NCBI RefSeq assembly: GCF_030406045.1
Contig: NZ_CP128988.1
Span: 1,027,438 to 1,091,437 of the forward strand
Direction: 5' to 3'
DNA from: Thiohalobacter sp. IOR34
GTDB lineage: Bacteria > Pseudomonadota > Gammaproteobacteria > Thiohalobacterales > Thiohalobacteraceae
DNA length: 64,000 nt
In this document: in pieces, positions 1 through 64,000 of the stretch
How the letters are laid out: each line of letters starts with the position of its first letter
Position numbering within the stretch: the stretch's first letter is position 1
Program-made: the position numbers and the translations under genes
Notes under the pieces: model-generated
Databases searched by the model: none
Seen by the model: only the letters and a program-made list of their open reading frames with translations
What the model was told of the DNA's origin: nothing

Positions 1-471
1 AACGTGGAGCTTCTCTCCGATCCGGAGGACCGGGAGGCGTTCCGCATCATGGCCCGGCGCAAACTGGCGGACCCGGGTGCCGCCATAGATGACCTGGTCG
101 TACGCCTCACGGTGGAGGGGCGGGCACTGCTCGCGCTATTGGAAAACCGCGATCCGCAGCGGGTAGCGGCGTTGCTCGCGGATCTGCCTGCCGCGATCCG
201 CGCCGAGATGGATGCGCTGAATCTCAGCAACAAGGATCTTTCCCGGCTGGAGGCGCGGCTGATCCTGCTCCATGGACGTGATGACGACATCATTCCCTAC
301 ACGGAAAGCATGTCCCTGGCCGCCGCTGTGCCCAAGGGGCGTGCCGAACTGTTTGTCATCGATGGTCTCGCTCATGTCGATGTACGCCCCTTGGGGCTGG
401 ATCAGCGCAGCCTGTGGCGCGCGATCCGGATTCTGTTGGCGGAGCGGGATGGCCGCGGCGAGCACTCTTGA
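1..471 (+). CDS. alpha/beta hydrolase, C-terminal part (truncated by window edge)
   Basis: The frame is open from the window's first bases to a stop at 471, so the gene very probably begins upstream. The visible part, about 155 residues, looks like the end of an alpha/beta hydrolase: the strand-turn LLHGRDDDIIP carries the usual acid Asp and GLAHVDV near the end carries the catalytic His. The nucleophile elbow would lie upstream, so the substrate cannot be judged. The stop (TGA, 469-471) overlaps the proposed TTG start of the next gene, which suggests translational coupling. Confidence 0.7.
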   Translation, partial: NVELLSDPEDREAFRIMARRKLADPGAAIDDLVVRLTVEGRALLALLENRDPQRVAALLADLPAAIRAEMDALNLSNKDLSRLEARLILLHGRDDDIIPYTESMSLAAAVPKGRAELFVIDGLAHVDVRPLGLDQRSLWRAIRILLAERDGRGEHS

Positions 472-1430
472 ACGCCGGTTACACCGATATTCATGTGCAT
501 TGCGTACCCCGTAACGGGGCAGTGCGCTTCCGTGGCTGGCGCCGCCTGTTGTTGCCCTGGCTCGCGAGAAACGCTGCTGTCCAGGGCAGCGGCGCAGATG
601 CCGCACGTGCCTACATGGATCGAATGGCTGGATACCTGCGCGCCGCCCGTCATGTGCGCCGTGCCGTCCTGCTGGCGCTGGACCGCGCCTACGATGCGCA
701 GGGCGTACCCAGCTCTCGGCTGGATGGCTTCACGGTCTCCAACGGCGATGTGCGTGCCTGGTGCAACGAGGACCCGGAGCTGTTCCTGTTTGGCGCCTCG
801 GTCCACCCCCATCGACAGGACGCCCTCGATGCCCTGCAGCGGGTCGCCGACCAGGGTGCCGTGCTGGTCAAGCTGATTCCCAACAGCCAGGGCATCGATC
901 TTGCTGATCCCCGGCACCGTCCCTATTTGCGCAAGCTCAACGAACTGCGCCTTCCGCTGCTGTGTCATACCGGTATCGAGATCGTACTGCCGACGCAGTG
1001 GCAGGCCTGGGGCGATTTGGATCGGCTGCGCCCGGCCCTGGATGCCGGGGTGACGGTGATCGCCGCCCACGGTGGCTCCAGCGGCTGGTTCCACGACCGC
1101 CCCAGCCTGCGACGCTACGCCGCCTTGCTGGCGGCCTACCCCAACCTGTACGGCGATACGGCTGCGCTGGGGCTGGTCAACCGTATGGGGACGCTGCTCT
1201 GGTGGCGGGACCACGCCGGTGATTTTGGGCGGCTGCTGTTCGGTACGGATTATCCACTGCCGCTGTCCGTCCCCGCATGGCGGCCTTTTCTCGCTGCTGC
1301 GGACTACCGGCGCCTCAAACGTACAGGCAATCCATTCGATCGCATGGTGCTGCTGCTGGAGGCGCTGCAGATCCGACCGCCCGAAGATGGCTTCGAGGTG
1401 TTGCTGCGTTGCTTGGGGCGTTCTGAATGA
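468..1430 (+). CDS. amidohydrolase-family metal-dependent hydrolase (TIM-barrel)
   Basis: About 320 residues resembling the amidohydrolase_2 (PF04909-like) TIM-barrel hydrolases. Metal-site signatures appear in order: HxH near the N-terminus (DIHVHC, His9 and His11), a His in LLCHTGIEI near residue 167, AAHGGSSGW near 200, and the terminal Asp in LFGTDYPLP near 261. The start is taken as TTG at 468, overlapping the previous stop as TTGA, because the HxH strand follows immediately as is usual in this family; a GTG at 414 is possible but would overlap the hydrolase by 58 bases. The substrate is unknown. A gene in operon with an alpha/beta hydrolase suggests a small-molecule catabolic step. Confidence 0.75.
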   Translation: MNAGYTDIHVHCVPRNGAVRFRGWRRLLLPWLARNAAVQGSGADAARAYMDRMAGYLRAARHVRRAVLLALDRAYDAQGVPSSRLDGFTVSNGDVRAWCNEDPELFLFGASVHPHRQDALDALQRVADQGAVLVKLIPNSQGIDLADPRHRPYLRKLNELRLPLLCHTGIEIVLPTQWQAWGDLDRLRPALDAGVTVIAAHGGSSGWFHDRPSLRRYAALLAAYPNLYGDTAALGLVNRMGTLLWWRDHAGDFGRLLFGTDYPLPLSVPAWRPFLAAADYRRLKRTGNPFDRMVLLLEALQIRPPEDGFEVLLRCLGRSE

Positions 1431-1469
1431 GGCTTTGTTATCAATTATCTTGGTAACAGCCGCCCACCG

Positions 1470-1506
1470 GCACAGGCGCGTATAACCCTCTGATACCCGC
1501 CTGTGC
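1470..1506. terminator. hairpin between convergent genes, possible bidirectional terminator
   Basis: A perfect 9-bp inverted repeat (GCACAGGCG at 1470-1478, CGCCTGTGC at 1498-1506) with a 19-base loop lies between the amidohydrolase stop and the stop of the convergent small gene. No clear T-tract follows on either strand, so intrinsic termination is only plausible. Confidence 0.35.
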
Positions 1507-1746
1507 TCAGCCCTGATAACAGGAGCCCTCTCGTATCCAGACGCCCCGTTCTTCACAGCGAAGCAGTTCATTTCCGCTGCAGACGTATTGGCCGACGCGG
1601 TAGACCTCGTTGTTGAAATAGCAGACTCCGCTTTCCAGTTCCAGATCGAGTGACAAGAAGTCGTCATCCGCTTCGTCGAAAATGGGCGAGTTTTTGAGTT
1701 CGGGGTCCGGGGCACCGACTTGTGGTGTCTTGCCGGGATCGGTCAT
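1507..1746 (-). CDS. small conserved protein, DUF1496-like
   Basis: A 79-residue acidic protein with no signal peptide. The C-terminal half has a Cys-rich pattern (GVCYFNNEVYRVGQYVC, then LLRCEERGVWIREGSC) that resembles the small DUF1496 proteins (C-Y-F/Y-N...G...C...L-L-R-C...W...G-x-C), with four conserved cysteines. The function of that family is unknown to me. The ORF has gammaproteobacterial codon use and ends convergently with the amidohydrolase gene across a hairpin. The family call is from memory of the pattern and is moderate. Confidence 0.55.
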   Translation of the reverse strand: MTDPGKTPQVGAPDPELKNSPIFDEADDDFLSLDLELESGVCYFNNEVYRVGQYVCSGNELLRCEERGVWIREGSCYQG

Positions 1747-1885
1747 GGCAGAGTCTCCCTCGAATGCTGGCAGAGCCAGGGCATCAAATATCGTGTGTCT
1801 TGTAGCGCGCCATCGCGCAGTTATTCCCTCTGGCGGACAGGTCGCTGTGAACAGGGCCCGGTCAGGTGGCCCTCACTCTATGAGT

Positions 1886-2054
1886 CTAGGAGTCTGTCGG
1901 ACTCAGGACCAATCTACTGCGCTGATGGGAGAGGCGGCCAAAATTTCCCCGATTTCTCGTTGCGTAGGTCCACTATGCGCCTCGAAATCGTGAAAATTTG
2001 TGCTCGCTATCCCACCATGCTCGCTACGATTGCCTAAATCCGACAGACTCCTAG
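1886..2054. repeat. family A MITE-like element, copy 1 (169 bp, CTAG ends)
   Basis: A 169-bp element bounded by a 16-bp perfect terminal inverted repeat (CTAGGAGTCTGTCGGA and its complement at 2039-2054). A second copy of exactly the same length, in inverted orientation, lies at 9039-9207, and degenerate pieces occur at 12523-12538 and 55.1-55.6 kb. It has no coding capacity. Its right CTAG (2051-2054) is shared with the left end of the adjoining family B element. Confidence 0.85.
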
Positions 2055-2375
2055 CCCGGATATTGCACCAAGGATTCGATTCTCAGGGCGGAGCTGGCAA
2101 AGCAGGTTGGTCGATCACCCGCAGAAGCATAGCCGTAGCTAGGGTTCAAGGGCGATCGGCCAGGATGCGCAGCCAGATGCGTCCTGACAAAATCGCCGGG
2201 AGCGATTTTGAACAGCCGCAAGGCTGGCCCGAAGGGCGGAGGGCAGGATGCCCGGAGTCAATCGAATAGGCACAAAGTGTACCCCGCCACGAGGGCCTAT
2301 TTGTGGGCCTCCTGGACTTGTATGCCAGCCTGCACTCCGATCATGCGGGCCGCCTTGGTGCAATATCCGGGCTAG
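2051..2375. repeat. family B MITE-like element, copy 1 (325 bp, CTAG ends)
   Basis: Terminal inverted repeat CTAGCCCGGATATTGCACCA at 2051, complemented at 2353-2375. The interior holds GGATTCGATTCTCAGGGCG and an imperfect CATAGCCGTAGCTA palindrome also seen in the copies at 8792, 12535 and 48481. It carries no gene. It sits six bases downstream of the stop of the MFS gene. Confidence 0.85.
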
Positions 2376-2380
2376 TCGAT

Positions 2381-3736
2381 TCATCCATGCTTGCCACCTC
2401 CCGTCCCCGCGCCGGGGTGCCTGTCGGACGGCCGGTGCTGTTCGGCATCGCTGCGCGCCTGCTCCAGTTTCCGCGCGCAGCGTCGTCCCTCCTGGATGTC
2501 CACGAAATACAGCGTGATGGCGCCGCCCACGAACAGCAGCGCGAGGGAAAGCACTGCATGGCGGGGGTTGCCGGTGACGACACCAATCCAGCCCATGAGC
2601 AGCGGGCCGATGATGGCTGCAAATTTGCCCAGCATGTTGTAGAAGCCGAAGAACTCGGCCGTCTTGTCCGTAGGGATGAGCTGGGTGTAGAGCGAACGGC
2701 TGAGCGACTGTACGCCGCCCTGTACCAGGCCGATGGCGACGGCCAGAAGATAGAAATCGGTCACGCTGTCCATGACGAAGGCCCAGCCGCATACTCCCAG
2801 GTAGACACCGAGGCCAATGAAGATGCCGGTCTTGGCGCCCATTCTTTTCCCGATCCTGCCAAAGGCCAGCGCGGCTGGGAAACCCACCAGTTGGGTGATC
2901 AGCAGCGCCATGATCAGGCTATTGGCCCCAAAGCCCAGCGATAGACCATAATCCACCGCCATGCGCACGATGGTGTCGACGCCATCCATGTACATCCAGT
3001 ATCCCAGCAGGAAGATGGCCACCACCCGCAGCTGCCGGATATCCCGGAAGGTGGTGCGAAGCTGGTCGAGGCCGGCGCCCAATGCGCCCTGCTTGGTGGC
3101 AGCGTTGCTGCCTTGCGGTTCCTCGACGAACAGAAAAAGCGGAATGGAGAACAGCGCCCACCAGGCGCCCACCAGTATGAAGGCCAGGCGCATTGCCTCA
3201 CTGGCATCGGCCAGACCGAAATACTGCGGGTAGAGGGTCATGAGCACGCTCACCGCGAACAGCAGGCCGCCGCCCAGATAGCCGAGGGCATAGCCCAGGG
3301 CAGAAACGAGATCCACGTCCTGGTCACCGGCCACATAGGGTAGCAGGGCGTCATAGAAGATGTTGCCGGTGGAGAAGCCGATGAGGGCCAGCATGTACAG
3401 TGCCACGGCAAGCGCCCAATGGCCCGCGGCCACGAGTGGCAGCGATGTGGTCATGGCGATGCCCAGTATGGCGAACAGCAGCAGGAAGCGCTTGCGTGCG
3501 CCGGCCTGGTCGGCAATGGCGCCGAGCAAGGGAGCCAGCAATGCCACGATCAGGCTGGACAGGGAATTGACGGTGCCGAGGCGGAAGCTGCTGAGAGTGA
3601 CATCCGCTGTTGGCCCCCAGTACTGTTTGAAGAGCACGGGGAAGAAGCCGGCTATCACAAGGGTGGAAAAGGCCGAATTGGCCCAGTCATAGAGAGCCCA
3701 GGAGACGACCACCTTGTTTTTGGAGGGATGCACCAC
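2381..3736 (-). CDS. MFS transporter, UMF1/Atg22-like family
   Basis: About 451 residues with roughly twelve hydrophobic segments. The N-terminal WALYDWANSAFSTLV motif is the hallmark of the UMF1 (Atg22-like) MFS family, whose bacterial substrates are mostly uncharacterised. An AGAGGAAG ribosome-binding site stands six bases before the GTG at 3736, which is preferred over the GTG at 3775. The gene is divergent from the THUMP gene (start 3815) with a short shared upstream region. Its 3' end abuts a family B repeat. Confidence 0.85.
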   Translation of the reverse strand: MVHPSKNKVVVSWALYDWANSAFSTLVIAGFFPVLFKQYWGPTADVTLSSFRLGTVNSLSSLIVALLAPLLGAIADQAGARKRFLLLFAILGIAMTTSLPLVAAGHWALAVALYMLALIGFSTGNIFYDALLPYVAGDQDVDLVSALGYALGYLGGGLLFAVSVLMTLYPQYFGLADASEAMRLAFILVGAWWALFSIPLFLFVEEPQGSNAATKQGALGAGLDQLRTTFRDIRQLRVVAIFLLGYWMYMDGVDTIVRMAVDYGLSLGFGANSLIMALLITQLVGFPAALAFGRIGKRMGAKTGIFIGLGVYLGVCGWAFVMDSVTDFYLLAVAIGLVQGGVQSLSRSLYTQLIPTDKTAEFFGFYNMLGKFAAIIGPLLMGWIGVVTGNPRHAVLSLALLFVGGAITLYFVDIQEGRRCARKLEQARSDAEQHRPSDRHPGAGTGGGKHG

Positions 3737-3814
3737 GCGTCTTCCTCTTGTATGTGGCGGGTGAATCTCCTGCACTATACTTCATTCAGGCAGGACGACG
3801 TGGATGGGCCGGAA

Positions 3815-4345
3815 ATGCTTGACTGGAATGTCATTGTCACTGTCCGGGAACATCAGTACAAGCATGCGCTCAGGCTGCTGGCGGACTGTGGCGGCGAAGT
3901 TGAGAAGACCGATTTCCTGAATGTGCTGGTGGTGAAGGTCGAGGACAGCCTGGGTTTTCTTGCCGCCCTGCACGCCGTGGCGGAGGCGCCCCGCTGCCTG
4001 GGCCGGGTGGTGCCGGTCGACAAGACCTTCTACTTCCAGTCGCCGCAGGAATTCGAGGACCGATCCAGGGCAGCAGTCCAATCCTGGGTGGATGATATTG
4101 CGGGCAAGACCTTTCATGTGCGCATGCATCGCCGCGGTTTCAAGGGGCGTCTGTCCAGCCAGCACGAAGAACAGTTTCTCGACCACTTTCTGTTGCAGTG
4201 TCTCGAGAAAAAGGGGCAAGGGGCGCATGTCGGTTTCGATGATCCCGATGTGATCATCGCCGTGGAGACGCTTGGTCAGCGTGCCGGACTGTCGTTATGG
4301 ACGCGTGAGGCGCGGCAACGCTATCCGCTGCTGAAGCTGGACTGA
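3815..4345 (+). CDS. THUMP domain-containing protein
   Basis: A 176-residue protein (MLDWNVIVTVREHQYK...). The central part (VVPVDKTFYFQSPQEFEDRSR, then FHVRMHRRGFKGRLSSQHEEQFLDHFLL...DDPDVIIAVETLGQRAGLSLW) matches a THUMP domain, the RNA-binding module of tRNA-modifying enzymes such as Tan1, ThiI and Trm11. No catalytic methyltransferase or thiolase domain follows, so it is a stand-alone THUMP protein like the Tan1/archaeal adaptors. An alternative GTG start at 3800 would add five residues. It lies five bases before rtcA and is probably cotranscribed, which suggests an RNA-related job. Confidence 0.75.
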   Translation: MLDWNVIVTVREHQYKHALRLLADCGGEVEKTDFLNVLVVKVEDSLGFLAALHAVAEAPRCLGRVVPVDKTFYFQSPQEFEDRSRAAVQSWVDDIAGKTFHVRMHRRGFKGRLSSQHEEQFLDHFLLQCLEKKGQGAHVGFDDPDVIIAVETLGQRAGLSLWTREARQRYPLLKLD

Positions 4346-4350
4346 TCCGG

Positions 4351-5400
4351 ATGTTGAGCATCGATGGGTCCATGGGCGAAGGGGGCGGGCAGGTCCTGCG
4401 CAGCGCCCTGTCGCTCTCTCTCTGCCTGCAACGGCCAGTCCGCATTCGCAACATCCGTTCCAGACGCCGTCATCCGGGATTGCAGCCGCAGCACCTGGCC
4501 GCCGTGCGAGCGGCGGCGGCAGTCGGTCAGGCCCGGGTGGAAGGGGCCGAGCAGGGTTCACGGGAACTGCTGTTCGTGCCGCAGGCTGTCCAGACTGGTG
4601 ACTATCGTTTTGACATCGGTACCGCCGGCAGCACCGGCCTGGTGCTGCAAACCATCCTGCCGGCCTTGTTGCTGGGCAACGGGGATTCGGAGGTGCAGCT
4701 GATCGGCGGTACCCACAACCCCCTTGCCCCGTCATATGATTTTCTGCGCCTCGCCTTCCTGCCACTGCTGGAAAGGATGGGGGCCAGGGTTACGCTGCAG
4801 TTGGAACGCCATGGCTTCTATCCCGCCGGCGGGGGGCGGGTGCGACTGCGCGTCTCGCCGGTGAGCGCTCTGCGGCCCTTGTGGCTGCTGGAACGCGGTC
4901 GGGTGCTTGACTGTCTTGCCCGGGTGCTGCTTGCCAATCTGCCGACGCACATTGCCGAGCGGGAGTTGCGGGTCATCGGCCGGCGCCTGGGAATCGGCGA
5001 AGACCGGCAGACTCTCATCCTTGCCTCGGAGGCCAGGGGGCCGGGCAATGCCGTGATGGTGGTGGTCAGGAGTGAACGGGTCACCGAGGTGTTCAGTGGC
5101 TTCGGACAGCGCGGGGTGAGCGCGGAGGTTGTTGCCGGCAGGGTCGTGAAGGCGGTGCGGCACTATCTGCATGCAGACGTGCCGGTCGGCGAAAACCTGG
5201 CCGACCAGCTGTTGCTTCCCCTGGTCCTGGCGGGTGGTGGCGGCTTCACGACATTGCCGCCGAGCCGGCATACGTTGACCAACCTTCGGGTGCTGCAGCA
5301 GTTTATGGATCTCGAGGTCGCCTGTGAGCCGCTGAGCGAGGTCCGCTGGCGCATTGTGTTGAATGTGCCTGCGGGTCCCCTGGCACGGACGACCTCATGA
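4351..5400 (+). CDS. rtcA: RNA 3'-terminal phosphate cyclase
   Basis: 349 residues, full length for RtcA, which uses ATP to convert RNA 3'-phosphates to 2',3'-cyclic phosphates through an enzyme-histidine-AMP intermediate. The N-terminal DGSMGEGGGQVLRSALSLS glycine-rich motif and the insert-domain sequence are clear. The adenylated His is His307 in SRHTLTN, near E. coli His309. The gene follows the THUMP gene by five bases and overlaps the convergent HAD gene at 5395-5400. There is no rtcB or rtcR in the window. Confidence 0.95.
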   Translation: MLSIDGSMGEGGGQVLRSALSLSLCLQRPVRIRNIRSRRRHPGLQPQHLAAVRAAAAVGQARVEGAEQGSRELLFVPQAVQTGDYRFDIGTAGSTGLVLQTILPALLLGNGDSEVQLIGGTHNPLAPSYDFLRLAFLPLLERMGARVTLQLERHGFYPAGGGRVRLRVSPVSALRPLWLLERGRVLDCLARVLLANLPTHIAERELRVIGRRLGIGEDRQTLILASEARGPGNAVMVVVRSERVTEVFSGFGQRGVSAEVVAGRVVKAVRHYLHADVPVGENLADQLLLPLVLAGGGGFTTLPPSRHTLTNLRVLQQFMDLEVACEPLSEVRWRIVLNVPAGPLARTTS

Positions 5401-6060
5401 GCGGCGGGCCGCGATCTCGTCATCCGGCGCTGCGCCCAGCAGCCGCTGCACGAGGGACTCAAAGGCGGCGCGGCCGCTGAACAGCCAGGTCTGCAGCCCA
5501 CGGCTGCGGGCGCGCTGCAGGTTTCCCGGATCGTCATCGATGAACAGCGCCTGTTGAGGTTCCAGCCCCAGTTCGGCGACAACATCGTCGAACAGCGAAG
5601 GGTCGCGTTTGCCCTTGCCCAGGTAATAGCTGTTGAAGACATGGTCGAAGAAGTCCTTGAAGTGGTAGCGGGCATCGAGTTCGTCCAGCCAGTGGGTCTG
5701 GTCGCTGAGGATGGCGGTGGTATAGCCCCGTGACCGCAGCCTGGCCACCTTGTCCAGTATCCAGGGACGGACCACGAAGCCTGACAGTATGGCTCCGGTC
5801 AGTTCCTCGTCCGTACCGCGCAGACCGGTGCGTTTGCGCAACAGTTCCCAGAAATCCGCGGCACTGCCCCGGCCAACGACGAAACCGGAGTCGTAGACGG
5901 CTTCCATGCCGGCCTGTGGCAGCCGCTCGGCATCCAGCCCCTGCTGCTCGGCCAGTGCCCGCAGTCCGTTGCGAAAGCCCTCTTCGGCGATCACCCCGCC
6001 AAAGTCGAAGAGTAGGGCACGAATCTTGCCATTATTGCCCTGTTCCATCTTGCGTTGCAT
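5395..6060 (-). CDS. HAD-superfamily hydrolase (class IA-type phosphatase)
   Basis: 221 residues. Motif I is ALLFDFGGVIAEE with the nucleophile Asp but Gly in place of the usual second Asp, as in several DxG-type HAD phosphatases; motif II is AILSDQTHWLDEL; motif IV is ALFIDDDPGNLQRAR. A helical cap of class I type lies between motifs I and II. The start may instead be the internal Met at residue 5. The substrate cannot be inferred. It is convergent with rtcA, overlapping by six bases. Confidence 0.85.
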   Translation of the reverse strand: MQRKMEQGNNGKIRALLFDFGGVIAEEGFRNGLRALAEQQGLDAERLPQAGMEAVYDSGFVVGRGSAADFWELLRKRTGLRGTDEELTGAILSGFVVRPWILDKVARLRSRGYTTAILSDQTHWLDELDARYHFKDFFDHVFNSYYLGKGKRDPSLFDDVVAELGLEPQQALFIDDDPGNLQRARSRGLQTWLFSGRAAFESLVQRLLGAAPDDEIAARRS

Positions 6061-6123
6061 ATTTCGTCAGCTGTGCTGCAATTCCGCTAATATCCAATCA
6101 GTCGCAGACTGAAACAGACCGCC

Positions 6124-6378
6124 ATGATACCCATCCACGAGTTGCTCAGCCGCATCCGTTGGGACAAGGAATTCGCCCGGGGTGAGTTCAAGATCGGCTA
6201 CTACGACCGGCTTGCGGACCGTATCATCCAGGTACCCTTCACGGACCTGGTCTTTCCGAAGGACGATCACTTCGCCTTTCTGATCTGGGATGAGGACGGC
6301 GAGGTGCATTCGATTCCTTACCACCGGGTCAGGGAAGTATACAAGGACGGTCGACTCATCTGGCACCGCAAACTCTGA
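6124..6378 (+). CDS. DUF504/UPF0248 family protein
   Basis: 84 residues, MIPIHELLSRIRWDKEFARG..., matching the DUF504 (UPF0248) family that is widespread in archaea and scattered in bacteria. No catalytic residues are recognised, and the function is unknown; fusions and gene neighbourhoods in archaea link it to RNA processing. It is divergent from the HAD gene, whose start is about 60 bases away. Confidence 0.8.
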   Translation: MIPIHELLSRIRWDKEFARGEFKIGYYDRLADRIIQVPFTDLVFPKDDHFAFLIWDEDGEVHSIPYHRVREVYKDGRLIWHRKL

Positions 6379-6387
6379 TCAATTGAC

Positions 6388-6465
6388 TTGGCCGCCAGGG
6401 CGCCAACAACGCCAAGTTGCTATTTATCGAATTCATGAAGCTTTCTTGGCGCCTTGGCGGCTTGT
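6388..6465. repeat. GCCAAG-type inverted repeat
   Basis: Inverted repeat of the form ggCCGCCAGGGCGCCAAC...CTTGGCGCCTTGGCGGc downstream of the DUF504 gene. Related sequences appear at 35755-35865, 36915 and, most perfectly, 53231-53338. It may serve as a transcript-end hairpin. Confidence 0.55.
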
Positions 6466-6488
6466 AACCAGGGTTAATAACGCCACGC

Positions 6489-6563
6489 CAATCGCGGCCT
6501 GGAGGCCGCTCCTACAACATATTGTGCCGCCACGCCCCGTAGGAGCGGCCTCCAGGCCGCGAT
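6489..6563. repeat. family C REP pair
   Basis: Two inverted copies of the palindromic REP (AATCGCGGCCTGGAGGCCGC and GTAGGAGCGGCCTCCAGGCC) separated by about 25 bases. The same pair recurs at 9747, 12267, 12436, 26995 and 55.17-55.68 kb. A short family-B-like end (CCGGGCTAG, about 6591-6599) follows, just before the slipin stop. Confidence 0.85.
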
Positions 6564-6600
6564 CCCCGGCGGGTCCAGGCATGCCATCATCCGGGCTAGA

Positions 6601-7374
6601 TCAGCCTGACGGGGATTCGTCCTTGTCCTTGAGCCTGTCCAGCAAAGGCTCGATGAGATCCAGGGGCATGGGAAAGACGATGGTGGAATTCTTGTCGCCG
6701 GCGATTTCGGTGAGGGTCTGCATATAGCGCAGCTGCAGGGCCTGGGGTTCCCTGGCCAGGGTGTGGGCCGCTTCGCGCAGCTTCTCCGAGGCCTGCATCT
6801 CGCCCTCGGCATGGATGACCTTGGCGCGGCGGGTTCGTTCCGCCTCCGCCTGGCGGGCCATGGCGCGGATCATGGTTTCGTCCAGATCCACGTGTTTCAG
6901 TTCCACGTTGCTGACCTTGATGCCCCAGGCATCGGTCTGGGCGTCGAGGATCGCCTGGATGTCGGTGTTGAGCTGGTCGCGGGCGGCCAGCATATCGTCC
7001 AGTTCATGCTGACCCAGCACCGAGCGCAGGGTGGTCTGCGCCAGCTGGCTGGTGGCCTCGTAGTAGTTCTCGACGTTGATGATCGCGTCCTTGGGGTTGA
7101 GGACGCGAAAGTAGATCACCGCGTTGACCTTTACCGACACATTGTCGCGGGAGATGACGTCCTGGCTGGGCACGTCCATGACGATGGTGCGCAGATCCAC
7201 CCGCACCATGACCTGGACCAGGGGGATGACGAAGATCAGCCCCGGCCCCTTGACCTTCCAGTAGCGGCCCAGCATGAAGATGACCCCGCGCTCGTACTCG
7301 CGCAGGATGCGGATGGCGGACAGCAGCAGGATAAGCACGAAACCGCCGATGATATATCCAAGGTATGCAAGCAT
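6601..7374 (-). CDS. slipin / SPFH-band 7 membrane protein
   Basis: 257 residues. An N-terminal membrane segment ([18 protein letters not shown]) is followed by a band 7/SPFH domain typical of prokaryotic slipins ([41 protein letters not shown]) and a charged helical coil with [20 protein letters not shown]. Slipins scaffold membrane microdomains and are partners of NfeD-type proteases. The start codon follows the stop of nfeD directly, so the two genes form an operon. Confidence 0.93.
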
Positions 7375-8781
7375 TTACTTATCCTCTTCCGTTCGTTTCG
7401 GTTCCGGTACGACCCACAGGGTCAGCCCGTCCATGCCGGTGATGCGCACCCGTTGACCCTTGCGCAGTGGGGTGGAGGTGCGCGCCTGCCACAACTCGCT
7501 GTGGGCGCGGACCCTGCCGCGTTCATCGAAATCCTCCAGGACCTCGGCGACGCTGCCCACCATTTCCTCCTGGCCGGTGACCACCGGCCGCCGCCGTGCC
7601 TTGATGGCCATGCCCAGGATGATGACGAACAGGCCGGCGCTGAGCAGGGCGAAGGCAGCGATCAGCGGCAGGGAGATACCGAAACCCGGCACCTCGGTGT
7701 CGATGAGGATCAGTGAGCCGATGACGAAGGCCGCCACCCCGCCGATGCCGAGGGCGCCGAAGCTGGGGGCGAAGGCCTCCGCCACCATCAAGGCGATGCC
7801 GAGCAGGATCAGGGCCAGGCCGGCGTAGTTGATGGGCAGCACCTGAAAGGCGAACAGGGCCAGCAGCAGGCAGATGGCGCCGAACACGCCGGGAACGACG
7901 GCGCCGGGGTTGGAGAACTCGAAAATCAGGCCGTAGATGCCGAGGAGCATCAGGATGTAGGCCACATTGGGGTTGGTGATCACGGCCAGCAACTGGCTGC
8001 GCCAATCCGGTTCCGTGTGGAGCAGGATCAGGCCTGCCGTGTGCAGAACCACATCCCTGCCCATCACCGTCACCTTGCGTCCGTCCAGCTTCTGCAGCAG
8101 ATCGGCCATGTCGTTGGCCATCAGGTCGATGACACCCAGCTCCAGGGCCGCTCCGGCCTCCAGACTGGCGGCCTCACGCACGGCCTGTTCCGCCCAGTCG
8201 GCATTGCGCCCGCGCAGCCTGGCCAGGCCACGGATGTAGGCCACTGCATCGTTCACCGCCTTGCGGTTCATGGCATCCCCTTCGGCTGGTGCCCTGGCCC
8301 CGGGTTCCGCCTCTCCCTCCCGCGGTTGCTTTTCGGGTGCGGAGGGCGAAGGCGGCGTGCCCAGCGGGGCCATCTGCACCGGCGTGGCGGCCCCCAGGTT
8401 GGTGGCCGGCGCCATGGCCGCCACATGGCTGGCATAGAGAATATAGGTGCCGGCGCTGGCAGCCCGGGCGCCGCTGGGATAGATGTAGCTCACCACCGGG
8501 ATCGGCGAGGCCAGGATGTCCTGGATGATGTCGCGCATGGCGGTGTCCAGGCCGCCCGGCGTATCCAGACGCAGCACGATGAACTGGGCCCCCTCCCTGA
8601 CCGCCTTGGCCAGGGCCCGGTTCAGATAGTCGCTGGTGGCCGGGCCGATGGGGCCCTCGATATCCAGCCGCATGGCGTGATCACCCGGGGTGAACGGTAA
8701 CTGGGCCGCCAGCCACAGGGGCAAGAGCAGCAGCGCATAACCCAGCCGCCGCAGTCCACGCATGGAAGGGTGAACATCCAT
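7375..8781 (-). CDS. NfeD family membrane-bound serine protease (long form with ClpP-like domain)
   Basis: 468 residues. A signal-like N-terminus is followed by a ClpP/crotonase-fold protease domain (RLDTPGGLDTAMRDIIQDIL; Ser in RAASAGTYILYA; candidate Lys in MNRKAVNDAVAYIRGLA), then four to five membrane helices and a C-terminal OB-fold NfeD domain (EEMVGSVAEVLEDFDERGRV...). Archaeal homologues (1510-N) cleave the C-terminal tail of stomatin partners, matching the slipin gene immediately downstream. The start could be the Met at 8763. The upstream region is interrupted within 15 bases by a family B element. Confidence 0.93.
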   Translation of the reverse strand: MDVHPSMRGLRRLGYALLLLPLWLAAQLPFTPGDHAMRLDIEGPIGPATSDYLNRALAKAVREGAQFIVLRLDTPGGLDTAMRDIIQDILASPIPVVSYIYPSGARAASAGTYILYASHVAAMAPATNLGAATPVQMAPLGTPPSPSAPEKQPREGEAEPGARAPAEGDAMNRKAVNDAVAYIRGLARLRGRNADWAEQAVREAASLEAGAALELGVIDLMANDMADLLQKLDGRKVTVMGRDVVLHTAGLILLHTEPDWRSQLLAVITNPNVAYILMLLGIYGLIFEFSNPGAVVPGVFGAICLLLALFAFQVLPINYAGLALILLGIALMVAEAFAPSFGALGIGGVAAFVIGSLILIDTEVPGFGISLPLIAAFALLSAGLFVIILGMAIKARRRPVVTGQEEMVGSVAEVLEDFDERGRVRAHSELWQARTSTPLRKGQRVRITGMDGLTLWVVPEPKRTEEDK

Positions 8782-8791
8782 GATCTATAGT

Positions 8792-9042
8792 CTAGCTCGT
8801 ATATTGCACCAAGGCGGCTGGCATGAATGGGGTTCGAGCCGTAATCCAAGGACGCCATGGCCATGAAAGGCCCTCCGGGGGGTTACGGTTTGCGCCTATT
8901 CGATGTCAGGCCGACTCTGGCGGCGCATCCTGGGCGATCCCCCTCAAACCATAGCGACGGCTATGGTTTTTCGGACGATCGCCCAACCTGCTTTGCCAGT
9001 CTCGCCCTGAGCATCGAATCCTTGGTGCAATATCCGGGCTAG
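8792..9042. repeat. family B MITE-like element, copy 2 (251 bp)
   Basis: Starts CTAG at 8792 with a slightly degenerate end (CTCGTATATTGCACCAAGG), ends CCTTGGTGCAATATCCGGGCTAG-type at 9020-9042. The interior contains a strong palindrome (ACCATAGCGACGGCTATGGT). Its right CTAG is also the left end of family A copy 2. Closely similar to copy 6 (48481-48732). It lies in the promoter region of nfeD. Confidence 0.85.
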
Positions 9043-9207
9043 CAGCCTGTCGGACTTAGGCGATCGTAGCGAGCAGGGTGGGAGAACGAGAACGAATCTT
9101 CACGATTTCGAGGCGCATAGTGGGCACTACGCAACGAGAAATCGGGGAGATTCGGGCCGCTCTCCCACCCGCGCAGTAGATCAGTCCTGAGTCCGACAGG
9201 CTGCTAG
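9039..9207. repeat. family A MITE-like element, copy 2 (169 bp)
   Basis: Inverted relative to copy 1. The terminal inverted repeat is CTAGCAGCCTGTCGGACT, 18 bp perfect. The length is identical to copy 1 and the sequence is roughly 85% alike by eye. Confidence 0.85.
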
Positions 9208-9278
9208 TACTCTTTCACGGTGATATTTCAGGCCCTGGAGGAATCCCGGTTGGCCTGCATTGGGGCAGATCAGCAGCC

Positions 9279-9665
9279 ATGTTGGACATCAACCCTGAAA
9301 CCGTATGCTTCATTATTGCCAAGGCACATGAATTTCATGCCAAAGAGCAGGTCGTCATACCGGAGGAACCCCTGAGTCCGAGCGACGATTGGGCGCTGCA
9401 GGTGTTGGCCGATCACGCTGATGATCTCACCTATCGGGAGCTGAAATCGACCATCGACGACCTGGAACCGGATCAGCAGGCCACGCTGGTGGCGCTGATG
9501 TGGCTGGGACGCGGGGATTTCGGCATCGATGAGTGGGAATCCGCGCTGCAGCAGGCGCAGGAAAGCCTGAATGAATGCACGCTGGCCTACCTCATTGCCA
9601 CGCCCCTGCTGGCTGATTACCTGCAGGAAGGGTTGTTCCAGTTCGGTTATTCCTGCGAAGAGTAA
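9279..9665 (+). CDS. DUF3775 domain-containing protein
   Basis: 128 residues, acidic, soluble. It begins MLDINPETVCFIIAKAHEFHAKEQV and contains LEPDQQATLVALMWLGRGDF, which match the DUF3775 family found mainly in Proteobacteria. No function is known. It stands alone between repeat elements. Confidence 0.8.
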   Translation: MLDINPETVCFIIAKAHEFHAKEQVVIPEEPLSPSDDWALQVLADHADDLTYRELKSTIDDLEPDQQATLVALMWLGRGDFGIDEWESALQQAQESLNECTLAYLIATPLLADYLQEGLFQFGYSCEE

Positions 9666-9746
9666 CTCGCGCGCCACCCCTTGAGCCATTTTTCAACGCC
9701 GTATCGTGCCGTCAGAGGGTTTTTCAACAGCCTGCCAGGACCACAC

Positions 9747-9822
9747 CAATCGCGGCCTGGAGGCCGCTCCTACAACATAATTGTGCCGCCACGCCCCGTA
9801 GGAGCGGCCTCCAGGCCGCGAT
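9747..9822. repeat. family C REP pair
   Basis: Inverted REP pair as at 6489, with almost the same spacer (ACAACATAATTGTGCCGCCA). It lies between two convergent genes. Confidence 0.85.
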
Positions 9823-9939
9823 ACCCGGAGTCAATCGAATAGGCACAAAGTCTACCAGATCGCTTTCTGACGACCTGGTTTGGCGCCATGGAGCGCGAAG
9901 TCGATCAGTGACAGGCTGGCCTGATCCGGCCGGAGGTCA

Positions 9940-10326
9940 TCATTCGCCTTCCCAGGGTTCCTCTTTGGGGCGGCCTAGACCCCAGTCGTCTTCGGTCTCC
10001 TCGGCTTCCTCGGAGATCAGGCCCTGGCCGGGACTTTTGAACTCTTGCAGCGATTCCGACCAGTCCTCGGGCTGCGTATCGGTAATCGACTCGCCCAGGT
10101 CATCCACTTCGACAACATCGAACGGTCCGGACCAGTTCTCGGGCGCTTCGACAGGCTCGATGTCGAGTTCGTACCAGGTATCCAGGCCGAGCTCTTCCAG
10201 ATCCCCGTCGAAATGCTGGATTTCTACTACACCGGCATCCTCGTCGATAGCCACCACCCGGAATTTCTGGCCTTTAGCCGGGTATTGGTACCAATTGCGC
10301 AGGATTGGGTCTGCATCCGTAGCCAT
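9940..10326 (-). CDS. conserved acidic protein (DUF6763-like)
   Basis: About 128 residues, very acidic, no membrane segment. The N-terminal half (DPILRNWYQYPAKGQKFRVV, then VVEIQHFDGDLEELGLDTW) is a compact conserved domain resembling DUF6763 in annotations of sulfur-oxidising Gammaproteobacteria; the C-terminal half is a disordered Glu/Asp-rich tail. The start at 10326 has a GGGAGGTGG ribosome-binding site six bases upstream and is preferred over the upstream Met at 10362. The function is unknown. Confidence 0.7.
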   Translation of the reverse strand: MATDADPILRNWYQYPAKGQKFRVVAIDEDAGVVEIQHFDGDLEELGLDTWYELDIEPVEAPENWSGPFDVVEVDDLGESITDTQPEDWSESLQEFKSPGQGLISEEAEETEDDWGLGRPKEEPWEGE

Positions 10327-10493
10327 CTCAACCCACCTCCCTCTGAATCCAAGCATCCTCATTGATCAATCTAGCACATGCAGTGCATGGAGGGCTGTTT
10401 GGCCAGGCTGGCATCCTTGCTTGTTTGGACCATACTTTCAGCAGGGTCAGAGGGGCTGGTTTCCTCCAAATACGGCATGCGAGGTGCAGAATC

Positions 10494-11594
10494 ATGAAGA
10501 TCACACTGAGTGTCATCAAGGCCGATATCGGCTCGATCGGGGGGCATATCCGACCTTCCCAGCGTCTGATCGGCGCTGTTCGATCCCATATCATGCAACA
10601 TGGCAACGATATGTTGCGCGACAGCCATGTCAGCTCCACCGGGGACGACATCGCCATTCTGATGGCGCATGAGCGGGGGCCGGGTGACGAGGAAATCCAC
10701 CGGCTCGCCTGGGAAGCCTTTCTTGCCGGGACGGCAGTGGCCCAGGAACAGGGGTTGTACGGTGCCGGGCAGGATCTTCTCAAGGACGCCTTTTCCGGCA
10801 ATGTCCGCGGCATGGGACCGGCGGTCTGCGAGTTCGAATTCGACGAGCGGCCCAGCGAACCCTTTCTGTTTTTTGCAGCCGACAAGACGGACCCTGGTGC
10901 CTACAATCTGCCGCTGTACCTTGCCTTTGCAGACCCGATGAACACGCCGGGCCTGATGCTGGCCCCCTCGATGACCGCCGGTTTCCGCTTCGTCATCATG
11001 GACGTCAACCACACCGAGGGCGACCGCATAATAGAACTGGAGGCGCCGGAGGATCTGTACGACATCGCGGTCCTGCTGCGCGACACCGAGCGCTATGTGG
11101 TGGAGTCGATCTGGTCGCGGGCCAGTGGCGAGCAGGCCGTGACGGTTTCCACCTCGCGCCTGCACAACATCGCCGGCAAGTACACCGGCAAGGACGATCC
11201 GGTGATGCTGGTGCGCGTCCAAAAGGATTTTCCGGCTACTGGCGAGATTCTGGCACCCTATGCCATCGGGCCCTATGTGGCCGGCTGCATGCGCGGCTCG
11301 CACCAGATGCCGCTGATGCCGGTGCCGCGCAATTCGGACATCAGTTATTTCGATGGACCGCCAGTAGTCAGCTGTACCGCCTTTTCCATGCATGATGGCA
11401 AGTTTACGGAACCGGTGGATGCCTTCGCGCATCCATTCTGGGACAAGGTGCGCGACAGGGTGGCGGACAAGGCCATCGATATGCGCCGCCAGGGCTTCTT
11501 CGGCGCGGCCATGCTGCCGATGTCGGAACTGGAATACACCGGTATCATGGAAAAACTGCAGGTACTGGACGGCCGTTTCCGGCTGCGTGACTGA
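10494..11594 (+). CDS. fbp: fructose-1,6-bisphosphate aldolase/phosphatase (class V FBPase)
   Basis: 366 residues, full length for the bifunctional archaeal-type FBP aldolase/phosphatase that condenses triose phosphates and dephosphorylates the product in one active site, giving unidirectional gluconeogenesis. Visible landmarks: MKITLSVIKADIGSIGGH with metal ligands Asp11 and His18, STGDD (Asp51-Asp52), and KYTGKDDP carrying Tyr230 and the Schiff-base Lys233. It starts at ATG 10494 with a GAGGTG site. The enzyme is common in archaea and deep-branching or autotrophic bacteria. It suits a Calvin-cycle or gluconeogenic chemolithotroph. Confidence 0.93.
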   Translation: MKITLSVIKADIGSIGGHIRPSQRLIGAVRSHIMQHGNDMLRDSHVSSTGDDIAILMAHERGPGDEEIHRLAWEAFLAGTAVAQEQGLYGAGQDLLKDAFSGNVRGMGPAVCEFEFDERPSEPFLFFAADKTDPGAYNLPLYLAFADPMNTPGLMLAPSMTAGFRFVIMDVNHTEGDRIIELEAPEDLYDIAVLLRDTERYVVESIWSRASGEQAVTVSTSRLHNIAGKYTGKDDPVMLVRVQKDFPATGEILAPYAIGPYVAGCMRGSHQMPLMPVPRNSDISYFDGPPVVSCTAFSMHDGKFTEPVDAFAHPFWDKVRDRVADKAIDMRRQGFFGAAMLPMSELEYTGIMEKLQVLDGRFRLRD

Positions 11595-11596
11595 AT

Positions 11597-11914
11597 TCAG
11601 GCGGGAAAGCGGATGCCGATGCTGGGCGCCGGGCTCTGGATGTGCACCTCGGCACCGGCAGCGGCCTCGATCAGCTCCGCGATCTCGGCCAGGCCGCGAA
11701 TCTCCGCGACCTGGCCCAGCAGCTCGCTGCCGCCGGTGATATCCAGTTGTCCGCTCCGTTCCAGGCCCGGCGGCGAGAGGTGAACGAGCAGGGCATGGTG
11801 ATAATCCGCGGGCAGCTGCAGCTCGACGGCATGCCGCTGGCGGAGCAGGGCCTGCGCCTCGAGGCTGCTTTGCGCCCCTTCCCAGAGCAGATGGATGTCC
11901 CGCCGCTCAACCAT
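11597..11914 (-). CDS. hypothetical protein, 105 aa
   Basis: A soluble 105-residue protein (MVERRDIHLLWEGAQSSLEA...). I do not recognise the family. It overlaps the 3' end of the upstream small secreted-protein gene by eight bases, and its stop lies next to the convergent fbp stop, an arrangement that supports it being a real gene rather than a shadow frame. Confidence 0.55.
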   Translation of the reverse strand: MVERRDIHLLWEGAQSSLEAQALLRQRHAVELQLPADYHHALLVHLSPPGLERSGQLDITGGSELLGQVAEIRGLAEIAELIEAAAGAEVHIQSPAPSIGIRFPA

Positions 11915-12122
11915 GGCAGCTTGACCTCATGCGGGATCTGTCGACTGCCGGGCCGCCGTCGAAATCAACGACCGATTGCGTGCCGCTCAGGACGCGCACG
12001 AAGCTCGCCTCGCAGGTGTAGATCATCGGCATTGCCTGGGCCAGGCCGGCCGCCATGAGCAGCAAGGCCCCGCCTATTGTGGTTACGGATCTTTTCCCGG
12101 GTTGTTCAGGGACGCTGCGCAT
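11907..12122 (-). CDS. small exported hypothetical protein, 71 aa
   Basis: An AGGGGGAAC ribosome-binding site precedes the ATG at 12122. The N-terminus is a plausible Sec signal (RSVTTIGGALLLMAAGLAQA, cleavage after AQA), leaving a mature peptide of about 40 residues (MPMIYTCEASFVRVLSG...). It is not recognised. It overlaps the following 105-residue gene by eight bases, so the two are probably one transcript. Confidence 0.5.
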   Translation of the reverse strand: MRSVPEQPGKRSVTTIGGALLLMAAGLAQAMPMIYTCEASFVRVLSGTQSVVDFDGGPAVDRSRMRSSCHG

Positions 12123-12148
12123 CAGTCTGTTCCCCCTGGGGGCTGTTA

Positions 12149-12416
12149 TTATTGCACCAAGCCGGGCCGCATGATCGGCGTGCAGGCTGGTAAACGGGTC
12201 GGGAACTCGTAACCCGGCTTTGTGCCTGTTCGGTCGACTCCGGGCATTGCCCGCCGTGGATCCCCCGATCGCGGCCTGGAGGCCGCTCCTACGTGGCATG
12301 GCGGCACAATGTGTTGTCGTAGGAGCGGTCTCCCGGCCGCGATCGGGGCGCAAGGGGTACCCGCCATCCTGCCACCCCTCGCCCACGGAGCCTGCCTTGG
12401 TGAAATATCCGGGCTG
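12149..12416. repeat. family B element, copy 3, degenerate, with nested REP pair
   Basis: Left end TATTGCACCAAGccgggccg at about 12152, right end CCTTGGTGAAATATCCGGGCTg at 12394-12416. Both terminal CTAG motifs are lost. A family C REP pair sits inside at 12267-12343, so the REPs inserted into, or were captured by, the element. Confidence 0.65.
12267..12343. repeat. family C REP pair (nested in family B copy 3)
   Basis: Inverted REP pair with spacer ACGTGGCATGGCGGCACAAT. Confidence 0.8.
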
Positions 12417-12435
12417 GGGCCTGTTAACACCACCC

Positions 12436-12511
12436 CAATCGCGGCCTGGAGGCCGCTCCTGCGGCAAATCATGCCGCCCGGCCCTTGTAGGAGCGGCCTC
12501 CCGGCCGCGAT
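12436..12511. repeat. family C REP pair
   Basis: Inverted REP pair immediately followed by the last 13 bases of a family A element (GACAGACTCCTAG, 12526-12538), which in turn gives the CTAG of family B copy 4. Confidence 0.8.
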
Positions 12512-12534
12512 CCCCGACAGACTCCTAGCCTGGA

Positions 12535-12776
12535 TATTGCGCCAAGGATTCGATTCTCAGGGCGGAGCCGGCAAAGCAACTTGGCCGATCGCCCGCAGAA
12601 GCATAGCCGTAGCTATGGTTCAAGGGGGGCGGCCAGGATGCGCAGCCAGATGCGCCCTGAAATCGAATAGGCACAACCCGTACCCCGCCGTGAGGAGCCA
12701 TTTGCGAGCCTCCCGGCCTTGTATGCCAGCCTGCACTTCAATCATGCGGGCCGCCTAGGCGCAATATCCGGGCTAG
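12535..12776. repeat. family B element, copy 4 (242 bp)
   Basis: Left end CTAGCCTGGATATTGCGCCA, right end CCTAGGCGCAATATCCGGGCTAG-type finishing at 12776. The terminal CTAG (12773-12776) includes the TAG stop of the HPF/cold-shock gene on the minus strand. Confidence 0.8.
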
Positions 12777-13324
12777 GCGCCCTTGACGTGTACCGTACTC
12801 GCCTGGGGGCCCTGTTCGCCGGCTTCCTCGCAGAAGATCACGCGCATGCCGATCTCCAGTCTGTCGAAGTCGGCATCGATGACGCTGTTGCGGTGGAAGT
12901 AGATCTCCCGTCCGTCGGGCGTCTCGATCATGCCGTAATCCTGCTCCGGGTGCAGCTGGCTGATACGCCCCTCGGGTGGCGGTTCATGGTGCTTGACCTT
13001 GCCCTTGCGGCGCCGCACGTAGTCTTCCAGTTCCCGGCGCATGGAATCGAAGGCATCGCGCACGGCGACATAGGCGTCCTCGTGGGCGTGGTTCTTTCCC
13101 GGGTCCTGGCTCACCGCCAGCTCGGTGCCGGGCACTGTGAGATCGATCTTCACCTGGTAGAGGTTGCCCTGGCGGTGGTGCTTGTGCTGGGGGCCGACCA
13201 CCACCCGGCAGCTCATGATGTTCTCGCAGACCTGATCCAGTTTGGCGGCATGCTTGCGGATGTCGGCCTCGAGTGCCTCTGAGGGCGGCATGTGTCGGAA
13301 TGTGATCTGCAATGGCAACTGCAT
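12773..13324 (-). CDS. HPF/RaiA-family ribosome-associated protein with C-terminal cold-shock-like domain
   Basis: 183 residues. Residues 1-110 match the hibernation-promoting factor/RaiA (S30AE) fold (MQLPLQITFRHMPPSEALEADIRKH..., DPGKNHAHEDAYVAVRDAFD). After a basic linker (RRRKGKVKHH) the last 65 residues form a cold-shock OB-fold (GRISQLHPEQDYGMIETPDG...REIYFHRNSV) with the Y/F-rich RNP-like strands. Ribosome hibernation combined with a single-strand nucleic-acid binder is the likely role. The stop codon lies in the end of a family B repeat, so the ancestral C-terminus may have been different. The neighbour is a CBS protein in the same orientation. Confidence 0.85.
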   Translation of the reverse strand: MQLPLQITFRHMPPSEALEADIRKHAAKLDQVCENIMSCRVVVGPQHKHHRQGNLYQVKIDLTVPGTELAVSQDPGKNHAHEDAYVAVRDAFDSMRRELEDYVRRRKGKVKHHEPPPEGRISQLHPEQDYGMIETPDGREIYFHRNSVIDADFDRLEIGMRVIFCEEAGEQGPQASTVHVKGA

Positions 13325-13370
13325 GGAGAGGTCTCCTCTGCTATCCGTGGGTCGGGGTCGTCGTCGGCGT

Positions 13371-13820
13371 TCAGGCGCGGGTCAGCCGTTCGCGGCGCTG
13401 CTCCCGCCCGATCAGGCCGGCCAGATCGGCCATCTCTTCGGCGAGCAGCTCGATCAGATCGTCCAGGGTGATCAGCCCCTGGAGTGCGCCCTGTTCATCC
13501 ACCACCGGCATGCGGCGCACGCCGTAGGCACGCATCCGTCGCACCACGTCCGCGACCTCCTCGTCTTCCCGCGCAGTCTTCAGTTTGAAACTCATGATGT
13601 CACCGACCGTGACAGTGTCGATATCGACCTCCTCGGCAAGGATCTCGATCACGATGTCGCGGTCGGTAAGGATGCCGACCGGGATCTGTTCGCTGCCCTC
13701 GGCCTCGATCACCACCAGGGCACCCACGTGCTGATCGCGCATCAGTTTCACGGCGGTGGAGATGGATTCCTCACGGGTGACCACGATCACCTCGCGGTTG
13801 CAGAATTCACCGATCGGCAT
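13371..13820 (-). CDS. CBS-domain pair protein
   Basis: 149 residues made of two CBS motifs (ISTAVKLMRDQHVGALVV...GILTDRDIVIEILAE and DEEVADVVRRMRAYGVRRMPVVDEQGALQGLITLDDLI), with no catalytic domain. Such stand-alone Bateman modules bind adenosyl ligands and regulate partners. A good AGGGAGGAA site precedes the ATG. It is probably cotranscribed with the HPF-type gene 46 bases downstream, suggesting a stress or energy-sensing pair. Confidence 0.9.
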   Translation of the reverse strand: MPIGEFCNREVIVVTREESISTAVKLMRDQHVGALVVIEAEGSEQIPVGILTDRDIVIEILAEEVDIDTVTVGDIMSFKLKTAREDEEVADVVRRMRAYGVRRMPVVDEQGALQGLITLDDLIELLAEEMADLAGLIGREQRRERLTRA

Positions 13821-14336
13821 GACTGGTTCCTCCCTGTTGCGGCCCTTGGCCAGGTATCGCGACGCGCGTCCGTCGGGGCGGGTTCATATCCATGAAGAAT
13901 AGCCGTTTCCCCCGGTTTTGCTGGGTGTCAGCCCCTCGGTAACGGCCTGTATCTGATCATATGGCGGCCGCTGCAGGCCGTCTCAAGGTGGGAGGCTGTC
14001 TGGCCGGGCAGGTTGCCGGCGTCAGATCCTGGAGGGCGGATTGCCGACGTCAGAATTCCGGCGCGCCGGTCTCTCCCTCACCAACGATCCTGAGCTCGAA
14101 TCCGCCAGTGCTCCCGGACCGCGTTGATCGGCAAGGCGTTTTTCCTATATTCCTGTTTTTGATCCGGTTTCTGCGCCTGGCAGGTATGCATTTTGCAGCC
14201 TTAGCCTCGCTAGCCGCGCCACCGCGGCGGGAAGGGTCGGCCCTGACAGACGCCTCAAGTATTCGGTGCCCAGGGTCGCTAGATCTACAACGCAGGTTGG
14301 GTGATCAGATGTCGGAAAGCATTGAGGATGGACGTG
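13821..14336. other. intergenic region without recognised gene
   Basis: About 515 bases between the CBS gene and the chemotaxis operon. A plus-strand frame at 13961-14344 is open but has no family likeness and ends inside the STAS gene, so I do not call it. The promoter of the chemotaxis operon should lie here, but I see no convincing sigma-28 or sigma-70 box. Confidence 0.5.
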
Positions 14337-14621
14337 ATGAATGACAGGGAGCAGGTCAAGGTGGTCTTCGAGGCAGTCATCGACATAGCCATGGTCAACG
14401 ATCTCAAGGGGCGGCTGGCGGAATATGTCTCCGGCCCGGCGCCCTTGCTCCTCGATGGCAGCGAGGTGCAGCGCGTCGACGCGGCGGGTCTGCAGCTGCT
14501 CTGTGCCTTCATCCAGACTGCAATCGGTTCCGGTACGCAACTCGGCTGGGCGGATGTCTCCGAACCGCTGCGCGAGGCCGCGCGCCTGACCGGTCTGGAG
14601 ACCGGCCTGGCAATGAACTAG
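14337..14621 (+). CDS. STAS-domain protein (chemotaxis operon leader)
   Basis: 94 residues forming one STAS domain: ISSUE-typical strand FEAVIDIAMVNDLKGRL and the switch region LLDGSEVQRVDAAGLQLLCAF. Asp-Ala-Ala replaces the usual D-S/T-S/A phosphorylation site, so it may not be phosphorylatable (Ala at the Ser position). The start at 14337 is chosen because GAGG stands nine bases upstream; ATG 14328 is next to the GAGG and less likely. It is the first gene of the chemotaxis operon, 60 bases before cheY. Confidence 0.8.
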   Translation: MNDREQVKVVFEAVIDIAMVNDLKGRLAEYVSGPAPLLLDGSEVQRVDAAGLQLLCAFIQTAIGSGTQLGWADVSEPLREAARLTGLETGLAMN

Positions 14622-14680
14622 GCGAGCTGTGCGGGACCCGTACTTTTTTATGATGAAAGGGACAATGGAGTAGAGGCGAT

Positions 14681-15043
14681 ATGGCAACGATACTCGCAGT
14701 AGACGATTCGGCATCGATGCGACAGATGGTGGCTTTCACCCTGAAGCAGGCCGGCCACGAGGTGGTCGAGGCGGAGGATGGCCAGAAGGCGCTGATGGCG
14801 GCCAAGGGCAAGGCGTTCAATCTGGTGATCTCGGACGTGAACATGCCGGTCATGGACGGCATCACCCTGATCCGCGAACTGCGCAGTCTGCCGAGCTACA
14901 AGTACACGCCGATCCTGATGTTGACCACCGAATCCGGCGGTGACAAGAAGCAGGAGGGCAAGGCTGCGGGTGCCACTGGCTGGATCGTCAAGCCGTTCAA
15001 TCCGGAGCAACTGCTGTCGACGGTCAAGCGCGTGCTGGGATAG
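14681..15043 (+). CDS. cheY: chemotaxis response regulator CheY
   Basis: 120 residues, single receiver domain. Acidic pocket VDDSASMRQ (Asp8, Asp9), phospho-acceptor Asp52 in ISDVNMPVMDG, Thr in MLTTESGG and Lys in WIVKPF are all present. It belongs to the CheY subfamily that accompanies cheA in operons with cheD and cheB. The stop is four bases before the cheA start, so expression is coupled. Confidence 0.95.
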   Translation: MATILAVDDSASMRQMVAFTLKQAGHEVVEAEDGQKALMAAKGKAFNLVISDVNMPVMDGITLIRELRSLPSYKYTPILMLTTESGGDKKQEGKAAGATGWIVKPFNPEQLLSTVKRVLG

Positions 15044-15047
15044 GCCC

Positions 15048-17111
15048 ATGTCCATCGATATGAGCCAGTTCCACCAGGTGTTCTTCGAGGAGAGCTTCGA
15101 AGGGCTGGAAAACATGGAATCCGCGCTGCTCAGCCTGGGCCAGGGAGAGGCCGATCCGGAGCTGATCAACACCATCTTCAGGGCCGCCCATTCCATCAAG
15201 GGTGGCAGCGGCACCTTCGGCTTCACCGAGATCGCCGAGTTCACCCACGTCATGGAGACCCTGCTCGACGAGATGCGCGATGGTCGGCGCGAGGTGACCG
15301 GCGAGGCGGTGGATCTGCTGCTCGAATCCGTGGACGTGGTACGCGACATGCTGGCCGCGGTACGCGATGGTCTGGATCCCGAGCGGGAGCGAATCGCCGC
15401 CGCCAAGTCCTCGCTCGATGCCCTGCTCAGCGGCGGAAGCGGTGACCAGCCGGCACAGTCGCCGCTGGCGGAGGCCGAGGCGGTTCAGCCGGGTGGCAAG
15501 GGCTGGCGGATCCGCTTCAGGCCCTATCCGCATCTGATGCAGACCGGCAACGATCCGGTGCGCATGTTCCGCGAGCTGGCAACGCTTGGCGAACTGCAGG
15601 TCGAGGTCGACATCTCCGGTCTGCCGGCCTTCGAGGACCTGTTGCCCGAAGAGGCCTATCTGAGCTGGACGTTGACCCTCCAGGGCGAGGTGCAACGGCA
15701 GCAGATCGACGAGATCTTCGAGTGGGTCGATGGTGACTGCGAGTTGCATGTCGAAGCGCTGGCCGAGGAACAGCCCGAAGAGAGCGAGGCGGCCGCATCG
15801 ACGGCGCCGGCTGGGGAAACCGCGGCATCGGCCGACAGGCAGCCCGCCACGGCCCGTGGCGCGGGCCGCAGCAAGCCGTCCGCCAGCGAGAGCAGCTCGA
15901 TCCGGGTCGGTATCGACAAGATCGATGCCCTGATCAATATCGTCGGTGAACTGGTCATCACCCAGTCCATGCTCGGTCAGGTCGGCAGGGGCGATTTCGA
16001 GTCCTTCGACCATGTCGCCTTCGAACGGCTACGTGACGGACTGGCGGATCTGGAACGCAATACCCGGGAGCTTCAGGAGGGCGTGATGCGCATCCGCATG
16101 CTGCCGATCAGTTTCTCCTTCAACCGCTTCCCGCGCCTGGTGCACGACCTGAGCCAGAAGCTCGGCAAGAAGGTCGAACTGCGTCTCTCTGGTGAACAGA
16201 CCGAACTCGACAAGACGGTGCTGGAGAAGATCGGCGACCCCCTGGTGCATCTGGTGCGTAATTCGATGGATCACGGCATCGAGACGCCCGAGGCGCGGCA
16301 GGCGGCAGGCAAGCCGGAGACCGGGGTGCTGCATCTGAATGCCTACCACCAGGGCGGCAATATCGTCATCGAAATTTCCGACGACGGTGCCGGATTCAAC
16401 CACGAAAAGATCCGTGCCAAGGCCGTGGAGCGCGGCATCATCGGTGAGGACGAGGAGCTGAGCGAGGAGGAGATCGGCGATCTCATCTTCCAGCCGGGCT
16501 TTTCGACGGCAGACGAGATAAGCGACGTCTCCGGGCGCGGCGTGGGCATGGACGTGGTGCGGCGCAACATCAAGGACCTGGGAGGCACCGTAGAGGTCAG
16601 CTCGCGGCCCGGCGAGGGTACCACCTTCACCATCCGCCTGCCGCTGACCCTGGCGATCCTCGACGGCCAGCTGGTCCAGGTCGGTGACCAGATCTACATC
16701 ATTCCGCTGGTCTCCATCGTCGAATCGCTGCAGATCGAGCCGCGCCGGCTGAATTCCGTCGCTGGCCAGGCGGATGTCTACAATCTGCGCGACGAGTATG
16801 TCCCGGTGATCAATCTGCATGATCTGTTCGATGTGGAGGCGCGCAGCGGCGACTTTGCGGAAAGCCTGCTGGTGGTGGTCGAAGGCACCAGCGGTCGTGT
16901 CGGGCTGGTGATCGACGACCTGCTCAGCCAGCAGCAGGTGGTGATCAAGAGTCTGGAGAGCAATTTCAGGCCAGTCGAGGGACTGTCCGGTGCAACCATC
17001 CTGGGAGACGGCACCGTGGCCCTGATCATCGACGTGGCCGGTCTGATCGAACTGGGCAGGAACCGCCCGGGCAGCGGTCGCCTGCATCTGCTGAAGGGCG
17101 ATGCAGCCTAG
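15048..17111 (+). CDS. cheA: chemotaxis histidine kinase CheA
   Basis: 687 residues. Domains in order: Hpt with phospho-His48 (FRAAHSIKGGSGTFGF), an intervening region with a P2-like segment around 160-250, an Ala/Pro-rich linker, the dimerisation domain (SIRVGIDKIDALINIVGELVI), the HATPase (HLVRNSMDHGIETPEAR, DDGAGF, GRGVGMDVVR) and the C-terminal CheW-like regulatory domain. It autophosphorylates in receptor arrays and passes phosphate to CheY and CheB. The ATG at 15048 lies four bases past the cheY stop. Confidence 0.96.
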   Translation: MSIDMSQFHQVFFEESFEGLENMESALLSLGQGEADPELINTIFRAAHSIKGGSGTFGFTEIAEFTHVMETLLDEMRDGRREVTGEAVDLLLESVDVVRDMLAAVRDGLDPERERIAAAKSSLDALLSGGSGDQPAQSPLAEAEAVQPGGKGWRIRFRPYPHLMQTGNDPVRMFRELATLGELQVEVDISGLPAFEDLLPEEAYLSWTLTLQGEVQRQQIDEIFEWVDGDCELHVEALAEEQPEESEAAASTAPAGETAASADRQPATARGAGRSKPSASESSSIRVGIDKIDALINIVGELVITQSMLGQVGRGDFESFDHVAFERLRDGLADLERNTRELQEGVMRIRMLPISFSFNRFPRLVHDLSQKLGKKVELRLSGEQTELDKTVLEKIGDPLVHLVRNSMDHGIETPEARQAAGKPETGVLHLNAYHQGGNIVIEISDDGAGFNHEKIRAKAVERGIIGEDEELSEEEIGDLIFQPGFSTADEISDVSGRGVGMDVVRRNIKDLGGTVEVSSRPGEGTTFTIRLPLTLAILDGQLVQVGDQIYIIPLVSIVESLQIEPRRLNSVAGQADVYNLRDEYVPVINLHDLFDVEARSGDFAESLLVVVEGTSGRVGLVIDDLLSQQQVVIKSLESNFRPVEGLSGATILGDGTVALIIDVAGLIELGRNRPGSGRLHLLKGDAA

Positions 17112-17135
17112 CCCTGGCATCATGGGAGAGAAAAC

Positions 17136-17675
17136 ATGAATACGGCACAACAGCTGGAAGACGGTTTCCAGGACGAGGGCAGCTCGCCCGGTGTCGCGCA
17201 GTACCTGACCTTTATCCTCGCTGGCGAGGAATATGGCGTGGATATCCTGCGGGTGCAGGAGATCAAGGGCTGGGAACGGGTCACGCCGATCCCCAACACG
17301 CCGGAATTCATCAAGGGCGTGATCAACCTGCGAGGCACCATCGTGCCGATCATCGATCTGCGTCAGCGCTTCGGCCTGGAATGGAAGGAATACGGCAAGA
17401 CCACGGTGGTGATCGTGCTCAAGGTCAGGCACGAGGAACGGGAACGCACCATGGGCATCGTGGTCGATGCGGTCTCCGAGGTCTATGACGTGCAGCCCGA
17501 GGAGACCAAGCCGACGCCGGATTTCGGCGGCGTGGTCGACACCGATTCGGTCAAGGGCCTGGCTACGGTAGACGGGAAGATGATCATCCTGCTGGACATC
17601 GATCATCTGATCAATGCCGGCGTACTGGAACATCTGGGCGGTATGGGCGAGGAGGCTGCAGACTCGGCATCGTGA
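17136..17675 (+). CDS. cheW: chemotaxis coupling protein CheW
   Basis: 179 residues, one CheW domain ([52 protein letters not shown]). It links receptors to CheA. The gene has a GGGAGAG ribosome-binding site and lies 24 bases after cheA. Confidence 0.96.
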
Positions 17676-17709
17676 GCCGGTTTTCGCAGCGGATATCAGG
17701 AGCAAAGCA

Positions 17710-20457
17710 ATGAAGATCAATTCACCGGTTACCAATCACGAGGTCGAGATGGAGGATGGCCAGACCATCGTCTCCAAGACCGACCTCAAGGGCGCCATTA
17801 CCTACGTCAACGACTATTTCAAGGAGATCAGCGGGTTCACCGATGAGGAACTGCTGGGCAAGAATCACAATGTGATCCGCCATCCGGACATGCCGCCGGC
17901 GGCCTTCCAGGACCTGTGGGAACACATGAAGGCCGGCCGGCCTTGGACCGGGATCGTCAAGAACCGTTGCAAGAACGGCGATCACTATTGGGTCGAGGCG
18001 CATGTCACACCGGTGCGCAGGAACGGCCAGGTGGTGGAATACATGTCGGTGCGCACGCGGCCGACCCGGCAGCAGGTCGAGGAGGCAGAGGCGCTGTACC
18101 GGGAGCTGAATGCCGGCAAGGCATCGCTCAAGCCGCAGGGGCGGCTCGGCAGGCTGGTCGCGGCCGTGCGTCAGTTCGGGCTGCGCCAGAAATTCTTCGG
18201 CCTGATGGGGATCTCGGCGCTGATCTTCGCCATTGCCGCCTGGGGGATCAATGGAGCCATCGGCTCCGGCATGGACCCGGCGACGGCCCTCGCTGGTGGC
18301 CTGAGTGGTGCATTGCTGCTGGTCTTCGCCATCTTCTACCTGGCCCTCAACCGGGGGCTGCTGCGGCCCATCGACAGGGTGATCCAGCATTTCAGGGAGA
18401 TCACCGAGGGCAATTTCAATGACCGCATCGACATCCATCGCGGTGACGAGATCGGTGACGTGCTGCGCGCTCTCAAATCGATGCAGATCAAACTCGGCTT
18501 CGATCTCGACGAGGCGCGGCGCCAGGGCGATGCGGCACAGCGCATCAAGGTGGCGCTGGACAATGTATCGACCAATGTGATGGTGGCCGACAACGATGGC
18601 AACATCATCTATCTCAACCAGGCTGTCGAGGAGATGATGCGCGATGCCGAGGAGGATCTGCGCAAGGATCTTCCGGAGTTCTCGGCCGACAGGCTGCTTG
18701 GCTCCAATATCGACAGTTTCCACAAGCATCCCGAGCATCAGCGCGAATTGCTGGCAAGGATGACCGACACCCACCACGCCCGGGTATCGATTGGCGGGCG
18801 TAGCTTCGACCTGGTGGCCAACCCTGTGGTCGATGCTGCCGGAAACCGCCTGGGTACAGCGGTGGAATGGAAGGATATCACCCAGCAACTCGACGCCGAG
18901 CATCAGGTCGAATCCCTGATTGCGGATGCCACCCGCGGCAAGTTGGACAAGCGGATCAAGACCGAGGGCTATGCAGGTTTCATGAAGACCCTGGGCGATG
19001 GTATCAACCAGTTGATGGATGCGGTCGTGGTGCCCATCCAGGAGACGCGCCGGGTGGTCGCCGCCCTGGCCGAGGGTGATCTGGGACAGAAGATGGAGGG
19101 TGATTTCCAGGGCGAGTTCGCCGAGCTCAGGGACGCCATCAATGCCTCGATGACCAATCTGCTGGACATGGTGCAGCAGATCCGCAGCGTGACGGCCGGC
19201 ATCTCCACCGGTGCCTCGGAGATCGCCCAGGGCAATACCGACCTCAGCCAGCGTACCGAGGAACAGGCGGCCTCGCTGGAGGAGACCGCTTCCAGCATGG
19301 AGCAGATGACCTCCACGGTGAAGCAGAACGCCGACAATGCCCGCCAGGCGAATCAGCTGGCGGCGGCCGGTCGCGAGCAGGCCGAGCAGGGTGGTGAGGT
19401 CGTCAGCCGGGCGGTCGAGGCCATGGCGGCGATCAATGCCAGCAGCCAGAAGATTGCCGACATCATCGGCGTGATCGACGAGATTGCCTTCCAGACCAAT
19501 CTGCTGGCGCTGAATGCCGCGGTCGAGGCGGCCCGTGCCGGGGAGCAGGGACGTGGATTCGCGGTGGTCGCAGCCGAGGTGCGTAACCTGGCGCAGCGCA
19601 GTGCCGGCGCGGCCAAGGAGATCAAGGGGCTGATCGAGGATAGCGTGAGGAAGGTCGAGGAAGGTGGCCAGTTGGTGGACAAGTCCGGCGAGGCCTTGCA
19701 GGAGATCGTCAATGCGGTGAAGAAGGTCAGCGACATCGTGGCCGAGATTGCCGCGGCCAGCCAGGAACAGTCGACTGGCATCGAGCAGGTCAACAAGGCG
19801 ATCATGCAGATGGATGAGGTGACGCAGCAGAATGCGGCGCTGGTGGAAGAGGCCGCCGCGGCTTCGCAGTCACTGGACGAGCAGGGCGCACGCCTCACCA
19901 ATCTGATCAGTTTCTTCAAGACGGGCGAGGAAGACACGACAGGAATGTCTCAGCAGAGGAGCGGTATCGAACGACGTTCGCCAGGCCGGCCGTTCCAAGG
20001 CGCTCCGGGCAAGGGCGATGTCGATTTCGCGCGGGCGCGTTCCACACATCTTTCCTGGAAGACCCGCTTGCGTGCGTTTCTCGATGGACAGGAAGCCTTG
20101 AGTGAGGCTCAGGCCGTCTCGCACCACGACTGTGATCTCGGCAAATGGCTCTATGCCAGCGGCCTGGACCAATACGGTGAGTTTAAGGAGATGAAGGATC
20201 TGGAACAGGTGCACAAGGACATGCATGCCACGATCAAACGCATCGTCCAGTTGAAAAACAGCGGTGAGTCTGAGGCGGCAGAACGGCTTTACGGCAATAT
20301 CGCATCGATGTCCCAGGAAGTGATATCGCTGATCGATGCGCTGGAACGGCACGTAAAGGGTGAGCAGGCGGCGGGAGCGACAATGCCGCGTAGTCAGCCA
20401 GCCAGGGCCGCTGTGGTGAATCAGGATTTCGACGACGGCGAATGGGAGGAATTCTGA
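17710..20457 (+). CDS. methyl-accepting chemotaxis protein with Aer-like PAS, second PAS and CZB domain
   Basis: 915 residues. An N-terminal PAS domain of Aer type ([55 protein letters not shown]) probably binds FAD and senses redox or energy state. Two membrane helices follow near residues 160-215, then HAMP, a second PAS near 285-400, a HAMP-like segment, the MCP signalling hairpin ([20 protein letters not shown]) and a C-terminal CZB zinc-binding domain ([15 protein letters not shown]...[12 protein letters not shown]). The chain ends in EWEEF, a CheR/CheB-tethering pentapeptide of the xWxxF type. There is no periplasmic ligand domain. Confidence 0.92.
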
Positions 20458-20520
20458 GCATCCGGTTGTCCGCTGCAGCTTCGTCTCGGCTTTTCCCAAC
20501 CTTGCTCATGGAAGCAGTCA

Positions 20521-21417
20521 ATGGCAGCTGACGCACTCCAGACCCGCTCGCCCGGAGGTGGTGCCGGATCAAATGACATGCCTGTCGGCGAGCGCGAGTT
20601 CCTCTTTACCGACGAAAACTTCGAATGCGTGCGGCGCATGCTCCGCGACCATGCGGGAATCGCCCTGTCGGATGCCAAACGTGGCATGGTCTACAGCCGT
20701 CTGGCCCGTCGTCTGCGCGCACTCGGTCTCAGCAGCTTTGCAGACTATTGTCATCTGGTCTCGGACGGCGACGGCGATGAGTTCACGCATTTCATCAATG
20801 CCCTGACCACCAACCTGACGGCATTTTTCCGCGAGGCACACCATTTCGAGTATCTGACCGGGGTGCTTCTGCCGCAGTTGAGACAAGTGCATGCTCGCGA
20901 CCGGCGGTTGCGCATCTGGTCGGCTGGTTGTTCGATCGGTGAGGAGCCCTACTCCATTGCCATGGCTCTGCGCGAAGCCATGCCCGATATCGAGGACTGG
21001 GATGTGAGAATTCTGGCTACGGATATCGACTCGAACGTCATCGAAACGGCGAGTCGCGGGATCTATGCGCTGGAGCGGGTCACGAATCTCGAACCGGAAC
21101 GCCTGCGGCGCTGGTTCCGCAAGGGACGCGGCAACAATGCGGGACTGGTCAAGGTTGTGGACGCGCTGCGCAGCCTGATCAGCTTTCGCACGCTCAACCT
21201 CATGCATGATTGGCCTATGCGAGGGCCTTTCGATGTCATCTTCTGCCGCAACGTGGTGATTTATTTCGACAAGCCCACCCAGCGGATGCTGTTTGAGCGC
21301 ATGGCGGAATTGCTGCCCATTGGCGGGCACCTGTTCATCGGTCATTCGGAGTCGCTGTTCAAAGTGACAGACCGCTTCGAGAACCTGGGCCGCACCATCT
21401 ACCGGAGGATCAAGTAG
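20521..21417 (+). CDS. cheR: chemotaxis protein methyltransferase CheR
   Basis: 298 residues. N-terminal helical substrate-binding domain, then the SAM-dependent methyltransferase domain with motif I IWSAGCSIGEEPYSIAM, TDIDSNVIETA, and FDVIFCRNVVIYFD. It methylates glutamates of chemoreceptors and may be tethered by the EWEEF tail of the receptor upstream. Its stop codon overlaps the GTG start of cheD. Confidence 0.96.
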   Translation: MAADALQTRSPGGGAGSNDMPVGEREFLFTDENFECVRRMLRDHAGIALSDAKRGMVYSRLARRLRALGLSSFADYCHLVSDGDGDEFTHFINALTTNLTAFFREAHHFEYLTGVLLPQLRQVHARDRRLRIWSAGCSIGEEPYSIAMALREAMPDIEDWDVRILATDIDSNVIETASRGIYALERVTNLEPERLRRWFRKGRGNNAGLVKVVDALRSLISFRTLNLMHDWPMRGPFDVIFCRNVVIYFDKPTQRMLFERMAELLPIGGHLFIGHSESLFKVTDRFENLGRTIYRRIK

Positions 21418-22073
21418 TGGTAGTGCCGGACAGGGTGCCGGGGATACCGCCCGGAGACATGTATCCAGCCTTGCCTGGTTTTGAAGGCATCAAGCGCTAC
21501 TGGGACAAGACGCGCAACTGCTATATGGCCAAGATACTGCCGGGTGAATACTACGTTACGCTAAAGGACGAAAAGATCACCACCGTGCTTGGCTCCTGTG
21601 TCTCGGCCTGTATCCGGGACAGCCGATTTGGCATCGGTGGCATGAACCATTTCATGTTGCCGGATTCGGCACGCGAGGATGACCATTGGCGGAACGGCCC
21701 GAGCAGCAATGCCACTCGCTACGGCAGCTATGCCATGGAGCAGTTGATCAACGAGATCCTCAAGAATGGTGGACGACGCGAGTTTCTTGAAGTCAAGCTG
21801 GTAGGGGGTGGCCGCATCCTGCGGCGTGCTACCGATGTCGGACGCCGCAACATCGAGTTCGTGCTCGACTATATCGCAACCGAGGGCCTGACCCTGGTTG
21901 GCACGGACCTTGGTGATGTCTACCCGCGCAAGGTGGTCTACTCGCCGGCTTCCGGCAAGGTGCAGGTCAAGAAGTTGCGGACCATGCACAACGAGACCAT
22001 CGTCGAGCGCGAGAGCCATTACATGGAAGACCTGCAGCACACGCCTTCGGGTGGCGATGTGGAACTGTTCTGA
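21417..22073 (+). CDS. cheD: chemoreceptor glutamine deamidase CheD
   Basis: 218 residues. The catalytic Cys lies in TVLGSCVSACIRD and the His in IGGMNHFMLPDS, with the following Thr in NATRYGSYAM. It deamidates receptor glutamines. The GTG start shares a base with the cheR stop; an internal Met (MYPALPGF) is an alternative. The C-terminus reads GGDVELF, almost the same as that of the receptor-like protein ending at 24422. Confidence 0.93.
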   Translation: MVVPDRVPGIPPGDMYPALPGFEGIKRYWDKTRNCYMAKILPGEYYVTLKDEKITTVLGSCVSACIRDSRFGIGGMNHFMLPDSAREDDHWRNGPSSNATRYGSYAMEQLINEILKNGGRREFLEVKLVGGGRILRRATDVGRRNIEFVLDYIATEGLTLVGTDLGDVYPRKVVYSPASGKVQVKKLRTMHNETIVERESHYMEDLQHTPSGGDVELF

Positions 22074-22097
22074 ACGGCTTTTGACGGGCAACTGGTG

Positions 22098-23204
22098 ATG
22101 TCAACCAATACAAACAAGATACGCGTGTTGATCGTCGATGATTCTGCACTGATTCGGCAGATGCTGACGGCTATTCTGGATTCCGATCCTGATATCGAGG
22201 TGGTGGCTACCGCGCCTGATCCCTATATCGCCCGGGAGAAGATCAAGTCGCTGAATCCCGATGTGTTGACCCTGGACGTGGAGATGCCGCGCATGGATGG
22301 CATCACCTTCCTGCGCAACCTGATGCGACTGCGGCCGATGCCCGTGCTGATGGTTTCCTCGCTGACCGAACAGGGTGCCGACGTGACTCTGGAAGCCATG
22401 GAACTGGGCGCGATCGACTTTGTGACCAAGCCCAGGATCGACGTCCAGCACGCGATGCAGGCCTATGCCGAGGAGATCGTCGCCAAGGTCAAGATGGCGG
22501 CCAAGGCCAGGCCACGCGCCTATTCGGATGACGGCAGCCGGTCCGCGGTCAAGCCCCGGCTGTCGGCCGATGCCGTGATCGGCCGCTCGCGGCATCGGCC
22601 TCAGTTCAGGACTACCGACAGCCTGATCGCCATCGGTGCCTCGACCGGCGGGACCGAGGCCATCAAGGAGGTGCTGCAGGCGCTGCCGGCGGATACCCCC
22701 GGCGTGGTGATCACCCAGCACATCCCGGCCGCATTCAGTGCACCCTTCGCCAAGCGCATGGACGGGATCAGTGCCATGTCGGTCTGCGAGGCGGAGGACG
22801 GACAGCAGATCGTCCGGGGCCACGTCTATATCGCCCCCGGCGATCGTCACCTGTTGGTAGAACGGGACGGTGCGCGCTTCGTCTGCCGGCTCAATGAGGG
22901 TCCTCCGGTCAATCGTCATCGTCCGTCGGTCGATGTGCTGTTCCGTTCAGTGGCCGATCAGATAGGCATCAATGCGGTTGGTGTGTTGCTCACCGGGATG
23001 GGCAACGATGGTGCGCATGGCATGCAGGAGATGAAGCAGGCAGGGGCACACACCATCGCCCAGGACGAGGCCAGCAGCGTGGTCTGGGGCATGCCGGGCG
23101 AGGCTGTAAAGCTGGGCTGCGTCGACAGGGTCCTGCCGCTGAACAGGATTGCGGCAGCGGTGTTGGGTGCTGAGGAAAAACGCTCTCCTGCCGTTAATGG
23201 CTAA
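22098..23204 (+). CDS. cheB: protein-glutamate methylesterase/deamidase CheB
   Basis: 368 residues. Receiver domain with Asp60 in [12 protein letters not shown], a linker, and the methylesterase domain with Ser in [12 protein letters not shown], His in [11 protein letters not shown] and Asp in [10 protein letters not shown]. It removes receptor methyl groups when phosphorylated by CheA. An in-frame GTG directly before the ATG (22095) is an alternative start. Confidence 0.96.
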
Positions 23205-23234
23205 GAGATGACCATCCAATAACCAGGTATCTTC

Positions 23235-24422
23235 ATGCGCAGCTACAAGTATCAGATTCTTATAGTGTTATTCGCCCTGCTGGTCACGGCCGGGCTTGGC
23301 TGGCTGGGCCTGCCCAAGGCGGATTCCTGGCTGGGCATGGGTCTTATCGGGCTGCTCTGGCTGGCAGCCGGCCTGGCCATGGGCCGGCTTGGGCGGAAGA
23401 GTCCATCGGAGACCGAGGCCGCAACAGGACCGTTGCCGGCTACAGCCGATGAGGCGTGCGGGGTCGCCGCGGACCTCTCGGTGGCCGTTGCGGACGAGGT
23501 AGGGGCCATCCAGCAGGAGATTCAGCGTGTCCAGTTGCTGGTCCGCGATGCGATCCACCCCTTGGGTGAGAGCTTCCATGGCATCGTCGCCAAGTCCCAG
23601 CAGCAGGAGGATGCCGTTGTGGATCTGGTCGAGCGGCTTGCAGTTACGGCAACGGGCGACAATGTCCAGGGGTTCATCAAGGAAGCCAGCGAACTGATGA
23701 GCTATTTCGTGGAGATCATGGTGGAGACGGCACGGCAGAGCGTTCAGACCGTGTACAAGATCGATGACATGGTCGAGCACATGGACGGCATCTTCCGACT
23801 GCTGGAGAACGTACGCTCGATTGCCGACCAGACCAACCTGCTGGCGCTGAATGCGGCCATCGAGGCGGCCAGGGCGGGCGAGGCCGGCCGCGGCTTTGCC
23901 GTGGTCGCCGATGAGGTGCGGCAGCTCTCATTGCGCTCGAATAGCATGAACGAGCAGATCCGCGAACAGGTGAATGCTGCCAAGGAGGCCATTGCCCGTG
24001 TCAGGGAAACGGTCTCAGAGATGGCCGGCCGGGATATGAACATGACCATCGACGCCAAGGACCGGGTCGAGTCGGCGCTCGGCGAGATCGCGAGCGTGAA
24101 CGAATATACCTCGATGAAGATTGGCGAACTGTCGACATTGAGCAGCAGTATCAACGCCGATGTCAATGACGCCGTGCGTATGTTGCAGTTCGAGGATATC
24201 GTGACCCAGGCGCTGGCTGCCGCCGAGGGACATGCCGCACATCTGGAGCGCATCGGTGGGCTGATCACCTCGCTGGCGGAGATTGGCGGGCATGATGAGC
24301 CGGAGCGGCTGATCGAGGAGCTGCGCGGCGTGATCGAAGAATTCAGGGACAGTTCGATGGCGGGCAAGACCAAGGCCGTAGCACAGGAATCGATGGCGGC
24401 CGGTGAAGTTGAGTTGTTCTAG
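23235..24422 (+). CDS. receptor-like methyl-accepting protein with short membrane anchor
   Basis: 395 residues. Two membrane helices at the N-terminus ([38 protein letters not shown]) with hardly any periplasmic loop, then a long coiled coil containing the MCP hairpin ([36 protein letters not shown]). It has no recognisable sensing domain or HAMP. It may act as an accessory or adaptor receptor. The C-terminal GEVELF resembles the CheD tail. The gene lies 30 bases past cheB. Confidence 0.88.
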
Positions 24423-24472
24423 CCATGCCAGGCAGGTGTGGTTGAAATCAGGCAGCAACAAGGAGTCAGGAC

Positions 24473-24775
24473 ATGAAGGTAACGAGTCGATTGGCAGACG
24501 GTGGCAAGGAGGTCGTGATCGATATCAATGGCCGCTTCGACTTCTCCGTGCAGAAGGAATTTCGTGAGGCTTATCAGCATCACGACGGCAAGCTCAATTA
24601 TCGGGTGAATCTTGCGGATACCGAGTACATGGACAGCTCGGCGCTGGGCATGTTGCTTCTGTTGCGTGAACATGCCGGCAATGTGGATCATCGGGTCAGA
24701 CTGGCCGGTGCCAAGGGGGCGGTACGCAAGATTCTCGAAGTGGCGAATTTCGACAAACTCTTTGCCATGCCCTGA
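24473..24775 (+). CDS. STAS-domain anti-sigma factor antagonist
   Basis: 100 residues, one STAS domain. The switch motif RVNLADTEYMDSSALGMLLLL has the conserved D-S-S phosphorylation site, unlike the STAS protein that opens the operon. It is expected to be dephosphorylated by the SpoIIE-type protein encoded next and to bind its HATPase kinase domain. The arrangement is like the HsbA/HsbR pair of Pseudomonas. Confidence 0.9.
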   Translation: MKVTSRLADGGKEVVIDINGRFDFSVQKEFREAYQHHDGKLNYRVNLADTEYMDSSALGMLLLLREHAGNVDHRVRLAGAKGAVRKILEVANFDKLFAMP

Positions 24776-24852
24776 GTGCCGGTTTCGACTATTCCCTGGT
24801 AGTTCGAGTATTGCCGGGCAGCACTCATCAGCACAGACGGCGAATCACGCCC

Positions 24853-26814
24853 ATGAATATCGACCATGACCGGGTCAAGCAGGCCGAAAGTTCCGAATTC
24901 GATCGTCTGCGCATCGAGCAACTGCTTTCCGGTAGCTTTGCCAGCCAGCTCGGCGCCATTGCCGTCGGCCTGATCCTGGCTATCACCTTTTCGCACGATC
25001 TTCCACCGGTGCCCATTCTCGGCTGGTTGCTGCTGGTCTTTGCGGCGGTGACCTGGCGTTACCACCTTGCACACGAGTATTTCCATGACCGCTCAGAGGA
25101 TATTTCGGTTGCCGGTCTGGAAAGGCGTCATGCACTGGCTTCCTTTGCCTCTGGTTGCGTATGGGGTCTGGCCGGTGTTCTGTTCTTCAATCCGCAAGAG
25201 CCCGACCACCAGATCATGCTGCTGGTCGTTCTGGGCGGGATCTGTGCCGCGGCCGTGCCGATGCTGGCGGTCAGTCCGAAGAGTCTCGCCGTGTTTGTCG
25301 TGCCGACCATCCTGCCTGCGACAGCCATGCTGCTGGGTCAGGATGACGTGCATTCGCACAGTCTTGGCTTGATCTCCATCGTCTTCGTCGCCATGTTGTT
25401 CATGGCTGCGCGGAACTTCTATTTCACCTTTACACGCAGCATGCGGCTGCAGCTTGCCAACCGGCGCCTGCTCGAAGAAGCGGAAGGCCGTGCGCGCGCC
25501 CTGGAGGCCGCCCAGGAACAGGTCCTCGCCGAGCATGAGGTGGCGCTGCAGTTGTTCGAGTATGTGTTGCCAAGGAAGGCCCTGGAAGCACCCAACATCA
25601 ACTATCATGTTTCCAGTCACTCGCTGTTCAACGGTGACCTGCTGCTGGTGGAGTCACGCCCCGACGGGACCCAGCATCTCATGCTTGGCGATTTCACCGG
25701 TCATGGCCTGGTGGCCAGTCTCGGTGCCTTGCAAGTCATCGATGTCTTCAACAGCATGACCAAGAAGGGCTTTTCCATCGATGAGATTGCAGCCGAGATC
25801 AACCGCAAGCTGAATGAACAGTTGCCGCCCAATCTGTTCTGTGCCGCCTGCCTTGCGGAAATCGATCATGTGCGGGGCCATCTCAAGGTCTGGAACGGCG
25901 GTCTACCCTCGGTCTATGTGTTGCACGGCAAGGATGGAACCATCCGCTACAAACTGCCTTCCGAACATCCACCGCTCGGTATTCTCCGGGAGGATGCCTT
26001 CGACCGCCATCTGTTGGCCATCGATCTTGAAGAGGGTGATCATTTGTTCATGGCAACCGATGGCGTGATCGAACAGATCGACATGCAGGGTGAGCCGTTT
26101 GGCGAGCAGCGGCTGGAAGATGTGCTGAACGCGACCCGTGATATCCACGACCTGACCCGGGCGATCAAGGATGCACTCGATGAATATTGCAGCGGCATCG
26201 GTCAGACTGACGACATCAGTTTCGTCGCCATCAAGCCCTCTGCTGAACAGGTGGAGCAGGACAAGGTGCCGGCAGTCGAGGCGCCAGCCAGGGGCGATGG
26301 TGGTAGCTGGAGGCTGCTCCTCGATCTGGATGCCGCAACCCTGCGCGGGACCAACCCTGTGCCGCTGGTCAATCATATCGTGCGGGAACTGAACGGGCAG
26401 ACGGGTGTTGGAAGCGACTTCGAGGTGATTCTCGATGAACTGTTCAGGAATGCGCTGGAACATGGCCTGTTGAAGCTGGATTCGGAGCTGAAGAAATCGC
26501 CCGATGGCTTCATGCTCTACTACGAGGAGCGCCAGCGCAGGCTGGAGGAACTCTCGGAGGGGCGGATCCTGATCGAGCTGATCAATACCACCCGCGAGGG
26601 TTCGAGCCGGCAGCTCAATCTGGATATCGTGGATAGTGGCAAAGGCTTCGATCATGAGGCTTTCATGCGTAACATCGGCCGCAGTCTGGATGTGGACAAT
26701 ATCACCACGCACGGTCGGGGTATCGCCCTGGCACAGGAGCTGTGCGAGGACCTTCGCTTCGATGGGCCGGGCAACCAGGTTCGGGCACGCTATCTTTACA
26801 AGGCGGAGGCTTAG
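24853..26814 (+). CDS. SpoIIE/PP2C-type phosphatase fused to a HATPase (RsbW-like) kinase domain
   Basis: 653 residues. Four to six membrane helices span residues 30-185, followed by a short coiled coil, a PP2C/SpoIIE phosphatase (LMLGDFTGHGLVASLGAL, FMATDGVIEQ) near 230-450, and a C-terminal HATPase_c-like domain (VILDELFRNALEHG, LDIVDSGKGF, HGRGIALAQELCEDLRFDG). One chain therefore carries both the phosphatase and the kinase arms of a partner switch whose substrate is probably the upstream STAS protein. The TAG stop is inside the terminal TTAG of a family B repeat. Confidence 0.9.
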   Translation: MNIDHDRVKQAESSEFDRLRIEQLLSGSFASQLGAIAVGLILAITFSHDLPPVPILGWLLLVFAAVTWRYHLAHEYFHDRSEDISVAGLERRHALASFASGCVWGLAGVLFFNPQEPDHQIMLLVVLGGICAAAVPMLAVSPKSLAVFVVPTILPATAMLLGQDDVHSHSLGLISIVFVAMLFMAARNFYFTFTRSMRLQLANRRLLEEAEGRARALEAAQEQVLAEHEVALQLFEYVLPRKALEAPNINYHVSSHSLFNGDLLLVESRPDGTQHLMLGDFTGHGLVASLGALQVIDVFNSMTKKGFSIDEIAAEINRKLNEQLPPNLFCAACLAEIDHVRGHLKVWNGGLPSVYVLHGKDGTIRYKLPSEHPPLGILREDAFDRHLLAIDLEEGDHLFMATDGVIEQIDMQGEPFGEQRLEDVLNATRDIHDLTRAIKDALDEYCSGIGQTDDISFVAIKPSAEQVEQDKVPAVEAPARGDGGSWRLLLDLDAATLRGTNPVPLVNHIVRELNGQTGVGSDFEVILDELFRNALEHGLLKLDSELKKSPDGFMLYYEERQRRLEELSEGRILIELINTTREGSSRQLNLDIVDSGKGFDHEAFMRNIGRSLDVDNITTHGRGIALAQELCEDLRFDGPGNQVRARYLYKAEA

Positions 26815-26928
26815 CCCGGATATTGCACCAAGGATTCGATTCTCAGGGCGAATCCGGCAAGGCAGGCCAGAAGAGCGGGTGCCAGGATACCGATCATGCA
26901 GGCCGCCTTGGTGCAATATGCAGGCTGG
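26811..26928. repeat. family B element, copy 5, internally deleted (118 bp)
   Basis: Left end TTAGCCCGGATATTGCACCA at 26811, right end CCTTGGTGCAATATgcaggct at about 26907-26927. About 130 internal bases are missing relative to copies 2 and 6. The left TTAG contains the stop codon of the phosphatase gene. Confidence 0.75.
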
Positions 26929-26994
26929 CTGGTCAGCAGGCGCGGTCAGCCAGCCGAGGCAAGCGTGACAGGCATTGCCGCATGGGATTCCGTC

Positions 26995-27066
26995 CAATCG
27001 CGGCCTGGAGGCCGCTCCTACCACATTGACCGCCATACCCCGTAGGAGCGGCCTCCAGGCCGCGAT
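26995..27066. repeat. family C REP pair heading the tandem array
   Basis: Inverted REP pair; its right REP (27041-27066) is also the first unit of the 136-bp tandem array. Confidence 0.8.
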
Positions 27067-27612
27067 CAAGGCAAGGGGCACCACACACCCCGCGGCCTCG
27101 ACAGATCCCGGTCCACGCAGCGCGGCTCGGCTCATGGTGAATGCCGCTCCTGAGGCCCCCCGGCACCGCCATACCCCGTAGGAGCGGCCTCCAGGCCGCG
27201 ATCAAGGCAAGGGGCACCACACACCCCGCGGCCTCGACAGATCCCGGTCCACGCAGCGCGGCTCGGCTCATGGTGAATGCCGCTCCTGAGGCCCCCCGGC
27301 ACCGCCATACCCCGTAGGAGCGGCCTCCAGGCCGCGATCAAGGCAAGGGGTACCCCACACCCTGCGGCCTCGACAGATCCCGGTCCACGCAGCGCGGCTC
27401 GGCTCATGGTGAATGCCCCTCCTGAGGCCCCCCGGCACCGCCATACCCCGTAGGAGCGGCCTCCAGGCCGCGATCAAGGCAAGGGGCACCACACACCCCG
27501 CGGCCTCGACAGATCCCGGTCCAGGCAGCGCGGCTCGGCTCATGGTGAATGCCGCTCCTGCGGCCCTCCTGCACCGCCGGACCCCGTAGGAGCGGCCTCC
27601 AGGCCGCGATCG
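27041..27612. repeat. tandem array, 136-bp unit, about four copies, each with one family C REP
   Basis: CGTAGGAGCGGCCTCCAGGC begins at 27041, 27177, 27313, 27449 and 27585, an exact 136-bp period. Units differ by only a few bases (for example caccacacacc versus taccccacacc, and the last unit has cggccctcc). It has no coding content; minus-strand open frames across it are repeat translations. The region from 27613 to 27710 carries nothing recognised. Confidence 0.9.
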
Positions 27613-27714
27613 TGGTACAAGGACGGGCACCATTCACGGTGAAAGCTACCCAGGCAACCCCCTCATGGTCATGGCCCCTGGCAGGAGTCAATCACCCTCA
27701 TTCCCGGAAAAGAC

Positions 27715-27745
27715 TTGACCTGGAGTCAGCTCCAGGTCGTATGCT
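27715..27745 (+). promoter_or_regulatory. MerR-family promoter/operator
   Basis: The -35 box TTGACC (27715-27720) and the -10 box TATGCT (27740-27745) are separated by 19 bases, the long spacer typical of MerR-activated promoters. Between and over them lies a perfect 9-bp inverted repeat, GACCTGGAG (27717-27725) and CTCCAGGTC (27730-27738), the expected operator. It drives the operon from 27839 and is presumably bound by the MerR regulator at 29881-30363. Confidence 0.88.
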
Positions 27746-27838
27746 GTCACAAAGTACAGGTTATCCAATGCCTTGGACCCGGGATCAGCCGCGGGGTGTC
27801 ATGGCTCTCGCGGTTCGGTTCTGTTGAAGGTGTCTTGC

Positions 27839-28678
27839 ATGAGGAAGAATATGACAGCATTGGGAAGATACCCGGGCCGGCTGATCGTGGTGGTGGGCTT
27901 GTTTGTCAATGGTTTCGCCTGGGCCCATGATCCCATCTTCGGCCTCGGCCCACATGTGTTGTACCAGGGTGGTATCGAGCTGGCGACCGGCATTCACCTG
28001 GAAAAGAGGGTCGAAGAACGGGCGGCGGAGCTGGGACTCGAGTTGGTCTACGGCATTACCGGCGACTGGGCCGCAGGCATCGAGTTGCCCTACGCCTGGA
28101 AAGACGAGGACTCGAAAAAATCTGCTGGGCCTGGTGATGTAACCCTGTTCACCAAGTACCGTTTCTGGCGTCGTGACTCCCTGGGCGTTCAGGAAAGCGC
28201 GGCGATGTTGCTCAAGCTCGTGACCGATACCGGTAATGAAAACGCCGCTCCCGCCTTGGGGACCGGTACCACCGATGCCCTGCTGGGCATTGCCTACGGA
28301 TATGAAAGCCGCCAGTGGTACCGCTGGGCGAGCCTGCGTTACCGTCGCAACGGTGAGAACGATGCGGGGTTGCGACGCGGTGACAAGGTGCTCTTCGATC
28401 TGGTGGGCGGTATCCGGCTCAGGCGCAGCGGCTATCTCGAGCCGGATACGGTATGGCTGCTTGAACTCAACGGTGAGTATGGACAGCGTGCTGAACTGAA
28501 CGGGGCCGGACTGACTGATACCGGTGGTATGGAATGGTTTCTGTCGCCGGGCGTCTTCTGGACCAAGCGAAACTTCGCGCTGAAGGCCGGTGTACAGATC
28601 CCGATTGCCAGCGATCTTAACGGCAATCAGGCACAGACGGATTATCGCGCCAAGCTCGTGCTCGAATGGCACCAGTGA
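27839..28678 (+). CDS. exported beta-barrel-like protein, probable outer-membrane component of metal operon
   Basis: 279 residues. The signal peptide RLIVVVGLFVNGFAWA is cleaved before HDPIFGLGPHVLY. The mature chain is rich in alternating amphipathic strands with aromatic ends (AAGIELPYAWKDE, TLFTKYRFWRRDS, KLVLEWHQ at the C-terminus), resembling small outer-membrane 'transporter/phenol-degradation MetA-like' barrels. The start may be 27839 or 27851, both with a Shine-Dalgarno-like sequence. It is the first gene after the MerR-type promoter. The function is inferred only from context. Confidence 0.65.
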   Translation: MRKNMTALGRYPGRLIVVVGLFVNGFAWAHDPIFGLGPHVLYQGGIELATGIHLEKRVEERAAELGLELVYGITGDWAAGIELPYAWKDEDSKKSAGPGDVTLFTKYRFWRRDSLGVQESAAMLLKLVTDTGNENAAPALGTGTTDALLGIAYGYESRQWYRWASLRYRRNGENDAGLRRGDKVLFDLVGGIRLRRSGYLEPDTVWLLELNGEYGQRAELNGAGLTDTGGMEWFLSPGVFWTKRNFALKAGVQIPIASDLNGNQAQTDYRAKLVLEWHQ

Positions 28679-28716
28679 TTTTCCGCCAACTGGCAACAAA
28701 CAAGATAGGTGATGAG

Positions 28717-29007
28717 ATGAAACGTTATTTGATTCTGCCACTGTTTGCACTCTGGAGCGTTGCGGTACTCGCAGCCGGAACACAATATGTCATGCGTGTG
28801 GATGGGCTGGCCTGCCCCTACTGCGCCTACGGCATCGAGAAAAAGCTGAAGCAGATCGACGGGGTGGAGCAGATCGACGTCGATCTGGAGAAAGGTCTGG
28901 TCACGGTGGACGTGGTCGAGGGCGTCAGGCTGACGGAAGCGCAGATGACCCGGCTCTTCAAGGACGCCGGATTTACCTACCGCGGCATGACGGAAAGACC
29001 GCATTGA
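28717..29007 (+). CDS. periplasmic heavy-metal-associated (HMA) domain protein, MerP-like
   Basis: 96 residues. A signal peptide (RYLILPLFALWSVAVLAAG) is followed by one HMA ferredoxin-like domain. The metal loop is DGLACPYCAYGIEKKL, that is CPYC in place of the TCxxC of MerP and CopZ; two cysteines remain. It is probably a periplasmic metal carrier handing ions to the membrane protein encoded next. The 3' end overlaps the possible TTG start of the next gene. Confidence 0.82.
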   Translation: MKRYLILPLFALWSVAVLAAGTQYVMRVDGLACPYCAYGIEKKLKQIDGVEQIDVDLEKGLVTVDVVEGVRLTEAQMTRLFKDAGFTYRGMTERPH

Positions 29008-29024
29008 GCGTGGAGGCGGCACAA

Positions 29025-29402
29025 GTGAAAGAGGGTGGTTTGACCTGGTTCACCTTGTTTGCCTCGGCCGGTACGCTGGTCTGCTGTGCCCTGCCCATCA
29101 TTCTGGTTACGCTGGGACTTGGCGCGGCTGTGGCCTCTCTCACCAGCGCCTTCCCATTGCTGATCATTCTCAGCCAGCACAAGATCTGGGTGTTCGCTTT
29201 CTCGGGCCTGATGCTCGGCATGTCCGCTTGGCTCATGTATCGCCCGGGACGCGCCTGCCCGATGGATCCGGCACTGGGGCGTGCGTGCACCAGGGCACAG
29301 GTCTGGAACAGGCGTATCTTCTGGACCTCGGTGGCCATCTGGAGCATCGGCTTCTTTGCCGCCTATCTTGCGCTGCCGCTGCGCATTTGGTGGGGATTCT
29401 AA
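29025..29402 (+). CDS. MerT-like inner-membrane metal transport protein
   Basis: About 125 residues with three membrane helices. Helix 1 carries the vicinal pair in GTLVCCALPIILVTLGLGA, like the CC of MerT. A second Cys pair (RACPMDPALGRACTRAQ) lies in the loop before helix 3. The GTG at 29025 follows GGAGG by eight bases and is preferred; a TTG at 29004 overlapping the preceding stop is possible. It would move the metal delivered by the HMA protein across the inner membrane. Confidence 0.7.
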   Translation: MKEGGLTWFTLFASAGTLVCCALPIILVTLGLGAAVASLTSAFPLLIILSQHKIWVFAFSGLMLGMSAWLMYRPGRACPMDPALGRACTRAQVWNRRIFWTSVAIWSIGFFAAYLALPLRIWWGF

Positions 29403-29487
29403 CCTTGGTCAGGCAGGACTGGCGGCAGCCCCCGGTCATGCAGAAAGCCAAGGAAGATAACCCCAACCTGCTTTGCCGGGTTAATAT

Positions 29488-29772
29488 ATGAGCATTGAGA
29501 TTGAAATATTCTCCTCTCCTGGTTGCAACAAATGCGGGCAGGCCAGGGAGGTGCTGCGCAAGCTCGCCGAGGAGGTTGGCAGCGGCCGAATCGCATGGCG
29601 GGAGGTCAATGTGCTCGATGAGTTGGACTACGCTGTAAGCCTTGGCGTGTTGTCCACGCCGGCCATCGCCATCGATGGAGAACTCGTCTTCACCGGCCTG
29701 CCCTCGATACGCAGGCTGCGCACGGAACTCGATCGGCGGCTCTCCGGTGGAGAGGGGACGGAGCGTGCATGA
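29488..29772 (+). CDS. thioredoxin/glutaredoxin-like protein
   Basis: 94 residues with a thioredoxin fold: IFSSPGCNKCGQAREVL carries the CNKC active site, and the cis-Pro lies in GVLSTPAIAIDGELVF. It resembles the small thioredoxin-like proteins in arsenic and mercury operons. It may keep metal-binding cysteines of the operon reduced. Confidence 0.83.
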   Translation: MSIEIEIFSSPGCNKCGQAREVLRKLAEEVGSGRIAWREVNVLDELDYAVSLGVLSTPAIAIDGELVFTGLPSIRRLRTELDRRLSGGEGTERA

Positions 29773-29880
29773 TCGCCGTATTTCCCACCACTGCCGCCGC
29801 ATATTCTGTGCTGTTGCCAGAAGGCCTTTGAACTGTTCGCTGGCATCAGCTTGAAATATCTACCGGACTGTATCTGCCCA

Positions 29881-30363
29881 ATGAGTATTTCCTCATCCTC
29901 GAATACTGAACGCATCCCTGAGTCGCCGAAAAGCGGGAAGGATAGCGGTAAAAGCCGCTATCGCATCGGTGATGTGGTCCATCTCACCGGTCTCAGCGCC
30001 GATACCCTGCGTTATTACGAGAAGATCAAATTGTTGCCACCGGTAAATCGCTCCGCATCCGGTATTCGCTTCTATGATGCGCGTGACCTGTCGCGGTTGC
30101 GTTTTATCCAACGTGCCAAGTCGATGAATTTTTCGTTGGACGAGATCGCGCGCTTGTTGGAAATGAGGGAGAATCCTCAGCATGCGCGTGATGATGTACG
30201 CGAGTTGACGCACAGGAAACTGAGAGAAATCGAGGTACACATGGAAGAACTCCAGACCTTGCGCAATGAGTTGACCCTCCTGGTCAATCTGTGTCGCGGT
30301 ACGAATGAAGGCTGCCCGATTATCGAAAACCTGGATGGCCGTCAAGGACGGAATAAAACATGA
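29881..30363 (+). CDS. MerR-family metal-responsive transcriptional regulator, CueR-like
   Basis: 160 residues. An unusual Ser/Lys-rich N-terminal tail of about 26 residues precedes the winged helix (YRIGDVVHLTGLSADTLRYY), followed by the dimerisation helix and the metal-binding loop NLCRGTNEGCPIIENLDG. That loop matches the CueR end (CPIIENL) and supplies the only two cysteines in the protein; the third Cys that MerR, ZntR and PbrR use ahead of the dimerisation helix is absent. This suggests a monovalent Cu/Ag/Au-type sensor, as an inference. It is the last gene of the operon it probably controls. Confidence 0.88.
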   Translation: MSISSSSNTERIPESPKSGKDSGKSRYRIGDVVHLTGLSADTLRYYEKIKLLPPVNRSASGIRFYDARDLSRLRFIQRAKSMNFSLDEIARLLEMRENPQHARDDVRELTHRKLREIEVHMEELQTLRNELTLLVNLCRGTNEGCPIIENLDGRQGRNKT

Positions 30364-30435
30364 TGAAGTCGCTTTCGACCATGCTCGCTACGACCGCCTG
30401 ACAGGTCACCAGCCGAATTTGTGGGTGGTCCTGGA

Positions 30436-30936
30436 TCAGCTTTCTCCTTCCCAGTAATCGACCGCAGCTCCTTTGGGAAAGCAGGCCGATAGCTTTCGTG
30501 CGGACTTGTTGCCGCCGGGCGGGCTGCCCACCATGATGTTGATTTTTCCGGAGTCGGGCATTTCGACGATGTCCGGTTCCTCCATGGTGCTGACGGCCAG
30601 ATAACGCAGCTCTTCCCTGCTGTCGTTGACGATCTGATGTGGTCGCTCGGGACCCGGAGGCATGGCGATGACGTCACCGGCACGCAGTGGATGGCGTGCC
30701 GGCCCAAGCCGCAGGCAGCCCTGCCCCTGGAGGATGAAGAACATCTCCTCGTTGACGTAGTGGGCGTGCAAGGGCCAGGCGGCCTTTCCCGGGGGCAGCA
30801 CCACCAGCCGATAACCGAGCTTGCGGGCGCCGAGATGTCGGCCGATGGCCCCCAGCCGGGCGGCGAAGCCATCGCCATGGACCCAGTCCTCCAGGGATAC
30901 GGCATCGATATTGAGGATCGGTGGTTTCCTGTTCAT
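30436..30936 (-). CDS. cupin-domain protein
   Basis: 166 residues. A classic cupin barrel with motif 1 WPLHAHYVNEEMFFILQGQG (His, His, Glu ligands) and motif 2 PPGPERPHQIVNDS (His). It is a metal-dependent small-molecule binder or enzyme, substrate unknown. The ATG at 30936 overlaps the stop of the upstream aminotransferase gene (ATGA), with GGGAGGAAT as the ribosome-binding site. The two genes form an operon. Confidence 0.88.
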   Translation of the reverse strand: MNRKPPILNIDAVSLEDWVHGDGFAARLGAIGRHLGARKLGYRLVVLPPGKAAWPLHAHYVNEEMFFILQGQGCLRLGPARHPLRAGDVIAMPPGPERPHQIVNDSREELRYLAVSTMEEPDIVEMPDSGKINIMVGSPPGGNKSARKLSACFPKGAAVDYWEGES

Positions 30937-31814
30937 GGGGGATTCCTCCCGCAGTGCTGCTGGATGAAGGTCTGGAAGGCGGCCGCGCAGCGCCGGAACA
31001 GGGGGCCGGGACAGGCCGTCAGCGGCCGTCCGTCGACCTCGCGGACCGGGATCAACTCGGCGCCGGTGCCACTCAGGAAGCACTCGTCCGCCGTGTACAG
31101 GTCGTAAGGGGCCAGCGAGCGTTGCTCGGTGTTCACACCCTGGTCTCGGGCCAGGTCGAGGATCAGTTGCCGGGTGATACCAGCCAGGGCGCCGTCGGTG
31201 ACCGGCGGAGTGACCAAACTGCCCTGCTGCACGATGAACAGGTTGTCCGCCGTTCCCTCGGCCACGCAGCCGCGGGCATTGAGCAGCACGGCCTCATCGG
31301 CCCCGGCCTGGTTGGCCTCCAGGCGGGCGAGGATATGGTTGAGGTAGTTCAGGCTCTTGATCCGCGGATCCAGGCCGTCGGGCGGCAGCCGTCGCGTCGA
31401 GGCGATGATCAGCCGGGCGCCGCGCTCCCGGATCTCGGGGGCGACCATCTGCAGGGCATCGGCGATGACGATCAGACGGGGTTCGCGGCAGTGTCGCGGA
31501 TCGATGCCCAGTGCCCCGTCACCCCGCGTCACGATGAGGCGGATATAACCCTCCGCATGACCATAGGCGTCGATCAGCGCGGTGACGATCTCGCTCAGCT
31601 CGGTGAGCGTCCAGGGAAGGGGCAGGGCGATGGCCCGGGCCGAGGCGAACAGCCGCTGCAGGTGCGCGGCGAGCAGCAGGGGGCGGCCATGGTAGAACCG
31701 AATGCCCTCGAACACCCCGTCGCCGTAGAGCAGGCCGTGGTCCAGCACCGGTATCCGTGCTGTCTCCAGTGGCTGGATACGTCCCTCCAGCCAGCAAACG
31801 CCGCTGCCGGACAT
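30933..31814 (-). CDS. class IV PLP-dependent aminotransferase (branched-chain / aminodeoxychorismate lyase fold)
   Basis: 293 residues. Fold-type IV signatures are present: LDHGLLYGDGVFEGIRFYHG, the PLP lysine in RIKSLNYLNHILARLEA, EAVLLNARGCVAEGTADNLFIV and the terminal phosphate-binding loop ECFLSGTGAELIPV. It is closest to branched-chain aminotransferases by length and the GIRFY motif, but D-alanine aminotransferase or PabC activity cannot be excluded. A GGAGG site precedes the ATG. It is divergent from the marR gene with 67 bases between. Confidence 0.88.
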   Translation of the reverse strand: MSGSGVCWLEGRIQPLETARIPVLDHGLLYGDGVFEGIRFYHGRPLLLAAHLQRLFASARAIALPLPWTLTELSEIVTALIDAYGHAEGYIRLIVTRGDGALGIDPRHCREPRLIVIADALQMVAPEIRERGARLIIASTRRLPPDGLDPRIKSLNYLNHILARLEANQAGADEAVLLNARGCVAEGTADNLFIVQQGSLVTPPVTDGALAGITRQLILDLARDQGVNTEQRSLAPYDLYTADECFLSGTGAELIPVREVDGRPLTACPGPLFRRCAAAFQTFIQQHCGRNPP

Positions 31815-31835
31815 CTTGCCTCCAGAAGGTCATTG

Positions 31836-31883
31836 ATATTGACCCTTTGGATTGTGCGCCAGCTGAACCTATAATGTCAATAT
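31836..31883 (+). promoter_or_regulatory. promoter and inverted-repeat operator of the MarR gene
   Basis: TTGGAT (31847-31852), 17 bases, TATAAT (31870-31875) form a strong sigma-70 promoter. It is flanked by a perfect 8-bp inverted repeat, ATATTGAC (31836-31843) and GTCAATAT (31876-31883). Transcription would start at or next to the ATG at 31882, so the mRNA may be leaderless; no Shine-Dalgarno is seen. Confidence 0.7.
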
Positions 31884-32352
31884 GGTTGACGCAAAGGCAT
31901 CGGACCGGCGCAGGATTGGCGAGCTCAATGCGGCCCTGGAGGCGCTGCACTTCGGGTTCCGGGCGCTTACCGCTCATCCCGACGAGCGCCTGGCGCGGCT
32001 TGGCTACTCGCGGGTACATCACCGGGTGCTCTATTTCATCGCTCGCAATCCCGAGTGCAGCATCAATGAACTGCTCGACATCATGCGGGTGAGCAAGCAG
32101 TATCTGCACCGGCCGCTGCGGCAATTGATCGACGATGGGCTCGTCGTTGTCCGCCAGGATCTGCATGACCGTCGCGTCAAGCGTCTGCGGCTGACGCCAA
32201 AGGGGAAACGACTGGAGGCGACGCTCACCGGGGAACAGCGCAAGCAGCTGGCAAGGGTATTCGACAGGGCAGGTCCCGAGGCAGAGGCGGGTTGGCGCCA
32301 GGTCATGGCCCTGTTGGCCGACGAATGGCCGGCTCGGGGCGAGGACGGATAG
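31882..32352 (+). CDS. MarR-family transcriptional regulator
   Basis: 156 residues with a winged helix-turn-helix: HRVLYFIARNPECSINELLDIMRVSKQYLHRPLRQLIDDGLVVVRQDLHDRRVKRLRLTPKG-type sequence across residues 50-110. It probably regulates itself and the divergent aminotransferase-cupin operon through the inverted repeat in the shared upstream region. The ligand is unknown. Confidence 0.88.
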   Translation: MVDAKASDRRRIGELNAALEALHFGFRALTAHPDERLARLGYSRVHHRVLYFIARNPECSINELLDIMRVSKQYLHRPLRQLIDDGLVVVRQDLHDRRVKRLRLTPKGKRLEATLTGEQRKQLARVFDRAGPEAEAGWRQVMALLADEWPARGEDG

Positions 32353-32469
32353 ATGGGGGCGGCCGCCTTGTATCTGCTGGGGGTTTCAGTCGATGCGGCG
32401 GCTCATTGGCCTGTATAATGAATCGGTTGCCTGAATCTCTTCTGTCCCCTGAACAAGGCGAGGTCCGTC

Positions 32470-34175
32470 ATGTACTGGATTCATGGTCTGCATTTCGACA
32501 ACCTGCGCGGTGACATCTACGGCGGGATAACGGCGGCCGTCGTCGCCCTGCCATTGGCGCTGGCCTTCGGCGTCTCTTCCGGTGCCGGCCCCATCGCTGG
32601 CGTCTATGGCGCCATCTTCGTTGGTTTCTTCGCCGCCCTGTTCGGCGGCACGCCGGCCCAGGTCTCCGGGCCCACCGGCCCGATGACAGTGGTCATGGCG
32701 GCCGTTTTCACCCAGTACACGGCCATGTTTCCAGACGACCCCAGCCGGGGTGCAGCCCTGGCCTTCACCGTGGTCATCCTCGGTGGCCTGTTTCAGATCC
32801 TGTTCGGTGTCCTGAAATTGGGCAAGTTCATCAGCCTGGTGCCGCATCCGGTGACCTCGGGCTTCATGAGTGGTATCGGGGTGATCATCATCCTGCTGCA
32901 GATCGGGCCCCTGCTCGGCCATCCCGCTGCCGGTGGCCCTCTGGCCTCGGCCGAGGCGCTGCCCGGCTTTCTGGGCCATCCCCATGGCGCGGCCCTGGCC
33001 CTGGGCCTGCTGTCACTGGCCATCGTCTATCTGCTGCCGGCGCGTATGAACCGTATTCTCCCCGCGCCCCTGCTGGCGCTGATCGTCGGTACCGGGCTGA
33101 TGCTGCTGTTCTTCCGGGGCAGGCACCGATCCTCGGTGAGGTGCCTTCGGGATTGCCCCAACCCCATCTGCCGACCTTCGCCGCCGACTGGCAGATCCTC
33201 ATCGGTATGGTCAAGTCGGCGCTGGTCCTGGCCCTGCTGGGCACCATCGACTCCCTGCTGACCTCTCTCGTTGCCGACAACATCACTCACAGTCACCACG
33301 ACTCGGACCGGGAACTCATCGGCCAGGGTATCGGCAATGCCGTCGCCGGGCTGTTCGGAGGCCTGCCCGGCGCCGGGGCGACCATGCGCACCGTGGTCAA
33401 CGTGCGCGCCGGAGGGCAGACGCCGCTGTCCGGTGCCCTGCATGCGCTGATCCTGCTCGCCGTGGTTCTCGGTGCCGGCCGCTTCGCGCGCTTCATTCCC
33501 AATGCCGTGCTGGCCGGCATCCTCATCAAGGTCGGTACCGACATCATCGACTGGGACTATCTGCGCCGCCTGCGCACCGCGCCCCGCGCGGGGGTGGTCA
33601 TCATGTTCACGGTCTTTTTCATCACCGTGTTCGTGGATCTCATCACGGCGGTTGCGGTGGGCATGATCATGGCCAGCTTCCTGTTTCTCAAGCGCATGGC
33701 CGATCTGCAACTGGAGAGCATTCAGGCCTTCACCGAGCCGCCTCCTGAGGCTCCGCTGTCCGCGAAGGAGGCGGCCATCCTCGAACAGGCCGGTGGCCGC
33801 ATCCTGCTTTACCACATGGAGGGGCCACTGAGCTTCGGTGCGGCCAAGGGCATGGTCCGGCAACTGGCTGCCTTCGATCAGTACGATGTCCTGGTCATGG
33901 ACCTGACCGACGTGCCGGCAGTTGATTTCACCTCGACCCGCGCCATCGAGGACATGATCAGCGATGCCCAGACGCGCCAGCGCTGCGTCTTCCTGGCGGG
34001 TCTGCGCCCACGGGTCCGCCAGTTCCTGCAAGACCAGGGTATTCTCGACAAGCTTGCCGCCGACCGGGTACTCGAGTCTCGGCAAGAGGCGCTGTGCCGT
34101 GCAGCGAAAGAGCTTGGCCTGAGCCCGGAAACCTGCAACGGCCGCGATGCCCCGGGTTCCGATCAGCCGTACTGA
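32470..34175 (+). pseudogene. SulP-family anion transporter with STAS domain, broken by a single-base frameshift
   Basis: Two frames together encode one SulP transporter: 32470 to about 33120 (MYWIHGLHFDNLRGDIYGGI...; GPTGPMTVVMAA; LVPHPVTSGFMSGIG) and about 33121 to 34175 (LGEVPSGLPQPHLPTFAADW..., LGTIDSLLTSLVAD, and a C-terminal STAS domain with VMDLTDVPAVDFTST). Restoring one C in GGGGC-AGGCACC after 33120 would give the continuous peptide FFRGQAPILGEVPSG. Either the gene is recently inactivated or the base is an assembly error. Homologues carry sulfate, bicarbonate or other anions. The upstream and downstream halves show no other decay. Confidence 0.88.
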
Positions 34176-34240
34176 GCCGGCCGACGGGTTGGGGTTTTCC
34201 ATGCGCGGAGAATCTCAGCAGCTCGGCTGAGCACACGGAA

Positions 34241-34427
34241 TGAGGGTCAGGTCTCACAATCTGACATGGGGTCCGGTTTCTCCCACTGTGGTGTAGGAAT
34301 GTGAGACCTGACCCCCGGTATGGTGTGTGGTGTGACCCCCGGTATGGTGACCCCCGGTATGGTGACCCCCGGTATGCTGAAATTGAACGCCCTGCGCCTG
34401 CGCGTCGCCGCCCGCAAGAAGAAGTAG
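34241..34427. repeat. GTCAGGTCTCACA inverted repeat with short tandem GACCCCCGGTATGGT units and a gene-tail remnant
   Basis: GGGTCAGGTCTCACA (34244-34258) is complemented at 34300-34314. It is followed by four partial repeats of TGACCCCCGGTATGGT. Bases 34374-34427 then read as an 17-codon frame ending in LRVAARKKK-stop, possibly the tail of a lost gene. Related repeats lie at 36972-37140 and 38340-38420. Confidence 0.65.
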
Positions 34428-34543
34428 GTCGGATTAGGCGCGCAGCGGCGTAATCCGACGTATTTCCACGGACACCATCGTGGCTCCCGAAGTCTCGGTG
34501 GAAGCACGTCGGATTACGGCCCTTCGGGCCTAATCCGACCTAC
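34424..34543. repeat. family D REP pair
   Basis: Inverted pair GTAGGTCGGATTAGGCGCGC ... GGGCCTAATCCGACCTAC with a spacer of about 50 bases. The same REP flanks the RAYT gene at 37.5 kb. Confidence 0.85.
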
Positions 34544-34558
34544 GTGTTGTGATCGTGG

Positions 34559-35143
34559 TTACTGGCGGATGCCCTCGATGGACAGCCAGAGCTGGATGTT
34601 CTCCGCCACCGGCCCGAGGATGTGGCCTTCCTTCATCTTGTAGTCGGAAAGATGCAGGGTGGTGGTGCCCACGAAGCCGCGGCGGAACCCACCCCAGGGA
34701 TCCTTGCCCGCGCCGACCTGGCTCACGTCGATGACGATGTCCTTGGTGACACCGCGCAGGGTGAACTTGCCCTTGAGCCGGGCGCGGCCTTCGCCCAGGT
34801 CTTCCCAGCCGGTGCTGACGAAGCTGGCCTTGGGGTATTTCTTCACGTCGAAGAAGCGCTCGCTGCGCAGATGCTTGTCGCGCTCGGCATGGTTGGTGTC
34901 GATGCTGGCGACGTCGATCTCCACGCGCACCCGGTTGTTGGCCGGGTTGGCCTCATCGTAGTCGAAATCGCCGGAGAAGCGGTTGAAGCGCCCCTCCATC
35001 CAGCTGAATCCAAGGTGCTGGATGCGGAAGGTGATGAAGGCATGCATGCCCTTGGTATCGATGATGTAATGCTCGGCGGCCTGCGCCTGGACGCTGGCCA
35101 GGCCGAGAATCAGGGTGAGAAGATAGAGCGTTTTTCGGATCAC
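34559..35143 (-). CDS. YceI family periplasmic protein
   Basis: 194 residues. GTG start at 35143 with an AAGGAGG site. The signal peptide (RKTLYLLTLILGLASVQAQA) is followed by the YceI lipocalin-like barrel (HYIIDTKGMHAFITFRIQHLGFSWMEG, SERFFDVKKYPKASFVS, VGAGKDPWGGFRRGF). YceI proteins bind isoprenoid or quinone-like lipids. The gene overlaps the cytochrome b561 gene by four bases, a common pairing. Confidence 0.94.
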   Translation of the reverse strand: MIRKTLYLLTLILGLASVQAQAAEHYIIDTKGMHAFITFRIQHLGFSWMEGRFNRFSGDFDYDEANPANNRVRVEIDVASIDTNHAERDKHLRSERFFDVKKYPKASFVSTGWEDLGEGRARLKGKFTLRGVTKDIVIDVSQVGAGKDPWGGFRRGFVGTTTLHLSDYKMKEGHILGPVAENIQLWLSIEGIRQ

Positions 35144-35730
35144 GGTGTGTTCCTCCTTGTGGGTGATGATGAATGCGGCCCGCCCGCGCCCAGCATGCGC
35201 AACAGGGTGGGGTCGCGGTCCAGAAGATGGTGTTTCAGCGCGGCCAGGCCGTGGAGCGCGGCAAGCGCGATCAGCAGGGTGGCCAGCCATTCGTGCACTC
35301 GGCCTGCGATGTCCTCCTGGTTTTCGAGGCCGTGGAGGGTGGCCGGGATCTCGAAGGCACCGAACACCGACAGCGCCTGGCCGTCGGCAGTGGTGATGAG
35401 GTAGCCGCTCGTAACCACGGCCGCAATCAACAGGTAGAACAGCCGGTGCACCCACAAGGCCGCGCGCCGCTCCCAGGGCCGGCCCAGGATTTCCGGCAGC
35501 GGATTGGCCAGCCGCCAGACGAGCCGGAATGCGAGCAGCCCGGCCGTGACCACACCCAGGCCGCGATGCAGATCCGGGGCCTTGTGGTACCAGGGATGGG
35601 TGTAGTCCAGGTCCACCATGGTCTCCCCCAGCAGGAACAGGCCGATGACAAGCACGGCCATGATCCAGTGCAGCCCCACCGAGACCAGCCCGTAGCCTTG
35701 GCGGTCGTTGCGCAGCCGCATGCGCGTCAT
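35140..35730 (-). CDS. cytochrome b561 family protein
   Basis: 196 residues with four membrane helices and haem-ligand histidines in the expected places (SVGLHWIMAVLVIG, DLHRGLGVV, VHRLFYLLIAAVV, VHEWLATLLIALAALHG). It is a membrane di-haem electron carrier, probably accepting electrons from the quinone pool for the YceI-linked pathway. It is the first gene of the two-gene operon, divergent from the LysR gene. Confidence 0.93.
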   Translation of the reverse strand: MTRMRLRNDRQGYGLVSVGLHWIMAVLVIGLFLLGETMVDLDYTHPWYHKAPDLHRGLGVVTAGLLAFRLVWRLANPLPEILGRPWERRAALWVHRLFYLLIAAVVTSGYLITTADGQALSVFGAFEIPATLHGLENQEDIAGRVHEWLATLLIALAALHGLAALKHHLLDRDPTLLRMLGAGGPHSSSPTRRNTP

Positions 35731-35971
35731 CCCGGCTTTCCTTCAGCAGTCAGCCGCCAAGACAAGCCGTAGGTCGGGTTCACCCCAAGGGGTACAAGAG
35801 GTGTGCAGCACCGTAACCCGACGTGGGGGTAAGGGCTGCTTGGCGTCCTTGGCGGCTCATAGCCCGATCCGGTCAGAAATCCCTTCATTTCATGCGCCTG
35901 TTCATACTTTCGAATGATTTGGCGCATAATAGTTCCGAAAAATCTGGGTTGATAGCGAAAATATTGCAAAT

Positions 35972-36898
35972 ATGCATTCGAAAAAATCGAACATGAAACC
36001 CGGAATCAGCCTGGACGCGCTCGTCGTTCTCGATGCCATCGCCCGCCGTGGCAGCTTTGCGGCCGCCGCGGAAGAACTGCACCGCGTACCCTCGTCGGTG
36101 ACCTACGCCATCCAGAAGCTCGAGGACAGCCTGGGCGTGCAGCTTTTCGACCGCCGGGGCCATCGCGCTCACCTGACACCCGCAGGCCAAGCCCTGCTGC
36201 GCGAAGGGCGGGATCTCCTCACCCTGGCGGACGGGGTGGCGCGGAACGTCCGGCGGATCGCGACGGGATGGGAGGCTGAGCTTCGGATCGCCGTCGGCGA
36301 CCTGATTCCCTATGCCAAGGTGCTCGATCTGTGCGAGGCCTTTTATCGGGTCGCGCCGGACACCCGGTTGCGTCTGTACACCGAAGTACTGGGCGGCACC
36401 TGGGACGCACTGCTCTCGGGGCGGGCCGACCTGGTGATCGGCGCGCCCGGCGAAGGCCCGCCCGGCGGCGGCTACGCCCTCCACCCGCTGGGGGAGGTCG
36501 AGTTCGTGTTCGTGGTCGCGCCCCATCATCCCCTGGCCGGGGAAACGGAGCCCCTGCCCAACGACCTGATCCGCAGGCATCGCGCCGTCGCCGCCGCGGA
36601 CAGCTCCCGGGGGCTCCCGCCCAGGACGGTCGGCCTGTTGCCCGGTCAGAATGTGCTGACCGTGCCGGACCTGCAAACCAAGCGCGAGGCGCAGCGGCGG
36701 GGCCTGGGCGTGGGCCACCTGCCACGGCACATGATCGAGGAGGACCTGGCCGAAGGTCGCCTCGTCATCAAGGCCACCGAAGACGGCACCAGTATCCGGC
36801 ACAGGCTCTATTACGTCTGGCGCACCCGCCACCAGGGCAAGGCACTGGCCTGGTTCAGGGAGCGGTTGTGCGGGGAGGGGGTGGACTGGTTCTCGTGA
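35972..36898 (+). CDS. LysR-family transcriptional regulator
   Basis: 308 residues. N-terminal winged HTH (SLDALVVLDAIARRGSFAAAAEELHRVPSSVTYAIQKLEDSLG) and the LysR effector domain. The ATG at 35993 is an alternative start. It is divergent from the cytochrome b561-yceI operon, the usual position for its target. The 240-base region between them also contains GCCAAG-type and REP-like pieces near 35755-35865. Confidence 0.92.
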   Translation: MHSKKSNMKPGISLDALVVLDAIARRGSFAAAAEELHRVPSSVTYAIQKLEDSLGVQLFDRRGHRAHLTPAGQALLREGRDLLTLADGVARNVRRIATGWEAELRIAVGDLIPYAKVLDLCEAFYRVAPDTRLRLYTEVLGGTWDALLSGRADLVIGAPGEGPPGGGYALHPLGEVEFVFVVAPHHPLAGETEPLPNDLIRRHRAVAAADSSRGLPPRTVGLLPGQNVLTVPDLQTKREAQRRGLGVGHLPRHMIEEDLAEGRLVIKATEDGTSIRHRLYYVWRTRHQGKALAWFRERLCGEGVDWFS

Positions 36899-36971
36899 TG
36901 GGCTGGGGAAACTCTGGCCGCCAAGACGCCATGGCGTCAAGTTATTTTGTGAGCAAGCAACGAGCAAGCAA

Positions 36972-37140
36972 CGAGGGGCAGGTCTCACAATCTGACATGG
37001 GGCCCGGTTCCTCCCACTGTGGTATTGGAATGTGAGACCTGACCCCCGTATGTCTGCGTATGGGAATGTGAGACCTGACCCCCCTATGTGCGAGACCTGA
37101 CCCCCCTATGTGCGTGACCCCCCTATGTGCGCATCTCGGT
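36972..37140. repeat. GTCAGGTCTCACA inverted repeat with staircase of partial copies
   Basis: GGGGCAGGTCTCACA (about 36975) is complemented at 37031-37045 and then the right half is repeated in shrinking pieces (gtgagacctgaccccc, gagacctgacccccc, gtgacccccc) each followed by tatgtgc or tatgtctgcg. It is non-coding. Confidence 0.65.
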
Positions 37141-37154
37141 GATGTGCAGCCCCC

Positions 37155-37275
37155 GTAGGTCGGATTAGGCGCGCAGCGCCGTAATCCGACGCGCTTCCAC
37201 TGATGCATCGGAGACCACCGACGGATGTCGTGGAATCCCGTCGGGTTACGCCGCGTTGCGGCTAACCCGACCTAC
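37155..37275. repeat. family D REP pair
   Basis: GTAGGTCGGATTAGGCGCGC ... GCGGCTAACCCGACCTAC, inner spacer with an ACCACCGACGGATGTCGTGG motif. Confidence 0.85.
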
Positions 37276-37312
37276 GCAAGATCCACGGCCGTTGGCAATC
37301 CCACGTCTCCCG

Positions 37313-37430
37313 TAGGTCGGATTAGGCGCGCAGCGCCGTAATCCGACGTACTACCACCGAGGCATCCGAGGCCACCGACGGATGTCGTGGATCCCCGTCG
37401 GGTTACGCCCTCCGGGCTAACCCGACCTAC
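37313..37430. repeat. family D REP pair
   Basis: Same structure as the pair at 37155; lies 69 bases before the RAYT start. Confidence 0.85.
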
Positions 37431-37498
37431 GTATAATTACGTAGAATTATCGGTTACGACATGGTCAAGGACGACATCCACGCTTCAAGGAGGAAGCC

Positions 37499-38041
37499 AT
37501 GCAATACCGCCGTGCCTTCGTGCCCGGAGGGCGCTGGTTCTTCACCGTGGTCACCCACCGACGGAATGACCTGTTCACCACCGGCATCACCGTCCAATGG
37601 TTGCGTGACGCCTTCCGTAAGGTGATGCGCCGGCATCCCTTCACCATCGATGCCATCGTGATCCTCCCCGATCATCTCCATTGCATCTGGACCCTGCCAC
37701 CGGGCGATGCCGATTTCGCGCGCCGTTGGCGCCTGATCAAGACGGCATTCACCAAACGATGCATGGCGGAACCTTCGGAGGAGAAACCGGATCACGTACG
37801 TCCCTGCGAAGGAAAACGACCGGTCTGGCAACACCGCTATTGGGAACACCTGATCCGGGACGAGGCCGACTTTCGCGCCCATGTCGACTATATTCACTAC
37901 AACCCCGTACGTCATGGTTATGTGAGCCGGCCGGCGGACTGGGCCTGGTCGAGCTTTGGTCTGTATGTCCGCCGTGGCGTGCTGGCGCCGGATTGGGGCG
38001 CTTCCGGCATCCGTCTCCCGGAGACGGTGGGGCACGAATAA
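37499..38041 (+). CDS. REP-associated tyrosine transposase (RAYT, IS200-like Y1 HUH)
   Basis: 180 residues. HUH motif ILPDHLHCIWTLP, the conserved WEHLIRDEADFRAHVDYIHYNPVRHGY segment with the catalytic Tyr region, and WSSFGLYVRRGVL at the end. RAYTs are single-copy Y1 transposases that act on REP sequences next to them. Two family D REP pairs lie immediately upstream and two downstream (stop 38041, REP from 38043). A GGAGG site precedes the ATG. Confidence 0.93.
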   Translation: MQYRRAFVPGGRWFFTVVTHRRNDLFTTGITVQWLRDAFRKVMRRHPFTIDAIVILPDHLHCIWTLPPGDADFARRWRLIKTAFTKRCMAEPSEEKPDHVRPCEGKRPVWQHRYWEHLIRDEADFRAHVDYIHYNPVRHGYVSRPADWAWSSFGLYVRRGVLAPDWGASGIRLPETVGHE

Positions 38042-38042
38042 C

Positions 38043-38163
38043 GTAGGTCGGATTAGGCGCTCCGCGCCGTAATCCGACGTATTACCACCGAGGCATCCGA
38101 GGCCACCGACGGATTTCGTGGAACCCCGTCGGGTTACGCCGCTTCGCGGCTAACCCGACCTAC
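38043..38163. repeat. family D REP pair
   Basis: Begins two bases after the RAYT stop. Same arrangement as the upstream pairs. Confidence 0.85.
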
Positions 38164-38199
38164 GCAAGATCCCCGGCCGTTGGCAATCCCACGGACCTC

Positions 38200-38319
38200 G
38201 TAGGTCGGATTAGGTGCGGGAGCACCGTAATCCGACGTACTTCCACCGAGGCATCGGAGGCCACCGACGGGTTTCGTGGAATTCCGTCGGGTTACGCCCT
38301 CCGGGCTAACCCGACCTAC
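38200..38319. repeat. family D REP pair
   Basis: Last of the four pairs around the RAYT gene. It is followed to about 38420 by ATAACGAGGGTCA repeats and a GGTCAGGTCTCACAAT half-site; 38421-38538 hold nothing I recognise. Confidence 0.85.
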
Positions 38320-38538
38320 GGAAGATCCACGGCCGTTCGCGATCCCACAAGAATAACGAGGGTCAAATAACGAGGAATAACGAGGGTCAGAATAACGAGG
38401 GTCAGGTCTCACAATACAACACGGCGGGAAGATTGTGATTTTCGGAATCAGTCAGGAAATGTGAGGCTTGGCTTCTCCTGCCGGGGTGGTGGGATGAGAG
38501 AACGGACCTCCCTGTGACTGTCGTATCAGGAACAAAAT

Positions 38539-41500
38539 CTACGGTGAGCTGGCACTTCTGAAAAAGCCGTACCATATCCGGTAGTCCGCATAGGTAATGC
38601 ACCCGTCGTGGTCATAGTCCGCCCGGGAAACGTCCGTGCCCTTTCGACCGCCGCTATTGCACCGACCCAGGAGGGAGCGGATGATCAGGTAGTCGTCACC
38701 ATTCAGAATGCCATCGCCATTGAGGTCGCCGGCAACCTCAGGATTTGGATCACAGGCATCACCCGTGCCGTCTCCGTCCCTGTCAGCCTGATCAGGGTTG
38801 ACGCGGCTGGGACAGTTGTCTCTGGTGTTCGGGATGCGGTCGCCATCCCGGTCCGGGTCACAGGCGTCGCCCGTGCCGTCGCCGTCGCTGTCCCACTGAC
38901 CGGGATTCGGTGTCCTGGGGCAGTTGTCCAGTCTGCCGATCCCGAAGTTGGCAATCCCGTCGCCGTCCAGGTCAGGGTCACACGGGTCTCCCATGCCGTC
39001 ATTGTCCATGTCTTTCTGATCCGGATTGGATACCCTCGGACAATTGTCCAGATCGTTGCTGACACCATCCCCGTCTGTATCCTCGTCACAGGCGTCGCCC
39101 AGCCCGTCACCGTCGGTATCGGTCTGGGCCTGGTTGGAAATCGTGGGACAGTTGTCCAGGTCATCGGGCACGCTATCCCCGTCACCGTCCGCTGCGGGAT
39201 CGACGATCAGGGTAGTGGATCGGGCGGCGTTGTTTCTGGGGTCCTTGTCCGGCTCGTTGGCGGTTACCATGGCGCGATTCTCCGCCTGGCCGGGCAGATC
39301 CGCCGTGGTGACGACGGTTACCGTGGCGCTGTCCCCTGGGGCGAGTGTACCGAGGTCGCAGGCGAGCTTGGTCGTGCGCAATGCCAGGGGCAGTGTCGAG
39401 CATTCACCCTGACTCGGAGAAACGTTCAGGAAACCGGTCTTCAGGGATGGATAGTCAAGAAGGCGGACACCTGTGGCTTCCGTCGAACCGAGGTTGCGGA
39501 CGGTCAACCGGTAGTCCAGCTTGTCTTCGCCGATCAGGACCCTGGCGAGGTTTACCGAGTTTTCCAGATCCAGGTCCACATCCGGGCTCGTTTGTGACGG
39601 ACACGGCGGCTCAGTGATCTTCAGCCGGGTCTGGTTCATGAACAGGCCGACGGCATCGTCGCCGACGCGTTGCACAATGCCGGATGGCCAGTGGATCTCC
39701 AGGGTGGAAATGATTGTGGTGCGGCTGCCTGGCCGGAAGGGAATCCCGAAGTGGACGGTGAGAGTGTCCTGGGACAGATAGCCGCCACCGCTCCTCAGTT
39801 CCCGGTACTGGTCATGGGTACGGACCTGACCGTCGCGTGACGGACCCCTGGTTTCTCCGCCGCTGTCGGCTGGTGGCAGGAAACCGGAGAAGGGATCCAG
39901 TTCGGCAAAGAAGCCACCCCTGGGGTTGCCGGGTGCAGGGGATGCGCCACCCAGGGGTGGCAGCCCGCTGCCGATGCCACGCGGATCACCGAGGAGGAAG
40001 CCGAAGGGCATGCCGGCACCCAGATCGGGTGCACCTGTGTGGCCGATGAAGATCTGCGGGGGCTGAGTCGGAGCAGAGGGCAGTGAGGGACCCACGTCCG
40101 GAACGCCGGGGATATTGTCGGTGGATCGTCTGACATCCCCGAAATCGACGCCGGCCGTTTCCGTGATGGTGATCGCCCTGGTTTGCAGATGGAGACGGGC
40201 GCCGATCGCGGACCGGTTGGAACAAGTACCCACCAGATCGACTTCCAGCCACGGTTGCCCTGAACCGGACAGGTTGGTCAGCAAACGGTCCTGTGGTCCG
40301 CCCTGCAGGCGCAGGTTCCCGATATAGAGATCCAGGTCGCCGTCGTTGTCGTAGTCGCCCCAGGCCGCGCCACGGCCGAACCCGGGATCGGCGACGCGGC
40401 TCTCTCCACCCACTTCGACGAAGCCGGAAGCGGTGTTCTCGAACAGCCTGTTTCTGGATCCATGGTTGACCAGGTAAAGATCCAGGTCGCCGTCATTGTC
40501 GAAGTCGGCCCAGGAGACGCTGCGTCCGGGGCCTGCGTCGTCCAGCGGCGGTCGGGTGACATCCTGGAAACGCCAGTGGCCGTTGTCGTCCGGACCCAGG
40601 TTGTGGTACAGCCGGTTGGCAACGCCGTCGTTGGACAGGTAGAGATCCTGCAGGCCGTCGTTGTCATAGTCGCCCCAGGCGATGCCCATGGTGGGTGCCG
40701 TGTCCAGGGTCCCCAACACAGCCTGTGTGACGTCGGTGAACTGCCCCCCACCGTCGTTGCGTAGCAGGCGATTTGTCTCCCCATCGTTGGTCAGGAACAG
40801 ATCCGGGTCGCCGTCGTTGTCGTAGTCGGCCCAGCTCGCACCGGTGCCGGGACCGTCATCGCCCAGCGGGCCGGTGGTCGTCTCCACGAACGTACCGCCT
40901 CCGGTATTGCGGAACAGTCGGTTGGCGGCACCATGATTGACCAGGTAGATGTCTACCAGTCCATCACCGTCGTAGTCCACCCAGGACACGCTTCGTCCAG
41001 GCCCCGGGTCGGCCAGCAGTGAGGGGGTGACATCGACGAAGTAACCGTCGTCGTTTCGATACAATCTGTTGGCTGTTCCATCGTTGGCGACATAGGCATC
41101 GAGGTCGCCGTCGTTGTCGTAATCCGCGAAGGCGATGCCATAACCCCTGTCCAGCGGTCCAGTGATCCCTCTTTCGTCGGTGGCATCATCGAACGACCGC
41201 CCATTGGGGGCAGAAGCATCCGGCAGATTGATGAACAGGTGGTCGAGGGGCGAGGTTGCCCGGAGACCGTCGTTGCTCACATAGAGATCCGGGGCACCGT
41301 CGCCGTCTATATCCGCCCAGGCGACCCCGTTACCCGCGCGGGGTGCATGCCGCTCGGTGAGCAGATTGCTGGCATCGGCGAAGCCGCACTGGTTGGTGCG
41401 ATCCGGGAACGATGGGCAGAGATCGCAGGCATCGGTGATGCCATCGTCGTCTCCGTCGTCCGGAGTGTCGCCCATGGCATTGGCAAACGGGACGGAACAA

Positions 41501-42567
41501 CGCCGCATGTCCGCGACCAGCGCATCCCACCACTGCCAGAACGTCTGTTGCCAAAGATCACTGCGGCAGGTTTCGCTGCTCCCGGGGTCGATCAGGGTGC
41601 GGGTGACGGGGGTGCCAGCCACCGTCCACTGGCTCTCTGCCAGACTGCAGGGCGCCGTGGACGTGCGTAGTTGCTGCTGGCGTTCCAGATCCACCTCCTG
41701 GAGCATCAGGTAATAGAGGGCGGCGTCCACGGGTTGGTCGAAACCCTGTCCCCAGTCGCCGATTCGCTTGCTGAAGAATTGCTGGATCAGGTCATTGAGA
41801 TTCGACATGTCTGGGACGGGGACCAGCCTGCGTCCGTCCATGAAGTCCGGGAAGTCGAGGTTCGTAAGCAACTCCCAGGCTGGGTCGGAACGGATAGCCC
41901 ACAGCCGGTGAAACCGGCCTTTGCCTTCCGCGCGCTGCGGCGTCAGGGCGTCGTACTCGCAGTACAGGCCGGTGTCGGTAGTGCAGAAGATTCCCAAGGC
42001 CGTTTCCCGGCAGTAATCCTGCCCGGCGAAGGTGCTGGCAGACCAGTTCTTGACGATATCGGCTACGCCGGTCCGGCGGACACTGGGTGAGCGGAAGGCC
42101 GCGAAGGCCTGGGGCGTGTTCCGCAGTCCGTTCCAGTACATCAACGCGGCGGCCTGGCATTTCAGTCCTCTGGCAGGATCCCACGCCTCCTCACAAAGGG
42201 TGAACATGTCGTCGAGCATCTGGTCGTCGCATTCTTCCCTTGTCTTGTCGTAGGTATATGCGCCATGGCGGTAACAATAATCATGGGTGACGCAGGCATC
42301 GTGAAAGAATTCATTTGGCAGCTTGGTGCCGGGCATGTCGGTAGTCAAATAGACCGTGAGGCTGAGGATGCCCGGGTTTGAACAAGCCAGCCCGGAATCC
42401 TCTGGGTCAATGTCTATCACTTCGGACGGCCCATAACGGCCCGAATAGTCGAGCAGGCCGCATTGCCACCAAGGATTGGCGGAAACGGCGCCGGCGATCA
42501 GCAGTGTGGCGATACTTGCCACTTTGGTGAGCCAAGGTAGCGGCTTGCTGAGACATGCCATGTTCAT
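38539..42567 (-). CDS. giant secreted multidomain protein: phospholipase A2-like, VCBS, ASPIC/UnbV, DUF11, TSP3 and dockerin-like
   Basis: 1342 residues. Signal peptide ends near residue 30 ([11 protein letters not shown]). A phospholipase A2-like domain follows: [16 protein letters not shown] with His95-Asp96, then [13 protein letters not shown]. About residues 385-800 hold a TSP3-like segment and seven VCBS/FG-GAP repeats of the type [18 protein letters not shown]. Two halves of an ASPIC/UnbV domain ([32 protein letters not shown]...[13 protein letters not shown]) are separated by a Pro/Gly-rich insert. A DUF11 domain, four TSP3 calcium repeats and a C-terminal dockerin-like pair of EF-hands ([26 protein letters not shown]) complete it. 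Predicted calcium-binding, extracellular. Start codon has GAAGGA upstream. Confidence 0.85.
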
Positions 42568-42605
42568 TTCGGCAATCCTTCCACGGGTTCATCCTGCAGG
42601 CCACG

Positions 42606-43238
42606 TCATTGTGTGTTTCGTTGGCCTCGGGCGGTTCGGGGTAGTCTGTGTCGGACCAGACCCAAGCCGCCGAGCGCCATCAGTAGTGGCGTCGACGGCT
42701 CAGGGACGGTCCCGGTCGATCCGGCACCTTCGACGTTTACAGTCATATATGTCTCAATGCCTGTCGGGAAGGGTGATAAAAAGGTGATCAACCCTTCATT
42801 CGGATCCGAGGGGTCCGAGGTGATTCCGAGAGTGAAGATCCCTGACAAGCTGGCCTCGAAGTCAAGTCGGGCGAGCAGTATGTTGTCGCCCGATACGCCC
42901 GGAAAGGCTGAGCCGGCGACTTGGGTGAGCGATAGCGCCGACGAGTCATCATGAAATGCTGATCCCACGGTGGCTCCGGTGAAGTTGATGCCGGTCGGGG
43001 GCATTAGGATGTCGAACCCGAAGGCAAGGAGCTCGTCGGGTCCCCACAGGAAATGGACATCGGTTATGCCATCGGCGTACACGTCAACACTGAAGGCCGA
43101 GCCTGTCGACACGGTAGTGGCGGAGGGTTCCAGCCGCGTAATGGGTATCGCGCTGACCTGGGTTGTCACCAAAAGGCTTGCGGCAAGGCAGCCGACGATC
43201 AGCATGACGTGTCTGGGAAATATCGAAGCAGTTTGCAT
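42606..43238 (-). CDS. PEP-CTERM sorting-domain protein
   Basis: 210 residues. AAGGTGG precedes the ATG at 43238. A signal peptide (VMLIVGCLAASLLVTTQVSA) leads to a cohesin-like or Ig-like beta domain (TVSTGSAFSVDVYADGITDVHFL) and ends in VPEPSTPLLMALGGLGLV followed by a basic tail with Arg residues, the exosortase-recognised tripartite signal. It is expected to be exported and processed at the surface. An IS copy inserted 34 bases upstream of its start. Confidence 0.85.
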   Translation of the reverse strand: MQTASIFPRHVMLIVGCLAASLLVTTQVSAIPITRLEPSATTVSTGSAFSVDVYADGITDVHFLWGPDELLAFGFDILMPPTGINFTGATVGSAFHDDSSALSLTQVAGSAFPGVSGDNILLARLDFEASLSGIFTLGITSDPSDPNEGLITFLSPFPTGIETYMTVNVEGAGSTGTVPEPSTPLLMALGGLGLVRHRLPRTARGQRNTQ

Positions 43239-43280
43239 GGGAGCCACCTTTTTGTGCCCTTCTTCGTTTATAAGCAGTAT

Positions 43281-44613
43281 CACTAGTGTCCGGAAAAACC
43301 GTTCTTCTTTGTCGCTAACTCATTGTTAATACGAGAGTAATATGCCATTTTCGCCTGTCACCGACTTGAACTGGCCATTGGGCCAGGGGCACGCTTTAGC
43401 CCGGTATCCCGGGTCGGAGCGGTCAAGTCATGTACACAGGCAAACTCGTGTTCGCACAGGCGATGGATCATCTGCCTTTGCACACCCTTCGGCGCTGCAT
43501 CCAGCGCTACAACGGCAACCGCCACGTAAAACGCTTCAGCTGCCAGGATCAGTACCGGTGCATGGCCTTCGCACAACTCACCTACCGGGAGAGCCTGCGC
43601 GATATAGAGGCCTGCCTCAATGCCCAAAGCAACAAGCTCTACCACATGGGTATTCGCTCTCGCGTAGCCCGCAGTACCCTGGCCGAGGCCAACGAAAAAC
43701 GCGACTGGCGGATCTACGCAGACTTTGCCCAGTCGCTGATCCAAATCGCACGACGGCTTTATGCCGACGAGGAACTCGGGCTCGAACTCGACAACACGGT
43801 CTACGCGCTCGACGCCACCACCATCGACCTTTGCCTGTCGGTCTTTCCCTGGGCTCGCTTCCGGCGAACCAGGGCGGCTGTCAAGCTGCATACCCTGCTC
43901 GATCTACGAGGCAATATCCCCTCGTTTATCCATATCTCCGATGGAAAACTCCACGATGTCAACGTGTTCGACCTGCTATTGCCAGAGCCCGGAGCCTTCT
44001 ACGTCATGGACCGCGGCTATACAGACTTCGAGCGTCTCCATCAGCTCCACCATGCGTCGGCTTTTTTCGTCATTCGCGCCAAGTCCAACCTGAAATTCCG
44101 TCGGATCTACTCTCATCCCGTGGACAAGAACTCCGGCCTGCGTTGCGACCAAACCGTAGCGCTGACCGGGTTCTATACCGCCCAGTACTATCCCGACCGA
44201 CTACGCCGGATCAAATATTACGATGCCGAGACCGACAAGCGGTTGGTCTTTCTGACCAACAACTTCAGCATTCCGGCGATCACTATCACCGAGCTTTATC
44301 GCTATCGCTGGCAGGTGGAGCTGTTCTTCAAATGGATCAAGCAGCACCTGCGAATCAAGTCGTTTTTCGGTACCTCGGAGAATGCCGTCAAGACTCAGGT
44401 CTGGATCGCCGTCTCCGTCTATGTGCTGGTCGCCATCATCAAGAAGCGTCTCAATATCCAGGCCAGCCTCTACTCGATACTACAGATTCTGAGTGTGACC
44501 GCTTTCGAAACAACATCAATAGATCAACTACTTACAAGATGCGACCAAGCAATAAGCGATGCAAATTTCAGTAACCAGTTGAATCTATTTGACTAATATT
44601 CCGGACACTAGTG
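43281..44613 (+). mobile_element. IS4-family insertion sequence, 1333 bp, with 9-bp target duplication
   Basis: Perfect 15-bp terminal inverted repeats CACTAGTGTCCGGAA (43281-43295) and its complement (44599-44613) bound one intact transposase gene. The flanks carry the direct repeat AAGCAGTAT at 43272-43280 and 44614-44622, marking a recent insertion. Only one copy lies in the window. Confidence 0.93.
43430..44596 (+). CDS. IS4-family DDE transposase
   Basis: 388 residues. DDE triad context: YALDATTIDLCL (Asp), FYVMDRGYTDFERL (Asp) and the IS4 signature YRYRWQVELFFKWIKQH (Y-x2-R-x3-E-x6-K). An N-terminal helical domain of the DUF4372 type (MDHLPLHTLRRCIQRYNGNRHVK) is present. It is full length with no frameshift, so the element could be active. 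Confidence 0.95.
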   Translation: MYTGKLVFAQAMDHLPLHTLRRCIQRYNGNRHVKRFSCQDQYRCMAFAQLTYRESLRDIEACLNAQSNKLYHMGIRSRVARSTLAEANEKRDWRIYADFAQSLIQIARRLYADEELGLELDNTVYALDATTIDLCLSVFPWARFRRTRAAVKLHTLLDLRGNIPSFIHISDGKLHDVNVFDLLLPEPGAFYVMDRGYTDFERLHQLHHASAFFVIRAKSNLKFRRIYSHPVDKNSGLRCDQTVALTGFYTAQYYPDRLRRIKYYDAETDKRLVFLTNNFSIPAITITELYRYRWQVELFFKWIKQHLRIKSFFGTSENAVKTQVWIAVSVYVLVAIIKKRLNIQASLYSILQILSVTAFETTSIDQLLTRCDQAISDANFSNQLNLFD

Positions 44614-44720
44614 AAGCAGTATAGGATGTCATGCTTGGGGGCGGTGTCCCCGGATATGGGTACAAGGGGCGAGACTATTGGGCTCGGTTAGCTGTTGGCC
44701 CGCTTCCGCAGTGACACCAG

Positions 44721-44795
44721 ATAGCGGCAGGAACAGGCGGACGCGGCTGCACTCGCCCGGGGCACTGTCGATCACCACCCTGGCGTCGCTGTGGT
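44721..44795 (-). pseudogene. remnant of a sensor histidine kinase C-terminus
   Basis: On the minus strand these bases read ARVVIDSAPGECSRVRLFLP, nearly the same as ARLEIDSAPGEGTCVRLFLP at the end of the intact kinase encoded at 45740-47635. No start or upstream part of a gene remains. It is a relic of a duplicated kinase, perhaps cut off by rearrangement around the CTERM genes. Confidence 0.7.
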
Positions 44796-44840
44796 GTTGG
44801 AATGTGTAGCCTGATCTCCGCTCTTCGTTCTAGTGTCCGA

Positions 44841-45566
44841 TCAGGCTGCGGCGCTGTCGTTTCCGAATCGGAACCGTGGCAGGCGGCCGATGGCCGCCAG
44901 GCCGAAGAGGCCGCTGCCGAACAGCCAGAATGCGGCCGGCAGGGGCACGACGGTTTCGAACGAGGCCGCGGAGAAGATGGCCTTGCCGTATACGTAATCC
45001 GGCGCGGAAAGGGTGGGGCTATAGAAGTTGCCCGTGCGTCCGAGGTCGTAGATGTCGCCGCGTTCGTCGCTGTAGGAATTGACCAGTTCATATGCATCCA
45101 GGATGCCGTCTGACAGGCCAACCACATAGGGTTGCCCACCCTCGGGTACCACTGTGGCGAAGTTGGTCATGACGCGCGTGATGCCGATGGTCGGGAAGCC
45201 GTAGACGCTGCCCCAGGGTGTCAGTTTGCCCGGCGGTATCCAGTCGATGGGCACGGTCTGGGTCGGCAAGTACCGTGTCGTCACGCCGTCGATGTCGGTC
45301 GGGGGCCAGGTGTAGGGGTCGTAGTAAACGCCCCTGTAGTCCCCCATGCCATCCGGCATGACCAGATCCCATGTGCCTGATGCCCCGAGGTAGGAGATTT
45401 CCAGGAGAGTCATAGTGTCGGGGACATAGTACTGGCCATAGGTATAGCTCTCCGAGTCCACGTAGTTCCAGCCAAAGAAAGTGTCCACGAAGACGGCCTC
45501 CGCGGGCGGCGTCATTCCAAGGATGGCCAGGGCGGTGGCCGTGGCGATCGTTGTCCGTGTTTTCAT
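44841..45566 (-). CDS. VPLPA-CTERM sorting-domain protein
   Basis: 241 residues. Signal peptide (TIATATALAILGMTPPAEA), a Tyr/Trp-rich secreted domain (VDTFFGWNYVDSESYTYGQYYV...), and the C-terminal VPLPAAFWLFGSGLFGLAAI with RLPRFRF after it, the VPLPA variant of the PEP-CTERM exosortase signal. A GAGGAGGAGA ribosome-binding site precedes the ATG. The secreted domain is not recognised. Confidence 0.87.
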   Translation of the reverse strand: MKTRTTIATATALAILGMTPPAEAVFVDTFFGWNYVDSESYTYGQYYVPDTMTLLEISYLGASGTWDLVMPDGMGDYRGVYYDPYTWPPTDIDGVTTRYLPTQTVPIDWIPPGKLTPWGSVYGFPTIGITRVMTNFATVVPEGGQPYVVGLSDGILDAYELVNSYSDERGDIYDLGRTGNFYSPTLSAPDYVYGKAIFSAASFETVVPLPAAFWLFGSGLFGLAAIGRLPRFRFGNDSAAA

Positions 45567-45739
45567 CGTCTCCTCCTCGCAAATGTGCGGATGCCTTGTT
45601 CGAATGGGGACGCAACGGCCCTGTCAGTATTTATAGGCCAGGAGAAGGGTTTTCCGGTATCCCGTAAATGGGGGACAAGCGCCGGGGGAGGCGGGTGAGG
45701 TGGGTGCCCGGGAAGGCGGGAGAAGGGGGATGCCGCGGT

Positions 45740-47635
45740 TCAGTCGCCGCGCGGGTTCCCGTTACCGTTTCGGCGGGGCACGGGCAGCGGCAGGAACAGG
45801 CGGACGCAGGTGCCTTCGCCCGGGGCGCTGTCGATCTCCAGCCGGGCGCCGATGTCGGTGGCGCGGTGGAACATGTTGGGGATGCCCCGGCCTTCGCGCG
45901 GCATGCCGTTCATCCCCCGCCCGTCGTCGCAGATCTCGATGCAGGCGCTTCGGCCCTTCGTGCCGTCGTGAAGTGAGGTCCGGAAGGTGATGACGGTGGC
46001 ATCCGAATGCTTGACGACATTGGTGACGACTTCCTGGAGGATGCGCATCAGTTGCAGGACCTTTTCCGGGCCGAGATCCGGCATGAGCGGCAGCTCCCGA
46101 ACCTTCCATTCGATGGAGATCCCGCTGTAGCGCAGGCGGGCGTCGATGCGTGATCTGAACATGCCCAGGACCGCCAGCAGGTCCTCGTCGACCGGGTCCA
46201 GGGAGTCGATCATCAGCCGCACGTCGTCCAGCGCCTCCTGCAGCGTTTCCTTCAGCACGGCGTGGTCGGGCTCGTCCCGTTCCACCAGCGCCAGCGCCGA
46301 TACCAGGTGGCCGCCGGTGCCGTCGTGCATGTCGCGCATGATGCGGCCGCGTTCCTCCGCGAGGATCTTTTCGTTTTCCACCTGCCGGATGCGCGCATAG
46401 TAGGCCTCCAGCTGCCGGTGTTTGTCGGCGACCCGGCGGTCGAGTTCGAGGTTGAGGGCCTCGGCTTCCCGCAGGGCCCGGGTGAAGCGCTTGGCCAGTG
46501 TCCAGATCAGCACGCCGACGAGGAAGGGCGCCCCGTAGGGCAGAAGGTGCGTGTGGTCGAGGCCGATGACGCCCATCTGGGTCAGATTGTCGTGGCCGCC
46601 GAAGGCCATGACGATGGAAGCGGCCAGTGACAACAGCCAGTTGTCCGCAGTGGGCTGTCTGAACGACTGCCGGAGAATCACCCAGATGAGGTAGAGGGAG
46701 AATGCGATCAGCAGGTTGTCCCAGACGTAGGAGGAAAAGACGTGGAAATGGCGGTCACCGGAAAGATACAGGGCGACCGTGCCCAGGGCGCCCAGGATCA
46801 GCGCCAGGCGTTCCAGCCGTGGCCGGGAGATGCCGTAGAAGCGGTGAAAAAAGAGGGCCATGAAGATCACCATCCATCCGACGCCGGAAAACACCAGGGT
46901 GTCCCACAGGCGTTCCGGAAAGGGCGGATGCCGGACGTACATGTCGAAGACGAAGAACGACCAGGCCAGGCAGGCCGCCGAGAACCAGGCATAGAGCGTT
47001 TCCTCGCGTCTCAGCAGCCAGATGATGGCGAGGAAGATCGCGAAGGCGGCGAGCAGCAGGGCGGAGACGCCGATCAGCGTCTGTTTGAAGAACAGTTTCG
47101 ATTCCCAGGCCGGCTGGAGCACCGAGTCGGGCCCTACATGGATCGGCCACAGATAGCCGAAACCGGAACGCTTGGGTTGAAAGCGGACCGACAGGTGATT
47201 GATGCCTTCCCGCAGCTGGCCGCGGCTGATGGGGAAATAGAGCGGGCGGTGCCAGTTGCGGGCGACGATGCCCTCCATGCGGCCGCCGTCGCCGATCTTT
47301 TCGCCGTTCAGCCAGATCTCGCCGTTGGTGTTGATGGCGGGCAGGTAGATGGCCCAGTGTTCCGAGGGCGGGATGGCAGAAGGGGCCGCCTCGAACTCGA
47401 AGCGGTACCAGGCCGGGAAACCGTCGTCCCGGTGGTTTCTGAACCAGTCGTCGGGCAGGGTGATCCGGCGCCAGCCCGCCGCGGACGGATCCGGGGGAGA
47501 GCCGGCGTCCGTATCGATGAACCAGCCCTGATCGAGGGTGACGGCCGGATCCGGAAAATAGTCTCCGCCATTCGCCGGCGCCATGGCGACGCACAGGAGT
47601 GCGGAGAGAAGGGCACGTTGCCAGGTGAGGGCCAT
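45740..47635 (-). CDS. sensor histidine kinase with 7TM (7TMR-DISM-like) input, NarL-type
   Basis: 631 residues from the ATG at 47635 (a TTG at 47722 overlapping the regulator stop is an alternative). Order: signal peptide (LLSALLCVAMAPANGG), a periplasmic jelly-roll domain (SEHWAIYLPAINTNGEIWLNGEKIG), seven membrane helices near 195-390, a coiled coil, HisKA_3 (RGRIMRDMHDGTGGHLVSALAL, phospho-His) and a HATPase (EVVTNVVKHSDAT, DDGRGM). The jelly roll resembles carbohydrate-binding folds. It is cotranscribed with the NarL-type regulator upstream. The target genes are probably in this surface island. Confidence 0.9.
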   Translation of the reverse strand: MALTWQRALLSALLCVAMAPANGGDYFPDPAVTLDQGWFIDTDAGSPPDPSAAGWRRITLPDDWFRNHRDDGFPAWYRFEFEAAPSAIPPSEHWAIYLPAINTNGEIWLNGEKIGDGGRMEGIVARNWHRPLYFPISRGQLREGINHLSVRFQPKRSGFGYLWPIHVGPDSVLQPAWESKLFFKQTLIGVSALLLAAFAIFLAIIWLLRREETLYAWFSAACLAWSFFVFDMYVRHPPFPERLWDTLVFSGVGWMVIFMALFFHRFYGISRPRLERLALILGALGTVALYLSGDRHFHVFSSYVWDNLLIAFSLYLIWVILRQSFRQPTADNWLLSLAASIVMAFGGHDNLTQMGVIGLDHTHLLPYGAPFLVGVLIWTLAKRFTRALREAEALNLELDRRVADKHRQLEAYYARIRQVENEKILAEERGRIMRDMHDGTGGHLVSALALVERDEPDHAVLKETLQEALDDVRLMIDSLDPVDEDLLAVLGMFRSRIDARLRYSGISIEWKVRELPLMPDLGPEKVLQLMRILQEVVTNVVKHSDATVITFRTSLHDGTKGRSACIEICDDGRGMNGMPREGRGIPNMFHRATDIGARLEIDSAPGEGTCVRLFLPLPVPRRNGNGNPRGD

Positions 47636-47718
47636 GGCGACGCCTCGGCTGAACCGGTTTCCTCGATTCAATTGTGGCACAGATCTGGCGTCGGGGGCGG
47701 GGCCTGGCGTGATCTGGG

Positions 47719-48387
47719 TCAATCGAACTCGATGATCCCCATCTTGTGCGCCTCATAGACCGCCTCGCCACGCGAGTGGACCGCCAGCTTGCGGTAGATG
47801 CGCTTGATGTAGGTGCTGACGGTATGGTGGGAAATATCCAGAAACCCCGCGATATCCGCGCAGTTGAATCCCTTGGCAAGGTAGCGCAGTACGGTAACTT
47901 CCTGTTTGCTCAGGGAGGTGCACTGCCCCGTTTCGTCGGTGTCGCCAGGGTCGTGGCGGGCATGGAGGTCGAATCTTTTCAACAGATGCCGGGCGATGGA
48001 GGCGCTGATGGGAGAACCGCCCTGCATCATCTGCATGATGCTGTCGCCGATATAGTTGGCGCGCCCGTCCTTGAGCAGATAGCCGGTGGCGCCGGCCTCG
48101 ATGGCCCTGACCACGTGCCGCTCGTCGCCGAACACGGTGATCACCATGGCCTCCGTCCTGTAGTCCATGGCACGGATCATCTCGATCAGCTCGATGCCGC
48201 TCCCGTCGGGCAGGCCCAAGTCGCAGAGCAGCACGTCCGGCTCGGAGCCCTGCAGGTAATGCCGGGCTTCGGCGACACTTTTCGCCGTCTCCGCCAACTC
48301 GAGCCCGGGATGGCTGGCGATCACCTGCGCCAGGCGACCCCGGGTATTGTCGTCGTCCTCGACCAGCAGAACGCTGTAACCGCCCAT
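47719..48387 (-). CDS. LuxR/NarL-family response regulator
   Basis: 222 residues from the ATG at 48387. Receiver: LLVEDDDNTRGRLAQVI, phospho-Asp in DVLLCDLGLPDGSG, Lys in GYLLKDGRANY. Output HTH: SLSKQEVTVLRYLAKGFNCADIAGFLDISHHTVSTYIKRIYRKL. It pairs with the HisKA_3 kinase downstream. Longer upstream frames exist (to 48468) but have no better start signal. Confidence 0.93.
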   Translation of the reverse strand: MGGYSVLLVEDDDNTRGRLAQVIASHPGLELAETAKSVAEARHYLQGSEPDVLLCDLGLPDGSGIELIEMIRAMDYRTEAMVITVFGDERHVVRAIEAGATGYLLKDGRANYIGDSIMQMMQGGSPISASIARHLLKRFDLHARHDPGDTDETGQCTSLSKQEVTVLRYLAKGFNCADIAGFLDISHHTVSTYIKRIYRKLAVHSRGEAVYEAHKMGIIEFD

Positions 48388-48480
48388 GTGTTCCGCTCCG
48401 CCCTGTTTCCCTCCGTTCCATTCTGGACCAGCGCCGGGTGTTTGAGAAGTCCCCGAAGAAAGGGACAAAAGCGGATGCGC

Positions 48481-48732
48481 CTAGCCCGGATATTGCACCA
48501 AGGCGGCGCGCATGAATGGGGTTCGAGCTGTAATACAGGGACCATATGGCCATGAAAGGCCCCCTGGGCGGGTTGCAGTATGTGCCTATTCGATGTCAGG
48601 CCGACTCTGGCTTCGCATCCTGGGTGATCCTCCTCAAGCCATGGCAACGGCTATGACTTTTCGGACGATCACCCAGGCTGCCTTGCCAGCCTCGCCCTGA
48701 GCATCGAATCCTTGGTGCAATACCCGGGCTAG
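48481..48732. repeat. family B element, copy 6 (252 bp)
   Basis: CTAG ends at 48481 and 48729-48732; left end CTAGCCCGGATATTGCACCA. It is nearly the same as copy 2 (8792-9042), with the same internal order including ATGAATGGGGTTCGAGC and GGCCATGAAAGGCCC. From 48733 to 48903 I see no gene. Confidence 0.88.
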
Positions 48733-48903
48733 GCGGGTCTCCCCGCTTCGGGGGCGCACTCGAAAAAAGTGGGGGGGCAGTCAGAATGAAAGCACGATGG
48801 TCAGCAACCGGCCAACTGCCACCCGTTCAAGGAGTGCAAGCGCTCGGCGGTTGTAGATTGCACAGCTGTAACCGGGAGTGTGATGGATGCGTGTCGTGAT
48901 ATA

Positions 48904-48933
48904 CAAAAGCCCCTGGCCGGATTGCCAGGGGCT
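48904..48933 (-). terminator. Rho-independent terminator of ssrA
   Basis: A 10-bp stem (AGCCCCTGGC / GCCAGGGGCT) with a short loop followed on the minus strand by TTTTGT, just past the tmRNA 3' end. Confidence 0.9.
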
Positions 48934-48939
48934 CGCGAT

Positions 48940-49303
48940 TGGTGGAGGCGGCGGGAATCGAACCCGCGTCCGTGAGTCCTCCGCCTTCGGCTCTACATGC
49001 TTATCCGCGTCTATTGATTTGACTCATGGCTACCCGACGGGCAGGGAAAACCATGAGCGATCCCGGTAAGGTTTTAACGGATCCACGCCGGGAACGTTTC
49101 ACCGCGATCCTGTGAGAATCGACGCCGGGAATCTGGACGCACAGGCACGGCTCCAGTCCGACGGCACCCTACTGGTGTTTAGGCAGCGAGTGCGTAGTTG
49201 TCGTCGTTGGCAACTATGATTTTGCAGATGGATTTACGAGGAAATCTGCATCCTCGGCATGCACCTCAGGTTTCGCAACCCACGTCGAAGCCAGGTCGCC
49301 CCC
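48940..49303 (-). ncRNA. ssrA: transfer-messenger RNA (tmRNA)
   Basis: 364 bases, one-piece tmRNA. The 5' end GGGGGCG (49297-49303) pairs with the 3' end CGCCTCC ahead of ACCA; the T-arm GGTTCGATTCCCGCC is intact and the CCA is encoded. The tag frame reads AANDDNYALAA then TAA (about 49184-49220), close to the E. coli tag. With SmpB it frees stalled ribosomes and marks the product for proteolysis. Confidence 0.97.
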
Positions 49304-49359
49304 AGGTCCCTTTTCAGGTGGGGACAGTATAGCCGGCTTTCAAGGGGGAGGGAACGGAG

Positions 49360-49839
49360 TCAGCCGTGCTTGAGGATGCGCGCCTTCTCCCGCTGCCAGT
49401 CACGGTCCTTGAGGGCGGCGCGCTTGTCGTGGGCCTTCTTGCCCTTGGCCAGGCCGATCTCCAGCTTGGCGCGGCCCCTTTTCCAGTACATGGCCAGCGG
49501 CACCAGGGCGTAGCCCTTGCGTTCCACGGCGCCGATCAGCTTGTCCAGTTCCTCGCGGTGCAGCAGCAGCTTGCGGGTGCGGGTGGGGTCCGGGTGGATG
49601 TGGGTGGAGGCGGTGGGAAGGGGAGTGATCAGGCAGCCCAGCAGCCAGGCCTCGCCGTCCTTGACGATTACGTAGGCGTCGACCAGCTGCACCTTGCCGG
49701 CGCGCAGGCTCTTCACCTCCCAGCCTTCCAGGACCAGCCCGGCCTCGAGGCGCTCCTCGATGCTGTAGTCGTGGCGGGCCTTCTTGTTGAGGGCGATGGT
49801 GCTGCCCGGACTGGCGGATTTGCTCTTTTTCTTCCCCAT
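49360..49839 (-). CDS. smpB: SsrA-binding protein SmpB
   Basis: 159 residues. Core motifs [32 protein letters not shown], and the basic C-terminal tail [20 protein letters not shown] that mimics the anticodon stem in the ribosome. It lies 57 bases upstream of ssrA on the same strand, so both parts of trans-translation are neighbours. Confidence 0.97.
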
Positions 49840-49955
49840 CGGCGCATTATACGCCGGGGTGGCGACCGGCCACCACCGGCTGCTGGCGCAATTGGTTGAG
49901 CCGGCGCGGATTTTCCCGGACAATTGACCCCCATTGCACGACTGGGGAACCGCAG

Positions 49956-51323
49956 ATGTCCGCACGCCGCACCTCGATCCATGGGGAATGGTCCTCTCGC
50001 TTTGCCTTCATCCTGGCCGCCACCGGCTCGGCGGTGGGCCTGGGTAACATCTGGCGCTTCCCCTACGTCACCGGCGAGAGCGGCGGCGGGGCCTTCGTCC
50101 TGGTCTACCTGCTGTGCGTGGCGCTGATCGGCATCCCGGTGATGATGGCCGAGATCCTGCTCGGCCGGCGTGGCCGGCAGAGCCCGCTCAACACCATGCG
50201 CACCCTGGCCCAGGAGGAGGGCCGCTCACCCGCCTGGCAGTACGTCGGCTGGCTGGGCATGGCGGCCGGCTTCATGATCCTCTCCTTTTATTCGGTGGTC
50301 GCCGGCTGGACCCTCGCCTATGTGGTGCGTACCGCCACCGGGGTCTTCGAGGGCGCCACCGCCGAGGGGGTGCAGAGCATCTTCACCGACTTCATCGCCA
50401 ATCCGGAGGGGCTGCTGGCCTGGCATACCATCTTCATGGTGATGACCATCATCGTCGTCTCCCGCGGGGTGAAGAGCGGCCTGGAGCAGGCGGTGCGCTT
50501 CCTGATGCCGGCGCTGTTCGTGCTGCTGATCGCCATGGTCGGCTATGCCATGAACACCGGCCAGTTCCAGCAGGCGGTGGAATACCTGTTCAAGCCGGAC
50601 TTCAGCCGGCTGGATGCCGAGGTGGTGCTGAACGCCATGGGACAGGCCTTCTTCAGCCTGAGTCTCGGCATGGGGGCCATCATGATCTATGGCTCCTATC
50701 TGTCGCATACCGCCTCCATCACCCGCACCGCGGTGGTGGTCGCCGGCATGGACACCCTGGTGGCGATCCTCGCCGGCCTGGCGATCTTCCCGCTGGTGTT
50801 CGAGTACGGCCTTGAGCCAGCCGGTGGCCCGGGGCTGATCTTCATGACCCTGCCGATCGCCTTCGGCCAGATGCCGGGCGGGGCGCTGTTCGGGGCGCTG
50901 TTCTTCCTGCTGCTGGTGTTCGCCGCCTGGACCTCGGCCATCTCCCTGCTGGAGCCGGCGGTGACCTGGCTGGTGGAGAACCGCGGCATGAACCGGGTCA
51001 AGGCCGCCGCCTGGTCGGGGCTGGCGGCCTGGGTGTTCGGCATCCTCTCCCTGTTGTCGCTGAATCTCTGGTCGGACGACCGCTACAAGCTGTTCGGCAT
51101 GCCCTTCATCGACCTGGTCGACTGGCTGACCGCCAACGTCATGTTGCCGATCGGTGGCCTGCTGATCGCGATCTTCGCCGCCTGGATGATGTCCCGCGAG
51201 GCCAGCCGCGCCGAGCTGGGGCTGGCCGACGGCCTGGGCTTTGGCCTGTGGCGCTTCCTGGTGCGCTACGTCACGCCCTTCGCCATCCTGCTCATCTTCC
51301 TCAACAAGATCGGCGTACTCTAG
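49956..51323 (+). CDS. sodium-dependent transporter, neurotransmitter:sodium symporter (SNF) family
   Basis: 455 residues with about twelve helices. The N-terminal [26 protein letters not shown] is the LeuT/SNF signature with the unwound TM1 Na-binding region. Bacterial members import amino acids. The substrate cannot be specified. It is divergent from smpB. Confidence 0.93.
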
Positions 51324-51348
51324 CCCGCGGCCGTCCGGATTCTGCATC

Positions 51349-51789
51349 ATGCCCACCTCCATCCGCCGTTCCGCCCTGGTTCCCTACACGCCGGAAGAGA
51401 TGTTCGCCCTGGTCAGCGACATCGAGTCCTATCCCCGGTTCCTCCCCTGGTGCCGCTCGGCACGGGTGCTGGAGCGCAAGGACGACGAGGTGCGCGCCAC
51501 CATCGAGATCGCCAAGGGCAGCCTGCACAAGGCCTTCACCACCCTGAACCGGGAGCAGCCGGGCAAGATGATCGAGATGCGCCTGGTGGAGGGGCCCTTC
51601 AGGCGTCTGGAGGGGTTCTGGCGCTTCGATCCGCTGGGCGAAGCCGCCTGCAAGGTGTCGCTGGACCTGGAGTTCGATTTCGAGAATCGCATGCTGGCCA
51701 TGGTGATCGGCCCGGTGTTCAGCCAGATCGCCGATTCCCTGGTCGATGCCTTCCATCAACGCGCGGTCGAGGTCTATGGAAAACGCTGA
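51349..51789 (+). CDS. ratA: RatA-family START/COQ10-type protein
   Basis: 146 residues (IRRSALVPYTPEEMFALVSDIESYPRFLPWCRSARVLE), a SRPBCC/START domain like RatA (YfjG) and mitochondrial COQ10. It is described as blocking 70S assembly in E. coli, and its homologues bind ubiquinone. It overlaps the 5' end of rnfH, the standard pairing. Confidence 0.92.
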   Translation: MPTSIRRSALVPYTPEEMFALVSDIESYPRFLPWCRSARVLERKDDEVRATIEIAKGSLHKAFTTLNREQPGKMIEMRLVEGPFRRLEGFWRFDPLGEAACKVSLDLEFDFENRMLAMVIGPVFSQIADSLVDAFHQRAVEVYGKR

Positions 51790-52111
51790 TCATATCGAGG
51801 TGGAGGTCGCCTACGCGCGGCCGGACAAGCAACGCATCATCCGCCTGCAGGTGCCGGCGGGCACCACCCTGGAGCAGGCGGTCGAGCTGTCCGCTATCCG
51901 CAAGGAGTTTCCGGAGATCGACCTGGCCAAGCAGGCGGTGGGCATCTTCGGCAAGCTGAAGAAGCCGGACACCGTGCTGCGCGAGGGCGACCGGGTGGAG
52001 ATCTACCGACCGCTGATCGCCGATCCCAAGGAGGTGCGCAAGCAGCGCGCCGCCGCCGGCAAGCGCATGAAGCGCGGCGGCGGTGATCTCGCGGAAGACA
52101 AGTCGGGGTAG
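51776..52111 (+). CDS. rnfH: RnfH family ubiquitin-like protein
   Basis: 111 residues with a beta-grasp fold (HIEVEVAYARPDKQRIIRLQVPAGTTLEQAVELSAI, VGIFGKLKKPDTVLREGDRVEIYRPL). The ATG at 51776 overlaps the ratA end by 14 bases. The C-terminal tail is basic and then acidic. The function of RnfH is unclear. Confidence 0.93.
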   Translation: MENADHIEVEVAYARPDKQRIIRLQVPAGTTLEQAVELSAIRKEFPEIDLAKQAVGIFGKLKKPDTVLREGDRVEIYRPLIADPKEVRKQRAAAGKRMKRGGGDLAEDKSG

Positions 52112-52190
52112 GACCGCCCGGATTCCCCCTCGATACCATGCGGGTGCGCGGTGCGCGCAGCCTGCGACTGCCGGCTGAGGCGGCGGGCGG

Positions 52191-52700
52191 TCAGTGCCGG
52201 TGCGGCTGGCCGCCGCCCGCGCCGCCGCTCCTGGCGTCGTCCTCGATGGCGTCGTCGTCCCCGAAGCCCAGCCAGTGCCAGAAGCGGGTCAGCAGGCCAC
52301 GCGGCTTGCGCGGTTGCGGCGGCACGGTCACCGTCTCGCTCTGCCGGGTACTCTCCAGAGACGGGGCGCCCGGTTCCGGGCGCAGGTCGCCGCGGATCTC
52401 CGCCAGCTTGCCGTCGCGGAACAGCAGCGTCACCCGGCGCTGTTCGATCGCGCCTTTGCCCGGCTCCATACGGTACAGGTAGTCCCAGCGATCGGGATGG
52501 AAGGTGTCGCGGATCAGCGGCGTGCCCATGATGAAGCGCACCTGGCGCGGGCTCATGCCGGGCCGCAGCTGGTTGACCGCCTCCTGGCTGATGACATTGC
52601 CCTGCTGGACATCGATGCGGTGCACGAAGGGGATGCGGTCCACCGACATGCAACCGACCAGGCTTGCAATGAGTGCCACTGAAATGAGAAGCTTTCGCAT
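52191..52700 (-). CDS. bamE: outer membrane assembly lipoprotein BamE
   Basis: 169 residues. A lipoprotein signal with lipobox LVGC at Cys17 leads to the SmpA/OmlA domain ([36 protein letters not shown]). The C-terminal tail is longer than in E. coli, with [12 protein letters not shown] and a His-rich end. It is divergent from fur. Confidence 0.93.
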
Positions 52701-52789
52701 ATGTGATTAATTATTGGAAAGGAACGACTGGCGGCATGATAACGCAACCGTCGGGGCAGTTCACTCCACAACCCCCAGTGAGGTAGCAC

Positions 52790-53212
52790 GTGGAGTCGCA
52801 GGACTTACGCAAGGCGGGACTCAAGGTCACCCTGCCGCGGATGAAGATTCTCGAGATCCTCGAGGCCCATGCCGACAGCCAGCGGCACCTGAGTGCCGAG
52901 GACGTCTACAAGGCGCTGCTGGAGGCGGGTGAGGACATCGGCCTGGCCACGGTCTACCGGGTGCTGACCCAGTTCGAGGCGGCCGGCCTGGTGGCGCGCC
53001 ACCACTTCGAGGGTGGTCATTCGGTGTTCGAACTCAACCAGGGGCACCACCATGACCACATCGTCTGCATCAAGTGCGGCCGGGTGGACGAATTCGAGGA
53101 TGAGGTGATCGAGGAGCGCCAGCGCGCCATCGCCGAACGGGCCGGCTACGAGATGACCGACCACAGCCTCTACATCTACGGCATCTGCGCCGCCTGCCGG
53201 AAGGCGCGATAG
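52790..53212 (+). CDS. fur: ferric uptake regulator Fur
   Basis: 140 residues from the GTG at 52790, with a GAGGTAG site. Winged helix (KAGLKVTLPRMKILEILE, DIGLATVYRVLTQFEAAGLV) then the dimerisation domain with the HHHDHIVCIKCG metal site and IYGICAACRKA at the end. It represses iron genes with Fe(II). It sits between bamE and recN as in many Gammaproteobacteria. Confidence 0.96.
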   Translation: MESQDLRKAGLKVTLPRMKILEILEAHADSQRHLSAEDVYKALLEAGEDIGLATVYRVLTQFEAAGLVARHHFEGGHSVFELNQGHHHDHIVCIKCGRVDEFEDEVIEERQRAIAERAGYEMTDHSLYIYGICAACRKAR

Positions 53213-53230
53213 CCACAATTCGTAAATCCA

Positions 53231-53338
53231 ACCGCCAAGACGCCAAGGACGCCAAGAAACCCTGTTGATATCATGGCCCGTGCGCAAAGCGCGGGGGCGA
53301 ACAACAGGAAAACTTGGCGTCCTTGGCGTCTTGGCGGT
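53231..53338. repeat. long inverted repeat of the GCCAAG type
   Basis: ACCGCCAAGACGCCAAGGAC (53231...) is complemented at 53313-53338, giving a stem of about 25 bp around a 56-base loop that itself holds CGCAAAGCGCG. It lies between the fur and recN stops and may serve as a bidirectional transcript end. Confidence 0.8.
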
Positions 53339-53354
53339 TTGTCGTTTTTCGTGG

Positions 53355-55052
53355 TTATTTCCTTTTGCGGCGGCGTTTGGGGCCATCACCCGCGCGGGCG
53401 AGCATCTCGCGGGCATGGTCGAGGGTGGATTCGGTCACCTCGATGCCGCCCAGCATGCGGGCGATCTCTTCCACCCGGTCTTCGGCATCCAGCGGACGGA
53501 TGCGGGTGCGGGTGGCATCCTCGCTGGCCAGCTTGCTGACCTGCAGTTGCTGGTGGGCCTGGGCTGCGACCTGTGGCAGGTGGGTGACGCAGAGCACCTG
53601 GCGGCGGTCGCCGAGGGCGCGCAACTGACGGCCGACCACCTCGGCCACGCCGCCGCCGATGCCGCTGTCCACTTCGTCGAAGACCAGCACCGGTACCGGG
53701 CTGGCGTCGGTTGCGATGACCTGGATCGCCAGGCTGATGCGCGACAGCTCACCGCCGGAGGCGACCCGGGCCAGCGGCGCCAGTGGCTGGCCCGGATTGG
53801 CGCTGACCCGGAATTCGATGCGTTCCAGGCCGTGTCGGGCGAAGCCAGCGTCGGAACGGGTTTCCACCGCGATCTCGAAGCGCCCACCGGCCATGCCCAG
53901 CTCCTGCATGGCGGCGCTGACCGCCGTCCCCAGCTCGGCGGCGGCCTGCCGGCGTCGGTCACCGAGGCGGGCGGCCTGTTCCCGGTAGGCCGTGGCCAGC
54001 TCCTCGATCTCGGCCTCCAGGCGTTCGAAGTGCTGATCGGCATGCTCCAGCCGGTCCAGCTCGTCGCGCAGCCGTCCGACCAGGGCCGGCAATTCCGCCG
54101 GGGTGAGCCGATGCTTGCGGGCCAGTTGCTGCCAGAGGCCGATGCGTTCCTCCAGCCAGGCCAGACGCTGGGGGTCGATCTCGAGCCGGTCGCTGTGATG
54201 GCGCAGGGCATCGGCGGCCTCCTGGGTGTGGATCAGGGCGCCGTTCAGCAATTCGCAGACGGGTGTCAGGGCCGGGTCCAGGCCGGCCAGGGCCTGTAGC
54301 TCGGCGAGGGTCTCGCCGAGCCGGCCGTGGATCGAGCCCTCCGCGTCGTACAGCCGGTCGAGGGCCTGGTGGCCTCCCTCGATCAGCTCACTGGCGTGGG
54401 CCAGACGGGCGTGCTCCTCGTCCAGCCGTTCGAGTTCGCCCTCGGCCGGGGCCAGGGCCTCCAGCTCCTGCAGCTGGAAGCGCAGCAGGTCGAGCCGGTC
54501 GCCGCGCTCGCGGGCAGCCTCGCGCAGCCGGTCGAGTTCCTCGCGGCGAGCCTTCCAGTCGTCGTACAGTCCGGCCAGCCCGCTGAGCAGCGGACCCAGG
54601 CCGGCGTAGTCATCGACCAGGGTCCGTTGCAGCTCGGTGCGCATCAGCGACTGGTGTTCGTGCTGGCCGTGGATGTCGATCAGCCGGCTGCCCAGTTCGC
54701 GCAGCTGCTGCAAGGGGACCGGCCGGCCGTTGAGATAGGCGCGGGAGCGGCCTTCGCGGTATACCACCCGGCGCAGGTGGCACTCGTCGTCCTCGGCCAG
54801 ATCCTGGGCCTGCAGCCAGTCGCGTACCGCCGGCAACGTAGCGAGGTCGAAGCTGACGGCGATCTCGGCGCGCTCGCAGCCATGGCGCACCACGCTGCTG
54901 TCCGCCCGGTCGCCGAGCGCCAGGCCCAGGGCATCGATGAGGATCGACTTGCCGGCACCGGTCTCGCCGGTCAGGGCCGTCATGCCCGGCTCGAGTTCCA
55001 GTTCCAGCTGGTCGACCAGGACGAAGTCACGGATGTGGATGTGGGTGAGCAT
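53355..55052 (-). CDS. recN: DNA repair protein RecN
   Basis: 565 residues from the Met at 55052 (MLTHIHIRDFVLVDQLELEL). Walker A GETGAGKSILIDAL, long coiled coils, the ABC signature in LARVASGGELSRISLAIQVI and Walker B VLVFDEVDSGIGGG. It is an SMC-like ATPase in double-strand-break repair. Position next to nadK is conserved. Confidence 0.96.
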   Translation of the reverse strand: MLTHIHIRDFVLVDQLELELEPGMTALTGETGAGKSILIDALGLALGDRADSSVVRHGCERAEIAVSFDLATLPAVRDWLQAQDLAEDDECHLRRVVYREGRSRAYLNGRPVPLQQLRELGSRLIDIHGQHEHQSLMRTELQRTLVDDYAGLGPLLSGLAGLYDDWKARREELDRLREAARERGDRLDLLRFQLQELEALAPAEGELERLDEEHARLAHASELIEGGHQALDRLYDAEGSIHGRLGETLAELQALAGLDPALTPVCELLNGALIHTQEAADALRHHSDRLEIDPQRLAWLEERIGLWQQLARKHRLTPAELPALVGRLRDELDRLEHADQHFERLEAEIEELATAYREQAARLGDRRRQAAAELGTAVSAAMQELGMAGGRFEIAVETRSDAGFARHGLERIEFRVSANPGQPLAPLARVASGGELSRISLAIQVIATDASPVPVLVFDEVDSGIGGGVAEVVGRQLRALGDRRQVLCVTHLPQVAAQAHQQLQVSKLASEDATRTRIRPLDAEDRVEEIARMLGGIEVTESTLDHAREMLARAGDGPKRRRKRK

Positions 55053-55097
55053 GGTCGGTGCTATTTCAGCGCACTCGGCCGCCGGCTGCAAAGGGCT

Positions 55098-55690
55098 AGC
55101 AGGAAATCTGTGCTCGCTCTCCCGCCCTGCGCGCTACGATTGCCTGAAACCGGCAGACTCAACGCCGCGCCAATCGCGGCCTGGAGGCCGCTCCTACCAG
55201 GGGGCCGCCATGCCCCGCAGGAGCGGCCTCCAGGCCGCGATGCGCTGATCTAACTGCGCGGGTAGGAGGGCGGCCTGAATCTCCCCGATTTCTCGTTGCG
55301 TCGGCCCACAATGCGCTTCGAAATCGTGAAAATGTGTGCTCGCTCTCCCGCCCTGCGCGTTACGATTGCCTGAATCCGGCAGACTCAACGCCGCGCCAAT
55401 CGCGGCCTGGAGGCCGCTCCTGCCAGGGTGCCGCCACGTCCCGCAGGAGCGACCTCCAGGCCGCGATGCGCTGATCTGACTGCGCGGGTAGCTCCCCGAT
55501 TTCTCGTTGTGTCGCGGCCCACGATGCACCTCGAAATCGTGAAAATCTGTGCTCGCTCTCCCGCCCTGCGCGCAACGATTGCCTGAATCCGGCAGACTCA
55601 ACACCGCGCCAATCGCGGCCTGGAGGCCGCTCCTGCCAGGGTGCCGCCATGCCCCGTAGGAGCGGCCTCCAGGCCGCGATCCCCGGCGGG
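55098..55690. repeat. composite tandem repeat: family A pieces with nested family C REP pairs, three units
   Basis: REP pairs begin (CAATCGCGG) at 55171, 55397 and 55610, giving unit lengths of 226 and 213. Between them lie pieces of family A sequence (CCCCGATTTCTCGTTGCGT..., CTCGAAATCGTGAAAAT, CTACGATTGCCTGAAacCGGCAGACTC). A 13-base deletion accounts for the shorter second unit. No gene is present between recN and nadK. Confidence 0.85.
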
Positions 55691-55702
55691 GCCAGCCGAC
55701 TG

Positions 55703-56581
55703 CTAGGAATGGACGCCCCAGCCGAACTTGGCGCGCAGGATGCCGAAGTAGTCGTATTCCGGCGGGTGGATCAGGCGCAGGCAGCGCGCCTTGCGGCGGA
55801 TCAGGATGCGGTCGCCCGGCAGCAGCCCGAAGTTGACCTGGCCGTCGCAGGTCATCTGCGCCTGGGTATAGGCGCCGTCGCGCAGCAGGATCTCGATGCG
55901 CGCCGCGTCGCCGATCACGAAGGGCCGGTTGTTGAGGCTGTGCGGGCAGATCGGCACCAGCTCGATGGCGTTCAGCGTCGGGTGCAGCAGGGGGCCCCCG
56001 CCGGACAGGGCATAGGCGGTGGACCCGGTGGGGGTGGAGACGATCAGGCCGTCGGAGCGCTGGGTGTTGAGCAGGTGGCCGTCGATGTGCACCTCGAGCT
56101 CGATCATGCGCGCGATGTCCCACTTGTGCACCACCACGTCGTTCAGGGCGTCGCTCTCGCTGACGCTCTGTTCGCCGCGCAGCACGCTGGCGTGCAGCAG
56201 GCTGCGCTCTTCCTCGCGGAACTGGCCGTCCAGCACCTGGCCCAGCTGGTGCTGGATCTGCGCCGGCAGCACGTCGGCCAGGAAACCCAGCCGGCCGAGG
56301 TTGATGCCGAGCAGCGGGACACCGGCGTCCGCCAGGCTGCGCGCCGCGTGCAGCAGGGTGCCGTCGCCGCCGACCACGATGGCCAGATCGACCGCCTCGG
56401 CCAGCTCGTGACGGTCCATGGCCGGCGCCATGCCGGCCGGCAGCTGCTCGGCGGCGCTGGTGTCGAGGATCACCTCCAGCCGGCGTCCGTCCAGGAACTC
56501 GATCAGCTCCTTCAGGGTGTCGGCGACACCCGGGTCGCCGTACTTGCCGATGACTCCGATACGTTTGAATGTTTCGCCCAT
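55703..56581 (-). CDS. nadK: NAD kinase
   Basis: 292 residues. GGDGTLLHAAR (catalytic Asp), LGINLGRLGFLADV and SDGLIVSTPTGSTAYALSGGGPLLHP are all present. It makes NADP from NAD and ATP. Divergent from hrcA. Confidence 0.97.
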   Translation of the reverse strand: MGETFKRIGVIGKYGDPGVADTLKELIEFLDGRRLEVILDTSAAEQLPAGMAPAMDRHELAEAVDLAIVVGGDGTLLHAARSLADAGVPLLGINLGRLGFLADVLPAQIQHQLGQVLDGQFREEERSLLHASVLRGEQSVSESDALNDVVVHKWDIARMIELEVHIDGHLLNTQRSDGLIVSTPTGSTAYALSGGGPLLHPTLNAIELVPICPHSLNNRPFVIGDAARIEILLRDGAYTQAQMTCDGQVNFGLLPGDRILIRRKARCLRLIHPPEYDYFGILRAKFGWGVHS

Positions 56582-56690
56582 GGCCCGTCCTCTCGTCCCC
56601 AGAAGCTACCATGCCGGGTCCGTCGCCGGCAATCACCGGCTGCAGGAAGTTGTTCACTGCGCTGAATTTTTGTTCGGCGATGACGGAATC

Positions 56691-56719
56691 TTGACCGGTC
56701 ATATCCGAGTTGTTAGCCT
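56691..56719 (+). promoter_or_regulatory. sigma-70 promoter of hrcA
   Basis: TTGACC (56691-56696), 17 bases, TAGCCT (56714-56719), directly upstream of the CIRCE element. Confidence 0.6.
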
Positions 56720-56722
56720 GAT

Positions 56723-56749
56723 CTGGCACTCGGCCCGATTGAGTGCTAA
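56723..56749 (+). promoter_or_regulatory. CIRCE operator (HrcA binding site)
   Basis: CTGGCACTC, nine bases, GAGTGCTAA: the right arm matches the CIRCE consensus and the left arm keeps GCACTC. It lies 28 bases before the hrcA start and is the expected site of HrcA autorepression. Confidence 0.85.
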
Positions 56750-56776
56750 TCCCGGCAACGCCCGTCGAAGGACCCC

Positions 56777-57835
56777 ATGGCCAGACCTGCGAAGACAGCG
56801 GAGATCAGCGAACGTGCCCAGCGCCTGCTGCGGGTGCTGATCGAGCAATACGTGCGCGAGGGCGAGCCGGTGGGTTCGCGCACCCTGGCCCGCGCCTCCG
56901 GCCTGGACCTGAGTCCGGCCACGGTGCGCAACGTGATGGCCGACCTGGAAGAGCTGGGTTTCGTCTGTTCGCCGCACACCTCGGCCGGGCGGGTGCCGAC
57001 GGCCCAGGGCTACCGGCTGTTCGTCGACAGCCTGCTCAAGGTGGAACCCCTCACCGCTCCCACGGTGGAGCAGTTGCGTCGCCAGCTCGATATCGATGCC
57101 GAACCGGGCGAGCTGGTGGAGTCGGTCTCCAACCTGCTGTCCAGCATCACCCGCATGGCCGGGGTGGTGACCCTGCCGCGCCAGGAGCATGCCGCGCTGC
57201 GGCGCATCGATTTCCTGCCCCTGTCGCAGCGGCGGGTGCTGGTGATCCTGATCATGAACGAGCGCGAGGTGCAGAACCGTATCATCCAGACTGAACGGGA
57301 CTACAGCCCGGCGGAGCTGGAGGCGGCCGCCGCCTTCCTCAACGAACAGTTCGCCGGCAAGGATCTGGCCGCCGTGCGCAGCAGCCTGATCGACGAGATG
57401 CAGCGTGCCCGGGACGGCATGAACCAGATCATGAACGCCGCAGTGAGCATGGCCGAGCAGGTGTTCATCGAGGACAGGAACGCCGAGGGCGAGGAAGTGG
57501 TGGTTGCCGGCCAGACCAATCTGATGGATTTCCGCGAACTGGGTGACGTGGAGAAGCTGCGCCAGCTGTTCGAGGCCTTCAACCAGAAACGGGAGTTGCT
57601 GCATCTGCTCGACCAGTGCCTGTGTGCCGACGGGGTGCAGATCTTCATCGGCGAGGAATCGGGCTACCAGGTCCTGGACGAGTGCAGTGTGGTGACCGCC
57701 CCCTACAAGGTCGAGGGCGAGGTGCTGGGCGTGCTGGGCGTGATCGGTCCGACCCGCATGGCCTATGAGCGGGTGATCCCCATCGTCGACGCCACGGCGC
57801 GCCTGCTGGGCGCGGCCTTGAATCCGAAGACTTGA
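56777..57835 (+). CDS. hrcA: heat-inducible transcription repressor HrcA
   Basis: 352 residues. N-terminal winged helix (SERAQRLLRVLIEQYVREGEPVGSRTLARASGLDLSPATVRNVMADLEELGF) and the GAF-like and dimerisation regions (IGEESGYQVLDECSVVTAPYKVEGEVLGVLGVIGPTRMAYERVIPIVDATA). It represses the heat-shock operon through CIRCE and needs GroE for activity in other bacteria. Confidence 0.96.
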   Translation: MARPAKTAEISERAQRLLRVLIEQYVREGEPVGSRTLARASGLDLSPATVRNVMADLEELGFVCSPHTSAGRVPTAQGYRLFVDSLLKVEPLTAPTVEQLRRQLDIDAEPGELVESVSNLLSSITRMAGVVTLPRQEHAALRRIDFLPLSQRRVLVILIMNEREVQNRIIQTERDYSPAELEAAAAFLNEQFAGKDLAAVRSSLIDEMQRARDGMNQIMNAAVSMAEQVFIEDRNAEGEEVVVAGQTNLMDFRELGDVEKLRQLFEAFNQKRELLHLLDQCLCADGVQIFIGEESGYQVLDECSVVTAPYKVEGEVLGVLGVIGPTRMAYERVIPIVDATARLLGAALNPKT

Positions 57836-57844
57836 TCCCCATAT
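57817..57844 (+). promoter_or_regulatory. sigma-32-type heat-shock promoter of grpE
   Basis: CTTGAAT (57817-57823), 13 bases, CCCCATAT (57837-57844): close to the RpoH consensus CTTGAAA-N13-CCCCATNT. It overlaps the last codons of hrcA and lies about 100 bases before the grpE start. Confidence 0.78.
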
Positions 57845-57946
57845 TGGCTGCTGGTTTGGCCCTCGCCAGGCGGGCGGGGTGTCGGGCCTGTCACGCGGTT
57901 CGGGAAGGAATTGAGCTAACCACAAGTAATCCGGAGTTAATTTTTC

Positions 57947-58510
57947 ATGACAGAAGAGCAGAAGGTGGCCGGGACAGAGGCCGCGACCGAGGTGCCGGCC
58001 GACAGCGAGGCGGACAGCGCGCAGGCAGAGGCAGCGAGCGAGCTGCATGCCTTGCTGGAGGATGCCCGCAGCAAGGCCGACGAGCACTGGAACCAGTGCC
58101 TGCGGCTGCAGGCCGAGCTCGACAACCTGCGCAAGCGCGGGGAGCGCGATCTGGCCAACGCCCACAAGTTTGCGCTGGAGAAGTTCGCCGCCGAACTGCT
58201 GCCGGTGAAGGACAGCCTGGAGATGGGCCTGGCCGCGGCGGCGGAGGGTGAGACCATCGATCCCGTCAAGCTCAAGGAGGGTACCGAGCTGACCCTGAAG
58301 ATGCTCGCCTCGGCGATGGAGAAATTCGGCATCAAGGAGATCTACCCCCTCGGCGAGAAGTTCAACCCGGAGTTGCACGAGGCGATGTCGATGCAGGAAC
58401 GGGACGACGTGGAGCCGAACACGGTGGTGACGGTGGTGCAGAAGGGGTATGTGCTCAATGACCGGCTGATCCGCCCGGCGATGGTCATCGTCTCCAAGGC
58501 GCCCGCTTGA
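57947..58510 (+). CDS. grpE: nucleotide exchange factor GrpE
   Basis: 187 residues. An acidic N-terminus and a long coiled coil (LLEDARSKADEHWNQCLRLQAELDNLRKRGERD) precede the beta domain (FNPELHEAMSMQERDDVEPNTVVTVVQKGYVLNDRLIRPAMVIV). It opens the nucleotide site of DnaK. Confidence 0.97.
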   Translation: MTEEQKVAGTEAATEVPADSEADSAQAEAASELHALLEDARSKADEHWNQCLRLQAELDNLRKRGERDLANAHKFALEKFAAELLPVKDSLEMGLAAAAEGETIDPVKLKEGTELTLKMLASAMEKFGIKEIYPLGEKFNPELHEAMSMQERDDVEPNTVVTVVQKGYVLNDRLIRPAMVIVSKAPA

Positions 58511-58606
58511 ATCCGCGGAAATTGCCCGCATCTAGTCGGCAGAGTGGCGGATTTAGCAGAATCTTGAAGAATCCTAATCGAATTTACAGTATCTGGAGAA
58601 TACACA

Positions 58607-60541
<1,935 letters not shown>

Positions 60542-60570
60542 GACGGCAGATCGTGGACTGACCGACAGGG

Positions 60571-60602
60571 GGTCGCCGGCGCGCAGGTGTCGGCGACCTT
60601 TT
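60571..60602 (+). terminator. intrinsic terminator between dnaK and dnaJ
   Basis: GGTCGCCG (60571-60578) pairs with CGGCGACC (60591-60598), followed by TTTT. It probably lowers read-through into dnaJ. Confidence 0.75.
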
Positions 60603-60732
60603 GTCGTATCGGCAAGGGTGCCGTCGGGCCGTCTCATACAGATAACAGGGGCAGCGAACGGGGCGAGACACCGCCGCTATGGCGCCACAGGGCGACCGTG
60701 AACGCTGCAGCCAAGGGAACACTTGCAAGTCT

Positions 60733-62801
<2,069 letters not shown>

Positions 62802-62950
62802 CGGCAAGCCGGATAGCTGAGAATTCAGAATTCAGGAGCCAGAATTCAGGAGCTGGGAGGATCCAGCGGCTATTGGTTCCTTGCCTTTCTCCGGGTCGGG
62901 GGTTTTTGCCGGTTTCGTGGGTTTCGTGGCCATTTCCCCGAGTCCCCGAG

Positions 62951-62980
62951 TTGGACAGCGCTGGGGGGGTGTCGTACAAT
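62951..62980 (+). promoter_or_regulatory. sigma-70 promoter candidate for carA
   Basis: TTGGAC (62951-62956), 18 bases, TACAAT (62975-62980), giving a leader of about 105 bases before the carA start. The upstream 62820-62855 has three AGAATTCAG repeats. Confidence 0.6.
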
Positions 62981-63089
62981 TCCGTCTCAACGTGCGCCGG
63001 TCGTTTCGGACCGGTTTCTCTACTGAATTTCGAGCGGGATGATCCGGAGCCGGGGTCTTCCCGCTTTCTGTATGCGAGTCGGAGGCACC

Positions 63090-64000
63090 TTGAGGAAACC
63101 CGCCCTGTTGGTTCTGGAAGACGGCAGCCTGTTCCGTGGCGAGTCCATCGGTGCCGATGGCCAGACGACGGGCGAGGTGGTGTTCAACACGGCCCTGACC
63201 GGCTATCAGGAGATCCTCACCGATCCCTCCTACGCGCAGCAGATCGTCACCCTGACCTATCCCCACATCGGCAACGTCGGGATCAACGCGGATGACGAGG
63301 AATCCTCACACATCCACTGCGCCGGGCTGGTGATCCGTGACCTGCCGCGGCTGCACAGCAACTGGCGTGCCGAGGAGGCGCTGGATGCCTATCTGGAGCG
63401 TCAGGGGATCGTCGCCATCGCCGGCATCGATACCCGGCGCCTGACCCGCATCCTGCGTGAGAAGGGCGCCCAGGCCGGTTGCATCCTGGCCGGTGAGGCC
63501 GTCGATGAGGCGGCGGCGCTTGCCGCGGCGCAGGCCTTCCCCGGGCTCAAGGGGATGGACCTGGCGAAGGAGGTCACCACTGGCCAGCCCTACGAATGGG
63601 CGCAGGGCAGCTGGACGCTGGAGGACGGCCTGCCGGAGGCGCCGCACCCCGTCGAGGAGAAGCTGCCGCTGCATGTGGTGGCCTACGACTACGGCGTCAA
63701 GCGCAACATCCTGCGCATGCTGGTCGACCGCGGCTGCCGCATCACCGTGGTGCCGGCCCAGACCCCCGCCGAGAAGGTGCTGGAGCTGAAGCCGGACGGG
63801 GTGTTCCTGTCCAACGGTCCCGGCGATCCCGAACCCTGCGACTATGCCATCGAGGCGATCCGCACCCTGCTCGACCGGGAGCTGCCGCTGTTCGGTATCT
63901 GCCTCGGCCACCAGCTGCTGTCGCTGGCTTCAGGGGCGCGGACGGTGAAGATGAAGTTCGGCCACCACGGTGCCAACCATCCGGTGCAGGATCTCGATTC
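63090..64000 (+). CDS. carA: carbamoyl-phosphate synthase small subunit (partial, runs off the window)
   Basis: The frame is open to the window end, with about 303 residues visible. N-terminal CPSase domain ([53 protein letters not shown]), then the class I glutaminase with [12 protein letters not shown] and nucleophile Cys in [17 protein letters not shown] at 63090, after GGAGG, is taken as the start because the protein then begins as in other CarA; an ATG at 63072 is possible. It provides carbamoyl phosphate for arginine and pyrimidines with CarB. Confidence 0.95.

Follow-up and report, generated by a model that had tools for sequence, protein, structure and literature searches.

A mer-like metal operon with an outer-membrane barrel, a two-cysteine MerR-family regulator and its own operator

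Transcriptional activation by DNA distortion is established for the MerR family, and three systems run by members of this family lie closest to the operon described here. The Gram-negative mer operon (MerR-MerT-MerP-MerA) combines an exported HMA protein, a membrane protein with two cysteine pairs and mercuric reductase, under a divergently encoded MerR with three metal cysteines. The other two are CueR of the cue system, with a two-cysteine metal loop, and ZntR of the ZntR/zntA system, with a third cysteine. The published signals differ: TCCGTAC-(4)-GTACGGA for Hg-type MerR, ACCTTCCC-(5)-TGGAAGGT for CueR, and ACTCTGGAGTCGACTCCAGAGT in a 20-bp spacer for ZntR (PMC1526738). Coordination of Hg(II) as HgS2 has been reported for CueR, also for a form without the CCHH tail, and this tail has been proposed to keep Hg(II) from activating CueR (PMC6899792). 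A further point of comparison, the ArsE/ArsG type, pairs a thioredoxin with a permease.

Here we compare with these systems an operon in a 64,000-nucleotide window (the whole stretch of DNA that was analysed), which spans positions 1027438-1091437 of the single 2.96-Mb contig (C1) of Thiohalobacter sp. IOR34. Like the mer operon, it encodes an exported HMA protein, a MerT-like protein with both cysteine pairs and a MerR-family regulator, and has a palindrome in a 19-bp promoter spacer. Unlike the mer operon, it has no merA and adds an outer-membrane barrel and a thioredoxin; its regulator has two metal cysteines rather than three and is encoded at the end of the operon rather than divergently; and its operator is of a CTGGAG type rather than TCCGTAC-N4-GTACGGA. 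The operon works like a mer transport module, but three features set it apart from a mer operon, and we rejected filing it as one: MerA, a three-cysteine MerR and a GTAC operator are all missing from it. Its layout is that of a mer-type uptake route that reaches out to the outer membrane, has a sensor and an operator to itself, and brings no reductase of its own.

Gene set and conservation of the operon

Five intact genes, all on the + strand, make up the operon: a barrel, an HMA protein, a MerT-like protein, a thioredoxin and a MerR-family regulator, as an earlier note on this DNA had listed them. The first (27839-28678) encodes an outer-membrane beta-barrel channel of the COG4313/PF13557 type with a signal peptide, scoring 36.5 bits against PF13557 (gathering score 22). 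Its AlphaFold model has 12 strands at modest confidence (pLDDT 66), and a Foldseek search with this model retrieved FapF and the COG4313 channel 4rl8 at E 1e-5 to 1e-4. A published study implicates COG4313 channels in the uptake of hydrophobic molecules (PMC4493636). The second gene (28717-29007) encodes an exported, MerP-like HMA protein (PF00403, 40.4 bits), which reaches 41.8 bits against the MerP model TIGR02052 (equivalog cut-off 92.55) and whose HMA domain scores slightly higher with a CopZ model. The earlier note had read its motif as CPYC in place of TCxxC. The residue ahead of the cysteines does differ, GLACPYC standing against GMTCAAC in MerP, but the motif is still CxxC, and this pair is invariant in the alignment of relatives (GLACP[YF]C).

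The third gene (29025-29402) starts with a GTG preceded by GGAGG, with an alternative TTG at 29004. Its product scores 24.5 bits against PF02411 (E 2.9e-5), under the gathering cut-off of 32.9, which makes it a diverged relative of the MerT family. In an alignment with the genome's true MerT, it keeps all four MerT cysteines, namely the CC pair of the first helix (C20, C21) and the loop pair (C78, C88), and these are conserved across the alignment of relatives. The fourth gene (29488-29772) encodes a small cytoplasmic thioredoxin-like protein (CNKC) resembling MTH895/ArsE; no signal peptide is present in its sequence, and its CxxC is invariant in the alignment. It scores 48.4 bits with Thioredoxin_3 and falls under the cut-offs of TIGR00411 and TIGR00412. 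The regulator gene (29881-30363) closes the operon.

With the MerT-like protein as the query, we scanned about 85,000 species genomes and found 39 related loci, nearly all from Gammaproteobacteria and all metagenome-assembled. The order barrel, HMA protein, MerT-like protein is kept in most of these loci, the thioredoxin and the two-cysteine regulator are additionally present in many, and a metallo-hydrolase occurs in four. We sampled 370 genomes of the class and found close MerT-like genes (E up to 1e-35) in 37 of them, which points to a patchy distribution. The operon is therefore a conserved module common to many Gammaproteobacteria, not peculiar to one genome, and the earlier idea of a mixture of parts put together in this genome has to be given up. 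The possibility that an operon with this exact gene set and a known metal had already been described was also considered; many uncharacterised copies came to light and no described one, with no account of the five-gene set in the open-access literature that we searched. Carriage by a phage or plasmid was rejected: the operon region had no phage match, and its plasmid matches are all distant, under 60% identity.

Two side observations concern gene content in the relatives. A DsbD_TM/ArsG-like membrane protein is encoded in 13 of the 39 loci, usually behind the thioredoxin. The example in locus L027 (5688-6995) has 435 residues with the DsbD_TM/ArsG-like part in its C-terminal half, and counterparts occur in 12 other loci. 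Together with the thioredoxin it looks like an electron or metal relay, a pair that the operon in the window does not have. No DsbD-type partner was found in the window or in the rest of the genome, the latter by a search that had no positive control. The likeness to the ArsE/ArsG type extends to the MTH895/ArsE-like small thioredoxin and to the partner protein in 13 relatives; it ends with a thioredoxin below the family cut-offs and a window with no DsbD-type partner. Separately, a plasmid of Vibrio alginolyticus (NZ_CP119336.1; L063 8255-10125) carries a MerT-like domain inside a protein annotated as heavy metal-associated, and the same stretch holds a GDCCVxC protein, a divergent MerR-type regulator and adjoining copper resistance genes.

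Promoter, operator and regulator

The promoter (27715-27745, + strand) is of the MerR type, with a -35 element TTGACC (27715-27720), a 19-bp spacer and a -10 element TATGCT (27740-27745). The promoter holds a palindrome, ACCTGGAG-TCAG-CTCCAGGT (27718-27737), with perfect 8-base arms in an 8-4-8 arrangement. This promoter and its perfect inverted repeat, as the earlier note had reported them, can be read directly and are conserved in relatives. We searched the 39 loci (330 kb) for the pattern TTGACMTGGAGTNNNCTCCA, allowing up to 3 mismatches. It occurred upstream of the core genes in 29 loci, at 44 sites (a count that includes some second dyads, see below), and the reversed-pattern control gave 2 matches. 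The recurrence of the same site ahead of the core genes in 29 of 39 relatives argues that the operator is not a chance palindrome. The 2.96-Mb genome holds a single exact copy, at the five-gene operon; a wider regulon in this genome was rejected, as the pattern search gave only this one true site. The operator combines a ZntR-like core (CTGGAGTCNNCTCCAG) with a 19-bp spacer and matches none of the MerR, CueR and ZntR signals.

The regulator belongs to the MerR family (PF13411, PF09278), with a winged-helix domain, a long dimer helix and a long-spacer promoter, and its AlphaFold model has the MerR-family architecture, with CueR as the top PDB matches. It has exactly two cysteines, C138 and C145, as the earlier note had said. 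Both are invariant in an alignment of 17 related regulators (17/17), and the loop reads C-x6-C throughout, except in locus L015. The position of CueR Ser77, which is that of the third cysteine in MerR, is mostly arginine in the two-cysteine regulators, and none has a third metal cysteine; the CCHH tail of CueR is missing from all those of these loci. Scores fall below the equivalog cut-offs of CueR (TIGR02044, 116 bits against 147.4), MerR (TIGR02051, 91 against 150.85) and ZntR (TIGR02043, 103.4 against 167.95, with the third, zinc-ligand cysteine absent), and also below the cut-off of the CadR-PbrR model.

In a tree built with reference MerR-family proteins, the seventeen two-cysteine regulators from related loci form one clade (support 99/98). 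The nearest reference is ZntR, with weaker support (94/81) and a long branch, and CueR lies elsewhere. The sensor had been called CueR-like, and part of this holds: like CueR, the regulator has a two-cysteine metal loop, its nearest solved structures are those of CueR, and the promoter spacer is 19 bp. It differs from CueR in its C-x6-C rather than C-x7-C spacing, in the arginine at the position of Ser77, in belonging to another clade, and in the operon around it, which encodes neither a copper ATPase nor a multicopper oxidase. We rejected its identification as CueR by score, tree placement, tail and operator. With ZntR/zntA it shares the nearest, not strongly supported, place in the tree and a similar operator core; it departs from that system in its 19-bp rather than 20-bp spacer, its shorter palindrome, and the lack of a third cysteine and of a P-type ATPase. 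A self-contained, self-regulated operon for metal uptake or detoxification, neither standard mer nor standard cue, is what this comparison supports, in agreement with the earlier note. Given the role proposed for the CCHH tail in CueR, its absence suggests that a two-cysteine Hg(II) sensor would be chemically plausible.

Mercury genes and the candidate metal

None of the operon's five genes encodes a mercuric reductase, as had been noted earlier. That statement does not extend beyond the operon. A true MerA is encoded with merT and merP elsewhere in the genome (C1:1347020-1349202), about 0.29 Mb from the operon, and this merTPA cluster carries a textbook TCCGTAC-N4-GTACGG operator. A Hg-type MerR (C1:1004813-1005178) scores just below the cut-off. 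No CueR of the NCBI equivalog type was found in this genome, nor any match to an organomercury lyase, for which the control set likewise gave no match. As side observations, merTPA lies directly downstream of two gene pairs that appear, from their translations only, to be of the cas1/cas2 type, the gene pairs and merTPA together covering L065 4499-6867 and 7020-9202 (C1:1344498-1349201), and the Hg-type MerR adjoins an arsenite permease gene, ACR3 (C1:1004813-1007270), far from merTPA.

To relate the module to mercury genes across the class, we used the 370-genome sample, setting aside 14 genomes with distant MerT-like relatives only, and applied Fisher tests uncorrected for relatedness among genomes. 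Of the 37 genomes with the MerT-like gene, 23 have MerA, as do 51 of the 319 that lack the MerT-like gene (odds ratio 8.6, p 6e-9, kinship uncorrected). Under the same conditions ACR3 gave an odds ratio of 2.7 (p 0.007, kinship uncorrected), and CueR gave 0.5, which is not significant. In 8 of the 23 genomes having both, merA lies on the same contig, 1.6-17 kb away; in 14 of the 37 carriers no MerA was found. At 14 of the 39 loci, the sequence in view includes canonical mer genes or a Hg-type MerR with three cysteines. We scanned eight such neighbouring regulators: five score at or above the MerR equivalog cut-off, one of them barely, and the remaining three fall 3 to 13 bits short. Arsenic and RND genes also cluster near related loci, so that part of the merA link may reflect general clustering in metal islands.

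A Hg-type MerR stands divergent from the operon in five loci (L003, L005, L006, L012 and L020). Control of the operon by this neighbour is disfavoured, since the operon's own operator is present in these loci too. In L005, a perfect mer operator adjoins a CTGGAG-type operator within one gap between divergent operons, and L006 has a similar arrangement. The paired operators argue for two separate switches: the operon keeps its own operator, and the neighbour has the GTAC-type mer operator on its side of the gap.

We suggest that the operon serves the mer-like uptake of a thiophilic metal, with Hg(II) or a mercury compound as the likeliest candidate (probability roughly 0.55), and our best reading of it is a second, independently switched module for the uptake and handling of mercury or another soft metal. 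For mercury we count the retention of both MerT cysteine pairs and of the HMA CxxC, the merTPA of the same genome, the merA association and the private operator; the absence of the CCHH tail may be added, if that tail indeed blocks Hg(II) in CueR. Against mercury we count the two cysteines of the regulator, with arginine at the third site, as in monovalent-metal sensors, where the compared Hg(II)-type MerR proteins have three cysteines; the 14 of 37 module genomes without MerA, with the possible island clustering; and the nearest plasmid-borne relative, the Vibrio MerT-like/HMA protein, which lies beside copper resistance genes. In the route that we propose, the metal species would cross the outer membrane via the COG4313-type barrel and be picked up in the periplasm by the HMA protein on its CPYC pair. 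The MerT-like protein would then hand it on from the CC pair of the first membrane helix to C78 and C88 in the loop, and cytoplasmic metal would go to MerA, whose gene lies elsewhere in the genome; the CxxC thioredoxin may serve as thiol acceptor or reductant. Bound to the CTGGAG operator within the 19-bp spacer, the regulator would repress as long as it is metal-free, and metal bridging C138 and C145 would turn it into an activator. What we observed are the gene set, the conserved cysteines, the conserved private operator, the single clade of regulators and the merA association; we infer the metal, the direction of transport, the role of the thioredoxin and activation by DNA distortion from these parallels.

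A bolder version, which we consider possible though rather improbable, is a second class of mercury response: a two-cysteine sensor of Hg(II) or organomercury, a dedicated path from barrel to cytoplasm, no tie to merA, and two phased operators in relatives. Two cysteines would suffice for Hg(II) here because the blocking tail of CueR is absent.

Equally tentative is the main rival of the mercury reading, a switch for Cu(I), Ag(I) or Au(I), with a module that imports or redistributes copper or another coinage metal through the barrel, the HMA protein and the MerT-like protein. The metal loop without a third cysteine is that of CueR, which also supplies the best PDB matches; the edge of the CopZ model over the MerP model, the copper genes near the Vibrio relative and a genome with no equivalog CueR point the same way. 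Yet the module is not associated with CueR, its operator is unlike the CueR/HmrR signal, the regulator clade sits beside ZntR rather than CueR, and no multicopper oxidase or copper ATPase recurs in the cluster; moreover, an uptake operon that excess copper turned on would do harm unless the cell had a sink. Doubtful, and less probable again, is another soft metal or metalloid (Cd, Zn, Pb or arsenicals) or thiol or oxidative stress, the nearness of merA then reflecting resistance islands only. Such a reading would fit the ZntR-like operator core, the place of ZntR in the tree, the ACR3 association (odds ratio 2.7) and the MTH895/ArsE-type thioredoxin with its ArsG-like DsbD_TM partner in 13 relatives. 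It is countered by the third cysteine of the compared Zn and Cd/Pb sensors, which the regulator clade lacks, by a merA association much stronger than that of ACR3, and by the retained MerT cysteine pairs. The idea of a former mer operon that has decayed or gone inactive, which the missing merA and a degenerate second dyad in the window could be taken to suggest, is very improbable given five intact frames, conserved cysteines and operator, and a gene set kept in relatives.

If the metal is mercury, as we favour, the module would respond to it through a sensor chemistry of its own and add a dedicated outer-membrane step. Such a response would be common in Gammaproteobacteria and would escape surveys based on merA alone; many carriers come from marine and vent samples. 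If it is copper or silver, the operon would be a rare case of metal-induced import. With mercury as the metal, the regulators, a natural set of two-cysteine sensors without CCHH, would also bear directly on the proposed block of Hg(II) in CueR.

A second dyad and an upstream repeat

About 16 relatives carry a second copy of the palindrome in their promoters (GAACCTGGAG-N4-CTCCAGA..GTC), 59-75 bp downstream of the first and with no promoter elements around it. Examples are found in L002 (1421), L008 (3812), L012 (3709), L014 (3677), L017, L019 (387), L024, L027 (3685), L030 (3664) and L038, among others. The window has a weak operator-like dyad at 27774-27801 (+ strand), with 10 of 16 positions and 3 of 8 pairs matching; tentatively, it would be at most a decayed copy of the second operator. 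The spacings between dyads cluster near six and seven helical turns (p 0.03 by simulation). Such phasing would suit DNA looping and is only suggestive of a looping operator. We rejected an RNA leader structure as the source of the second dyad: RNA folding outdoes that of shuffled sequences by a small margin only (z -0.8 to -1.9), and the half-sites keep their exact letters, as would be expected of a DNA site more than of an RNA structure.

Immediately upstream of the operon promoter lies a GC-rich tandem array (27029-27611), with 4.3 copies of a 136-bp unit at 96% matches, whose units contain GTAGGAGCGGCCTCCAGGCCGCGATC.
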